From: an uncultured Oscillospiraceae bacterium
Lineage (GTDB): Bacteria; Bacillota; Clostridia; Oscillospirales; Oscillospiraceae
Direction: 5' to 3'
Assembly: GCA_947627285.1 (NCBI GenBank)
Contig: CANQVL010000021.1
Coordinates: forward strand, 1-42,314
DNA length: 42,314 bases
The translations under genes and the position numbers were made by a program. The notes under the pieces were generated by a model, which saw only the letters and a list, made by a program, of their open reading frames with translations, ran no database searches and was not told the DNA's origin. Positions 1 through 42,314 of this stretch are shown piece after piece; within the stretch, counting starts at the first letter, position 1, and every line of letters begins with the position of its first letter.

Positions 1-152
1 ATTTTTTGATCGCTAATTCAAGCTCTCAAAAGAATCTTTCGCTGTCTCTCGACAGCTTAAAAGCCCTTTTCGTTTTTGGTGCTTTTCGCTTACATTGTTT
101 AATTCGCAAGGTGCATTCCCCGCTTTCGCCCTTCCGGGCTCAGCGGAATTTT
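1..152 (-). other. Probable leader of an rRNA operon that starts beyond the left edge
   Basis: Read on the minus strand, this stretch follows two tandem strong promoters. It contains a nested hairpin (CCGCT/AGCGG enclosing GCCC-GGAA-GGGC), and then at 115..95 a close match to the Firmicutes boxA antitermination site of rRNA leaders (TGCACCTTG, two bases, AATTAAACAA). A GNRA-capped hairpin (GCTGTC-GAGA-GACAGC) follows at 56..41. There is no credible ORF. Tandem promoters, a boxA-like site and structured leader RNA together are typical of rrn operons, so 16S rRNA should begin shortly to the left. The rRNA itself is not in the window, so this is an inference. Confidence 0.55.
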
Positions 153-181
153 AGAATACCACACGCTCAAGCTCTTGTCAA
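153..181 (-). promoter_or_regulatory. Sigma-A promoter P2 of the putative rRNA operon
   Basis: The -35 TTGACA is at 181..176 and the -10 TATTCT at 158..153, separated by 17 bases, reading leftward. It lies about 103 bases downstream of a second promoter of the same orientation, the usual tandem P1/P2 spacing of Firmicutes rrn operons. Confidence 0.65.
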
Positions 182-255
182 GAGTTTTTTTAACTTTTTT
201 CAAGATTTTTTTGCGGGGCTTCTTTTTTGCCGCCGCCGTTCGCGACAGCTTGCCT

Positions 256-284
256 AATATACTACCTTCGTTCCGTTTTGTCAA
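256..284 (-). promoter_or_regulatory. Sigma-A promoter P1 of the putative rRNA operon
   Basis: A perfect -35 TTGACA (284..279) is separated by exactly 17 bases from the -10 TATATT (261..256), reading leftward. An A/T-rich run at about 285-320 sits where an UP element would be. The GC-rich stretch between P1 and P2 has no coding sequence. Confidence 0.7.
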
Positions 285-360
285 CACCTTTTTTCAAAAT
301 TTCTAAAAAAATTTTTTCTACCCCGCGCGTACATTATAATATGTATTGCAAAAGTCGCTC

Positions 361-389
361 TTGCGCATTGGTATACGATTTGTTATAAT
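361..389 (+). promoter_or_regulatory. Sigma-A promoter of the dCMP deaminase gene
   Basis: TTGCGC (361-366), a 17-base spacer and a perfect TATAAT (384-389) give a start site near 396 and a leader of about 32 bases. The same TTGCGC-17-TATAAT form occurs upstream of the TSCPD gene at 20230..20202. Confidence 0.65.
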
Positions 390-427
390 GTGTCCAAAAG
401 TAAAAATACATATCGGGAGGGCTTAAA

Positions 428-910
428 ATGGATCGGACTGATAAGGTAAATTACTACCTGGACATCGCGGAGACGGTGGCGGAGAGGTCGACCTGTATGC
501 GCAGGCATTACGGGGCGATAATCGTCCACGAGGACGAGATCATCTCCACCGGCTACAACGGGGCGCCCAGGGGGAGGAAAAACTGCGCGGACCTGGGGCA
601 CTGCCTCAGGGACACGCTTAAAATCCCCTCAGGGGAGAGGTACGAGCTTTGCAGGGCGGTACACGCGGAGCAGAACGCCATTATCTCCGCCTCCCGCAGG
701 GACTGCCTGGGCTCCACACTCTACCTTGCCGGACGCAACGGGAAGACGGGGGAGCTTTTGACCGACACCACCCCCTGCGCCATGTGCCGCAGGTTCATCA
801 TCAACGCCGGCATCCGCCGGGTGGTGTGCCGCGTGAGTGAGACGGAGTACACCGTTACCGACGTGCGGGACTGGATATTCAACGACGACTCCGTGGACAT
901 GAAGCTATAA
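428..910 (+). CDS. comEB: dCMP deaminase (ComEB family)
   Basis: This zinc-dependent cytidine/deoxycytidylate deaminase would convert dCMP to dUMP and so supply dTTP synthesis in the cytosol. The 160 residues contain the zinc and catalytic motif HAEQNAI (His79, Glu81) and the partner PCAMC (Cys117, Cys120), spaced as in the dCMP deaminase family. An SD sequence GGGAGG ends 7 bases before the ATG. The length is normal for the family. Its promoter diverges from the putative rRNA promoters on the other side. An XRE regulator follows almost without a gap, so the two are probably co-transcribed. The name comEB comes from the B. subtilis family member; no competence genes lie nearby. Confidence 0.93.
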   Translation: MDRTDKVNYYLDIAETVAERSTCMRRHYGAIIVHEDEIISTGYNGAPRGRKNCADLGHCLRDTLKIPSGERYELCRAVHAEQNAIISASRRDCLGSTLYLAGRNGKTGELLTDTTPCAMCRRFIINAGIRRVVCRVSETEYTVTDVRDWIFNDDSVDMKL

Positions 911-920
911 GGTGGCGGAC

Positions 921-1211
921 GTGAACAGGAAATTCCCCGACATACTCACCTCCCTCCGCTCGGAGAGGGGCATAAGCCAGCGGAAGGCGGCGGCGGACCT
1001 GGGCATCTCCCAGGCGCTGCTCTCCCACTACGAAAACGGGGTGAGGGAGCCGAGGCTTGACTTTGTGGTGCGGGTGTGCGACTACTACGGCGTCAGCGCG
1101 GACTACATGCTGGGCAGGTCCTACGACGGCTACCAGGAGTTCAAAAGGCTGGTGAGCCGGCTCTCGGAGCTCTCCGCGGAGGCAAACAGGCTGATTGAAG
1201 AGGTAAGATAA
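921..1211 (+). CDS. XRE-family helix-turn-helix regulator
   Basis: This small DNA-binding protein (96 residues from this start) has a typical XRE/Cro domain over its first 65 residues: GISQRKAAADLGISQALLSHYENG, in pieces QRKAAADLGIS (helix 2) and ALLSHYENG (recognition helix), then LDFVVRVCDYYGVSADYMLG. The C-terminal 30 residues form a charged helix that may dimerise. I chose the GTG at 921 because AAGGTGG (909-915) sits 5 bases before it. An in-frame GTG at 912 would add three residues but has no spaced SD. It lies one base-pair scale after comEB and ends in a strong palindromic terminator. Its target is unknown. Confidence 0.85.
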   Translation: MNRKFPDILTSLRSERGISQRKAAADLGISQALLSHYENGVREPRLDFVVRVCDYYGVSADYMLGRSYDGYQEFKRLVSRLSELSAEANRLIEEVR

Positions 1212-1250
1212 ATTTTTTTAAAAAGGGCTTTGCCCTTTTTAAAAAAATTT
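1210..1250 (+). terminator. Perfect 19-bp palindrome after the XRE gene (GGGC-TTT-GCCC core)
   Basis: Arms 1210-1228 and 1232-1250 are perfectly complementary around the loop TTT. The core AAAAAGGGC / GCCCTTTTT is extended by an A/T block, and the stem begins inside the TAA stop codon. It is symmetric, so it could act on both strands. It belongs to the same core family as the hairpins at 3094, 5928, 16087, 23930 and 40957. Confidence 0.85.
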
Positions 1251-1277
1251 GAGTTTTTATGCTGACACATCTATAAT
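1249..1277 (+). promoter_or_regulatory. Sigma-A promoter of lepA
   Basis: TTGAGT (1249-1254), a 17-base spacer and TATAAT (1272-1277) overlap the last bases of the preceding terminator. The start site would be near 1284, leaving a very short leader before the ATG at 1291. The overlap with the SD region makes this promoter less certain than its sequence suggests. Confidence 0.45.
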
Positions 1278-1290
1278 TTTAAGGTGAATT

Positions 1291-3093
<1,803 letters not shown>

Positions 3094-3096
<3 letters not shown>

Positions 3097-3382
3097 TCGT
3101 AAACTAAAAAGGGCTGCGCCCTTTTTAGTTTACGATTAAGGGGGACGTGCGGGAAAAATCCGTGAATTTTGCGAAATTCACGGATTTTTCCCTGCTGTCG
3201 CGCTGCGCGCGTGCTCGTCGTCGCGGAAGCCGCTTAACCTCGCGTCCTCGCGGGGCGAGGACGCTCAGGCGCAGGCTTCGCTCCTCCTCTCCCCACGCAA
3301 TCACGATTGCGTGGGGACCCCATGAGGCGGCACACTTGCGCGACAAAAGGTGATTTTTCCGACGTACATGCCGTCGGAAAAA
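3094..3382 (+). repeat. Composite four-hairpin gene-end element, copy 1 (long form, after lepA)
   Basis: Hairpin H1 (3094-3114 / 3118-3138) is a perfect 21-bp palindrome that starts exactly at the lepA TAA codon. The linker GGGGGACGTGCGGG follows. H2 (3154-3169 / 3174-3189) is a perfect 16-bp stem with a TGCG tetraloop. H3 pairs TGTCGCGC (3196-3203) with GCGCGACA (3338-3345) and here carries about 130 extra bases at its tip, including sub-hairpins around 3239-3262 and 3294-3319. H4 is a perfect 11-bp stem (3354-3364 / 3372-3382) with loop TACATGC. The tail to about 3440 (AATATTTA then GAGCTTTTTGGCAGCC) is shared in part with copies 2 and 5. No plausible gene lies here. Confidence 0.85.
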
Positions 3383-3458
3383 TATTTAATTTAGAGCTTT
3401 TTGGCAGCCCGAAGCGCCATCTTGGGGGCTTTTTAGGAAAAAACGGAGGACATTGTGT

Positions 3459-5729
3459 ATGAGAGATGTTATTTGTCTTAACAAGGGGTGGAGGTTCACT
3501 AAGCGGAACGCGGGGCTTCCTAATGATTTGCCGGAGGATTGGGAGAGGGTGGACCTGCCGCACACATGGAACGCAATCGACGGGCACGACGGCAACAGAG
3601 ACGGGTATTATCGCGGGAGCTGCTGGTACGCCGTGAGCTTTCCCACGCCGAAACAGCCCACGGGCGGCGGGCGCGTGTATGTGGAGGTCCTCGCCGCCGG
3701 TCAGCAGGCGACGGTGTTTTTGAACGGCGAGGAGGCGGCCTACCACGAGGGCGGCTATTCCGCCTTCCGCGCGGACGTGACGGAGCTGTGCGTGGAGGAG
3801 GGTGAGAACCTCCTTGTGATCAACTGCTCCAACGAGTACAGGGAGGGCGTGTACCCCCAGACGGCGGATTTCACCTTTTACGGCGGGCTCTACCGGGGAG
3901 TGAACCTGATCTGCGTGCCGGATACCCACTTTGACCTGGACTATTTCGGCGGACCCGGCATCACGGTGACGCCTGTGCCCACTCAGGACGGCGGGGCGGA
4001 GTTCACCGTCAGGCCGTTTGTGACGAATCCCGGGCCCGACTTTACTGTGCTCTATTCCGTGACCGACGCCGGCGGAAAAGAGGCGGCGGGCGGAGCGCGC
4101 CCGTCGGAGGACCCGGAGATCCGGCTTTACGTGCCGCGGGCGCGGCGGTGGAGCCCTGACGACCCGTATCTATATAAGGTGACCGCCACGCTCCAGAGAC
4201 GCAACGAGGCATACGACTGCCTGGAGGTAATGGCGGGGGTCCGCTCCTTCTCCTGCGACCCGCAGGCGGGCTTTATACTCAACGGCGTGCCCACGCCGCT
4301 CAGGGGCGTATCGAGGCACCAGGACAGGCTGTACAAGGGCAGTGCCCTGTCCGCGCAGGACTATTGGGAGGACGCCGGGATAATCAAGGAGCTGGGGGCG
4401 AACACCGTAAGGCTCGCGCACTACCAGCACGCCCAGCCCTTCTATGACGCCTGTGACAAATACGGGCTTGTGGTGTGGGCGGAGATTCCCTTCATATCCG
4501 TTTTCAACAAGTCCCCTGAGGCGCACCGGAACTGTATCCAACAGCTGACGGAGCTGATCGTTCAGAACTACAACCACCCGTCTATCTGCTTCTGGGGGCT
4601 CTCCAACGAGATACTCATAGGCGGCGCGTCGGAGAAGCTGGTGGAGAACCATGTGGAGCTCAACGCCCTGGCGAAAAGGTTGGACCCCACGCGCCTCACC
4701 ACCATCGCCCACGTCTCCGCCACGCCGCCGGACAGTCCGCTTCACCGCATAACCGACGTGATCGCCTATAACCATTACATGGGCTGGTACGGCGGGAAAA
4801 TGGAGGATAACGGGCCATGGCTCGACAAATTCCACGCGGAGCACCCGGACCTGTGCTTGGGGCTCTCCGAGTACGGGTGCGAGGGGATAATCACCTACCA
4901 CGGAGCGGACCCGCAGTGCAAGGACTACTCCGAGGAGTACCAGGCGATGTATCACGAGCACATGGCGAAGGTCCTGAATGACAGGCCGTGGATATGGGCG
5001 AGCCACGTTTGGAACATGTTCGACTTCGGCGTCGCCGCCAGGAACGAGGGAGGCGTCGCCGGGCGGAACAACAAGGGGCTCGTCACCATGGACCGGAGGA
5101 CCCGCAAGGACAGCTTCTATATCTACAAGGCATGGTGGAACCCGGAGCCCATGGTGCACATCGCGGGGCGCCGCTACTGCCAGAGGGCCGGGAAGACCAC
5201 GAAGATAAAGGTGTATTCAAACCAACCCGTCGTGACGCTCTGCCTCAACGGCGAGCCGGTGGGCGAGCAGACGGCGGAGAAGGTCTTCACCTTCACCGTG
5301 GCGCTAAAGCCCGGTCTCAACACGGTCACGGCGTCAGCGGGCGACGTTTGGGACTCCGTAACTCTGGAAAGGGTGGATGCGGAGCCTGAGATATACACCC
5401 TGCCCGACGCCAAGGAGAGGGCGAAATTCTCCGGGAACTGGTTCGAGCAGCAGGGCGATTTAGACCTGCCGAGGGAGCTTTCATACCCCGAGGGCAAATA
5501 CTCCGTCAAAGACACCTTTGAGGAGATGGCAAAGTCCCCCGAGGCGTTTGCCGTCATAGCAAAATATATGCAGCTCGCCACAAACTTCAAGCTGGAGCCG
5601 GGCCAGGGCATGTGGAGCATGATAAGCAACCAGTCCCCCGTGTCCCTGTCGGAGCAGATAAGCGGCATGATCCCGGATGGCTTCCTCCAAATAGTCAACG
5701 CGGAGCTTACGAAAATAGACAAGGTGTAA
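3459..5729 (+). CDS. Glycoside hydrolase family 2 enzyme (beta-galactosidase / beta-glucuronidase type)
   Basis: This 756-residue intracellular-looking enzyme has no signal peptide. The GH2 architecture is visible: an N-terminal jelly-roll sugar-binding domain (to about 160, ending GGLYRGVNL), an Ig-like domain, and a TIM barrel with RHQD and NTVRLAHYQH. The acid/base Glu is 384 in WGLSNE, and the nucleophile is Glu471 in GLSEYGCEG. After the barrel come another Ig-like domain (about 590-650) and a further region of about 100 residues of unknown role. The start is the ATG with SD ACGGAGGA 8 bases upstream; an in-frame TTG at 3453 is too close to that SD. No sugar transporter or regulator is adjacent, so the substrate cannot be told from context. 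Confidence 0.9.
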   Translation: MRDVICLNKGWRFTKRNAGLPNDLPEDWERVDLPHTWNAIDGHDGNRDGYYRGSCWYAVSFPTPKQPTGGGRVYVEVLAAGQQATVFLNGEEAAYHEGGYSAFRADVTELCVEEGENLLVINCSNEYREGVYPQTADFTFYGGLYRGVNLICVPDTHFDLDYFGGPGITVTPVPTQDGGAEFTVRPFVTNPGPDFTVLYSVTDAGGKEAAGGARPSEDPEIRLYVPRARRWSPDDPYLYKVTATLQRRNEAYDCLEVMAGVRSFSCDPQAGFILNGVPTPLRGVSRHQDRLYKGSALSAQDYWEDAGIIKELGANTVRLAHYQHAQPFYDACDKYGLVVWAEIPFISVFNKSPEAHRNCIQQLTELIVQNYNHPSICFWGLSNEILIGGASEKLVENHVELNALAKRLDPTRLTTIAHVSATPPDSPLHRITDVIAYNHYMGWYGGKMEDNGPWLDKFHAEHPDLCLGLSEYGCEGIITYHGADPQCKDYSEEYQAMYHEHMAKVLNDRPWIWASHVWNMFDFGVAARNEGGVAGRNNKGLVTMDRRTRKDSFYIYKAWWNPEPMVHIAGRRYCQRAGKTTKIKVYSNQPVVTLCLNGEPVGEQTAEKVFTFTVALKPGLNTVTASAGDVWDSVTLERVDAEPEIYTLPDAKERAKFSGNWFEQQGDLDLPRELSYPEGKYSVKDTFEEMAKSPEAFAVIAKYMQLATNFKLEPGQGMWSMISNQSPVSLSEQISGMIPDGFLQIVNAELTKIDKV

Positions 5730-5788
5730 GAATCGGCTTAGTTATTTGGCGATCCCCAGACAGGCTGTCAAAAGCCCCAAATCCAATA

Positions 5789-5954
5789 TTTTTCCGGCGG
5801 CATGTACGTCGGAAAAATTACCTTTTGTCGCGCAAGTGTGTCGCCTCCGGCGACGCGCGCCGCGCGACAAAAGGAAAAAAGCCGTGAATTCCGCAGAATT
5901 CACGGCTTTTTTCTGAACGTTCCCCACTCAAAAAAGGGCGCAGCCCTTTTTTGA
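5789..5954 (-). repeat. Composite four-hairpin gene-end element, copy 2 (minus orientation)
   Basis: It reads leftward from the stop codon of the 59-residue membrane protein. H1 is a 12-bp stem (5954..5943 / 5939..5928, loop TGC on the minus strand), followed by the linker GGGGAACGTTCAG. H2 is a perfect 17-bp stem (5912..5896 / 5891..5875) with loop TGCG. H3 is a 13-bp stem (5874..5862 / 5833..5821) with an inner TCGCC/GGCGA hairpin. H4 is at 5817..5807 / 5799..5789. On the plus strand, H2 with its T-run would also terminate transcription coming from the GH2 gene. Confidence 0.85.
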
Positions 5955-5956
5955 AA

Positions 5957-6136
5957 TTATTTCCCTTCGTTTCTCGCTCTTACAGCTAGGCTGGAGCAGA
6001 TCAGCGCGGCGGCTGCGGGGCCCATGACGGCGAAGGAGCTCATCTGGGCGCCGGAGCGGATATAGAAGAAGAGAGCCGCCAGCGTCGCCAGTATGAAAAG
6101 ACCGGTGAGGAGCCAGAAAACAGTGCTGAGCTTCAT
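5957..6136 (-). CDS. Small two-helix membrane protein (59 residues)
   Basis: The protein begins MKLSTVFWLLTG and ends AVRARNEGK. Two hydrophobic segments (about residues 6-25 and 34-53) are separated by a short polar loop (YIRSGAQMSS), with a basic C-terminal tail, so it should be an inner-membrane hairpin. An SD AAGGTGAGG (6150..6142) lies inside the end of glnS, 5 bases before the ATG, and the start is only 7 bases after the glnS stop. It is therefore probably translated from the glnS mRNA. I do not recognise the family. Consistent GC-rich codon use, a good SD and a following gene-end element support it as a real gene. Confidence 0.7.
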   Translation of the reverse strand: MKLSTVFWLLTGLFILATLAALFFYIRSGAQMSSFAVMGPAAAALICSSLAVRARNEGK

Positions 6137-6143
6137 ACGCCCC

Positions 6144-7811
6144 TCACCTTCTGAAGCTGTCCTTCAGCGCCACGGCGCGGTTGAATACCGGCCTTCCGGG
6201 GGCGGAGTCCTTATCCACGGTGAAGTAGCCCAGGCGCAGGAACTGGAAGTCCTCGTTCGGTCCGGCGTCCGCCAGGCTCTTTTCCGCCTTGCAGCCGGTG
6301 ACGGTCTCCAGACTGTCGGGGTTTACGTACTTCACAAAGTCGTCGCCGTAGGATTCGGGGTCCGGGTCGGTGAAAAGGTTGGAGTAGAGCCGCACCTCGG
6401 CGTCCACGCAGCTCCCGGCGTCCACCCAGTGGAGGGTGGCGCCCTTCACCTTCCGCCCGTCGGCGGGGTCGCCGCCCCGGGAGTCGGGGTCGTAGGCGCA
6501 GTGTATCGCGGTCAAATTGCCGTCTCCGTCCTTCTCACAGCCGGTGCAGGTTATGAGGTAGGCGCCCTTCAGCCGGCACTCAGGGCCGCCGGGATAGAGG
6601 CGCTTGTAGCCCTTGGCGGGCTCCTCCATAAAGTCCTCGGACTCGACCCAGATCTCCCTGGAGAAGGTGACCTTGCGGGTCCCGGCGTCCGGGTCCCCGG
6701 GGTTGTTCTCCACGTCCACGGTCTCAACGGCGCCCTCGGGGTAGTTGTCGATGATGAGCTTCACCGGGCGGAGGACCGCCATGCGGCGTGGGGCGTGGGC
6801 GTTCAAATCGTCCCTCAGGCAGGACTCCAGAAGGGCGTACTCCACGGTGGAGGTGTTCTTTGCCACGCCTATGCGGTCGGTGAACTCGCGAATGGAGGCG
6901 GGGGTGTAGCCGCGCCTGCGGAGCCCGCAGAGGGTGGGCATACGGGGGTCGTCCCAGCCGGAGACATACCCCTCCTCCACCAGCCTGCGCAGCTTGCGCT
7001 TGGACATGACCGTGTTGGTTATACCCAGCCGCGCGAACTCTATCTGCCGGGGCTTGGAGGGCAGGTCCACATGGTTTATCACCCAGTCGTAAAGAGGGCG
7101 GTGGTCCTCATACTCAAGCGAGCACAGGGAGTGGGTGATGCCCTCCAGGGCGTCCTGGATGGGGTGGGCGAAGTCGTACATGGGGAAGATGCACCACTTT
7201 GTCCCCTGGCGGTGGTGCTCTATATATTTGATGCGGTAGAGGACCGGGTCGCGCATGTTGAAGTTGCCGGAATTTAAGTCGATCTTTGCCCGCAGGGTGT
7301 ATTTCCCCTCGGGGAACTCACCCGCCCTCATGCGCTCAAATAGGTCCAGGCTCTCCTCGATGGGCCTGTCGCGCCAGGGGGAGCGGGCGGGGGTGGAGGT
7401 ATCGCCCCGGTAGTCCTTAAATTCCTCCGGGGTGAGCTCGCAGACATAGGCGAGGCCCTTTTTTATGAGCCCCACGGCGAGCTCGTAGGTCTTGTCGAAG
7501 TAGTCGGAGCCGTAGAAGAATCTGTCGTCCCAGTCAAAGCCCAGCCAGTGGATGTCCTCCTTGATGGCGTCCACGTACTCCGTGTCTTCCTTGGCGGGGT
7601 TCGTGTCGTCCATGCGCAGGTTGCATATGCCGCCAAAGCGCAGGGCGGTGCCGAAATCTATGCACAGCGCCTTGCAGTGTCCGATGTGCAGGTATCCGTT
7701 TGGCTCAGGCGGGAAGCGGGTGTGTACCTGCCGTCCCTCAAAGCGCCCGCCGGGGGCGATGTCCTCGGCGACAAAGGCCTCAATAAAGTTTTTAGGTTCC
7801 AGCTCAGGCAT
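6144..7811 (-). CDS. glnS: Glutaminyl-tRNA synthetase
   Basis: This class I synthetase charges tRNA-Gln directly. It is 555 residues from this start, matching the roughly 550 of bacterial GlnRS. The ATP-binding motif is PPEPNGYLHIGH (HIGH at 42-45) and the second signature is VMSKRKL. The anticodon-binding beta-barrels fill the C-terminal third. The reading frame is open to 7940, but the promoter at 7873..7846 lies inside that extension, so its first 40 residues cannot be translated. I chose the ATG at 7811, 9 bases after GAGAGG; an ATG at 7820 abuts the SD. Many Firmicutes lack GlnRS and use GatCAB, so its presence is a lineage marker. Confidence 0.95.
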   Translation of the reverse strand: MPELEPKNFIEAFVAEDIAPGGRFEGRQVHTRFPPEPNGYLHIGHCKALCIDFGTALRFGGICNLRMDDTNPAKEDTEYVDAIKEDIHWLGFDWDDRFFYGSDYFDKTYELAVGLIKKGLAYVCELTPEEFKDYRGDTSTPARSPWRDRPIEESLDLFERMRAGEFPEGKYTLRAKIDLNSGNFNMRDPVLYRIKYIEHHRQGTKWCIFPMYDFAHPIQDALEGITHSLCSLEYEDHRPLYDWVINHVDLPSKPRQIEFARLGITNTVMSKRKLRRLVEEGYVSGWDDPRMPTLCGLRRRGYTPASIREFTDRIGVAKNTSTVEYALLESCLRDDLNAHAPRRMAVLRPVKLIIDNYPEGAVETVDVENNPGDPDAGTRKVTFSREIWVESEDFMEEPAKGYKRLYPGGPECRLKGAYLITCTGCEKDGDGNLTAIHCAYDPDSRGGDPADGRKVKGATLHWVDAGSCVDAEVRLYSNLFTDPDPESYGDDFVKYVNPDSLETVTGCKAEKSLADAGPNEDFQFLRLGYFTVDKDSAPGRPVFNRAVALKDSFRR

Positions 7812-7845
7812 TTCGGTCATCCTCTCTGAAGTACAGATGAAAGTA

Positions 7846-7873
7846 ATTATACCAAAACCCCCGCCAAAGTCAA
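7846..7873 (-). promoter_or_regulatory. Sigma-A promoter of glnS
   Basis: TTGACT (7873..7868), a 16-base spacer and TATAAT (7851..7846) read leftward, giving a start near 7839. This fixes the translation start downstream of it. Confidence 0.7.
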
Positions 7874-7924
7874 GTGCCTGAAGCTCTGATATCACATCGA
7901 TCCGGCGCGTTTTAAAAGTTTTTG

Positions 7925-7954
7925 TTGACAAGTCCGCCATTTTTAAGGTACAAT
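7925..7954 (+). promoter_or_regulatory. Promoter P1 upstream of rpmH, overlapping a palindrome
   Basis: TTGACA (7925-7930), an 18-base spacer and TACAAT (7949-7954) read rightward. The -10 lies in a palindrome with 14-base arms (7947-7960 / 7964-7977, one mismatch), whose other arm contains ATTATA and so looks like a -10 on the opposite strand. The rpmH leader from here would be about 190 bases and would include the hairpins at 7988-8022 and 8034-8060. Confidence 0.5.
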
Positions 7955-8033
7955 ATCCGCTAAGCGGATATTATACCTGATTTGAGCCGTTTTTCTCCCC
8001 GGCTTCGCCGGGAACCGAAAAACATGGCGAATA

Positions 8034-8064
8034 TACCACAAAATCTCTGATTTTGTGGTATAAT
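8034..8064 (+). promoter_or_regulatory. Promoter P2 of rpmH with an overlapping 12-bp palindrome
   Basis: An extended -10, TGGTATAAT (8056-8064), reads rightward with a start near 8071. It forms one arm of a perfect 12-bp inverted repeat (8034-8045 / 8049-8060, loop TCT). The opposite arm reads TGGTATATT on the minus strand (8038..8030), so the site could fire in both directions. No good -35 is seen, as is usual for extended -10 promoters. Confidence 0.45.
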
Positions 8065-8153
8065 AAAACCCCTGTGGTTTTCCACTTGCTACTGCTTCGG
8101 GGCGCGCCCCGATGTCGAGTATAAAATACTATTATGTATGGAGGTGTAACCGA

Positions 8154-8288
8154 ATGAAAAGAACCTATCAGCCCAAGAAGCTTCACCGCTCCAAGGAGCA
8201 CGGCTTCCGCAAGAGAATGGCGACCGCCAACGGCCGCAAGGTTTTGGCCCGCCGCCGCGCCAAGGGCCGCGCGAGACTGACCCACTGA
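8154..8288 (+). CDS. rpmH: 50S ribosomal protein L34
   Basis: The 44 residues begin [20 protein letters not shown] (first 20) and continue with the strongly basic L34 sequence [19 protein letters not shown], ending RARLTH. This is the expected length and signature. SD GGAGGTG (8140-8146) is 7 bases before the ATG. It heads the rnpA-yidD-yidC-jag cluster. In most bacteria dnaA and the replication origin lie just upstream; here glnS takes that place. Confidence 0.98.
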
Positions 8289-8380
8289 TGAAGGTCAGGC
8301 AGGCAGTTCATTCGTTATAACGGTTTTGAGGGCGAGATATGTCTCGTCCTTGAAGGCGTGTCCGGGATCTGGTGATTATC

Positions 8381-8716
8381 GTGCGGTTTTCCACATCTTT
8401 GAAAGAACATTTTGAGTTCCGCCGCCTCTACTCAAAGGGCAAAAGCGCGGTGGGACCGAATATCGTGCTGTACGCCCGTAAAAGGGACAGGCGGGAGAAC
8501 CGTATCGGCATCACGGTGAGCGCCAAGCTTGCCAAGGCTGTCCGCCGCAACAGGGTCCGCCGCCGCCTCAGGGAGGCGTACCGGCTCAACGAGGAGAAAT
8601 TTCTCCCCGGCGTGGACCTGGTGGCGGTGGTGCGCGGCAGAGGCGTTTCGGCGCCCTACCGTGTGCTGGAGCGCGAGCTTCTGGAGCTCGCCGGAAGGCT
8701 GGGGCTGCTGAGATGA
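8381..8716 (+). CDS. rnpA: Ribonuclease P protein component
   Basis: RnpA is the protein subunit that binds the RNase P RNA and helps it process 5' ends of tRNA precursors. The 111 residues contain the family signature [13 protein letters not shown] and the N-terminal [16 protein letters not shown] prefer the GTG at 8381, giving [13 protein letters not shown] as in relatives. A GTG at 8372 would add three residues; both have only a weak SD. The 92-base gap after rpmH holds a small hairpin (about 8329-8352). The stop overlaps the yidD start by four bases (ATGA), which indicates coupled translation. Confidence 0.95.
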
Positions 8717-8925
8717 AAAAGGTACTTATCTTCCTTATAAACGTCTACCGCAAGGGTATCTCGTCCCAAAGGCCGCCCTGCTGCCGGTTTTACCCCACCT
8801 GCTCCGCCTACGCCCTGGAGGCGATAGAAAAATACGGCGCCCTCAAGGGCGGCTGGCTCGCCTTCAAACGAATACTGCGCTGCAACCCCTTCAACAAGTC
8901 CGACCCCTATGACCCGGTACCATAA
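8713..8925 (+). CDS. yidD: Membrane protein insertion efficiency factor YidD
   Basis: The 70 residues carry the YidD signature: an N-terminal amphipathic helix ([18 protein letters not shown]), then [16 protein letters not shown], and [15 protein letters not shown] near the end. Three of the four cysteines characteristic of the family are in CCRFYPTC, with one more in LRCNPF. It acts at the membrane beside YidC and has its usual place between rnpA and yidC. Translation is coupled to rnpA by the ATGA overlap. Confidence 0.96.
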
Positions 8926-8948
8926 ACCATCAGAATCGGAGTGAACAC

Positions 8949-10304
8949 ATGTTAGATACTATCGCAAGGCCCTTTGGTCTGCTATTGATGTTCCTCTACA
9001 ACATCACACACAACTACCTCTTTGCCATCGTGCTCTTCACCGTCATAATAAAGCTCATTTTGATGCCCTTCCAGATGAAGAGCAAAAAAGGCATGATGCG
9101 CCAGCAGCTGCTCCAGCCGGAGATCGAGGCGATCCAGAAAAAGCACGCCGGCAACCAGCAGAAGCAGAGCGAGGAGATGCAGAAGCTCTACCGGGAGGCG
9201 GGCGTCAGCCCCCTGTCCGGCTGCCTCTGGTCCCTGCTCCCCCTGCCCATAATGCTCGCCCTCTATCAGGCCATCCGCAAGCCCCTGACGGTCATGATGG
9301 GCGTGCCCAAGGACCTTCTGGAGGTCACCAGGTCCGGCGAGGCAGTGGGCGCGCTGGCGAAAAAGCTGGTGGAGGTGGCGCAGGCCCACGGGCTCAACTT
9401 CACAGCCAATCAGCTTCTCCAGACCCAGATCGGCGCCACAAAGATCATCAACGACTATTTCAGCGAGTTCGCGGGTCTCTCCGACAGGCTCCGTCCCATA
9501 AACTTCACCGTCTTTGGGCTGGACCTGTCCTCAGTTCCCAATTTCAGGATCTGGACCTTCGACTTCTCCTCCTTCAAGGCGCTGTGGCCCATGCTGGGGC
9601 TCTTCCTTATCCCCATCATCACCGCGTTTTTCCAGTGGCTCTCCACCAAGATCTCCACCACGCTCCAGAAGAACCTTCCCGGAGCCAACAAGGAGCAGCT
9701 TGAAAAGCAGTCAAACTCCATGATGATGCTCCTTTTGGGGCCCGTCATGTCCCTTTGGTTCGCCTTTGTCCTCCCCGCCGCCATGGGCGTCTACTGGATG
9801 GTCAACGCCATCTTCAGCCTTTTGGTGGACGTGTTCCTGACAAAGCTCTACGAGAAGACCATGCTCGCGGACTTTGCCCAGGCGGAGGAGCGGCGCAAGG
9901 CGCGGGAGGCGGAGCTTGAGGCAAAGCGCGCCGAGGCGGAAAAGCGCCGCGCCGAAAAGAACCCCGACGAGCTCCAGACGGGCAACACCTCAAAGAAAAA
10001 GCAGCAGCAGAAAAAGAAGCAGGAGGCGGCGGACAAGGCGCTGGAGTGGCAGCGCGCGCAAAATCCCGACGCCGCGGAAAAGTACAACCCCAGCAAGGTG
10101 GGCTCCCGCCCCTACGCCAGGGGACGAGGCTACGACCCCGACAGGTACTCCTACAACGGCATTGAGGGCGCCACCTCCGACACCTCCGAAATAGACGGGG
10201 AAATATCCGAGGAGCTTGAGGAAAAGCTTCTCCGCGCCTCCCTGTCGGACACCGCAAAGAACGACACACCCGATGCCCCGGAAGCCTCCGGCGGCGAGGA
10301 ATAA
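8949..10304 (+). CDS. yidC: Membrane protein insertase YidC/OxaI
   Basis: YidC inserts and folds inner-membrane proteins alone or with SecYEG. The 451 residues start with a short N-terminus and a first membrane helix (about 8-38), as in Gram-positive YidC without the large periplasmic domain. The coiled cytosolic hairpin (MKSKKGMMRQQLLQPEIEAI) and the later helices (about 205-235 and 260-300) follow. The C-terminal 140 residues are unusually long, highly charged and rich in Lys/Arg/Glu/Ala, and probably bind ribosomes. The lipobox of secreted Gram-positive paralogs is absent. SD GGAGTGA precedes the ATG. Confidence 0.96.
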   Translation: MLDTIARPFGLLLMFLYNITHNYLFAIVLFTVIIKLILMPFQMKSKKGMMRQQLLQPEIEAIQKKHAGNQQKQSEEMQKLYREAGVSPLSGCLWSLLPLPIMLALYQAIRKPLTVMMGVPKDLLEVTRSGEAVGALAKKLVEVAQAHGLNFTANQLLQTQIGATKIINDYFSEFAGLSDRLRPINFTVFGLDLSSVPNFRIWTFDFSSFKALWPMLGLFLIPIITAFFQWLSTKISTTLQKNLPGANKEQLEKQSNSMMMLLLGPVMSLWFAFVLPAAMGVYWMVNAIFSLLVDVFLTKLYEKTMLADFAQAEERRKAREAELEAKRAEAEKRRAEKNPDELQTGNTSKKKQQQKKKQEAADKALEWQRAQNPDAAEKYNPSKVGSRPYARGRGYDPDRYSYNGIEGATSDTSEIDGEISEELEEKLLRASLSDTAKNDTPDAPEASGGEE

Positions 10305-10316
10305 GGAGAACAAGCT

Positions 10317-11225
10317 ATGACAAAATTTATTGAGACAACCGGGCGCACGGAGGACGACGCCGTTGCCGCGGCGCTCAGGCAGCTTGGCATGAGCCGCGAC
10401 GACGTCTCCGTGATGGTCCTGGAGCGGGCAAAGTCCGGCTTTCTCGGCTTCGGCGCCAGCCCCGCCAAGGTCCGCGTCAGCTGGGAGGAGCCCGACCCCG
10501 AGCCCGAACCCATACCCGAGCCCGTCCGCGCGCCCAAGGCCGCCCAGCCCAAGCCCGCGCCCGCGCCCGTCGAGCGCAAGCCAATCCCCGCCGAGACAAA
10601 CGGCGACGTGGAGAAGGTAAAGACCTTCCTCTCCGGCCTCTTTGAGCGCATGGACGTGAATGCGGACATTGAAGCCGGCTTTGACGCCGAGACAAACACC
10701 GTCTGCGTGGAGCTCTCCGGTCAGCACGTGGGCACCCTCATCGGGCGCCGGGGCGAGACGCTGGACGCCATTCAGCACCTTGCCAACTACGTGCTCAATT
10801 CCGGCTCCGAGGACCGCACAAGGGTCAACATCGACGCGGAAAATTACCGCGCCAAGCGCGCCGACGCCCTGACCGGCCTTGCCAAAAAGACCGCCGCCAA
10901 GGTGGTGCGCTACCGCAGGAACCAGACCCTAGAGCCCATGAACGCCTACGAGCGCCACGTCATCCACACCGCCCTCCAGGACTTTGAGGGCGTCACCACC
11001 TACTCCACCGGCACGGAGCCCAACCGCCGCGTGGTCATCGCCTACGACCCGGAGACCGCCCCCAGGGACGCCTATAACGACAGGCGCGAGGACCGTCCCC
11101 GCCGTGACGACCGCCGCGACAGCCGCCCCCGCCGTTCGGGAGGCTACTCCTCCCGCCCCTCTTACCCGTCGGCCCCCACCCAGGAAAAGCCCCCGGTGGA
11201 CAAGACGGTCAAGGAGTGGAGCTGA
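10317..11225 (+). CDS. jag: RNA-binding protein Jag/KhpB
   Basis: The 302 residues show the Jag domain order: a Jag-N domain (about 1-55, with AKSGFLGFGASPAKVRV), a Pro/Glu/Ala-rich linker (about 60-95), a KH domain with the GRRG-type loop (VGTLIGRRGETLDAIQHL), and an R3H domain (MNAYERHVIHTALQ). An Arg/Asp-rich tail follows. KhpB proteins bind many RNAs and affect cell elongation and division. Its position after yidC is conserved. SD AAGGAG lies in the short gap. In many Firmicutes mnmE comes next; here acpP does. Confidence 0.94.
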   Translation: MTKFIETTGRTEDDAVAAALRQLGMSRDDVSVMVLERAKSGFLGFGASPAKVRVSWEEPDPEPEPIPEPVRAPKAAQPKPAPAPVERKPIPAETNGDVEKVKTFLSGLFERMDVNADIEAGFDAETNTVCVELSGQHVGTLIGRRGETLDAIQHLANYVLNSGSEDRTRVNIDAENYRAKRADALTGLAKKTAAKVVRYRRNQTLEPMNAYERHVIHTALQDFEGVTTYSTGTEPNRRVVIAYDPETAPRDAYNDRREDRPRRDDRRDSRPRRSGGYSSRPSYPSAPTQEKPPVDKTVKEWS

Positions 11226-11264
11226 GTGGAGCCAATACAGTAATCAATCAAGGAGGTTACAATC

Positions 11265-11492
11265 ATGTTTGAAGAGATCCGTGACATAATGGTCAGCACC
11301 CTGGACATCGACGAGGACGCCCTCACCCCCGAAACCAATCTCCGCACCGACCTGGACATCGACTCCCTGGATCTGGTGGAGTTCGTCTCCGAGGTGGAGA
11401 GCCACTTCGGTATCATGATCCCCCAGGACTCCCTGGAATCCATCCAGACCGTCGGCGACTTCGCCGGCCTTGTGGAAAAGCTCGTAAAGTAA
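11265..11492 (+). CDS. acpP: Acyl carrier protein
   Basis: The 75-residue acidic protein carries the phosphopantetheine attachment serine in DIDSLDLVEF (Ser34). It shuttles acyl chains for fatty acid synthesis or another acyl pathway. A strong SD (AAGGAGG, 8 bases before the ATG) suggests high expression. No fab genes or phosphopantetheinyl transferase are adjacent. A hairpin terminator follows. Confidence 0.95.
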   Translation: MFEEIRDIMVSTLDIDEDALTPETNLRTDLDIDSLDLVEFVSEVESHFGIMIPQDSLESIQTVGDFAGLVEKLVK

Positions 11493-11505
11493 AAAAGTAA
11501 AGCCG

Positions 11506-11545
11506 AAAAAAATCCGTGAATTTTACGAAATTCACGGATTTTTTT
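11506..11545. terminator. Bidirectional terminator between acpP and the DUF1622 gene
   Basis: A perfect 18-bp stem (11506-11523 / 11528-11545) with loop TACG has A- and T-runs on both sides, so it can serve both convergent genes. Its stem is almost identical to hairpin H2 of repeat copy 1 at 3154-3189, where the loop is TGCG. It thus looks like a solitary module of the composite element. Confidence 0.9.
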
Positions 11546-11569
11546 CATGCCGGTTTTACGGAGGGCGCC

Positions 11570-11950
11570 TTATTCCTCCCCTTCGCCCCCGTCGGGCTCG
11601 CGCTCCTCCCGCTCCCGCCTGTTGTTTATCTCCTCCTCGTGCTCCATGTGCTTTATCTCCCAGTGGATGAGGAAGGTGAGGGCGGAGCGCAAGGCGATGA
11701 TGCACCCCACAATGGCTATCTCGGAGAAGGACTGGACGATGACCGTCCTCAAGATCTCTCCGCCCAGCTTGAAGGTCAGCGCCGTCGCCATGCCCTGTGC
11801 CAGCCGCAGGCGCATATGCGGGTCCTTCTTTATGTAGGCGATGAGCCCCTGAACGCCGGTGACAATGAGTATCGCCACGCCTATGTACTCAAATAGCAGT
11901 ATCCCGTAGTTTATGACGTACCGCAGGATTTGTTCAAGTATATGCTGCAT
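11570..11950 (-). CDS. DUF1622 family membrane protein
   Basis: The 126-residue protein has three hydrophobic segments (about 10-33, 55-75 and 80-100) with the DUF1622-like core VAILIVTGVQGLIAYI, RLRLAQGMATALTFKLGGEI and IALRSALTFLIHWEI. It ends in a very acidic/basic tail (EEEINNRREREEREPDGGEGEE in pieces). The function of the family is not known. I chose the ATG preceded by GGGGAGG at 6 bases; the frame is open five residues further without SD support. It is the last gene of a four-gene minus operon after mscS, and ion or membrane homeostasis would fit but is not shown. Confidence 0.8.
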   Translation of the reverse strand: MQHILEQILRYVINYGILLFEYIGVAILIVTGVQGLIAYIKKDPHMRLRLAQGMATALTFKLGGEILRTVIVQSFSEIAIVGCIIALRSALTFLIHWEIKHMEHEEEINNRREREEREPDGGEGEE

Positions 11951-11979
11951 ACTCTGCCTCCCCAAAAGAATTTGTCAAA

Positions 11980-12786
11980 TCACTTGTCAAAATGCACGTT
12001 GAGGTGCGGATATGTCATCCTCACGCCGTCCTCCTCAAACGCCTTTCTAAGGTTTTCCGTGAGCGCGCACTTTGCGCCGAAGAATTTCGGCGTCTCCGCC
12101 CAGACCAGCACCATGTAGGTGATCGCCGAGTCCCCGTACTCCTTCACCGCCACGATGGGGTCGGGAGTCGCGACAAGCCCCTCAGTCATGCCGATAGCCT
12201 TGTATATCGCGCCCTTCACCGCCTCGGTGGAGTCGTCGTAGGAGGCGGAGATGTCCAGGTCTATGCGCCGCGTCTCGTGGGCGGTGAAGTTCTCCACCTT
12301 CGAGTCCGCCACCGTGGAGTTGGGTATGTGTACCTCCCTCCCGTCGGGCATTTTTATAATGGTGTAAAAAAGCCCCACGGACGCCACCGTCCCCGCGGTC
12401 CCGCCTATGTCCACCCAGTCCCCGGCGGAGAACGGGTGCGTGCTGAGGATCGTCATGCCGGAAAACAGATTCGTCAGTATGTTCTGCACCGACAGCGACA
12501 GCGCCAGGGACGCCACCGACACCACCGCCACAAGGCTGGTGGTGGGTATCCCCAGCTTGTCCGCCACAATGAGCACGACGAGTATCCACAGCGCCACGCC
12601 GATGGCGGCCCGCAGGAAGCCCTTTATGGACGCCTCCAGCCGGCTTTTTTTGAACGCCCTGTCCACAAGCTTCATCAAAAGCTTGCGCACGATTACGCAG
12701 ATAACCAGCAGCACCGCCGTGGACAGGAGCCCTCCCAGGGTCAGCGTGCCGATATGTACGGTGTCCAACGTTTCAAAAAGCTTCAT
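11980..12786 (-). CDS. mscS: Small-conductance mechanosensitive channel (MscS family)
   Basis: MscS channels release solutes under hypo-osmotic shock. The 268 residues have three membrane segments and then the pore-lining helix with the Ala/Gly/Ser pattern (VAVVSVASLALSLSVQNILTNLFSGM), followed by the beta domain (HPFSAGDWVDIGGTAGTV) and the C-terminal alpha/beta domain. I chose the ATG at MKLFETL because GGAGGA lies 8 bases before it. Upstream in-frame codons overlap metAA. The start is 1 base after the metAA stop, so translation is likely coupled. Confidence 0.93.
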   Translation of the reverse strand: MKLFETLDTVHIGTLTLGGLLSTAVLLVICVIVRKLLMKLVDRAFKKSRLEASIKGFLRAAIGVALWILVVLIVADKLGIPTTSLVAVVSVASLALSLSVQNILTNLFSGMTILSTHPFSAGDWVDIGGTAGTVASVGLFYTIIKMPDGREVHIPNSTVADSKVENFTAHETRRIDLDISASYDDSTEAVKGAIYKAIGMTEGLVATPDPIVAVKEYGDSAITYMVLVWAETPKFFGAKCALTENLRKAFEEDGVRMTYPHLNVHFDK

Positions 12787-12787
12787 T

Positions 12788-13717
12788 TTATTTTTCCTCC
12801 TCTCGAATCTCCATAAGGTCAAAGGGCGTGCCCTGATATACAAAGTGGTTTATCCAGTTGGAGTACAAAAGGTTGGCGTGCCCGCGCCAGCGGACGACGG
12901 GCTCCCTCGTGGGGTCGTCGTCGGGGAAGTAGTTTTTCGGTATCTCGATGGGCAGCCCCTGGGAGAGGTCCCGCAGGTACTCGTTTTTCAGCGTGTCCCT
13001 GTCGTACTCCGCGTGCCCCGTGACAAACACCTGCCTGCCGCCCTTGGTACACATGGCAAACACCCCCGCCTCGTCGGAGGATGCCAGTATCTTGACGCCC
13101 GGTATCCTCTCCACGTCCTCCCTCAATACGGTGGTGTGCCGGGAGTGGGGCGCGTAAAACACGTCGTCAAACCCCCGCATGAGTATGGACCGCTTGTAGT
13201 CCACCCGATGGGGGAACACCCCGAAAAGCTTCTTCTCCAGCGGGTATTTCTTCACCCCGTAGTGGTAGTAAAGCGCCGCCTGCGCCCCCCAGCATATATG
13301 GAAGGTGGAGTAGACGTTGGACTTGCTCCACTCCATGATCTCGCACAGCTCCCGCCAGTAGTCCACCTCCTCGAACTCCAGCTTCTCCACGGGCGCGCCC
13401 GTTATCACAAGCCCGTCGAACCGCTGGTCCCGGACCTCGTCAAAGGTCCTGTAAAAGGCCAGCATGTGCTCCTCGGAGGTGTGCATCGCCTTGTGTGTGC
13501 TGGTCTGCAAAAGCTCCAGCTCCACCTGCAAGGGCGTGTTGCCCAAAAGCCGCGCCATCTGCGTCTCGGTGGCAATCTTCGTGGGCATGAGGTTCAAAAG
13601 CGCTATCCGCAGCGGGCGAATGTCCTGTGTTATCGCCCGCGTCTCCGGCATGACGAAGATGTTCTCCTCGTGCAGCGTCTGGGCCGCGGGCAGCTCATTG
13701 GGAATTTTAATAGGCAT
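12788..13717 (-). CDS. metAA: Homoserine O-acetyltransferase (MetA family)
   Basis: This enzyme acylates homoserine as the first committed step of methionine synthesis. The 309 residues match MetA, with nucleophile Cys142 ([10 protein letters not shown]) and the His235/Glu237 pair (TGHAEYD). Residue 111 is Glu (GAPVE); in this family Glu111 favours acetyl-CoA and Gly111 favours succinyl-CoA. I therefore call it an acetyltransferase. SD GAGGA precedes the ATG. There is no SAM riboswitch in the 23 bases after the upstream peptidase gene, so regulation must come from the operon promoter near 15490 or elsewhere. Confidence 0.95.
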
Positions 13718-13740
13718 GGCTCTATCCTCGAAAAAATTAA

Positions 13741-15441
13741 TTACGCGGCGGCGCCCTCCGGCTGTGTTTCCAGCGTCAGGGCCAGCGCGCCGGCTATTGC
13801 TGTGTACGAATCCCGGTCAAATATGTCCGAAAGCCCCGCCTCGGCGATGGCCTCGGAGTAGTACCGGGCCTCCGGGTCCATGGCGAGCACCGTCAGATAC
13901 CTGTCGATCCCCGCCTCCAGATCCTCCCGGCAGAGCTCGTTTATCTCCAGCGCCCCCAGCGCGGACACGGCGTAGCTTATGTAGTAAAACGGCGATGTGA
14001 AGTTGTGCGTCACCCACATCCACTCCGTCTCATACCCCTCGTAAGGCGCATAGCCGTACTCGCGGCAGAGCCCCGCGTAGATCTCGTTCACCCTCTCCGC
14101 CGTCAGCTCCGGCTCGGCAAATACCCTCTGCTGGAACTCGTCGTATAAGCTCCCCTCCACAACGGAGTAGATGAGCTCCAAAAGCACCTGGTCGCGTATC
14201 GCGTCGGCTGTCTCCGGGTCGAACATCCCGTCGTAAAAATACGTCATCACCACGCTCATCCCCTGGGCGTGAAGCTCCGAAAGGTCGTTGTCCGGCGCTG
14301 AGTACAGCAGCGCCGCCGGGTAGTAGTAGAAGCTCACAAAATGCCCGAACTCGTGGAAGGTGTCGGGAAAATCGTAGAAGGTCCCGGAGGGCGAGTTGAA
14401 AATAAAGGGCTCGTTGTAGTAGTGCAAAAAGCAGGTGTACCCCTCGTCCGCCTTCTTCTCCGAGTAGTCCAGGTCGTAAAGGTGGTAGTCCGTCAGATAC
14501 CGGTACGCCTCGTACACCTCGTCCCCCAGCTCCCGCGCCCCTATGCCCAGCGCCGCCAGGACCGAGGCGGTGTCCGCCTCCAATCCGCCCTCCCCCGAGA
14601 GCGCGGCGGACCTCTCCAAAATGTCCCCGGCGTACTCCCGCGCCAGCGGTGCGAAGCACTCCTTCGCCCCCTGCCACACGCTTTGCGCGTCCTCGGGGGT
14701 GTAGTCCTTTATGTAAAAGCTTTCGTAGGCGTACTCGGCGAAGGACCCGTACCCCGCCGTCTCCGCCATCCGCTTCCGGAGCTCCACAAGCTCCACGTAC
14801 AGCTCCCCAATTGCCTCCGTATCCGGCTCCTCGCCGGCAATAAGCGCGTAGTAGCGGGATACGAGCTCGTTTTCCCTGGCGGTCAGCCCGTCCTCCTCGT
14901 CGGTGGAGGGCTCATAGCTTTTGAAGTAATCTATCATCGCCGGTGTGTAATACGTCTCCAAAAGCCGGGCGTTTTCCGACTCCGCCATTGTCCTCAACGC
15001 GAGGTAAAACTCGTCCCTGGCATCAAAATACGTCCTTTGCGCCCTGTCCGCCTCCCGCGCCAGCTCCTCATTCGCCGCGTTGGCGTAATATTCGTTGCTT
15101 ATAAGCGTGCAAAGCGTGTAGATGTAATAGAGCTCGTCATATATGGCGTCGTCCGCGGCGGCGTATTCCTTCTCCGTGCCGCCGTTTTCCGCAAGCTCGT
15201 ATATGGGCGCGGTGAACTCACTAAACCGCTCAAGGTCATAGCGCTCGTACTCCATCTCCCGGTAGTCCACGTCGGCGCGCCACACGTTGTCGGGAAAATA
15301 CCCCTCGCCCTCCGGCTCACTCGCTCCGCCCTTGTCTCCCACGGCCTCGCCCAGCGCCTCGTAAAACGACTTCCCCGAGCACGCCCCCAGCGATAAAATG
15401 ACCGCCGCCGCCATCGCCAGCGAAACAGCCTTCCTCCACAT
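13741..15441 (-). CDS. M3-family-like zinc metallopeptidase lipoprotein
   Basis: The 566-residue protein starts with a lipoprotein signal peptide ([20 protein letters not shown] then Cys21, lipobox LGAC), so it should be anchored outside the membrane. The zinc motif is HEFGH (His363, Glu364, His367) within [14 protein letters not shown], and Glu389 in [11 protein letters not shown] is placed as the third ligand, as in M3 oligoendopeptidases. The mainly helical body fits that family, but an extracellular lipoprotein form is less usual than cytosolic PepF. It begins a minus operon with metAA, mscS and the DUF1622 gene. SD GAGAGGG precedes the ATG. Confidence 0.85.
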
Positions 15442-15469
15442 ACCCTCTCAACTCCTGTCGTCTTATTTA

Positions 15470-15498
15470 ATTATAGAATATTCTCCCCTTTTTTGCAA
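15470..15498 (-). promoter_or_regulatory. Sigma-A promoter of the peptidase-metAA-mscS operon
   Basis: TTGCAA (15498..15493), a 17-base spacer and TATAAT (15475..15470) read leftward, about 25 bases before the SD. Confidence 0.65.
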
Positions 15499-15719
15499 TA
15501 GCCCCAAAATTTTTTACCTGAGCCTGACCCTGCGTATATCCTGTCCGATTCAATTTATGTCGAAAATGATACAAGATCCTCTTTTCCCGTATAATTCAAT
15601 ATATGAATAAATAATACCAGTTTCTCCCGAAAAATAACATTTTTCGACATTTTTTGACTTATGAGGGGCGGAAAATAAAATTTTTTTCACATTTTTTGAA
15701 AAAATTATTGAAACAAATA
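15499..15719. other. A/T-rich intergenic region upstream of abrB
   Basis: This stretch is much richer in A/T than its surroundings. It holds no credible gene, only short ORFs without SD. It separates the divergent peptidase and abrB promoters. Runs of A and T and repeated CATTTTTTGA/CATTTTTCGA words could bind AbrB-like regulators, but I see no defined operator. Confidence 0.5.
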
Positions 15720-15747
15720 TTGACAAAAAAATATAAAATGTTACAAT
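15720..15747 (+). promoter_or_regulatory. Sigma-A promoter of abrB
   Basis: TTGACA (15720-15725), a 16-base A/T-rich spacer and TACAAT (15742-15747) give a start near 15754 and a leader of about 40 bases. Confidence 0.75.
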
Positions 15748-15794
15748 AATTACTAAAGTCAGGGAACTGGCTAAAATTATGGAGGGGATTACAC

Positions 15795-16037
15795 ATGAAA
15801 TCAACCGGCATCGTGAGGAAGGTTGACGAGCTCGGAAGGATCGTCATCCCAATCGAACTGCGCAGGACCCTTGACATCGCCGAGAAGGATTCTCTTGAGA
15901 TCTTTGTTGACGGTGAAAAGATCATCCTCGCCAAACACGAGGATTCCTGCATCTTCTGCGGCAAGAGCAAGAACCTGTCCACCCACAAGGGCAAAAACAT
16001 CTGCGACTCCTGCTTTGAAGAGCTCAAACGCGCATAA
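15795..16037 (+). CDS. abrB: AbrB-family transition-state regulator with zinc-ribbon tail
   Basis: The first 50 residues form the AbrB/SpoVT swapped-hairpin DNA-binding domain (MKSTGIVRKVDELGRIVIPI, then ELRRTLDIAEKDSLEIFVDG). The C-terminus carries CIFCG (Cys52, Cys55) and CDSC (Cys70, Cys73), a likely Cys4 zinc site common in clostridial AbrB. Such proteins control growth-phase and sporulation genes. The gene is monocistronic, with its own promoter, SD GGAGGGG 7 bases before the ATG, and a strong terminator. Confidence 0.95.
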   Translation: MKSTGIVRKVDELGRIVIPIELRRTLDIAEKDSLEIFVDGEKIILAKHEDSCIFCGKSKNLSTHKGKNICDSCFEELKRA

Positions 16038-16053
16038 ACCCACCCACACCACA

Positions 16054-16085
16054 ACGACCGGTCAAAAGACCGGTCGTATTTTTTT
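16054..16085 (+). terminator. Intrinsic terminator of abrB
   Basis: A perfect 10-bp stem ACGACCGGTC / GACCGGTCGT with loop AAAA is followed by a T-run. Confidence 0.93.
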
Positions 16086-16086
16086 G

Positions 16087-16111
16087 CCAAAAAGGGCTTT
16101 GCCCTTTTTGG
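16087..16111 (-). terminator. Gene-end hairpin of the nitrilase gene (GGGC-AAA-GCCC core)
   Basis: A perfect 11-bp stem (CCAAAAAGGGC / GCCCTTTTTGG, three-base loop) begins 2 bases after the stop codon on the minus strand. Its T-run is mostly inside the stem. It is a solitary member of the H1 hairpin family; the linker and hairpins H2-H4 are absent. Confidence 0.8.
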
Positions 16112-16113
16112 AA

Positions 16114-16881
16114 TTAGACTGTCAGTTTATCAGAAATTGCCTTTCTTCCCTTTTCGCTGAAATCATTCTCTGTTTTTTCAAAGTCATAGATCAGAAGCTC
16201 AGGTTTATTTCTGGCGCACTCCTTTACGCACTGGCCCGATTTTCCAAAAACCGCTGTCGGAGCCGTTTGAAACGGCGAAACGGCGTTTACGGAAATTGTT
16301 GTAGTAACGTTCTCAGCCGCCCTGGTCTGTAAGTGGCCTTTGATCAGGTCATACCTTTCCTTGTCATCCGTATCCGATACATCATAAAACAGCACCAGAT
16401 TTATGTCCGTATTTCCTTTGTACAGCTCTCGAAAGTATTCGGGAAACCTCACTTCATAGCAGATCCTTATTCCAAACCGGATACCTTCCGTTTCAAATAT
16501 CCCGTCGCTGCCGCCCTTTGAGAAATTACCCTCATCCCATCCCCACAGGGCCCGCTTGTCATAGAACTCAATTTGACTGTCAGGCCGAAACAAAATCGCC
16601 CGGTTGTATATCTCCTTTTCTTTGAACACAGCCCCGACAATAATTGAAATATCATTTTTGTCAGCCATCGCCTGAAGCCTTTCGCACATTATCTGAACAA
16701 GCCCAAAATCAACGCGCGACGAATCATCCATATCTCTCGGAGGATACCCCGTCAAAGAGCATTCAGGAAATACGATCAACCGAACCCCCTCATTTTTGGC
16801 AAAATATATCGCCTTTTCAATTTCCCTGTAATTCTCCCGTATATCTCCCCCAACCCCAAATTGATAAGCCCCAATTCTCAT
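16114..16881 (-). CDS. Carbon-nitrogen hydrolase (nitrilase superfamily amidohydrolase)
   Basis: The 255-residue cytosolic protein carries the complete Glu-Lys-Cys triad: Glu40 (VFPECSLTGYPPR), Lys109 (FYDKRALWG) and Cys141 (IRICYEVRFPE). It would cleave a C-N bond in an amide or carbamoyl compound; the substrate is not evident. The start is the ATG of MRIGAYQFG with GGGAG upstream; an upstream ATG would add 12 residues. Its codons are clearly more A/T-rich than those of neighbours such as metAA or trpB, which suggests acquisition from outside. It stands alone between abrB and a set of XRE regulators. Confidence 0.88.
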   Translation of the reverse strand: MRIGAYQFGVGGDIRENYREIEKAIYFAKNEGVRLIVFPECSLTGYPPRDMDDSSRVDFGLVQIMCERLQAMADKNDISIIVGAVFKEKEIYNRAILFRPDSQIEFYDKRALWGWDEGNFSKGGSDGIFETEGIRFGIRICYEVRFPEYFRELYKGNTDINLVLFYDVSDTDDKERYDLIKGHLQTRAAENVTTTISVNAVSPFQTAPTAVFGKSGQCVKECARNKPELLIYDFEKTENDFSEKGRKAISDKLTV

Positions 16882-16992
16882 ATCCCGCTCCCTTCCGCAA
16901 ACAGGCAAATGATCCACACCTCTACAGCCAACAAAAAACGTTAAAATTTGTAGGCCGCTTGATGGGTCAGGTCGTCACTTTTGAGGCTTGAA

Positions 16993-17394
16993 TCAGTCAA
17001 ACCTCATGTTATCAAATTCGCTGTTGAATTCCTTGGTGACCTGGAGGATCACCCTGCCGCCGTCGGAGGTGATTTTGTAGTCCTTGAGTACGGGAAATTT
17101 CTCGCCCTTGAATCTCAGCACCATCTCCTCCGCCTCCTCGCGGGACGCCGGCTCAAACGTCTCTACGGTTCTGATAAGCTTTGCCATAACGGTCTTCCTT
17201 TCCAAGCCCAGCAAAAAGTCTGTGGTCACATTAAAATATACGGCGAGCTCCGGGAGCATTGACAAATCGGGGAAATTGACGCCGTTTTCCCACCGGGAGA
17301 CCGTCTGCGCGGAAACCCCCAGCGCGCCCGCCAATCCCTCCTGCGTAACGCCCCTTTTCAGCCTCAACTCCCTGATCGCCCCGCCAATATCCAT
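16993..17394 (-). CDS. XRE-family transcriptional regulator (133 residues)
   Basis: An N-terminal helix-turn-helix domain (about 1-60) has GVTQEGLAGALGVSAQTVSRWENG in two parts, GVTQEGLAGALGVS and AQTVSRWENGVNFPDLSML, then LAVYFNVTTDFLLG, the usual XRE ending. The C-terminal 70 residues (KTVMAKLIRTVETFEPASRE onward) resemble a small sensing or dimerisation domain that I do not recognise. SD AGGAGG lies about 6 bases before the ATG. It is the first of three XRE genes on the same strand. Confidence 0.87.
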   Translation of the reverse strand: MDIGGAIRELRLKRGVTQEGLAGALGVSAQTVSRWENGVNFPDLSMLPELAVYFNVTTDFLLGLERKTVMAKLIRTVETFEPASREEAEEMVLRFKGEKFPVLKDYKITSDGGRVILQVTKEFNSEFDNMRFD

Positions 17395-17513
17395 ACATGA
17401 CCTCCTGAGCTATGCAAACTATAATACCATCCCCCGCCCCCAAAAACCAGCACGCAAAGCGGTATCTAACCCAACAGCTTTGTTAAGTTCAACGCCATTT
17501 CGTTTCCGCCGCC

Positions 17514-18053
17514 CTAATCATCTAAAATACTTACGCCAAAGAATTTCCAATCTACCCTTACGCTGTATTTCAGCTCATAAGCCGGTATCCCCCGAAAGAT
17601 CGCGTCCTGAATTTCTGCGATTTCCTTTTCCAGCTGCTCCGCGTTTGCGTACCACCCCAAAAATGTGCTTTGCGGTCCCCAAAAGGATACCGCGTCGTCA
17701 CTTACGGCAAACAGGGCATATCTCGGCGATCTCTTTCCTCCCCTGAATTTTTGCGAGGACATCACCTTGCCGCACCTTGCAACAACATGCTCGTGCGGCG
17801 AGGAAATTATGATCGTTCCGGTCGCGCTGTCGGACGCGTCTGCCTTCCCGCGCGCGATTTCGGCTGCCATCAGGCTGTCCAACGAAATATTCAGCTCGCG
17901 CGACAGTATCAACAGCTTGTCCGCTTCCGGATAACCTGTGCCCTGCTCCCATTTTGAAACAGCCTGCCTGCTGACGCCCAGCATTTCCGCCAATTCCTCC
18001 TGGGAAAGATGCTTTTCCTTTCTGATTCGCTGTAAATTTTCCGCAAAGCCCAT
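17514..18053 (-). CDS. XRE-family transcriptional regulator (179 residues)
   Basis: The N-terminal HTH (about 1-65) contains HLSQEELAEMLGVSRQAVSKWE and ends LNISLDSLMA. The remaining 110 residues hold a beta-rich region (GTIIISSPHEHVVARC, RYALFAVSDDAVSFWG), which resembles the extra domain found after HTH domains in many clostridial regulators but is not one I can name. SD GGAGGTAG lies before the ATG. Its coding sequence is less GC-rich than the housekeeping genes nearby. Confidence 0.85.
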   Translation of the reverse strand: MGFAENLQRIRKEKHLSQEELAEMLGVSRQAVSKWEQGTGYPEADKLLILSRELNISLDSLMAAEIARGKADASDSATGTIIISSPHEHVVARCGKVMSSQKFRGGKRSPRYALFAVSDDAVSFWGPQSTFLGWYANAEQLEKEIAEIQDAIFRGIPAYELKYSVRVDWKFFGVSILDD

Positions 18054-18199
18054 ATCAACTACCTCCGTTAAACTGTTTGAGATAGTTATTATTTTATAGA
18101 TAAACCCTGATACCCGCCACCAACCTGAATTTGCTTTTCCGCAACTTGAATTTGCGTTTTACCCCGAACGGGTCCCTTCCTCGCCGTCGCAAAGCGGGG

Positions 18200-18391
18200 T
18201 CACTCCCAGAAAAGCTCGTCCAGCGTTTTGCCCAGGACCTTGCAGATGGCTATGCACAGGTTTATCGTGGGGTTGTAGTCGCCCTTTTCTATGGCGTTTA
18301 TGGTCTGGCGGGAGACGCCCACCCTGTACGCCAGCTCCGACTGGGACAGGTCCAGGGCGGCTCTCGCGGCCTTTAAACGAAGATTTTTCAT
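18200..18391 (-). CDS. Small XRE regulator, YozG-like
   Basis: The 63 residues are a single HTH domain: KAARAALDLSQSELAYRVGV then SRQTINAIEKGDYNPTINLC and ending LGKTLDELFWE. This form is typical of the small regulators encoded with an adjacent membrane protein in Firmicutes. The start ATG overlaps the stop of the upstream membrane gene by four bases (ATGA), and GGGGAGC lies before it. The longer open frame upstream is inside the membrane gene and is rejected. It probably represses its own operon through the palindrome at 18949-18970. Confidence 0.88.
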   Translation of the reverse strand: MKNLRLKAARAALDLSQSELAYRVGVSRQTINAIEKGDYNPTINLCIAICKVLGKTLDELFWE

Positions 18392-18906
18392 TCGCTCCCC
18401 CTCGCCCTGGTGATGTCCCTCACCGCCTCGCTCACCAAAATGGCGAGGCACATCGCTATGGCGGCGGCGTGGGGCGTCAGGTGCCACAGCGACTGGTCGT
18501 AGAGCAGGTGCCTGTACCTGATGTACTCCACCGCCCTGGAGATCTCAAGCCCGCCGAAGACAATGGGAAAGATGTATACGAAAAAGCTCCCGCCCCGGTT
18601 CAGCGGGATATACGCGTCCTTCAAAATGTCATACACCGCCATGACGCCGGCGCCCAGGCACATTACGGCAAAAATCAGCTCCGTGGGCGTGAGGACCGGC
18701 GTCTGCATAAAGGAATCCGCTATCGCGTACACCGTTCCGCCCAGCAGCATGGAGAGGAACCCCCACTTGTACCCCCGCCCCTGGGCGATGAGCTGCCGCT
18801 CGTCATACTGCGCCCGGATCTCCCTCCTGGCGCCAAAGCCTATGAGCGCCGCAAAGCCGCCCACAAGCACGATGATAATTACATAAAACACCCATTCATG
18901 TCCCAT
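18388..18906 (-). CDS. Four-helix membrane protein paired with the YozG-like regulator
   Basis: The 172 residues have hydrophobic segments at about 6-26, 48-66, 76-96, 105-125 and 145-162, separated by charged loops such as ARREIRAQYDERQLIAQGRG. It is an inner-membrane protein of unknown function. Such proteins are often encoded with a small HTH regulator, as here, with a four-base ATGA overlap. SD AAGGAGGTG is 5 bases before the ATG, and a strong promoter with a palindromic operator precedes it. The pair looks like a self-regulated two-gene unit. Confidence 0.8.
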   Translation of the reverse strand: MGHEWVFYVIIIVLVGGFAALIGFGARREIRAQYDERQLIAQGRGYKWGFLSMLLGGTVYAIADSFMQTPVLTPTELIFAVMCLGAGVMAVYDILKDAYIPLNRGGSFFVYIFPIVFGGLEISRAVEYIRYRHLLYDQSLWHLTPHAAAIAMCLAILVSEAVRDITRARGSE

Positions 18907-18924
18907 ACGGACACCTCCTTTGTG

Positions 18925-18973
18925 AAAATTGTAATATATCTTCGATTAATTGTCAAGTATATTTTACAATTTT
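18925..18973. promoter_or_regulatory. Palindromic operator covering the -35 and -10 of the operon
   Basis: A 22-bp near-palindrome at 18949-18970 has half-sites ATTGTCAAGTA and ATTGTAAAATA in opposite orientation (9 of 11 positions match), and covers the -35. A third half-site (ATTGTAATATA, 18928-18938) covers the -10. The outer arms (18925-18938 and 18958-18973) also form an inverted repeat. The layout fits repression by the YozG-like protein encoded in the same operon. Confidence 0.7.
18928..18956 (-). promoter_or_regulatory. Promoter of the membrane-protein / YozG-like operon
   Basis: A perfect TTGACA (18956..18951), a 17-base spacer and TACAAT (18933..18928) read leftward. Confidence 0.85.
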
Positions 18974-19011
18974 CCGGAGAAAAATCCGCCTGCGGATATT
19001 TGCCGAAAAAA

Positions 19012-19656
19012 TCATATCAGCCTTAAAAGCTCCGAGGGCTTTGAAATTACGGTCCTCGCGCCCGAGTCCTCCAAAAGCTCCCTGGAGCGGAAGCCCCACG
19101 CCACGGATATGCAGTCCACCCCGGCGGCGGCTGCGGTCTTCAGATCCACCTCGGAGTCGCCCACATAGACCGTCTCAAAGGGGAAGCTTTGGAGCTCCCT
19201 CATGGCGGCCCTCACCGAATCCGGCGAGGGCTTGCGGTTTATCCCCGGCCTCTCCCCGAAGGCGACGGAGACGTAGGAGCCGAAAAATTTCCGCACCAGC
19301 GCCCTGGCGTTGGCGTCGGGCTTGTTGGACACCACCGCCGTCTTGTGCTCGCTTGCCGTCACCGCCCGGAGCATATCCATTATTCCCTCATACGGGGCGG
19401 TTTTTATGGCGTTGTGGCGCTCGTACCAGTCCACATATTCCTCCAAAAGCGCCTCAAAACCCGGCGTCTCCCGCCCCTTGGGGAGGGATCTTTCCAAAAG
19501 CACGCCGGAGCCGTTGCCCACGGACAGGCGTATCTCCTCCAGCGTCCTTGCGGGGTAGCCGTATTTCGTGAGGATATGGTTTACGCTGTCACGTATGTCC
19601 TCCAGGGTGTTGAGGAGCGTCCCGTCCAGGTCAAAAATAACTGTCGTGTATCTCAT
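19012..19656 (-). CDS. gph: HAD-superfamily phosphatase, phosphoglycolate phosphatase type
   Basis: The 214 residues show HAD motif I FDLDGTLLNT (nucleophile Asp9, acid/base Asp11), motif II VVSNKP, motif III lysine near NRKPSPDSV, and motif IV YVGDSEVDLKTA. A helical cap lies between motifs I and II (about 17-85), as in Gph and PGMB-type enzymes. The substrate may be phosphoglycolate or another small sugar phosphate. The start ATG overlaps the stop of the preceding 81-residue gene by four bases, so translation is coupled. Confidence 0.88.
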   Translation of the reverse strand: MRYTTVIFDLDGTLLNTLEDIRDSVNHILTKYGYPARTLEEIRLSVGNGSGVLLERSLPKGRETPGFEALLEEYVDWYERHNAIKTAPYEGIMDMLRAVTASEHKTAVVSNKPDANARALVRKFFGSYVSVAFGERPGINRKPSPDSVRAAMRELQSFPFETVYVGDSEVDLKTAAAAGVDCISVAWGFRSRELLEDSGARTVISKPSELLRLI

Positions 19657-19898
19657 TCGGAAATGTCTATCCCCCAGTCGGAGACTATCTTATTGAGGAG
19701 CCGCGCCAGCGCCACCACGCCGTCACGGGTGATGAGCACGCTCGCCACCTCGTCCGCCACCTGCGCGGATACGTCGGTGAGGGCGCCCTGCTTCATGGAG
19801 TAGTTGTGCTCGGTGTAGATGTGGGCGAAGGACAGCGCCACCTCGGACTTGCCCTTGGAGTGGGTGACGTTGAAGGTGTTGGAGAATACGGGCTTCAT
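19653..19898 (-). CDS. Uncharacterised 81-residue protein
   Basis: I do not recognise this protein. It begins MKPVFSNTFNVTHSKGKSEV and has a beta-then-helix pattern: a polar N-terminal strand region, a segment VALSFAHIYTEHNYSMKQG, and two amphipathic helices (VSAQVADEVASVLITRDGVV, ALARLLNKIVSDWG). It has no membrane segment or cysteines. Both ends overlap neighbours by four bases (ATGA), and codon use matches them, so it is a real gene translated together with the TSCPD protein and the phosphatase. Its job may be linked to theirs. Confidence 0.75.
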   Translation of the reverse strand: MKPVFSNTFNVTHSKGKSEVALSFAHIYTEHNYSMKQGALTDVSAQVADEVASVLITRDGVVALARLLNKIVSDWGIDISE

Positions 19899-20155
19899 GC
19901 TCCCGCCTCCTCGTCCAGCGCCTCCTGCAGGGCGATGGCTATCTGGTCAGGGCAGGAGGTGCCGCGCATACCGCACTGAGTGCCGCGAAGCCGGGGTATC
20001 ACGTCCTCGGCGCGCTGGCCCCGGATAAGGGCGCAGATGCCCTTCAAATTCCCGTTGCAGCCGCCCTCCACGGTGATGTTCTGAATGACCCCGTCCTCCA
20101 GCACGATGTCGTACCTGCGGGAGCAGACGCCGTGGGGATAAAATATCTTTTCCAT
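19895..20155 (-). CDS. TSCPD domain protein (TIGR03905-like)
   Basis: The 86-residue protein consists of the small TSCPD domain also found at the C-terminus of vitamin B12-dependent ribonucleotide reductases and as stand-alone proteins. Cysteines at 11, 33, 41, 61 and 68 include the motif GGCNGNLKGIC and the family signature GTSCPDQIA, and could bind metal or act in redox chemistry. It heads a three-gene operon with coupled starts. No ribonucleotide reductase gene is nearby. An AAGGAAAA-type SD lies before the ATG. Confidence 0.85.
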   Translation of the reverse strand: MEKIFYPHGVCSRRYDIVLEDGVIQNITVEGGCNGNLKGICALIRGQRAEDVIPRLRGTQCGMRGTSCPDQIAIALQEALDEEAGA

Positions 20156-20201
20156 AGCTCATTTTCCTTTCTTTCGCGAGGTTTTCTGAGAGGTTACCTG
20201 A

Positions 20202-20230
20202 ATTATACCGCTAAAATGTCTTTTGCGCAA
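20202..20230 (-). promoter_or_regulatory. Sigma-A promoter of the TSCPD operon
   Basis: TTGCGC (20230..20225), a 17-base spacer and TATAAT (20207..20202) read leftward. It has the same element sequence and spacing as the comEB promoter. Confidence 0.65.
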
Positions 20231-20232
20231 TA

Positions 20233-20261
20233 TCATAAATCAAAAAACTCCCGCATAGACT
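20233..20261 (+). promoter_or_regulatory. Sigma-E-like promoter of spoIIP
   Basis: TCATAAA (20233-20239), 14 bases, then CATAGACT (20254-20261). The -10 matches the sigma-E consensus CATACAMT at 7 of 8 positions, and the -35 matches KMATATT at 5 of 7. SpoIIP in B. subtilis is made in the mother cell under sigma-E, so the match agrees with the gene. No sigma-A promoter is seen on this strand. Confidence 0.6.
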
Positions 20262-20292
20262 GGTCCAAATGGACTAAACGGAGGATAATGCC

Positions 20293-21579
20293 TTGAAAAG
20301 AGCGGCGGCAAAACGGAACGTAAGCGTACTGAGCGTGGCGCGGAACCTGGCGCTGGTGCTGGCGCTGTGTCTGGCGCTCAGGCTCACCCTGGACGCGGCG
20401 GAGGGCGCCGCCGCTCTCCCGGACTCCCTGGGCGCCGGGATCCTTGCCGCCACCCTGCCGGGAGCGGAGGGCGAAAAGCGGGACCTTGGGGTCCTCGCCC
20501 TCGCCGCCGCTCTGCCGGGGGGCTTTTCAATGCTCACCGCCTCCGCCGGGACTCCCGACGTCTCCCGCCGGGAGTCCTCCGGGAACACAAAAAGGGCGGC
20601 GGAGGACGGGCCAAAAGCCCCTGTCGGGACCGCCCCGGAAGGGGACGGAGGGGGAGCTTCGGAGGGGGAGCTTTTGCCGGATCCGTCAAATTTACCCCCC
20701 GATGAGACCCCCGTTACACCCCCTTCCGACCCCCATTCTGACCCCGTTACACCCCCATCTGACACCCCTTCCGACCCCATTTCGGCCCCATCCGAGACGC
20801 CTCTCAACGACGCCATCGGGACGACCATCACCGGCCGTGGCAGCGGGTACTCCTCCTGGGGAGATATTTACTACAAGAACAGGACGAAGTACGACATCGA
20901 CGTGGAAAAGTATCTGAACGAGCCTCTGAAATTCTCCGCCAGCGGCGGGGCGGCGGTGCTCATCATACACACCCACGGCTCGGAGGCGTACAATCCGGCG
21001 GGCGAGGACATCTACGTCCCCTCGGACCCCTCAAGGACGGAGGACAAGAGCTTCAACGTGGTGCGTGTGGGCGACGAGCTGGAAAGGGTGCTGACGGAGC
21101 GGGGTATAAGGGTGGTACACGACAGGGAGCTCTACGACTACCCCAGCTACACCGGCTCCTACAACAGGTCGCTTGAGTCCATTGAGCGCCACCTGAAGGA
21201 GGACCCGGATATAAAGGTGGTCATCGACCTGCACCGTGACGCGCTGGAGGGCGACGGGAAGCTCTACAAGACCGTGGCGGACGTGGGAGACACCCCGTCG
21301 GCGCAGGTGATGCTCATCTGCGGCTCAAATTCCTCCGGGCTCAAGCACCCGAATTGGGAGGAAAATCTCACCTTCGCCCTGAGGATACAAAGCGCCATGG
21401 TGGAAAAATACCCCACCCTCGCCCGCCCGCTGAAGATATCCGAGTACCGCTACAACCAGCACGCCACCACGGGCTCCCTGATAGCCGAGATCGGCACCAA
21501 CGGCAACACCCTGAAGGAGGCGCTCGCCGCTGTCAGATATTTCGGCGACTGCCTCGCCGACGTGCTGGAGGGCGACTGA
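20293..21579 (+). CDS. spoIIP: Stage II sporulation protein P (SpoIIP), cell-wall amidase/endopeptidase
   Basis: SpoIIP cuts septal peptidoglycan with SpoIID and SpoIIM during engulfment of the forespore. The 428 residues start with an N-terminal membrane anchor (about 13-32), then a long disordered linker with Pro/Ser/Asp/Thr repeats (about 100-175). The catalytic domain has HTHGSEAY (His226, His228, Glu231) and DLHRDA (His314), matching the zinc ligands of the family. It starts at TTG: ACGGAGGA ends 7 bases before it, and no in-frame ATG is suitably placed. The linker is rich in DNA-level tandem CCCC-GAC-type repeats (20695-20800) that could vary in length. Confidence 0.94.
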   Translation: MKRAAAKRNVSVLSVARNLALVLALCLALRLTLDAAEGAAALPDSLGAGILAATLPGAEGEKRDLGVLALAAALPGGFSMLTASAGTPDVSRRESSGNTKRAAEDGPKAPVGTAPEGDGGGASEGELLPDPSNLPPDETPVTPPSDPHSDPVTPPSDTPSDPISAPSETPLNDAIGTTITGRGSGYSSWGDIYYKNRTKYDIDVEKYLNEPLKFSASGGAAVLIIHTHGSEAYNPAGEDIYVPSDPSRTEDKSFNVVRVGDELERVLTERGIRVVHDRELYDYPSYTGSYNRSLESIERHLKEDPDIKVVIDLHRDALEGDGKLYKTVADVGDTPSAQVMLICGSNSSGLKHPNWEENLTFALRIQSAMVEKYPTLARPLKISEYRYNQHATTGSLIAEIGTNGNTLKEALAAVRYFGDCLADVLEGD

Positions 21580-21600
21580 AAAAAATTTTTAAAAAACCTC

Positions 21601-21629
21601 TTGACAAGGGCGATTTAACGTATTAAAAT
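21601..21629 (+). promoter_or_regulatory. Sigma-A promoter of the T-box / trpB transcript
   Basis: A perfect TTGACA (21601-21606), a 17-base spacer and TAAAAT (21624-21629) give a start near 21636. Confidence 0.85.
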
Positions 21630-21635
21630 ACGGTC

Positions 21636-21905
21636 ATAAACCGATGAGTCAGAGTAGTAACCGGAAAAGACCTGCTCGCAGAGAGCCGCCGGAGGTGGGA
21701 TGGCGGCAGTAAGGGACCCGGCGAATGGACTGATGAGGGCGAAGCGAAACCCGCGTGGGAGTAGCTTAGACGGATGCCTCCGTTACAGGGCGTTGCCGGT
21801 GGAAGCCGGCAGTGAGCGGGCGCGTCAGCGTCAATTTGGGTGGCACCGCAGAGACTTCACGTCTTTGTCCCGAGTAAATTCTCAGGGACAAAGGCGTTTT
21901 CTTTT
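21636..21905 (+). ncRNA. T-box riboswitch, tryptophan-specific
   Basis: This leader senses uncharged tRNA and controls termination before trpB. Stem I has the T-box features AGAGAGCCGCC and GGTGGGATGGCGGC (about 21680-21705). The likely specifier codon is TGG (Trp) at 21726-21728 in GAATGGACT. The T-box sequence GGGTGGCACCGC is at 21838-21849; its TGGC would pair with GCCA, which fits tRNA-Trp (discriminator G). The terminator is a 13-bp stem (21859-21871 / 21885-21897) followed by a T-rich run to 21905. Specifier, T-box base and downstream gene all point to tryptophan. Confidence 0.92.
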
Positions 21906-21935
21906 GTCCCGAAAAACCGAAAGGAGTAAAAAACC

Positions 21936-23315
21936 ATGAGCGAACAGAAAATCCCCTACAAAATCTACCTCAACGAGGATGAGATGCCGAAAAATTGGTA
22001 CAACGTCCGGGCGGACATGAAGGTCAAGCCCGCGCCGCTGGTGAACCCCGGCACTCTCCAGCCCATGACCGCCGCCGACCTGGCGCCGGTCTTCTGCGAC
22101 GAGCTCATCGCCCAGGAGCTGGACAACGACACCCGCGAGGTCCCCATCCCCGACGAGATCCGCGGCTTTTACAAAATGTACCGTCCCTCTCCGCTGGTGA
22201 GGGCGTACTGCCTGGAGGAGAAGCTGGGCACTCCCGCGCACATCTACTACAAGTTCGAGGGCAACAACACCTCCGGCTCCCACAAGCTCAACTCCGCCAT
22301 AGCCCAGGCGTATTACGCCAAGAAGCAGGGGTTGAAGGGCGTAACCACCGAGACCGGCGCCGGACAGTGGGGCACCGCGCTCTCCATGGCCTGCGCATAC
22401 CTGGGGCTTGACTGCAAGGTCTACATGGTGAAGGTCAGCTACGAGCAGAAGCCCTTCCGCCGCGAGGTCATGCGCACCTACGGCGCCTCCGTCACCCCCA
22501 GCCCCTCCACGGAGACGAATGTGGGCCGCAAGATACTTGCCGAGCACCCCAACACCACCGGCTCCCTGGGCTGCGCCATCTCCGAGGCGGTGGAGGTCGC
22601 CACCTCCAATCCCGGCTACCGCTACGTTTTGGGCTCCGTTTTGAACCAGGTGCTCCTGCACCAGTCCGTCATCGGCCTTGAGACAAAGATCGCCCTGGAC
22701 AAATACGGCGTCGTCCCCGACATAATCATCGGCTGCGCCGGCGGCGGCTCCAACCTGGGCGGACTTATAGCCCCCTTCATGGGCGAAAAGCTCAGGGGAG
22801 AGAAGGACTACCGCATCATCGCCGTTGAGCCCGCCAGCTGCCCCAGCTTCACCCGCGGCAAGTTTGCCTATGACTTCTGCGACACCGGCATGATCTGCCC
22901 GCTGGCAAAGATGTACACCCTGGGCGCCGGCTTCATCCCCTCCCCCAACCACGCCGGAGGCCTCCGTTTCCACGGCATGAGCCCCGTGCTGAGCCAGCTC
23001 TACCACGACGGCTATATGGAGGCCACCTCCGCGGAGCAGACGGCTGTATTTGAGGCCGCCGAGTTCTTCGCCCGCACCGAGGGCATACTCCCCGCCCCCG
23101 AGTCCAGCCACGCCATCAAGGTCGCCATCGACGAGGCAAAGAAGTGCAAGGAGACAGGCGAGGCAAAGAACATCGTCTTCGGCCTCACCGGCACCGGCTA
23201 CTTTGACCTGGTTGCATACGAGCAGTACAATAACGGGACTATGACGGATCATATTCCCACGGATGAGGAGCTCGCGGTGGGACTTGCGGCACTGCCGCCT
23301 CAACCCACGTTTTAA
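21936..23315 (+). CDS. trpB: Tryptophan synthase beta-like protein (TrpB2 type)
   Basis: This PLP enzyme would join indole (or another indole source) with serine to make tryptophan. The 459 residues are longer than classical TrpB (about 400) and match the TrpB2 group, with the N-terminal extension ending VPIPDEIRGFYKMYRPSPLV. The PLP lysine is Lys117 in NTSGSHKLNSA, followed by ETGAGQWGTALS and the phosphate-binding glycines CAGGGSNLGG. No trpA or other trp gene is adjacent. With a Trp T-box in front, it probably works alone, perhaps salvaging free indole. SD AAAGGAG precedes the ATG. Confidence 0.94.
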   Translation: MSEQKIPYKIYLNEDEMPKNWYNVRADMKVKPAPLVNPGTLQPMTAADLAPVFCDELIAQELDNDTREVPIPDEIRGFYKMYRPSPLVRAYCLEEKLGTPAHIYYKFEGNNTSGSHKLNSAIAQAYYAKKQGLKGVTTETGAGQWGTALSMACAYLGLDCKVYMVKVSYEQKPFRREVMRTYGASVTPSPSTETNVGRKILAEHPNTTGSLGCAISEAVEVATSNPGYRYVLGSVLNQVLLHQSVIGLETKIALDKYGVVPDIIIGCAGGGSNLGGLIAPFMGEKLRGEKDYRIIAVEPASCPSFTRGKFAYDFCDTGMICPLAKMYTLGAGFIPSPNHAGGLRFHGMSPVLSQLYHDGYMEATSAEQTAVFEAAEFFARTEGILPAPESSHAIKVAIDEAKKCKETGEAKNIVFGLTGTGYFDLVAYEQYNNGTMTDHIPTDEELAVGLAALPPQPTF

Positions 23316-23484
23316 TTGTCGACAAAGGCCGTTGGCCTTTGCCGGCAAGGGGAACGTGCGGGTAATTTTCTCTGAATTTTGCGAAATTCAGAGAAAATTA
23401 CCCTGCTGTCGCCCTGCGCGCGCCCCGAAGGGGCACACTTGGGCGACAAAAGGGATTTTTTCCGACGTACATGCCGCCGAAAAA
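23316..23484 (+). repeat. Composite four-hairpin gene-end element, copy 3 (after trpB)
   Basis: H1 (23316-23330 / 23334-23348, loop GTT) starts at the first base after the trpB stop, with one wobble and one mismatch. The linker AAGGGGAACGTGCGGG follows. H2 is a perfect 17-bp stem (23363-23379 / 23384-23400) with loop TGCG. H3 pairs TGTCGCCC (23407-23414) with GGGCGACA (23441-23448), a paired change from the GCGC form of the other copies, with an inner GCCCC-GAA-GGGGC hairpin. H4 (23457-23484) lacks one base in its right arm. Confidence 0.85.
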
Positions 23485-23788
23485 TATTTAAAATGGGGTC
23501 TTACTCTTATCTGGGGTTTTAAGCAAGATTGCTTTGGCTTATAGGTGCATTATACCACAAATTTTGAAAATGTCAAGTAAAAATAATTAAAAATGCTTCG
23601 TCATTTTCAACAAATTTTAGTGCTTCTGAGCCGCTGGGCTCTTTATAATGATTCCGCCATTATATGGCGGGGGATTTCCTTTCTCCTCTTTTGGATTCGC
23701 CAAAAGAGAAGAAAGGAACAAAGTGGAGAACCCCGAGGGGAGCGTGACCGGCAGCAGCTGCTGCGGGAAAACGGGCTTTATTTCAATA
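23485..23788. other. Gene-free spacer between two convergent element copies
   Basis: I find no credible gene here. It holds a leftward promoter (23576..23549), a 7-bp hairpin CCGCCAT/ATGGCGG (23654-23670), a 19-bp hairpin with one mismatch (23676-23694 / 23700-23718, loop ATTCG), and a perfect 14-base palindrome GCAGCAGCTGCTGC (23751-23764). The left part is A/T-rich. An 18-base segment at 23623-23640 is an inverted copy (17 of 18) of 23963-23980, which covers the end of rluD. Confidence 0.6.
23549..23576 (-). promoter_or_regulatory. Strong promoter reading back through element copy 3
   Basis: A perfect TTGACA (23576..23571), a 16-base spacer and TATAAT (23554..23549), with an extended -10 (TGG before TATAAT), read leftward. 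No gene lies on the minus strand downstream for at least 1.3 kb. The transcript would start near 23542 and run through the whole of copy 3 toward the 3' end of trpB. Confidence 0.6.
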
Positions 23789-23956
23789 TTTTTCCGGCGG
23801 CATGTACGTCGGAAAAATTACCTTTTGTCGCGCAAGTGTGCCGCCTCCGGCGGCGCGCGCAGCGCGACAGCAGAAAAAATTTCGGAAATGTCCGCAGACA
23901 TTTCCGAAATTTTTTCGCACGTATCCCCTTCAAAAAAGGGCAAAGCCCTTTTTTGA
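23789..23956 (-). repeat. Composite four-hairpin gene-end element, copy 4 (after rluD)
   Basis: Reading leftward from the rluD stop, H1 is a 12-bp stem (23956..23945 / 23941..23930, loop TTT). The linker GGGGATACGTGCG follows. H2 is a perfect 19-bp stem (23915..23897 / 23892..23874) with loop TGCG. H3 pairs at 23869..23862 / 23833..23826, with an inner CCGCC-TCC-GGCGG. H4 (23817..23807 / 23799..23789) is identical to that of copy 2. The H2 stem sequence is unlike those of the other copies yet still pairs perfectly. Confidence 0.85.
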
Positions 23957-23973
23957 TATTAAAGCCCAGCGGC

Positions 23974-24882
23974 TCAGGAGCGTGCGAGCTTTTTGAGAAG
24001 GTCAATAAAATAATCCGGGAGTTCAGATGTAACTGTGACAAGTTCACCGGTAGACGGGTGAACAAATCTCAGGGTGCGTGCGTGGAGGCATTGACCGTCT
24101 GTGCCGGGGTAGGGCTTTTTGGGGCCGTAAACGGTGTCCCCCAGAATCGGGTGACCTATGTGGGCCATGTGGACGCGGATCTGGTGGGTCCTGCCCGTCT
24201 CCAGATTACACTCCACATGGGTGAAGCCGTTGAAGCGCTCCAGCACGCGCCAGTGGGTGACGGCGGGGCGGGAGTTTTTGTCGGTGACGCACTGCTTTTT
24301 CCTGTCCGTGGGGTGGCGGCCTATGGGGGCGTCCACGGTGCCGGAGTCCTCACGAAGGCTGCCTGTGACCACCGCCTCATATGTCCGGGAGAGGGTGTGG
24401 TCCTTGAGCTGGGCGGCGAGGAGCCTGTGGGCGGCGTCGTTTTTGGCGGCGATGATGAGCCCGGAGGTGTCCTTGTCGATGCGGTGGACGATTCCGGGGC
24501 GGAGGACGCCGTTTATGCCCGAGAGCTCGCTGCCGCAGTGGGCCATTAGCGCGTTCACCAGGGTGCCGTCCGCGTGACCCGGCGCGGGGTGGACCACCAT
24601 GCCCTTGGGCTTGTTCACCACTATCACGTCCGCGTCCTCGTAGGCTATGTCCAGGGGTATCTCCTCCGCCGCGACCTCAAGTCTTTCGGGTTCGGGGATC
24701 TCCAGCGTCAGCTCGTCGCCCGCCTCCGGGCGGAAGCTTTTTTTCACCGACCTGCCACGGCAGGTGACGCGGCCCTCCTCCAGGAGCCTTTGGACGAAGG
24801 AGCGGCTCAGCTCCGGCATTTTGGCGGCGATGAGGGCGTCCACCCGCTCGCCGGCGTCAGTTACCGTCAGGGTCGCCGTCAT
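23974..24882 (-). CDS. rluD: RluA/RluD-family ribosomal large-subunit pseudouridine synthase
   Basis: The 302 residues have an N-terminal S4 RNA-binding domain (about 13-70, with RVDALIAAKMPELSRSFVQR) and the RluA catalytic domain. The catalytic Asp136 is in VHRIDKDTSGLIIAAK, and the later RTHQIRVHMAHIGHPILGD motif is intact. It would convert uridines in 23S rRNA or tRNA to pseudouridine. The start overlaps lspA by 26 bases. An lspA-rluD pair is a common Firmicutes arrangement. It is the last gene of the long minus operon and is followed by copy 4 of the repeat. Confidence 0.94.
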   Translation of the reverse strand: MTATLTVTDAGERVDALIAAKMPELSRSFVQRLLEEGRVTCRGRSVKKSFRPEAGDELTLEIPEPERLEVAAEEIPLDIAYEDADVIVVNKPKGMVVHPAPGHADGTLVNALMAHCGSELSGINGVLRPGIVHRIDKDTSGLIIAAKNDAAHRLLAAQLKDHTLSRTYEAVVTGSLREDSGTVDAPIGRHPTDRKKQCVTDKNSRPAVTHWRVLERFNGFTHVECNLETGRTHQIRVHMAHIGHPILGDTVYGPKKPYPGTDGQCLHARTLRFVHPSTGELVTVTSELPDYFIDLLKKLARS

Positions 24883-25366
24883 GGGGCACCTCCGGGGTCC
24901 GCTTCTTCGCCTTTGCCTCCCGCTCCTCCCGGACGGAGCGAACGATATACAGGACGCAGAACATCACCGCGCCCACGTCAATGAAGGAGTCCGCCAGGTT
25001 GAAGACGGCGAAATCCATGAACACCGGGTTTATCATATCCACCACATAGCCCAGAAACGCCCTGTCAATGAAGTTTCCGAGGGCGCCGCCCAGGATAAAG
25101 GCGAGGAAAACCTTCTCCCACCTTGTAAATTTGCCCTTCACCAGTATGACGGCGATCCCCGCCGCCACCACCGCGGAGACGAGCGCCAAAAGCCAGGTGT
25201 GCTCCGAGAGCATGGAGAACGCCATGCCGGTGTTGCGCACGTGGGTCAGCTCCAGAACGCCGGGGATGAGCGCGCGGGAGCCGGAGAGGGGGATATTGCG
25301 GACCACCCAGAGCTTGGAGAGCCGGTCCGCTCCGCATATAAGCGCGGCTATGAGGAAGTAGAGCAT
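24857..25366 (-). CDS. lspA: Lipoprotein signal peptidase (signal peptidase II)
   Basis: LspA removes signal peptides from prolipoproteins such as the M3-like protein in this window. The 169 residues have four membrane helices (about 1-20, 57-77, 83-100 and 125-147). The catalytic aspartates are Asp110 in GNFIDRAFLGYVVDMI and Asp126 in VFNLADSFIDVG. Both signature blocks are intact. The C-terminal 25 residues are charged and cytosolic. Its end overlaps the start of rluD. Confidence 0.96.
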   Translation of the reverse strand: MLYFLIAALICGADRLSKLWVVRNIPLSGSRALIPGVLELTHVRNTGMAFSMLSEHTWLLALVSAVVAAGIAVILVKGKFTRWEKVFLAFILGGALGNFIDRAFLGYVVDMINPVFMDFAVFNLADSFIDVGAVMFCVLYIVRSVREEREAKAKKRTPEVPHDGDPDGN

Positions 25367-25382
25367 AGTTTCACCTATCAGT

Positions 25383-25408
25383 ACGAGGTCAGCTTGCGCT
25401 GACCTCGT
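25383..25408. other. Perfect 11-bp hairpin in the ileS-lspA gap
   Basis: ACGAGGTCAGC and GCTGACCTCGT flank a four-base loop that reads GCAA (a GNRA tetraloop) on the coding minus strand. No T-run follows on that strand, so it is more likely a processing or stability hairpin, or a weak attenuator, than a terminator. Confidence 0.6.
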
Positions 25409-25423
25409 TGGGTTGTGGATTTT

Positions 25424-28234
25424 TTACAGGGACTTTACCACGCCGGCGCAGCGCTTGCACAGGTCCGGGTGGTCGTGGTCGTGTCCGACCGTCTCCGCTC
25501 TGGTCCAGCAGCGCTCACAGCGGGGGGCCTCGCAGGGGGCGACGGAGACGGCGACGCCGGGGAAGCTCTCGCCCTCAAGCCCCTCGCCAGCGCCGTAAAC
25601 CACGTTTACGCGGGAGACGATGAACATCTGGGCAAGGTCCATATCCGCGACCTTGGCGAAATTCTCCACAGCTGAGTCGGAGACGTAGAGGGTGACGGCG
25701 GCGTCCAGGGGCTTGCCGATGGACTTGTCGGCGCGCTTCAGCTCCAGGGCCTTCAGCACGTCGGCGCGAAGGGCGATGAGCTTTGCCCAGCGCTCCTCTG
25801 TCTCCGGGTCGAATTTGCAGTCCGGGTGGACGGAGGGCATATCGTTGAGCATCACGCTCTCGGGGTTCGCGGAGCTGTCGTGGGGCATCGCCTGCCATAT
25901 CTCGTCGGAGGTGAAGGCGAGGATCGGGGCGAGAAGGCGGACCATGGCGTCAAGGACGGCGTAAATGGCGCTCTGCGCGCTGCGGCGGGAGAGGCTCTCC
26001 GGGGCGTCGCAGTAGAGCCGGTCCTTGATAATGTCAAGGTAGAAGCTGGACATCTCCACCACGCAGAAGTTGTGGACGGCGTAGGTCACGTTGTAGAACT
26101 CATAGCGCTCGTAGGCGTCAAGGCACTTTGCCACAAGGGAATTGAGCCGCACCAGCGCCCACTTGTCCAGGGGGAGCATATCGGCAAACTCCACCCTGTT
26201 TTCGGGGTCGAAGCCGTTTAAATTGCCCAGGATATATCGGGCGGTGTTGCGTATTTTCAGGTACTTGTCGCTCAGCTGCTTGAAGATGTTCTCGGAGCAG
26301 CGCATGTCGTTGCGGTAGTCGGCGGACGCCGCCCAGAGGCGGACGAGGTCGGCGCCGTACTTCTTTATGACGTCCTCCGGGGAGATGCCGTTGCCCAGGG
26401 ATTTGTGCATCTGGCGGCCCTCGCCGTCCACGGTCCAGCCGTGGGTCAGCACGGTCCTGTAGGGCGCGCCGCCCTTTACGGCGACGGCGGTGAGGAGGCT
26501 GGACTGGAACCAGCCGCGGTACTGGTCCCCGCCCTCCATATAGAGGTCGGCGGGCCAGGACCCGGGGGCGTCCAGCTCCATGCTGGCTATGTGGGTGGAG
26601 CCGGAGTCGAACCAGCCGTCAAGGGTGTCCGTCTCCTTCTCGAAGTGCCTGCCGCCGCAGTGGGGGCAGGTGAAGTCCTCCGGCAAAAGGTCGGCGGCGT
26701 CCAGCTCGAACCAGGCGTTGGAGCCGCGCTCCCGGAAGATCCGGGAGATCTTTTCGATAGTCTCCGGGGTGCAGATGGGTTTTCCGCAGTCGGAGCAGTA
26801 GAAAACGGGTATGGGCAGGCCCCAGTGGCGCTGGCGGGAGATGCACCAGTCGGCGCGCTCCCGGACCATGGAGCTTATGCGGTCGCGTCCCCAGTCGGGG
26901 ATCCAGGTGACGCCCTCGGCGGCGGCGACCGCCTCGTCCTTGAAGGCGTCCACGGAGCAGAACCACTGGTCGGTGGCGCGGAAGATTATGGGGTTCTTGC
27001 AGCGCCAGCAGTGGGGGTAGGAGTGGGTTATGTCCTCGCTCGCCAAAAGAGCGCCACAGGAAACAAGGTCGTTGTAGATGGGCTCGTGGGCCTTGAGGAC
27101 GTTGAGGCCCTCGTACTTCCCGGCGTCCGCGGTGAAGCGCCCGGAGTCGTCCACGTTCACAACTAAGTCGCGCCCGGAGGGGATCTGGGGGTACTTCTGG
27201 CAGACAAAGAAGTCGTCCGCGCCGTATGCCGGGGCGGTGTGGACGCAGCCGGTGCCGGCGTCAAGGGTCACGTGGTCGCCCAGGATGACCAGGCTCGTCC
27301 TGTCAAAGAGGGGGTGGCGGGCGGTCATCAGCTCAAGCTCGGCGCCCTTGAAGGTGGCGAGGACCTCTACGGGCTCAAGCCCCGCCTTTTTGAGGACGGG
27401 CTCGGCAAGCTCCTTTGCCATTATATACACCTCGCCGTTGGAGGCGCGGGTGAGGGTGTAGTCGTAGGAGGGGTTCAGGCATATGGCAAGGTTGCCCGGA
27501 AGGGTCCAGGTGGTGGTGGTCCATATGACGAAGTAGACGTTGTCCAGGGGCGCGATCCCGGAGAGCTTGCCCAGGTCGTCCTGTACCCTGAATTTCACGA
27601 AGATGGTGGTTACCGGGTCCTCGGAATACTCTATCTCCGCCTCGGCGAGGGCAGTCTCGTCGTGGGGGCACCAGTAGACGGGCTTCTTGCCCTTGTAGAT
27701 GTAGCCCTTGCGGTACATCTCGCCGAAGACCTTTACCTCCTCCGCCTCAAATTTGGGGTCCATGGTGAGGTAGGGGTGGTCCCAGTCGCCCAGATACCCC
27801 AGGCGTTTGAACTCGTCGCGCTGGATGTTCACGAAATTCTGGGCAAACTCGTGGCAGGCGGAGCGGAACTCCGGCACGGACATGGCCTTGCGGTTCAGCT
27901 TCTGCTGCTTGATGATGGCGGACTCGATGGGCATTCCGTGGTTGTCCCAGCCGGGGGTGAAGGGGGTCTTGTACCCGGTCATGGACTTGTAGCGGACGAT
28001 GAAGTCCTTTATCGCCTTGTTGAGGGCGTGTCCCATGTGCAGGTGACCGTTTGAGAACGGGGGGCCGTCGTGGAGAACAAAGAGGGGCTTGCCGTCGTTG
28101 CGCTCCAACATTTTATTGTAGAGGTCCTGCTCGTTCCAGCGTTGGAGCATTCCCGGCTCGCGGGCGGGCAGGGAGGCGCGCATGGGGAAGTCGGTTTTGG
28201 GAAGGTTCACTGTGGAATTGTAATCCTGTGGCAT
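25424..28234 (-). CDS. ileS: Isoleucyl-tRNA synthetase
   Basis: The 936-residue class I synthetase has the HMGH form of the HIGH motif (66-69), the editing domain (about 190-390, with WTTTTWTLPGNLA), and a C-terminal zinc site CERCW...CKRC. The second signature is QMHKSLGN (608-615) rather than the usual KMSKS, so the first Lys and the Ser are replaced while the third-position Lys and Ser are kept. I chose the ATG that follows GTGAGGAT by 7 bases; a GTG 15 bases upstream lies in the SD itself. No Ile T-box is present, because divIVA ends 15 bases before. Confidence 0.96.
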   Translation of the reverse strand: MPQDYNSTVNLPKTDFPMRASLPAREPGMLQRWNEQDLYNKMLERNDGKPLFVLHDGPPFSNGHLHMGHALNKAIKDFIVRYKSMTGYKTPFTPGWDNHGMPIESAIIKQQKLNRKAMSVPEFRSACHEFAQNFVNIQRDEFKRLGYLGDWDHPYLTMDPKFEAEEVKVFGEMYRKGYIYKGKKPVYWCPHDETALAEAEIEYSEDPVTTIFVKFRVQDDLGKLSGIAPLDNVYFVIWTTTTWTLPGNLAICLNPSYDYTLTRASNGEVYIMAKELAEPVLKKAGLEPVEVLATFKGAELELMTARHPLFDRTSLVILGDHVTLDAGTGCVHTAPAYGADDFFVCQKYPQIPSGRDLVVNVDDSGRFTADAGKYEGLNVLKAHEPIYNDLVSCGALLASEDITHSYPHCWRCKNPIIFRATDQWFCSVDAFKDEAVAAAEGVTWIPDWGRDRISSMVRERADWCISRQRHWGLPIPVFYCSDCGKPICTPETIEKISRIFRERGSNAWFELDAADLLPEDFTCPHCGGRHFEKETDTLDGWFDSGSTHIASMELDAPGSWPADLYMEGGDQYRGWFQSSLLTAVAVKGGAPYRTVLTHGWTVDGEGRQMHKSLGNGISPEDVIKKYGADLVRLWAASADYRNDMRCSENIFKQLSDKYLKIRNTARYILGNLNGFDPENRVEFADMLPLDKWALVRLNSLVAKCLDAYERYEFYNVTYAVHNFCVVEMSSFYLDIIKDRLYCDAPESLSRRSAQSAIYAVLDAMVRLLAPILAFTSDEIWQAMPHDSSANPESVMLNDMPSVHPDCKFDPETEERWAKLIALRADVLKALELKRADKSIGKPLDAAVTLYVSDSAVENFAKVADMDLAQMFIVSRVNVVYGAGEGLEGESFPGVAVSVAPCEAPRCERCWTRAETVGHDHDHPDLCKRCAGVVKSL

Positions 28235-28249
28235 TTGGGGTATCCTCAC

Positions 28250-29143
28250 TTACTTGTCGTGTTTGTCTTTTCTGACCTTCACGTCGTCGTCGTTGTAGTT
28301 GGCGCCGAAGCGCAGGTCGGAAAAATCGAACTTGGGGCGGGGCGTGGTCATCTCGTCCTCCTCGTCCCATGCCATGCGTTTTGTCTCGCCGTCGCCGGAA
28401 TAGAAGCGGCGCACGGCGTCAACGTCTATGCGGCGGGTGGCGGAGCTCAGGTCCGGGTCTGAGTGGGCGGGCTCGGGCTCCGGGTCGCCGCCCAGGTCCA
28501 CGCCCTCGGGGGGCGCGGGGACGGCCTCGGGCGCGGGCTCCGACTCGGGTTCAGGCTCGGGCGCGGGTGCGGGCTCAGTCTCCGGCGCGGGCGCGGCTTC
28601 GGCGCGGGGCTCGGGCATACGGACGCGCTCGGGCTCGGGGGAGACGACGGCCTCGGCGGTGTGCTCGGGCTCGGCGGGAGCGCCGTACTCCGCGGTCACG
28701 GTGTCCAGCTTGTCAAGGAAGGCGCTGTACTGGTCGAGTATCTGGCGGGAGGCCTTGACGAAGGCGGTGGTCTTGACCTTCGCGGCCTCCAGCTTCATGT
28801 CCTCCTTGGAGATGTCGTCGGCTATCCTCGCCCTGGACTCGTCGGAGTCCCTGGCGGCGGCGGCAAGCATCTCGTCGCACTTTGCCTTTGTCTCCGCCAT
28901 CATGTCGTCGCTCATCTTCTGGGCGGTGAGAAGAGCCATGCGCATGGCGTCCTCGGTGGAGCGGTATTCCTCCACCTTCTCCACCAGAACCTTCAGCTTG
29001 CCCTTCAAAACCATGTTGTCCTTGTAAAGGGCGGAGTAGTCGGTCACGAGCTGTTCGAGGAACTCATCCACCGCAGCCATGTCGTAGCCGCCGAATACGG
29101 CCTTGGCAAATTCCTTGCTTTCAATATCCTGGGGTGTCAACAT
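28250..29143 (-). CDS. divIVA: DivIVA-family cell division protein with long acidic tail
   Basis: The 297 residues begin MLTPQDIESKEFAKAVFGGY, the DivIVA membrane-binding and dimerisation domain (about 1-60), followed by a coiled coil (about 60-150). Then comes a Pro/Glu/Ala-rich region of about 80 residues (EPEPEPESEPAPE), and a conserved-looking C-terminal segment (TRRIDVDAVRRFYSGDG, FDFSDLRFGANYN). DivIVA proteins mark curved membrane at septa and poles. The start ATG lies 7 bases after GGAGGAT; a GTG five codons upstream overlaps that SD. The gene has its standard place between sepF and ileS. Confidence 0.92.
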   Translation of the reverse strand: MLTPQDIESKEFAKAVFGGYDMAAVDEFLEQLVTDYSALYKDNMVLKGKLKVLVEKVEEYRSTEDAMRMALLTAQKMSDDMMAETKAKCDEMLAAAARDSDESRARIADDISKEDMKLEAAKVKTTAFVKASRQILDQYSAFLDKLDTVTAEYGAPAEPEHTAEAVVSPEPERVRMPEPRAEAAPAPETEPAPAPEPEPESEPAPEAVPAPPEGVDLGGDPEPEPAHSDPDLSSATRRIDVDAVRRFYSGDGETKRMAWDEEDEMTTPRPKFDFSDLRFGANYNDDDVKVRKDKHDK

Positions 29144-29220
29144 GCCTTTATCCTCCACAACTACGCCGGAAGGCGCTTTAATCTTTTTATATCCGCTTTA
29201 TATCCGCTTATTTTTTCGGC

Positions 29221-29691
29221 TCAAAAATAGAGGCCGTTGTTCTCAAGCTCGTCGATGAGGTCGCCCATGAGGTTGACGTTGTAGGGCGTTATGAGATATG
29301 TGCCCTGGGCGACCTTCTTTATCTTGCCGTCCTGGGCGAAGGCGACGCCGGAGAGGAAGTCAAGAAGGCGGCGGGAGATGTCCTTGTTGGTGTCCTCAAG
29401 GTTGAGCACCACCGTGTGCTTGTCCCGCAGGTGCCCCGCTATCCCGGCGGCGTCCTCGAACTTGTCGGGCTTTACCAGGACCACCTGGAGCTGGGTGGTG
29501 GCGTGGATATTCACCACCCGGTTGGCGTCCCTCCGGTCCTCCGCCGAGTTGCCCGTGGGGACGCGGGTGGGCGCGGCGGTGCGGGGCGTCACGGGGATCT
29601 TCTCGGGCGCGCGGGGTGTAAAGTCCTCAAATTCATCGTCCTCGTCGTCATAGGGGCGGGTAAGCTTCTTGATTTCGTTCCAAAGTCCCAT
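29221..29691 (-). CDS. sepF: Cell division protein SepF
   Basis: SepF links FtsZ filaments to the membrane in Gram-positive bacteria. The 156 residues start MGLWNEIKKL (the membrane-binding amphipathic helix), pass through a disordered acidic/proline linker (about 15-60), and end in the SepF core (VVNIHATTQLQVVLVKPDKF, then NKDISRRLLDFLSGVAFAQD and LITPYNV). SD TTGGAGG precedes the ATG by 8 bases. The order ylmE-sepF-divIVA is the Firmicutes division cluster, here without ylmF-ylmG neighbours such as yggT or ylmH. Confidence 0.95.
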   Translation of the reverse strand: MGLWNEIKKLTRPYDDEDDEFEDFTPRAPEKIPVTPRTAAPTRVPTGNSAEDRRDANRVVNIHATTQLQVVLVKPDKFEDAAGIAGHLRDKHTVVLNLEDTNKDISRRLLDFLSGVAFAQDGKIKKVAQGTYLITPYNVNLMGDLIDELENNGLYF

Positions 29692-29715
29692 TTGTACAGC
29701 CTCCAATGTAAGATT

Positions 29716-30420
29716 TTAGGTATAATGGCGCTCGCCGAAAATGGCGGAGCCCACTCGGACCATGTTCGCGCCGTGGGCGATGGCAAGCTCGAAGTCGGCG
29801 CTCATTCCCATGGACAAAATGCTCATGGTAACATTATCGTATTTTTTTGCGCCCATGTCAATAAAAAGCTTGCGCATTTGGTCAAAATATCGGCAGGTAA
29901 TTTGCTTATTTATGTCATTTGGGGGTACCGTCATGAGTCCCCGCACGCAAATGCCGGGGATTTCTGCCGCCCGCTCCACAAGCTCCGGCAGAGCCTCGGG
30001 GGAGACGCCGGATTTTGACTCCTCGCCGCCGATATTTACCTCCAGAAGGACGTCCTGGGTCATCCCCAGGTCCGCCGCGCGCTTTCCTATGAGGCGCAGA
30101 AGCTCCGGCGAGTCGGCGGATTCGATCAGGTCCACCCTGCCCACCACGTTTTTCACCTTGTTTTTCTGAAGGTGGCCTATGAGGTGTACGGCGGCGCCGT
30201 CGTAGGCGTTTTCCCTCAGCTTTTCCTCAAGCTCCTGCACCCGGTTCTCGCCAAAATAGCGTATCCCGCCCTCAAAGGCGGCGCGGACGCGTGGGGCGTC
30301 GTTCATCTTTGAGGCGGCGACAAGCGTGACGGGGACCCCCGCCCCGGCTGACGCCTCGTTCACGCGTTCAACCACGCGCTTTGCCCGCTCGCGGATCTCG
30401 GAAACGCTCAGCTCTCCCAT
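29716..30420 (-). CDS. ylmE: PLP homeostasis protein (YggS/YlmE family)
   Basis: The 234-residue single-domain alanine-racemase-fold protein binds PLP through Lys38 (VTLVAASKMNDAP) and keeps free PLP levels in balance without known catalysis. Family motifs GIRYFGENRVQEL, WHFIGHLQ-like VHLIGHLQKNKVK and LSMGMSADFELAIAHGANMVRVG are all present. The start ATG is 2 bases after the stop of the HlyD-like gene, with GGAGGGG 5 bases upstream. It is an intact contrast to the alr-like protein at 35014-36069, which lacks its lysine. Confidence 0.95.
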   Translation of the reverse strand: MGELSVSEIRERAKRVVERVNEASAGAGVPVTLVAASKMNDAPRVRAAFEGGIRYFGENRVQELEEKLRENAYDGAAVHLIGHLQKNKVKNVVGRVDLIESADSPELLRLIGKRAADLGMTQDVLLEVNIGGEESKSGVSPEALPELVERAAEIPGICVRGLMTVPPNDINKQITCRYFDQMRKLFIDMGAKKYDNVTMSILSMGMSADFELAIAHGANMVRVGSAIFGERHYT

Positions 30421-30422
30421 GC

Positions 30423-31604
30423 TCACCCCTCCACCACGGCGTTGTCGTAAAGGTTGTTGGCGCGGACGATTATGGTGTCGCCCACGCGCAGGCCGTCCCG
30501 GTCGTTTTCCGCCATGTAAAAATCCCCGTTCTCGGCGATGATGCTGATGGGTGTCTCATGGGCGCTTATGCCCTCGAGGATATAGACGACCGTCTCGCCC
30601 TCGTCGTTGAGGTGTACCGCCTCCCTGGGCACGCTGACGCCGGAGAGGGTGTCAAACACCACCTGGGCGGTGGCGCCGCGAAGCGCCGCCACGTCCTGCA
30701 TATATTTTGTGGAGGAGAAAACCACGGCGCACCTGCCGTTTTCCGGAAGGCTGACGCTCTCCACCGTCATGGTAAGGTCGGCGGAGTAGGTGCGTGAGAA
30801 GATGAGGTGGGCGGAGCCGCCGGCGTGGAGCTTCTGGGCGCTCTTTTCGTCCATCTCCGTGGCGTAGTACCATTTTATGCCCCGCACAAGCTTCCCCACC
30901 GCCGTTTCCGGCACGGTTTTGGGGGAGGAGAAGAGGTTGTGGAACTGGGTGTCGGACAAATTCTCCACATCGGCGGGTGTCACGCTTTCAAGCCCGTCGG
31001 CGGTGAAGGAGAAGGTGCCGGAGAAGGGCGCCGTGACCCGGACGGTGTCCGCCGAGGAGCTCTGGCTGAGACTGCGCAGCTCCCCCTCCAGGGCCTCTAT
31101 CTCCTGCGCCTCGTTCCCCGTCGCCAGGGCGGAGCCGGAGATTATATAGGCGTCCACGTCCTGCTGTATGTCGTAAAGCCCAGAAAGGTCGCCGGAGGCG
31201 ATGGCCTTCGCCAGGCTCATTACGGTCTCCGAGGACAGCCGGTCCTCGCTCTTGCCGTTTTTCAGGGCTGTGAGCTGGCGTATCCTCAGCTGTATTTCGC
31301 TTATCTTCTGGGCGCGCTCCATGGCGGTGGAGCCGGAATAGCGGACGGCAAGCGTCTCGCCCTTGGAGACCTTAGCCCCCTCCGTCACCGTCACCGCCAG
31401 GTTGCTCCCGGAGGCGGTGATCAGCTCCTCGTCCCGGACGATATAGCCGGAGGTCTCAAGCCCGTCCCGCAGCTCCATGCCCGACGCCATGACCGTGCGC
31501 AGAGGGTCCCGCCAGCTCGAGACGAAGGATACGCCCAGGTACGCCATCACCGCGATGAACACAAGCACAGCAACAAATTTGATAAGCGCGTCGCTCCGCT
31601 CCAA
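30423..31604 (-). CDS. HlyD-like membrane fusion protein with one transmembrane anchor
   Basis: The 393 residues have a short cytosolic N-terminus, a membrane helix (about 8-28) and a large outer part. That part contains a lipoyl-type hairpin (SGYIVRDEELITASGS, VTVTEGAKVSKGETLAV), a helical region (about 85-175) and a second beta-barrel with TADTVRVTAPFSGTFSF-like sequence. This resembles HlyD/MFP adaptors, and such a gene is often seen beside ylmE-sepF in Clostridia. No ABC transporter is present. I chose TTG at 31604 because AAAGGGGGG lies 6 bases upstream; TTG at 31625 would add seven residues. Confidence 0.8.
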   Translation of the reverse strand: MERSDALIKFVAVLVFIAVMAYLGVSFVSSWRDPLRTVMASGMELRDGLETSGYIVRDEELITASGSNLAVTVTEGAKVSKGETLAVRYSGSTAMERAQKISEIQLRIRQLTALKNGKSEDRLSSETVMSLAKAIASGDLSGLYDIQQDVDAYIISGSALATGNEAQEIEALEGELRSLSQSSSADTVRVTAPFSGTFSFTADGLESVTPADVENLSDTQFHNLFSSPKTVPETAVGKLVRGIKWYYATEMDEKSAQKLHAGGSAHLIFSRTYSADLTMTVESVSLPENGRCAVVFSSTKYMQDVAALRGATAQVVFDTLSGVSVPREAVHLNDEGETVVYILEGISAHETPISIIAENGDFYMAENDRDGLRVGDTIIVRANNLYDNAVVEG

Positions 31605-31646
31605 CTCCGACCCCCCTTTTTTCAAATAGGTGCTCTTAACCTATCA

Positions 31647-31675
31647 ATTATATCACAGCAATCCCCGTTTGTCCA
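31647..31675 (-). promoter_or_regulatory. Sigma-A promoter of the HlyD-ylmE-sepF-divIVA-ileS-lspA-rluD operon
   Basis: TGGACA (31675..31670), a 17-base spacer and TATAAT (31652..31647) read leftward. No terminator is seen between here and rluD, so seven genes may share this promoter. Confidence 0.75.
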
Positions 31676-31722
31676 TTTAAATAATTTATCAAATATAAAT
31701 TTTCGTATAAATCCGCGTACAA

Positions 31723-31753
31723 AAAAACCGCAATCCAACGGACTGCGGTTTTT
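31723..31753 (-). terminator. Intrinsic terminator of the alr-mutL-miaA-hfq operon
   Basis: On the minus strand AAAAACCGCAGTCC pairs with GGATTGCGGTTTTT (one mismatch, three-base loop), followed by T residues. It lies 17 bases after the hfq stop. Confidence 0.9.
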
Positions 31754-31770
31754 GGGTTATAGATTTTGCC

Positions 31771-32040
31771 TTATCTTATTGCCAGTTCTCTCTCCTCGGA
31801 CTCAAGCTGGTCCTCCTCGAGCTCGGGGACGGCAAGGGCGCGCATGGGGGCGATGGTGGAGATGGCGTGCTTGTAGACCATCTGCTGCTTGCCCTCGCTC
31901 TCCAGCATCACGGTGAAGCTGTCAAAGCCCAGGACAGTCCCGCGCATTTGGAAGCCGTTGACGAGGAACACCGTCAGCTGCGCGCGGCGCTTTCTCGCCT
32001 CATTCAAAAAGGAATCCTGGATATTCAACGTTTTTATCAT
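31771..32040 (-). CDS. hfq: RNA chaperone Hfq
   Basis: Hfq forms hexameric rings that bind small RNAs and mRNAs. The 89 residues have the Sm1 motif ([20 protein letters not shown]) and Sm2 motif ([11 protein letters not shown]), with the N-terminal [22 protein letters not shown]-terminal extension of about 20 acidic residues ([17 protein letters not shown]) follows the core. It sits after miaA, as in many bacteria, and ends the operon at a strong terminator. Confidence 0.97.
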
Positions 32041-32106
32041 ATGTAATCCGCCTTTCCGCGCGTTTTCACCGCGCTTTTATATTTTGCGTCTTACATATTA
32101 TACCAG

Positions 32107-33030
32107 TCAAAGCAAAAATTCTGTCGAAAGAGCGACCGCCTTCTCAAAATCCGGCGTTTTATTAAAACATATTTTGAGAGGGTCCGGGTAGCGCTTGCAC
32201 CAGCTTATCTGGCGCTTGGCGTAGCGGCGGGACTCGCGCTTGACGCTCTCCACCGCCTCCTCCATCCTGCACTCGCCCCGCAGGGCGGCGCAGATCTCCT
32301 TGTAGCCTATGGCCTGCATGGCGGTGTGGGCGGGGGTGAGGCCCATTCGCAAAAGCCCCTCCACCTCGGAGACGAGCCCGCGCTCCAGCATCTGGTCAAC
32401 CCGCCGGTCGATGCGCCCGTAGAGGTCGGCGCGGCTTTCAAAATCAGTTATGATATAGCGGGCGTCGAACCGGGGCGGGAGCCTTTTCGTCGCCTCGTCG
32501 TGGTCCGAGATGGAGCCGCCGCAGTGTGCTATTTCCAGCGCCCGGACTATGCGCTTTTTGTCGTTGGGGTGGAGCTTTGAAGCCCTGGAGGGGTCGCATT
32601 TTGAAAGCTCGGACAGCATCGCCTCTCCGCCCAGGCGGTCGTATTTTTCAGAAATCTCCGCCCTCAGCGCCGGGTCCTCCGGGCGGGCGGCGAAGTCCCT
32701 GCCGGAGATGAGCGACTCGATGTAAAGCCCCGTGCCGCCCACGATTATGGGGAGCCTGCCTCTCTCCAAAATGTCCTCGCACACCCCTGCGGCGTCGCGC
32801 ACGTAGAGGGAGACGGAGTAAGCCTCAAAGGGGCTCGCCACGTCTATCATGTGGTGGGGAACGCCCTGAGTCTCCTCCGGCGTGGGCTTGGCGGTGCCGA
32901 TGTCCATGTATTTGTACACCTGCATGGAGTCGGCGGATACCACCTCACCGCCCAGAAGCTTGGCGAGCCTCACGCCCAGCGCCGTCTTGCCGGCGGCGGT
33001 GGGGCCTGTTATGACCGCGACACGTCTCAT
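32107..33030 (-). CDS. miaA: tRNA dimethylallyltransferase
   Basis: MiaA adds the dimethylallyl group to A37 of tRNAs that read UNN codons. The 307 residues begin with the P-loop GPTAAGKTALG (8-18), then SADSMQVYKYMDIGTAKP and the tRNA-contacting region TGLYIESLISG. The length is normal. Its start overlaps the mutL stop by four bases (ATGA). MiaB, which acts on the same base next, is encoded in the divergent operon 3 kb away. Confidence 0.97.
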   Translation of the reverse strand: MRRVAVITGPTAAGKTALGVRLAKLLGGEVVSADSMQVYKYMDIGTAKPTPEETQGVPHHMIDVASPFEAYSVSLYVRDAAGVCEDILERGRLPIIVGGTGLYIESLISGRDFAARPEDPALRAEISEKYDRLGGEAMLSELSKCDPSRASKLHPNDKKRIVRALEIAHCGGSISDHDEATKRLPPRFDARYIITDFESRADLYGRIDRRVDQMLERGLVSEVEGLLRMGLTPAHTAMQAIGYKEICAALRGECRMEEAVESVKRESRRYAKRQISWCKRYPDPLKICFNKTPDFEKAVALSTEFLL

Positions 33031-34982
33031 GCTCTCTTAAAGCTCCTGTCCAGCTGGTACTTTGTCAGCTCCAGGGACACGGGTCTGCCGTGGGGACAGT
33101 AGCGGACGGCGCCGGAGAGGACCTTTTCTATGAGCTCCGTAAGCTCCGCAGGCTCCGAGCGCTTGCCGGCCTTTATCGCCGCCTTGCACGCCACGGTGTG
33201 GAGCACCCCGTCGCGCATGGCCTCTATGTCCCGCCTGCCGCCGGTTTTCAGCTTTTCGGCTATCTCCTCCAGCATACCCTCCGGGTCTGAAAGGTCCATG
33301 TCGATGGGCACCTGCCGGAGCGCCACACTGCCGCCGCCGAAGTCCGAGAGCTCAAAGCCCAGCTCCTCCAAAACCGCCTCGTTGTCCATGAGCGTGCCCG
33401 CCGTCTGGGGGTCAAGTCCGCAGACGACGGGGGTCAGCAGCAGCTGGGAGGTCACGTCGTATTTTTTGTTTTTCAGCCTGTCGAAGATCATCCGCTCGTG
33501 GGCGGCGTGCTTGTCGATGAGGAAAATGCTGTCGCCCCGCTCCACGATTATATATGTCGCCAGCGCCTCCCCCACATAGCGCCAGTCGCGCCCCGCGGGG
33601 AGCTCTCGCGAGGAAGTCTCCGGCTCAAGGGGCTTTTCCGGCTCCGGCATGGGGATAAAGGTCTGCGCCTCGCTCAGGCTGTCCCGGAAGGTCAGCGTAT
33701 CCTCCAGCTCAACGCGGTTTTTTTGCGGGGAGGGGGTCCCTATTTCGGCGGGGCGGACGGCGGTTTTGAAGGCGCTGTCCTGCCCGTAGCTTGTGCGGTA
33801 GGTGTCGGCGGTGACGCGCTTATAAAACTCGTCGGCGTTTTTAACGTTTGCCCTGCCCATCATAAAGCCGCCGGAGACGGGCTCCCTCCGCCCCTCCTCC
33901 GGCGCGAACACGCGGCTTCCCGGTATGTCGCGCATGGTGATGTTTTTTGTGACCGCCTCGGTGCCCTTGGATATCTCCAGCTCCTTGGGCGCCTCCTCCC
34001 TGTCCAGCGCGCCCCGCGCCGCCCAGTAGACGGCGTCGAAGACCGCCCGCTCGTCGGCGAAGCGCACCTCCATCTTTGTGGGGTGGACGTTCACATCCAC
34101 GGCGGAGGGGGGCATCTCCAGGTCTATTACGCACACGGGGAATCTGCCGGTAAAGAGGGAGTTTTTGTACGCCTGCTCCACAGCCGCCTGGAGGAGCTTG
34201 GACTTTATGAACCTGCCGTTTATAAAGAAAAACTGCCACGCCCTGTTGCCCCTGGCGGCGGCGGGGGTGGAAACAAAGCCTGTGACGGTCATGCCGTCCA
34301 CCTTGTTCTCCGCGGTCAAAAGCCCCCTGGCAAATTCCCTGCCAAGGGTGCAGTAGGCAGCGGACTGGAGCCTGCCGTCGCCGGGGGTGTGGTACTCCTC
34401 CTTGCCCTCGCGTATGTATTTTATGGAGATCTCGGGGTGGGAGAGGGCGAGGCGCACCACGGCGGTGGTGACGGCGGAGCCCTCCGCCCTGTCGTTTTTC
34501 ATGAATTTCTGCCTTGCCGGGGTGTTGTAAAAGAGGTCGCGCACGTATATCGTGGTCCCCGGGGGACAGCCCACGGGCGATTTGGAGCGCTTCACGCCGC
34601 CGTCCAGAACAAGGCGCGTGCCCTCGGCGGCGCCCCTTTCGCAGGTGACGAGCTCCACGTGGGAGACGCTGGCGATGGCGGCAAGCGCCTCGCCGCGAAA
34701 GCCCAGGGTGCCGATGGCCTCCAGGTCCCGCTCCGTGCGCAGCTTTGAGGTGGCGTGGCGCAAAAACGCCGTCTCCGCGTCCGTCTCCGCTATTCCGCAG
34801 CCGTCGTCGGTGACGCGTATCTCAGCCATTCCGCCGGATTTTATCTCCACGGTGACGGACTTCGCCCCCGCGTCTATTGAGTTCTCCACCAGCTCCTTGA
34901 CCACGGACGCCGGCCTCTCCACAACCTCTCCCGCCGCGATGAGGTCGGCGAGGTGAGGGGGCATTTCATATATCTTAGGCAT
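33027..34982 (-). CDS. mutL: DNA mismatch repair protein MutL
   Basis: The 651 residues have the GHKL ATPase domain at the N-terminus (ELVENSIDAGAKSV, DDGCGI, TLGFRGEALAAI). After a linker, the C-terminal domain has LIDKHAAHERMIFDRL, the variant of the DQHA(X)2E(X)4E endonuclease motif, together with ACKAAIKAGKR and YCPHGRP, which complete the metal site. It is therefore probably a nicking-competent MutL, as expected where MutH is absent. The start is the ATG of MPKIYEMPPHLADLI; an upstream TTG would add four residues. mutS lies in the facing operon. Confidence 0.96.
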   Translation of the reverse strand: MPKIYEMPPHLADLIAAGEVVERPASVVKELVENSIDAGAKSVTVEIKSGGMAEIRVTDDGCGIAETDAETAFLRHATSKLRTERDLEAIGTLGFRGEALAAIASVSHVELVTCERGAAEGTRLVLDGGVKRSKSPVGCPPGTTIYVRDLFYNTPARQKFMKNDRAEGSAVTTAVVRLALSHPEISIKYIREGKEEYHTPGDGRLQSAAYCTLGREFARGLLTAENKVDGMTVTGFVSTPAAARGNRAWQFFFINGRFIKSKLLQAAVEQAYKNSLFTGRFPVCVIDLEMPPSAVDVNVHPTKMEVRFADERAVFDAVYWAARGALDREEAPKELEISKGTEAVTKNITMRDIPGSRVFAPEEGRREPVSGGFMMGRANVKNADEFYKRVTADTYRTSYGQDSAFKTAVRPAEIGTPSPQKNRVELEDTLTFRDSLSEAQTFIPMPEPEKPLEPETSSRELPAGRDWRYVGEALATYIIVERGDSIFLIDKHAAHERMIFDRLKNKKYDVTSQLLLTPVVCGLDPQTAGTLMDNEAVLEELGFELSDFGGGSVALRQVPIDMDLSDPEGMLEEIAEKLKTGGRRDIEAMRDGVLHTVACKAAIKAGKRSEPAELTELIEKVLSGAVRYCPHGRPVSLELTKYQLDRSFKRA

Positions 34983-35013
34983 ATTCAAAACCAACCTTCA
35001 GGTTTTTTTCGGG

Positions 35014-36069
35014 TCATCTGTAAATCCTGGCAAGTCCCTTGACGTTCACCGGGTCCACGTCCATGGTGACCGTATCCCCCACGCGGCACTGGACGTTGGT
35101 GACGTCGAGTATCGTGTACATCATTCCGACCTCGCCGACCACCCGCAGCCTGTCGTTCCCCAGCCTCACGGCGGGGTGGCGGCGGCGGGAGCGTATCAGG
35201 TCCAGAAGGCTCTGCCCCGGCTCCTGGCGGACCATGCCGAAGCCGTGATAGTAGCCCACGGAGACGACAGCGAGCTTCGCCGGCTTTTTCAGCACCGCCG
35301 AGCCCACCCGGTGGCCCTTCTGGAACCAGCCAACCTCCTCTATGCTCGCCTCTATGTACCCCACCCTGGTGAGCCCCGGGGCGGCGTTGCCGGCGACGCG
35401 CCCGGAGAAGGCGGTGCCCACCCGAACGGCGTCTAAAAGGTCAAAGTCATAGGCAAAAAGGGCGGCGGAGTCGCAGATGCTGGCAAGGCCCGTCTCGTAC
35501 TTCTGGGCGTGGAGCTCGTCAAGGACCTTTTTCAGCGCGTCAAGCTGCTGGAGGGTGGACTTCCGGCTCTTCCAGGACTGGGAGTAGGTGGAGAACACGC
35601 CAACCACGGCGAGATTTGCCATGTATTGGTAGACGGACGTTATCTTGTCCATCTCCTTGGGGGTGAAGCCGTAGCGTCCGAGGCCGGTGTCTATCTTTAT
35701 CTGCACCTCGCAAACCGTCTTTCGGCGCTGTGCAAGGCCGTTGAGGACGACCGCCGCCTCGTAGGAGCCCACGGTGCATATGACGTTGAGGTCAATAAGC
35801 TCCTCAAGCTCCTGCTCGTCGGCTGTGGAGCGGAGCATCATCAGCGTCTCCTCGGTAAAGCCGCCGGAGCGCAGGGTCTTGGCGTCCCTGGGGTCGGAGA
35901 CGGCGAAGGTGCGTATCCCCTCCTCGCGCAGTATTTTCGCGGTGGCGAGTATGCCCAGCCCGAAGGCGTCGCCGGTGAGGTCCGCCCAAATCTGCGCGCC
36001 CCTGGCGCGGGCCTTGACCGCCTCCAAATTCGCCTTTATCGCCTTTCTGTCTATGATGAGATTCTTCAT
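35014..36069 (-). CDS. Alanine racemase-like protein lacking both catalytic residues
   Basis: The 351 residues show the fold-type III barrel and C-terminal beta domain of alanine racemase: KIDTGLGRYGFTPKEM, SICDSAALFAYDFDLLDAVRVG and VSVGYYHGFGMVRQEPG. However, the PLP-lysine motif (V-V-K-A-D-A-Y-G-H-G) is replaced by LTGDAFGLG, so Thr32 stands where the lysine should be. The region of the catalytic Tyr265 (SYGATY) reads RVGSAVL, and CMD reads GMM. It is thus probably not a racemase. It is a full-length, SD-preceded gene (GGGGGGA) at the head of the mutL-miaA-hfq operon, so it is not a decaying pseudogene. Binding or regulation is possible; no true function can be assigned. Confidence 0.75.
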   Translation of the reverse strand: MKNLIIDRKAIKANLEAVKARARGAQIWADLTGDAFGLGILATAKILREEGIRTFAVSDPRDAKTLRSGGFTEETLMMLRSTADEQELEELIDLNVICTVGSYEAAVVLNGLAQRRKTVCEVQIKIDTGLGRYGFTPKEMDKITSVYQYMANLAVVGVFSTYSQSWKSRKSTLQQLDALKKVLDELHAQKYETGLASICDSAALFAYDFDLLDAVRVGTAFSGRVAGNAAPGLTRVGYIEASIEEVGWFQKGHRVGSAVLKKPAKLAVVSVGYYHGFGMVRQEPGQSLLDLIRSRRRHPAVRLGNDRLRVVGEVGMMYTILDVTNVQCRVGDTVTMDVDPVNVKGLARIYR

Positions 36070-36119
36070 ATCTGTCCCCCCTGGCGCTCGGAAAAGCACA
36101 AATTTACCATCTTAAAATT

Positions 36120-36148
36120 ATTATACATCATATGGCTTGTAAAATCCA
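36120..36148 (-). promoter_or_regulatory. Promoter of the alr-like / mutL / miaA / hfq operon
   Basis: TATAAT (36125..36120) with a weaker -35 TGGATT (36148..36143) at 17 bases reads leftward. It overlaps the divergent miaB promoter. Confidence 0.5.
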
Positions 36149-36165
36149 CAGAAATTTGTTAAAAT
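36137..36165 (+). promoter_or_regulatory. Promoter of miaB-mutS
   Basis: TTGTAA (36137-36142), a 17-base spacer and TAAAAT (36160-36165) give a start near 36172, which rules out in-frame start codons further upstream. Confidence 0.6.
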
Positions 36166-36196
36166 ATACGCACTATTGTTTATGGAGATCATTGAC

Positions 36197-37600
36197 GTGA
36201 ACGTAAAGAGAATCGAAACCTCCGAAAAGGACCTTGCCCGCCAGAGGGGGATAATGGAGCGCGTGGCGGAGATGAACGCGTCTCTCGCCGCCCCTCCCCT
36301 GGCGCTGGTGGACACCTACGGCTGCCAGCAGAACGAGGCGGACAGCGAAAAGCTCCGGGGTATGCTGAGGACCATGGGCTATGAGCTGACAGCTGACGAG
36401 TACGCCGCCGACGTCATCGTAATCAACACCTGCGCGGTGCGTGAGCACGCGGAGCAGCGCGTCCTGGGGAACGTGGGCGCACTCACGCACACGAAAAGGG
36501 CGAAGCCCTCCCAGATAATATGCCTTTGCGGGTGCATGATGCAGGAGCCCGGCATGGCGGAGAGGATAAAAAGCTCCTACTCCCACGTGCGCGTGGTCTT
36601 CGGTCCACACGAGCTGTGGCGGTTCCCGGAGTTCCTTTTGAGCCAGCTTAACGGCGGGAAGAGGATTTTTGAGACCTCCCCCTCCGACGGCTGTGTCACC
36701 GAGGGGCTCCCCTCGGCGCGGGACAGCTCCGTCAAGGCGTGGTTGCCCGTTATGTACGGGTGCAACAACTTCTGCTCCTACTGCATAGTCCCCTATGTGC
36801 GCGGGAGAGAGAGGTCGAGGCGCGCCGGGGACGTTCTGCGCGAGGCAAAGGAGCTTGCCGCCGCGGGGTACAGGGACATAACCCTTTTGGGGCAGAACGT
36901 GAACTCCTACGGCAAGGACCTGGACGAGGGCGTGGATTTTTCGGACCTTATCGCCGAGATCAACGACATACCCGGCGACTTTGTGATCCGCTTCATGACA
37001 AGCCACCCCAAGGACGCGGGGGAAAAGCTCTTTTCCACCATGGCAAAATGCGAAAAGTGCGCGCGGCACATACACCTCCCCTTCCAGTCCGGCTCGAACA
37101 GGGTGCTCTCCGCCATGAACCGGCGGTACACCAGGGAGGACTACCTGGAGCTTATCCGCACCGCGCGCCGTCTCATGCCGGACGTGGTAATAACCTCCGA
37201 CGTGATTGTAGGCTTTCCCGGCGAGACGGAGGAGGAATTTGAGGAGACGCTTTCGCTGGTGGAGGAGGTGCGCTTCGACGCGCTTTTCACCTTCATCTTC
37301 TCCCCCCGCCGGGGCACTCCCGCCGCCTCCATGCCGGACCCCTTCACCCGCGAGGAGAAGCAGCGCCGCTTTGACAGGCTCATCGAGCTGCAAAACTCCG
37401 TCTCCGAGGAGAAGCACAGGTCCTATGTGGGCTCGGTACAGCGGGTGCTCATCGACGGGGCCGAGGGGGAATGCCTGACCTCCCGCACCTCCGGCGGAAG
37501 GCTCGTAAGGCTCAAGGCCGGCGGGGAGAAAATAGGCTCCTTCCAGAACGTCAGGATAACCGGCAGCAACACCTGGGCGCTGTACGGGGAGATAATTTAA
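36197..37600 (+). CDS. miaB: tRNA-2-methylthio-N6-dimethylallyladenosine synthase
   Basis: MiaB adds the methylthio group to the isopentenyl-A37 made by MiaA. The 467 residues have an N-terminal MTTase domain with cluster ligands Cys43, Cys79 and Cys113, a radical SAM motif Cys189-x3-Cys193-x2-Cys196 (YGCNNFCSYC) and a C-terminal TRAM domain. I prefer GTG at 36197: GGAGAT ends 7 bases upstream, while TTG 36176 and ATG 36182 sit too close to the predicted transcript start to have an SD. The name could also fit the MtaB relative, but YCIVPYVRGRERSR favours MiaB. Confidence 0.93.
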   Translation: MNVKRIETSEKDLARQRGIMERVAEMNASLAAPPLALVDTYGCQQNEADSEKLRGMLRTMGYELTADEYAADVIVINTCAVREHAEQRVLGNVGALTHTKRAKPSQIICLCGCMMQEPGMAERIKSSYSHVRVVFGPHELWRFPEFLLSQLNGGKRIFETSPSDGCVTEGLPSARDSSVKAWLPVMYGCNNFCSYCIVPYVRGRERSRRAGDVLREAKELAAAGYRDITLLGQNVNSYGKDLDEGVDFSDLIAEINDIPGDFVIRFMTSHPKDAGEKLFSTMAKCEKCARHIHLPFQSGSNRVLSAMNRRYTREDYLELIRTARRLMPDVVITSDVIVGFPGETEEEFEETLSLVEEVRFDALFTFIFSPRRGTPAASMPDPFTREEKQRRFDRLIELQNSVSEEKHRSYVGSVQRVLIDGAEGECLTSRTSGGRLVRLKAGGEKIGSFQNVRITGSNTWALYGEII

Positions 37601-37636
37601 GCGGCGGACCGCCGCGCGCAGAAGGAGGGCGGAATT

Positions 37637-40237
37637 ATGGCGGAGATCACCCCCATGATGAAGCAATATAACGACATAAAGGCTCAGCACGGAGACTGCA
37701 TCCTCTTTTTCCGCCTGGGCGATTTTTACGAGATGTTCGACGAGGACGCGAAGGTCGCCTCAAGGGAGCTGGACCTTATGCTCACCACCAGGGACAGGTC
37801 AAAGGAGAAGGAGGACCGGGTGCCCATGTGCGGCGTGCCCTACCACTCCTCCGAGGCGTACATAGGGCGGCTCATAGCCAAGGGCTACAAGGTCGCCATC
37901 TGCGAGCAGATGGAGGACCCGGCGCTGGCAAAGGGGCTGGTGGACCGGGACGTGATACGCATAATAACCCCCGGCACCGCCACCGACGCCTCCATGCTCC
38001 GGGAGGGCGCCGCCAACTACATAGGCTCCATATACATCGACGACGCGGGCGCGGCGGTGTGCTTCGCCGACGTCTCCACCGGCGAGATATGCGCCCGCTC
38101 CTTTGACGCCGGCTCCTCCGTGCGGATAATAAACGAGCTGGGCAGGTTCTCCCCCTCGGAGCTGGTGCTCAACTCCGGCGCGGCGGAGAGCGTGGACCTG
38201 ACGGCGATATTGAAGTCCTACTTCCACACCCTGACACAGACGGCGGACGGGCGCTTCGAGTACGCCGCCGCCGAGGCCGCCGTGTGCCGCCAGTTCAAGA
38301 CCGACAGCCTTGACGAGCTGGGGCTGGGACGTGAGACGCAGGCGGTGCGGGCGATAGGCGCGCTCCTCTCTTACCTTGAGGAGACGCAGAAAACCGACCT
38401 TTCGTACATAAGCAAGCTGGACTTTTACACCGACGGGCGGTACATGGAGCTGGACCTCCAGACCCTTCGGAACATGGAGCTCCTTTACAACATGCGCACC
38501 CGGGAAAAGCGCGGAAGTCTCCTGTGGGTCATGGACAAGACAAAGACGCCCATGGGCTCCCGCCTCATACGCTCCTGGGTGGCAAGGCCGCTTTTGTCCC
38601 TGGCGCCCATTCACCGCAGGCTCGCGGCGGTGAACGAGCTTTACTCCGACAGCGTCGCCCGGGGCGAGCTCATATCGGTCCTTCGCGGCGTAGGCGACAT
38701 CGAGCGCATAATCGGCAAGACCGTCTACGGGACGGTGAACTGCCGCGATCTCAAGGCGCTTGCCTCCTCGATCGAAAAGATACCGGAGCTTTTGGAGCTC
38801 CTCGCCCCCATGTTCTCCCCGCTCATGCAGGAGATAAAGTCCATGGATGCCCTGGCGGACATAAAAAAGCTGATAGACGACACCGTATGCGACGATCCCC
38901 CCGTCTCCGTCCGCGACGGCGGCATGATCCGCGCGGGCTTCGACCCGGAGGTGGACAGGCTCAACTCCCTTTTGGGCGGCAGTAAAAAGGCGCTGGCGGA
39001 AATAGAGGCGCGGGAGAAGGCCCGCACCGGCAAAAAGCTGCGCGTGAGCTACAACAAGGTCTTCGGGTACTACATTGAGATCCCCCGCGCCCAGTCTGAG
39101 GACGTGCCGGAGGACTACATTCGCAAGCAGACGCTGGTGAACTGCGAGAGGTTCATAACCGAGGAGCTGAAGAACTTGGAGGAGGAGCTTCTCACCGCCG
39201 GCGAGCGGGTGACGGACCTTGAATACCGCATATTCTCCAAGCTCCGCCGGGACATCGCCGAACAGGTGTTGCGCGTCCAGTCCACGGCCCAGGAGATAGC
39301 CTCCCTGGACGTGCTTTGCTCCTTCGCCCAGTGCGCCGCGGATTATAACTGGTGCCGCCCCGAGGTCACCGCCGACGGCGGCATAGACATAGTGGACGGG
39401 CGGCACCCCGTGGTGGAGCTCACCCAAAAGGACACCCTCTTTGTCCCCAACGACGCCCACCTCAACTCCCGCGACGCCTGCACTGCCATAATCACGGGCC
39501 CCAACATGGCGGGCAAATCCACATATATGCGCCAGACCGCCCTCATCTGCCTCATGGCGCAGATAGGCTCCTTCGTCCCCGCCCGCTCGGCGTCCGTGGG
39601 GCTCCTGGACCGGGTCTTCACCCGCATAGGCGCCTCCGACGACCTGTCCGGCGGAATGTCCACCTTCATGGTGGAGATGAGCGAGGTGGCGTCCATTCTG
39701 AAAAACGCCACTTCCCGCTCCCTCATACTCCTGGACGAGATAGGCCGCGGCACCTCCACCTATGACGGCATGGCAATCGCCCGCGCCGTACTGGAATACT
39801 GCGCCGACAGAAGGCGTCTGGGCGCAAAGACCATGTTCGCCACCCACTACCACGAGCTCACCGCCCTGGAGGGGCAGGTGCCCGGCGTGAAAAACTACAA
39901 CATCTCCGCCAAAAAGCGGGGCGAGGACATAATATTCCTGCGCAAGATAGTCCCCGGCGGCGCCGACGACAGCTACGGCGTGGAGGTCGCGCACCTGGCG
40001 GGCGTCCCGGAGAGCGTGATAAAGCGCGCAAAGTCCGTGCTCAGGGACCTTACCGAGGGCAAAACCCCCGAGGTCAAGACCCGCCGCTCCGAATCGCCGG
40101 ACCCGGGGCAGATCTCCCTGGGCTCCATGGCCTCCGACGAGGTATCGGAGATACTTCGCGGGCTGGACCTCAACACGATAACGGGGCTTGAGGCCCTGAA
40201 CCTCCTCAACACTCTCAAAAAGAAGGTGACAGCGTGA
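37637..40237 (+). CDS. mutS: DNA mismatch repair protein MutS
   Basis: The 866-residue MutS1 protein recognises mispairs and recruits MutL. Visible parts are the mismatch-binding FxE-type motif (RLGDFYEMFDEDA, near 31-43), the connector and lever domains, the Walker A TGPNMAGKST (620-629, Lys627), the Walker B LILLDEIGRGTST and the HTH-like C-terminus. An SD AAGGAGGG precedes the ATG. The 36-base gap after miaB and GTGA overlap with the next gene make one operon. Confidence 0.98.
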   Translation: MAEITPMMKQYNDIKAQHGDCILFFRLGDFYEMFDEDAKVASRELDLMLTTRDRSKEKEDRVPMCGVPYHSSEAYIGRLIAKGYKVAICEQMEDPALAKGLVDRDVIRIITPGTATDASMLREGAANYIGSIYIDDAGAAVCFADVSTGEICARSFDAGSSVRIINELGRFSPSELVLNSGAAESVDLTAILKSYFHTLTQTADGRFEYAAAEAAVCRQFKTDSLDELGLGRETQAVRAIGALLSYLEETQKTDLSYISKLDFYTDGRYMELDLQTLRNMELLYNMRTREKRGSLLWVMDKTKTPMGSRLIRSWVARPLLSLAPIHRRLAAVNELYSDSVARGELISVLRGVGDIERIIGKTVYGTVNCRDLKALASSIEKIPELLELLAPMFSPLMQEIKSMDALADIKKLIDDTVCDDPPVSVRDGGMIRAGFDPEVDRLNSLLGGSKKALAEIEAREKARTGKKLRVSYNKVFGYYIEIPRAQSEDVPEDYIRKQTLVNCERFITEELKNLEEELLTAGERVTDLEYRIFSKLRRDIAEQVLRVQSTAQEIASLDVLCSFAQCAADYNWCRPEVTADGGIDIVDGRHPVVELTQKDTLFVPNDAHLNSRDACTAIITGPNMAGKSTYMRQTALICLMAQIGSFVPARSASVGLLDRVFTRIGASDDLSGGMSTFMVEMSEVASILKNATSRSLILLDEIGRGTSTYDGMAIARAVLEYCADRRRLGAKTMFATHYHELTALEGQVPGVKNYNISAKKRGEDIIFLRKIVPGGADDSYGVEVAHLAGVPESVIKRAKSVLRDLTEGKTPEVKTRRSESPDPGQISLGSMASDEVSEILRGLDLNTITGLEALNLLNTLKKKVTA

Positions 40238-40959
40238 GCGGTAAAAAAAGGACCGGCGGCGGCTTTCCCTACCCCATGAACCGGGTGGAGCTCATCGTCG
40301 GCTGGATGTATGTTTTTGTCCATATGTTCGCCCTGTCCTATATCCTGGCGGCGCTGAACACCTGGGTCTTCCCCCTGCTGGGCTTCCGTCTGGGTGAGAC
40401 CTGGCTCAATTTGCTTTATTACGCCTTCGGCTTTGTGTTCCTGCTGGGCTTTTTGTTCCACTACCTGCGGGAGACCTTCGCGGATATGTGCTCCAACTTC
40501 GCCGCCACAGTGGTGGCGGTGATACTGGGCTTCGTGGCGTATGTTCTGCTTTCAAACATCGTCGCCTTCGGGCTCCGGTTCTTCCTGGAAAACCTGACGA
40601 ATCCCAACTCCGCCGCCGTCAACGCCACCACAAAGCTCAACCCCAACAAAATGCTTGTCATAGGTGTGCTCCTTGCTCCGGTGGTGGAGGAGACGCTTTT
40701 CCGCGGCGTGGTCTTCGGCTCCCTGCGGCGCAAAAACGCCATCCTCGCCTACGCCGTCTCCACGGTGCTGTTCGCCATATACCACCTGTGGAGCTACCTT
40801 GTCCACGACTTCCAGCCCTCCCTGCTCCTCTACCTCCTCCAGTACCTCCCCGCCGGCCTCGTCCTGGGCTGGGCCTACGACTACTCCAAAACCCTCTGGG
40901 CCCCCGTCTTCCTCCACATGATGATAAACTACGTGGTCATGACGGTACAAATAGGATAG
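40234..40959 (+). CDS. CPBP-family intramembrane metalloprotease
   Basis: The 241-residue polytopic protein (about six helices) belongs to the CAAX prenyl protease-like / Abi family. The active-site motifs are intact: EETLFR (Glu152, Glu153, Arg157), His184 in FAIYHLW, and His228/Asn232 in FLHMMINY. The substrate is unknown; members process membrane proteins or give bacteriocin self-immunity. It starts at GTG overlapping the mutS stop (GTGA), so translation is coupled to mutS. It ends inside the palindrome that begins element copy 5. Confidence 0.9.
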   Translation: MSGKKRTGGGFPYPMNRVELIVGWMYVFVHMFALSYILAALNTWVFPLLGFRLGETWLNLLYYAFGFVFLLGFLFHYLRETFADMCSNFAATVVAVILGFVAYVLLSNIVAFGLRFFLENLTNPNSAAVNATTKLNPNKMLVIGVLLAPVVEETLFRGVVFGSLRRKNAILAYAVSTVLFAIYHLWSYLVHDFQPSLLLYLLQYLPAGLVLGWAYDYSKTLWAPVFLHMMINYVVMTVQIG

Positions 40960-41030
40960 TCCGAAAAGGGCTGCGCCCTTTCCGGACTAAGGGGAATTTG
41001 CGGAAAAATATTTATGAGCTTTTTGACAAG
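40957..41030 (+). repeat. Composite gene-end element, copy 5 (internally deleted)
   Basis: H1 (40957-40971 / 40975-40989, loop TGC, one A-C mismatch) starts exactly at the TAG stop of the CPBP gene. The linker AAGGGGAATTTGCGG follows directly with GGAAAAATATTTATGAGCTT, which corresponds to the right arm of H4 and the tail of copy 1. H2, H3 and the left arm of H4 are missing. The tail TTTTTGACAAGCTG leads into the terminator hairpin at 41031. Confidence 0.75.
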
Positions 41031-41059
41031 CTGAGAGGACGGCGGTGCCGTCCTCTCAG
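41031..41059. terminator. Terminator hairpin between the CPBP and M23 genes
   Basis: A perfect 13-bp stem CTGAGAGGACGGC / GCCGTCCTCTCAG with a three-base loop is followed by TCTTTTACTTT on the plus strand. It could end the mutS operon; the T-run is poor on the minus strand. Confidence 0.8.
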
Positions 41060-41063
41060 TCTT

Positions 41064-41912
41064 TTACTTTCTGGGCAGGTAATCTTCAGGGTTCACCTGG
41101 GCGCCGTCTACGGTGAGGGAGAAGTGCAGGTGCGGGGGGTCGGCGGACTCGTTCATCGAGGTGGCGCCCACTGAGCCTATGACGGACCCCAGCGTGACGC
41201 TGTCGCCCTCGCTCACCGCCGGCTTGCCCGCAAGGTTGGAGTAAATACTGACTACTCCCGCGCCGTGGTCTATCTCCACGGTGGTGCCGTCGCCCTCCTC
41301 CGTCTCGATGACCTTAGTCACCGTCCCGTTGGCGCAGCTCTGGACCCTGGTCCCCGCCTTGGCGGAGATGTCCACCCCGCGGTGGACGCGCCAGTCGCCC
41401 ATGGTCTCGCTGTACACAAGCTCAGTGGAGGAGTGTCCCTTTATGATCTCGCCGCTGACGGGCCAGACAAAGCTCAAGTCCTTGACGCTCGTGACCTTCC
41501 CCTCGTCGCCCTCCGGCTCATCGGGCGCCTCGTCCCCGGACCCGTCGGTGACCGTCAGGGCTCCGCTGGAGGCGGGGTCGTTGGGCTTTTGCGTCGTTGC
41601 GGGAGGCGTCGGCGTCACCGCCGTGTCCCCCTTCGACCCGCCGGCGTCCGTATCCTTCCCGCCGGGGTCCTTTCCGGCGGCGGCGTCCTTCTCCGCGCCG
41701 TCCTCCGTATTTCCCTGTACCGGGGTGGTTACCTCCCCCATAACGTCAAGATAGCCCTCCTCATCGCCGGAGCGCAGCGGCGACCACCGCGAAAAAAGCA
41801 GCAGCCACGCCGACACGCCGATAACGGCGACGCACGCGAAAAGGACTATGTAAAAGCCCTTTCCGCTGAGGAACTCATCCGCGTACCCGGAAAAGCTCTT
41901 CTTTTCGTGCAT
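41064..41912 (-). CDS. spoIIQ: SpoIIQ-like M23 metallopeptidase, membrane-anchored
   Basis: The 282 residues have a short cytosolic N-terminus, one membrane helix (about 20-41), a disordered Gly/Asp/Thr/Pro linker (about 45-140) and a C-terminal LytM/M23 domain. The zinc ligands are complete: His177 and Asp181 in HRGVDIS, and His261/His263 in PPHLHFSL. This layout fits SpoIIQ, the forespore half of the SpoIIQ-SpoIIIAH channel, which keeps its zinc site in many Clostridia. A sigma-F-like promoter upstream supports this. A general M23 cell-wall hydrolase remains possible, and spoIID/spoIIID are not visible. Confidence 0.75.
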   Translation of the reverse strand: MHEKKSFSGYADEFLSGKGFYIVLFACVAVIGVSAWLLLFSRWSPLRSGDEEGYLDVMGEVTTPVQGNTEDGAEKDAAAGKDPGGKDTDAGGSKGDTAVTPTPPATTQKPNDPASSGALTVTDGSGDEAPDEPEGDEGKVTSVKDLSFVWPVSGEIIKGHSSTELVYSETMGDWRVHRGVDISAKAGTRVQSCANGTVTKVIETEEGDGTTVEIDHGAGVVSIYSNLAGKPAVSEGDSVTLGSVIGSVGATSMNESADPPHLHFSLTVDGAQVNPEDYLPRK

Positions 41913-41957
41913 TAAAATACCTCCGTATACGGGTCATCACCCGCTTGATTACGCAGG

Positions 41958-41987
41958 TATTATTTCCGCGGTTGGGGAAAAATATAC
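41958..41987 (-). promoter_or_regulatory. Sigma-F/G-like promoter of the spoIIQ-like gene
   Basis: GTATA (41987..41983), 15 bases, then GGAAATAATA (41967..41958). The second element matches the sigma-F -10 consensus GGNNANAHTR at every defined position, and the first matches GYATA. SpoIIQ in B. subtilis is transcribed by sigma-F. Confidence 0.6.
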
Positions 41988-42078
41988 ACGCTTTGGCGGT
42001 TTTTTTCGCGGAAGAAAGCGCTGTTCAGAAACGGCGCTGAAGGCTTACGCCGGTCCCAAAACAGGCCGTACCGTAAAA

Positions 42079-42314
42079 TCAGGACCGTGCGCGCTTCAGG
42101 GACAGCGCGGCTGCCGCGCCGACGACCGCCAGGGCGATCCCCGCGCCGGTGAAAAATCCCGTCAGCGTCACGAGGAACCCCCGCGCCGTCGAATCATGGG
42201 CGGCGACCGTCACCGGGGCGGAGCCGTAGACCGGGCTCACCGTCTCCACTTCGTCGCCGCTTTGAATTACGACTCTGTCCGTGCTCTCCAAGCTGTATGT
42301 CGCCGTGTCCAAAT
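42079..42314 (-). CDS. C-terminal part of a membrane-anchored protein (runs off the window)
   Basis: Only the last 78 codons or so are in the window; the reading frame is open to the right edge. The visible part is a polar, beta-rich extracellular-looking segment (SLESTDRVVIQSGDEVETVS) followed by a C-terminal membrane helix (about the last 30 residues, GFLVTLTGFFTGAGIALAVV) and a short basic tail KRARS. This tail-anchored form occurs in several envelope enzymes of Firmicutes, but there is too little to assign a family. Confidence 0.6.
   Translation of the reverse strand, partial: LDTATYSLESTDRVVIQSGDEVETVSPVYGSAPVTVAAHDSTARGFLVTLTGFFTGAGIALAVVGAAAALSLKRARS

Follow-up and report, generated by a model that had tools for sequence, protein, structure and literature searches.

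What is the hairpin-rich DNA that begins at the stop codon of lepA in this uncultured Oscillospiraceae bacterium, and what kind of element are the similar pieces behind four other genes? The five pieces in the window (the whole stretch of 42,314 nt that was analysed) are one family of small hairpin-rich DNA repeats lying directly behind genes. This composite palindromic repeat family of a single bacterial order is real, and most likely it is mobile DNA that carries its own terminator and renews its hairpin stems with unusual speed. Two readings had been offered in the preliminary description, a structured 3' RNA and a mobile palindromic repeat. It is the mobile repeat that we favour, because copy number varies widely in the genus, one insertion can be polarised, and changes at paired positions avoid G-U; the structured RNA is disfavoured. 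On the favoured reading, which we regard on balance as somewhat probable, the repeat is interspersed, mobile and non-autonomous, ~170-290 nt of DNA with four hairpins and a tail that lands at gene 3' ends.

Repeat searching and reading of the sequence bear out the five copies, the order H1-H2-H3-H4 and the orientation with the gene upstream. A core model of H3 and H4 (R2) recovers the four full copies with E-values from 1.2e-19 to 1.8e-11, E-values from the models being rough owing to short calibrations. The features of the window are as follows.

3094..3389, plus strand: full copy A, the long form, behind lepA (LepA by Pfam); R2 match at 3281-3386.
3094-3138, plus strand: H1 of copy A, opening with the lepA stop codon; 21-bp stem with no mismatch.
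3212..3328 (ends approximate), plus strand: insert in the H3 tip of copy A, ~104 nt, a separate repeat that is also present in other copies and alone elsewhere.
3353..3383, plus strand: H4 of copy A, with A-T at the conserved mismatch, which is usually A-C (sequence and covariation).
5785..5956, minus strand: full copy B, behind a 59-aa ORF; R2 score 82.6 bits.
H1 5954-5928, H2 5912-5875, H3 5874-5821, H4 5818-5788, minus strand: hairpins of copy B (sequence and DNA fold).
11501..11546, no strand assigned: solitary H2-like palindrome in a convergent spacer, without H3 or H4 (repeat search and sequence).
23316..23489, plus strand: full copy C, behind a PLP-dependent enzyme gene; H1 subtype TGTCGACAAAGGCC; R2 score 71.2 bits.
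23785..23956, minus strand: full copy D, behind a pseudouridine synthase gene; R2 score 85.7 bits.
40957..41030, plus strand: deleted copy E, behind a CPBP/Rce1-like protease gene, in which H1 and the linker run straight into the end of H4 and the tail; R2 match only at E 0.19, found by sequence reading.

The names first given to the upstream genes hold for LepA, the S4/pseudouridine synthase and the CPBP/Rce1-like protease, all by Pfam; trpB is plausible but unproven, since Pfam shows a PLP-dependent enzyme (PALP), and the 59-aa ORF is without a family. Copy B (5785-5959, minus strand) folds into exactly four hairpins both as DNA (z -9.7) and as RNA (z -8.8), and none of 200 shuffles was as stable. 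The element extends beyond H4 into a tail that reads ATATTTGATTTTGAG..TTTTTTGACAGTCTG in the best copies. The copy at 3094-3382 is long because of the ~104-nt insert in its H3, and this insert is a repeat of its own, with 12 occurrences in the 440 kb examined of the window's own genome (G000, 98.7% complete; other G numbers are congeners), 10 of them inside an H3. Stretches related to the inserted repeat (GCAGGCTTCGCTCCTCCTCTCCCCACGC...) also stand free near gene ends of congeners (L099, L104). The common string CGGAAAAAT suggests that copy E may have arisen by deletion between direct repeats.

The count of five copies is correct for the window but not for the genome, and the family is much larger than five pieces. 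Searched with a DNA query, G000 gave at least 49 matches, at least 41 of them with E below 1e-20 (40 candidates scored). A covariance model built from 31 G000 copies (R1) gave 145 matches at E <=0.1 (150 candidates scored), with 94 places at or above 81 bits by hand count; many of the weaker R1 matches were paired and, where the DNA was examined, proved to be the halves of the long form with the ~104-nt H3 insert. R2 matches number at least 114 in G000, at least 114 in G018, 38 in G025, three in G004 and two in G003. Within the genus, 30 of 34 genomes (own included) have an R1 match, and the subgroups differ: 6 to at least 90 matches in G013-G033, with at least 46 in 18 of these 21 genomes, versus 0-6 weak matches in G001-G012. 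Across the family, R1 matched 151 of 350 genomes and 64 of 106 genera, the matches outside the genus being weak among those listed; the 15 such loci that were read are relatives with a common H3 frame and H4. From 24 aligned family loci a consensus emerges, GCAGCCCGC...CACACTTGCGGGCTGA and CCGACGTACATGCCGCCGG, along with a further tail, CTCTGCGAGG, that is exact in 12 of the 24 and has at most two changes in 15. In a set of 38 genomes partly selected for having matches, R2 matched 33 genomes and 21 of 26 genera, with 2 to at least 114 matches each, and two one-contig genomes had 4 and 6. The distribution is that of one order: at E <=1e-4, R2 matched 58 of 394 genomes (own included) in an evenly drawn sample of the order, in families f1, f3, f142, f146 and f156 and weakly in f5 and f157, and 2 of 398 genomes in a sample of the phylum, namely the window's own and one of its family, the listed part of that sample holding only four genomes from the order's other families. 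A large group of gut bacteria, few of them cultured, thereby gains an abundant family of gene-end repeats.

Where does the element sit relative to genes? Anchored copies comprised 69 in G000 and 36 in the congener G015; only the 93 of these 105 in which a linker was found were kept, and a few of the linkers (G0 30, 40, 43 and 50) are probably wrong. With gene positions from a home-made gene caller, a gene in the same orientation lies upstream of 74 of the 93 copies, 15 do not have one and four have no gene called there. A stop codon lies within 120 nt of the linker in 66 of the 93, mostly at 30-50 or 75-95 nt. Spacers of 40 nt or more were compared in the window and in 20 G000 stretches chosen because they bear copies. 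Those with the element were convergent in 23 cases, tandem in 22 and divergent in none (n=45), whereas those without it were convergent in 25, tandem in 109 and divergent in 52 (n=186; p 4e-6 for divergent, 3e-7 for convergent); two further G000 copies, beyond these stretches, were called between divergent genes. At many loci of other genera a long ORF ends just ahead of the hairpins, the longest ORF having been picked and some calls being weak. The genes involved are not fixed: at the end of lepA a copy is present in 3 of 30 loci (G000, G015 and G018), absent from 26 and unreadable in one, and the lepA copy is common to G000 and G015, with G018 having its own. In other congeners (L092, L111 and L112) different repeats lie downstream of lepA, where the sequence coding for the LepA C-terminus is also present a second time and, apparently, as an inverted piece.

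A clear and recent polarised gain is seen where a FecCD permease gene ends: G000 and nine other congeners have the empty site there, and G015 alone carries the element (12 genomes matched, L426 being too short to read and 22 without a match). The insertion replaced ~13-24 nt of the coding end and brought a new TGA in the H1 loop, and at this one site no target site duplication was seen. This is the only polarised insertion, which counts against the mobile reading. Clean HUH transposition would not replace target bases, unlike the FecCD insertion. Twenty-two G015 copies have both flanks in the G000 DNA examined, and movement appears slow, since at least 13 of the 22 are present in both genomes. 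Three are absent from G000 (el18, el26 and el31, a different terminator being in place at el31), el24 is reduced there to H1 alone, and the other five sites fell outside the alignments read; conversely, at el25 a copy present in G000 survives in G015 only as an H4 remnant. No transposase linked to the element was found in a Y1_Tnp search of the 34 genus genomes. Y1_Tnp occurs in 18 of the 34, own included, and was not found in the copy-rich G014, G015, G016, G021 and G028; a core lies near 2 of the 30 Y1_Tnp loci examined (genus only), by estimate near chance without a computed control, and none of the 30 has two cores around it. A retroelement or group II intron was rejected, as no reverse transcriptase (PF00078) was found in the 98.7%-complete G000; PF00078 is present in 15 of the 34 genus genomes. 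An autonomous partner with the same tail was also considered and rejected: 10 of 22 tail matches (in 1.23 Mb) are not behind an element, and no transposon was recognised at the matches themselves. Transport by phage was set aside, the one pattern tried, exact H4, having no match in viral_contigs.

The two leading hairpins vary strikingly between copies. H1, analysed in 81 copies (12 of the 93 were dropped, the script's hairpin lying more than 15 nt from the linker), is nearly private, with 77 distinct forms, a median stem of 14 bp and no mismatch in 66. By a simple pattern it is terminator-like read forward in 59 of the 81, on both strands in 58 and on neither in 21, and so part of the earlier idea that the element controls transcript ends survives. 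Among 89 parsed copies H2 takes 77 distinct forms, and 83 of the copies have one of four central cores. On the plus strand, 30 of 35 hairpins of the AAAA-GGC/GGGC type in the G000 DNA examined adjoin an element linker, as do 25 of 31 in G015. An H4 is found within 260 nt of all but three of the H2 cores in 440 kb, which shows the modules to be linked to one another. This linkage and that to gene ends had been named beforehand as the points on which a genome-level test could overturn the description, and both survived on the DNA examined. The adjoining linkers also led us to reject, for most copies, the idea that H1 is the host gene's own terminator with the element merely behind it, and at the polarised site H1 arrived with the element. 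A stop codon lies inside the H1 3' arm in 19 of 81 copies. We rejected the proposal, attractive at first, that insertion had duplicated the last codons of the gene to form this arm, because the arm replaced the gene end at the polarised site; insertion into the coding end better explains the overlap. The element appears to provide these gut bacteria with terminators and, at times, with stop codons and new protein C-termini. At L057, L189 (6386), L199 (5565) and L062, similar terminator hairpins flank a copy on both sides, and the L062 pair differs by paired changes.

At 12 orthologous sites of G000 and G015 the flanks are 92-100% identical (mean 96%), and the stems within them often differ on both arms. 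H2 is identical at three sites, has one unpaired change at one, one arm replaced at one and both arms changed at six, and is not comparable at one; H1 is changed on both arms at seven of the 12 by reading. Point mutation followed by compensation seems an unlikely source of such double-arm changes at ~96% identity. The one-arm replacement, in the lepA copy of G015, fits inter-copy recombination with a crossover in the common H2 core, judged from its sequence. Stems swapped on both arms inside flanks ~96% identical make a case for asking how palindromes hold both arms matched.

Do H3 and H4 pair as DNA or as RNA? Covariation is strong: in 78 sequences there are 350 double-changed cells versus 102 in shuffles, and the score is 0.504 versus 0.153 in shuffles and at most 0.091 in slid controls. 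Together with the orientation of most copies with the upstream gene, the forward terminator-like H1 and the position behind a stop codon kept at many loci of other genera, this is what an RNA would show whose H1-H4 fold in the 3'-UTR of the upstream gene's mRNA to control termination, stability or protein binding. The chemistry of the pairs argues otherwise. Standard pairs in H3/H4 are Watson-Crick in 1696 and G-U in 8 of 1704 (0.5%), whereas a TPP riboswitch control from the same group of genomes (30 loci, two below the family cut-off) has 546 Watson-Crick and 35 G-U of 581 (6.0%; Fisher p 1e-14), and one-sided and double changes stand at 4:351 versus 19:108; the Fisher p values overstate significance, as the rows are related sequences. 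The alignment (A5) was fitted to the model, and an unfitted alignment gave 1 G-U of 897 in H4. Counting against DNA pairing, H2 has more G-U than H3/H4 (20 versus 8 A-C in 85 copies); H1 has 6 G-U and 8 A-C. An H1 that terminates would, moreover, stop the transcript ahead of H3/H4, and presence is not gene-specific, as at lepA, so that a sense RNA is in our judgement unlikely. Could the RNA come from the minus strand instead, as an antisense sRNA or the 3' end of a convergent gene? There the conserved A-C mismatch of H4 (59 of 78 sequences) becomes G-U, and elsewhere A-C outnumbers G-U, 25 to 8. However, 10 of those 25 other-strand G-U come from one doubtful pair, perhaps misaligned in the genus, their 1.5% of 1705 (conserved pair excluded) is still below the TPP control (p 6e-8), and most copies share the direction of a gene on the other strand; a minus-strand RNA is very improbable. 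G-U scarcity is a simple test that may tell DNA hairpins from RNA structures and could be used on candidate RNAs called by covariation alone. The H4 loop is TACATGC, CACATGT or TACACGC in 67 of 78 sequences; its first and last bases (A5 columns 193-200) co-vary as T..C or C..T (TACATGC/CACATGT), which is no Watson-Crick pair.

If the element is mobile DNA, a mechanism can be sketched by analogy with the hairpins of REP or IS200/IS605. H3 and H4, with their conserved sequence, fixed mismatch and loop, would fold as single-stranded DNA and be recognised in that form by an enzyme that reads hairpins and acts in trans. H1 would act as a bidirectional intrinsic terminator that sometimes supplies a stop codon, and insertions behind genes would be tolerated for these reasons. 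The variety of H1 and H2 stems probably stems from inter-copy recombination and arm-to-arm template switching. A dedicated enzyme may be dispensable altogether, the palindrome-rich DNA having spread and been homogenised by template switching, hairpin-mediated recombination and gene conversion, which would account for the one-arm mosaic H2 at G015 lepA, the deletion derivatives, the wholesale module swaps at orthologous sites and the insertion with loss of target bases. Yet arm correction should erase the fixed A-C mismatch and the loop, and both are kept across many genera; conserved H3/H4 sequences and spread within one order likewise suggest a recogniser, and we think spread without an enzyme improbable, if a shade less so than a sense RNA. 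The most far-reaching version of the mobile-repeat reading, a new order-specific class of single-stranded-DNA mobile repeat with a hairpin-reading enzyme in trans and H1/H2 stems actively rewritten to give each copy a private complementary stem, is put forward tentatively, as an idea with a modest chance of being right.

How does this repeat compare with known systems? It resembles REP/BIME/REPIN with their RAYT (TnpA-REP) in being a high-copy extragenic imperfect palindrome forming composite arrays, and REP/REPIN in its conserved stem irregularity and loop; one report describes an E. coli REP with a conserved AA-GC stem mismatch needed for activity with the transposase (PMC8266576), and another states that GTAG REP ends often provide a stop codon (PMC3733652). 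Unlike REP/REPIN, the consensus (A1, A4 and A5) has, by eye, no GTAG/GTGG (or CGTC) head, there are four different hairpins, and no RAYT-type pair of inverted cores surrounds the Y1_Tnp loci examined (genus only). RAYTs that satisfy the criteria of one study are reported only from gammaproteobacteria (PMC2817692). The pneumococcal BOX and SPRITE are described as modular hairpin repeats as well; SPRITE resembles a terminator and is over-represented behind genes, with an enrichment in convergent spacers (PMC3049150). BOX is set apart by its plan, boxA-boxB(n)-boxC, unlike the fixed H1-H2-H3-H4 with private H1/H2 stems, and both differ in host order. Like MITEs, the element is short, non-coding, highly folded and interspersed; unlike them it shows no duplicated target at the single site that could be polarised. 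An inverted relation between H1 and tail is weak, the H1 5' arm and tail being inverted in two subtypes (TGTCAAAAAA/TTTTTTGACAG and TGTCGACAAA/TTTGTCGACAG) and the relation absent from many copies. Integron attC sites also lie behind stop codons and fold as single strands, keeping their structure while their sequence varies, and the element is alike in this; unlike attC, its consensus has no GTTRRRY/RYYYAAC core, by eye. Its working is of REP or SPRITE type, and as far as tested it falls outside REP and MITE membership.

A literature search, by titles and abstract openings, found no described family of such a plan in Oscillospirales. PMC8040213 mentions a supplement with 250 palindromic candidates, so overlap with an unannotated candidate is possible. 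Searched against Rfam 15, the window yielded nothing at gathering scores. In 20 related loci the two above-cut-off matches were a tRNA and an S10 leader, both outside the element; below cut-off, the best match to fall on an element was Leu_leader, which reached 36.2 of 50 bits on the L130 copy, and His_leader fell on the L126 copy. A separate palindrome at L148:17375-17450, CAGACTGTAGACAAACACCGCCCC...GGGGCGGTGTTTGTCTACAGTC, has outer ends in common with the element tail.
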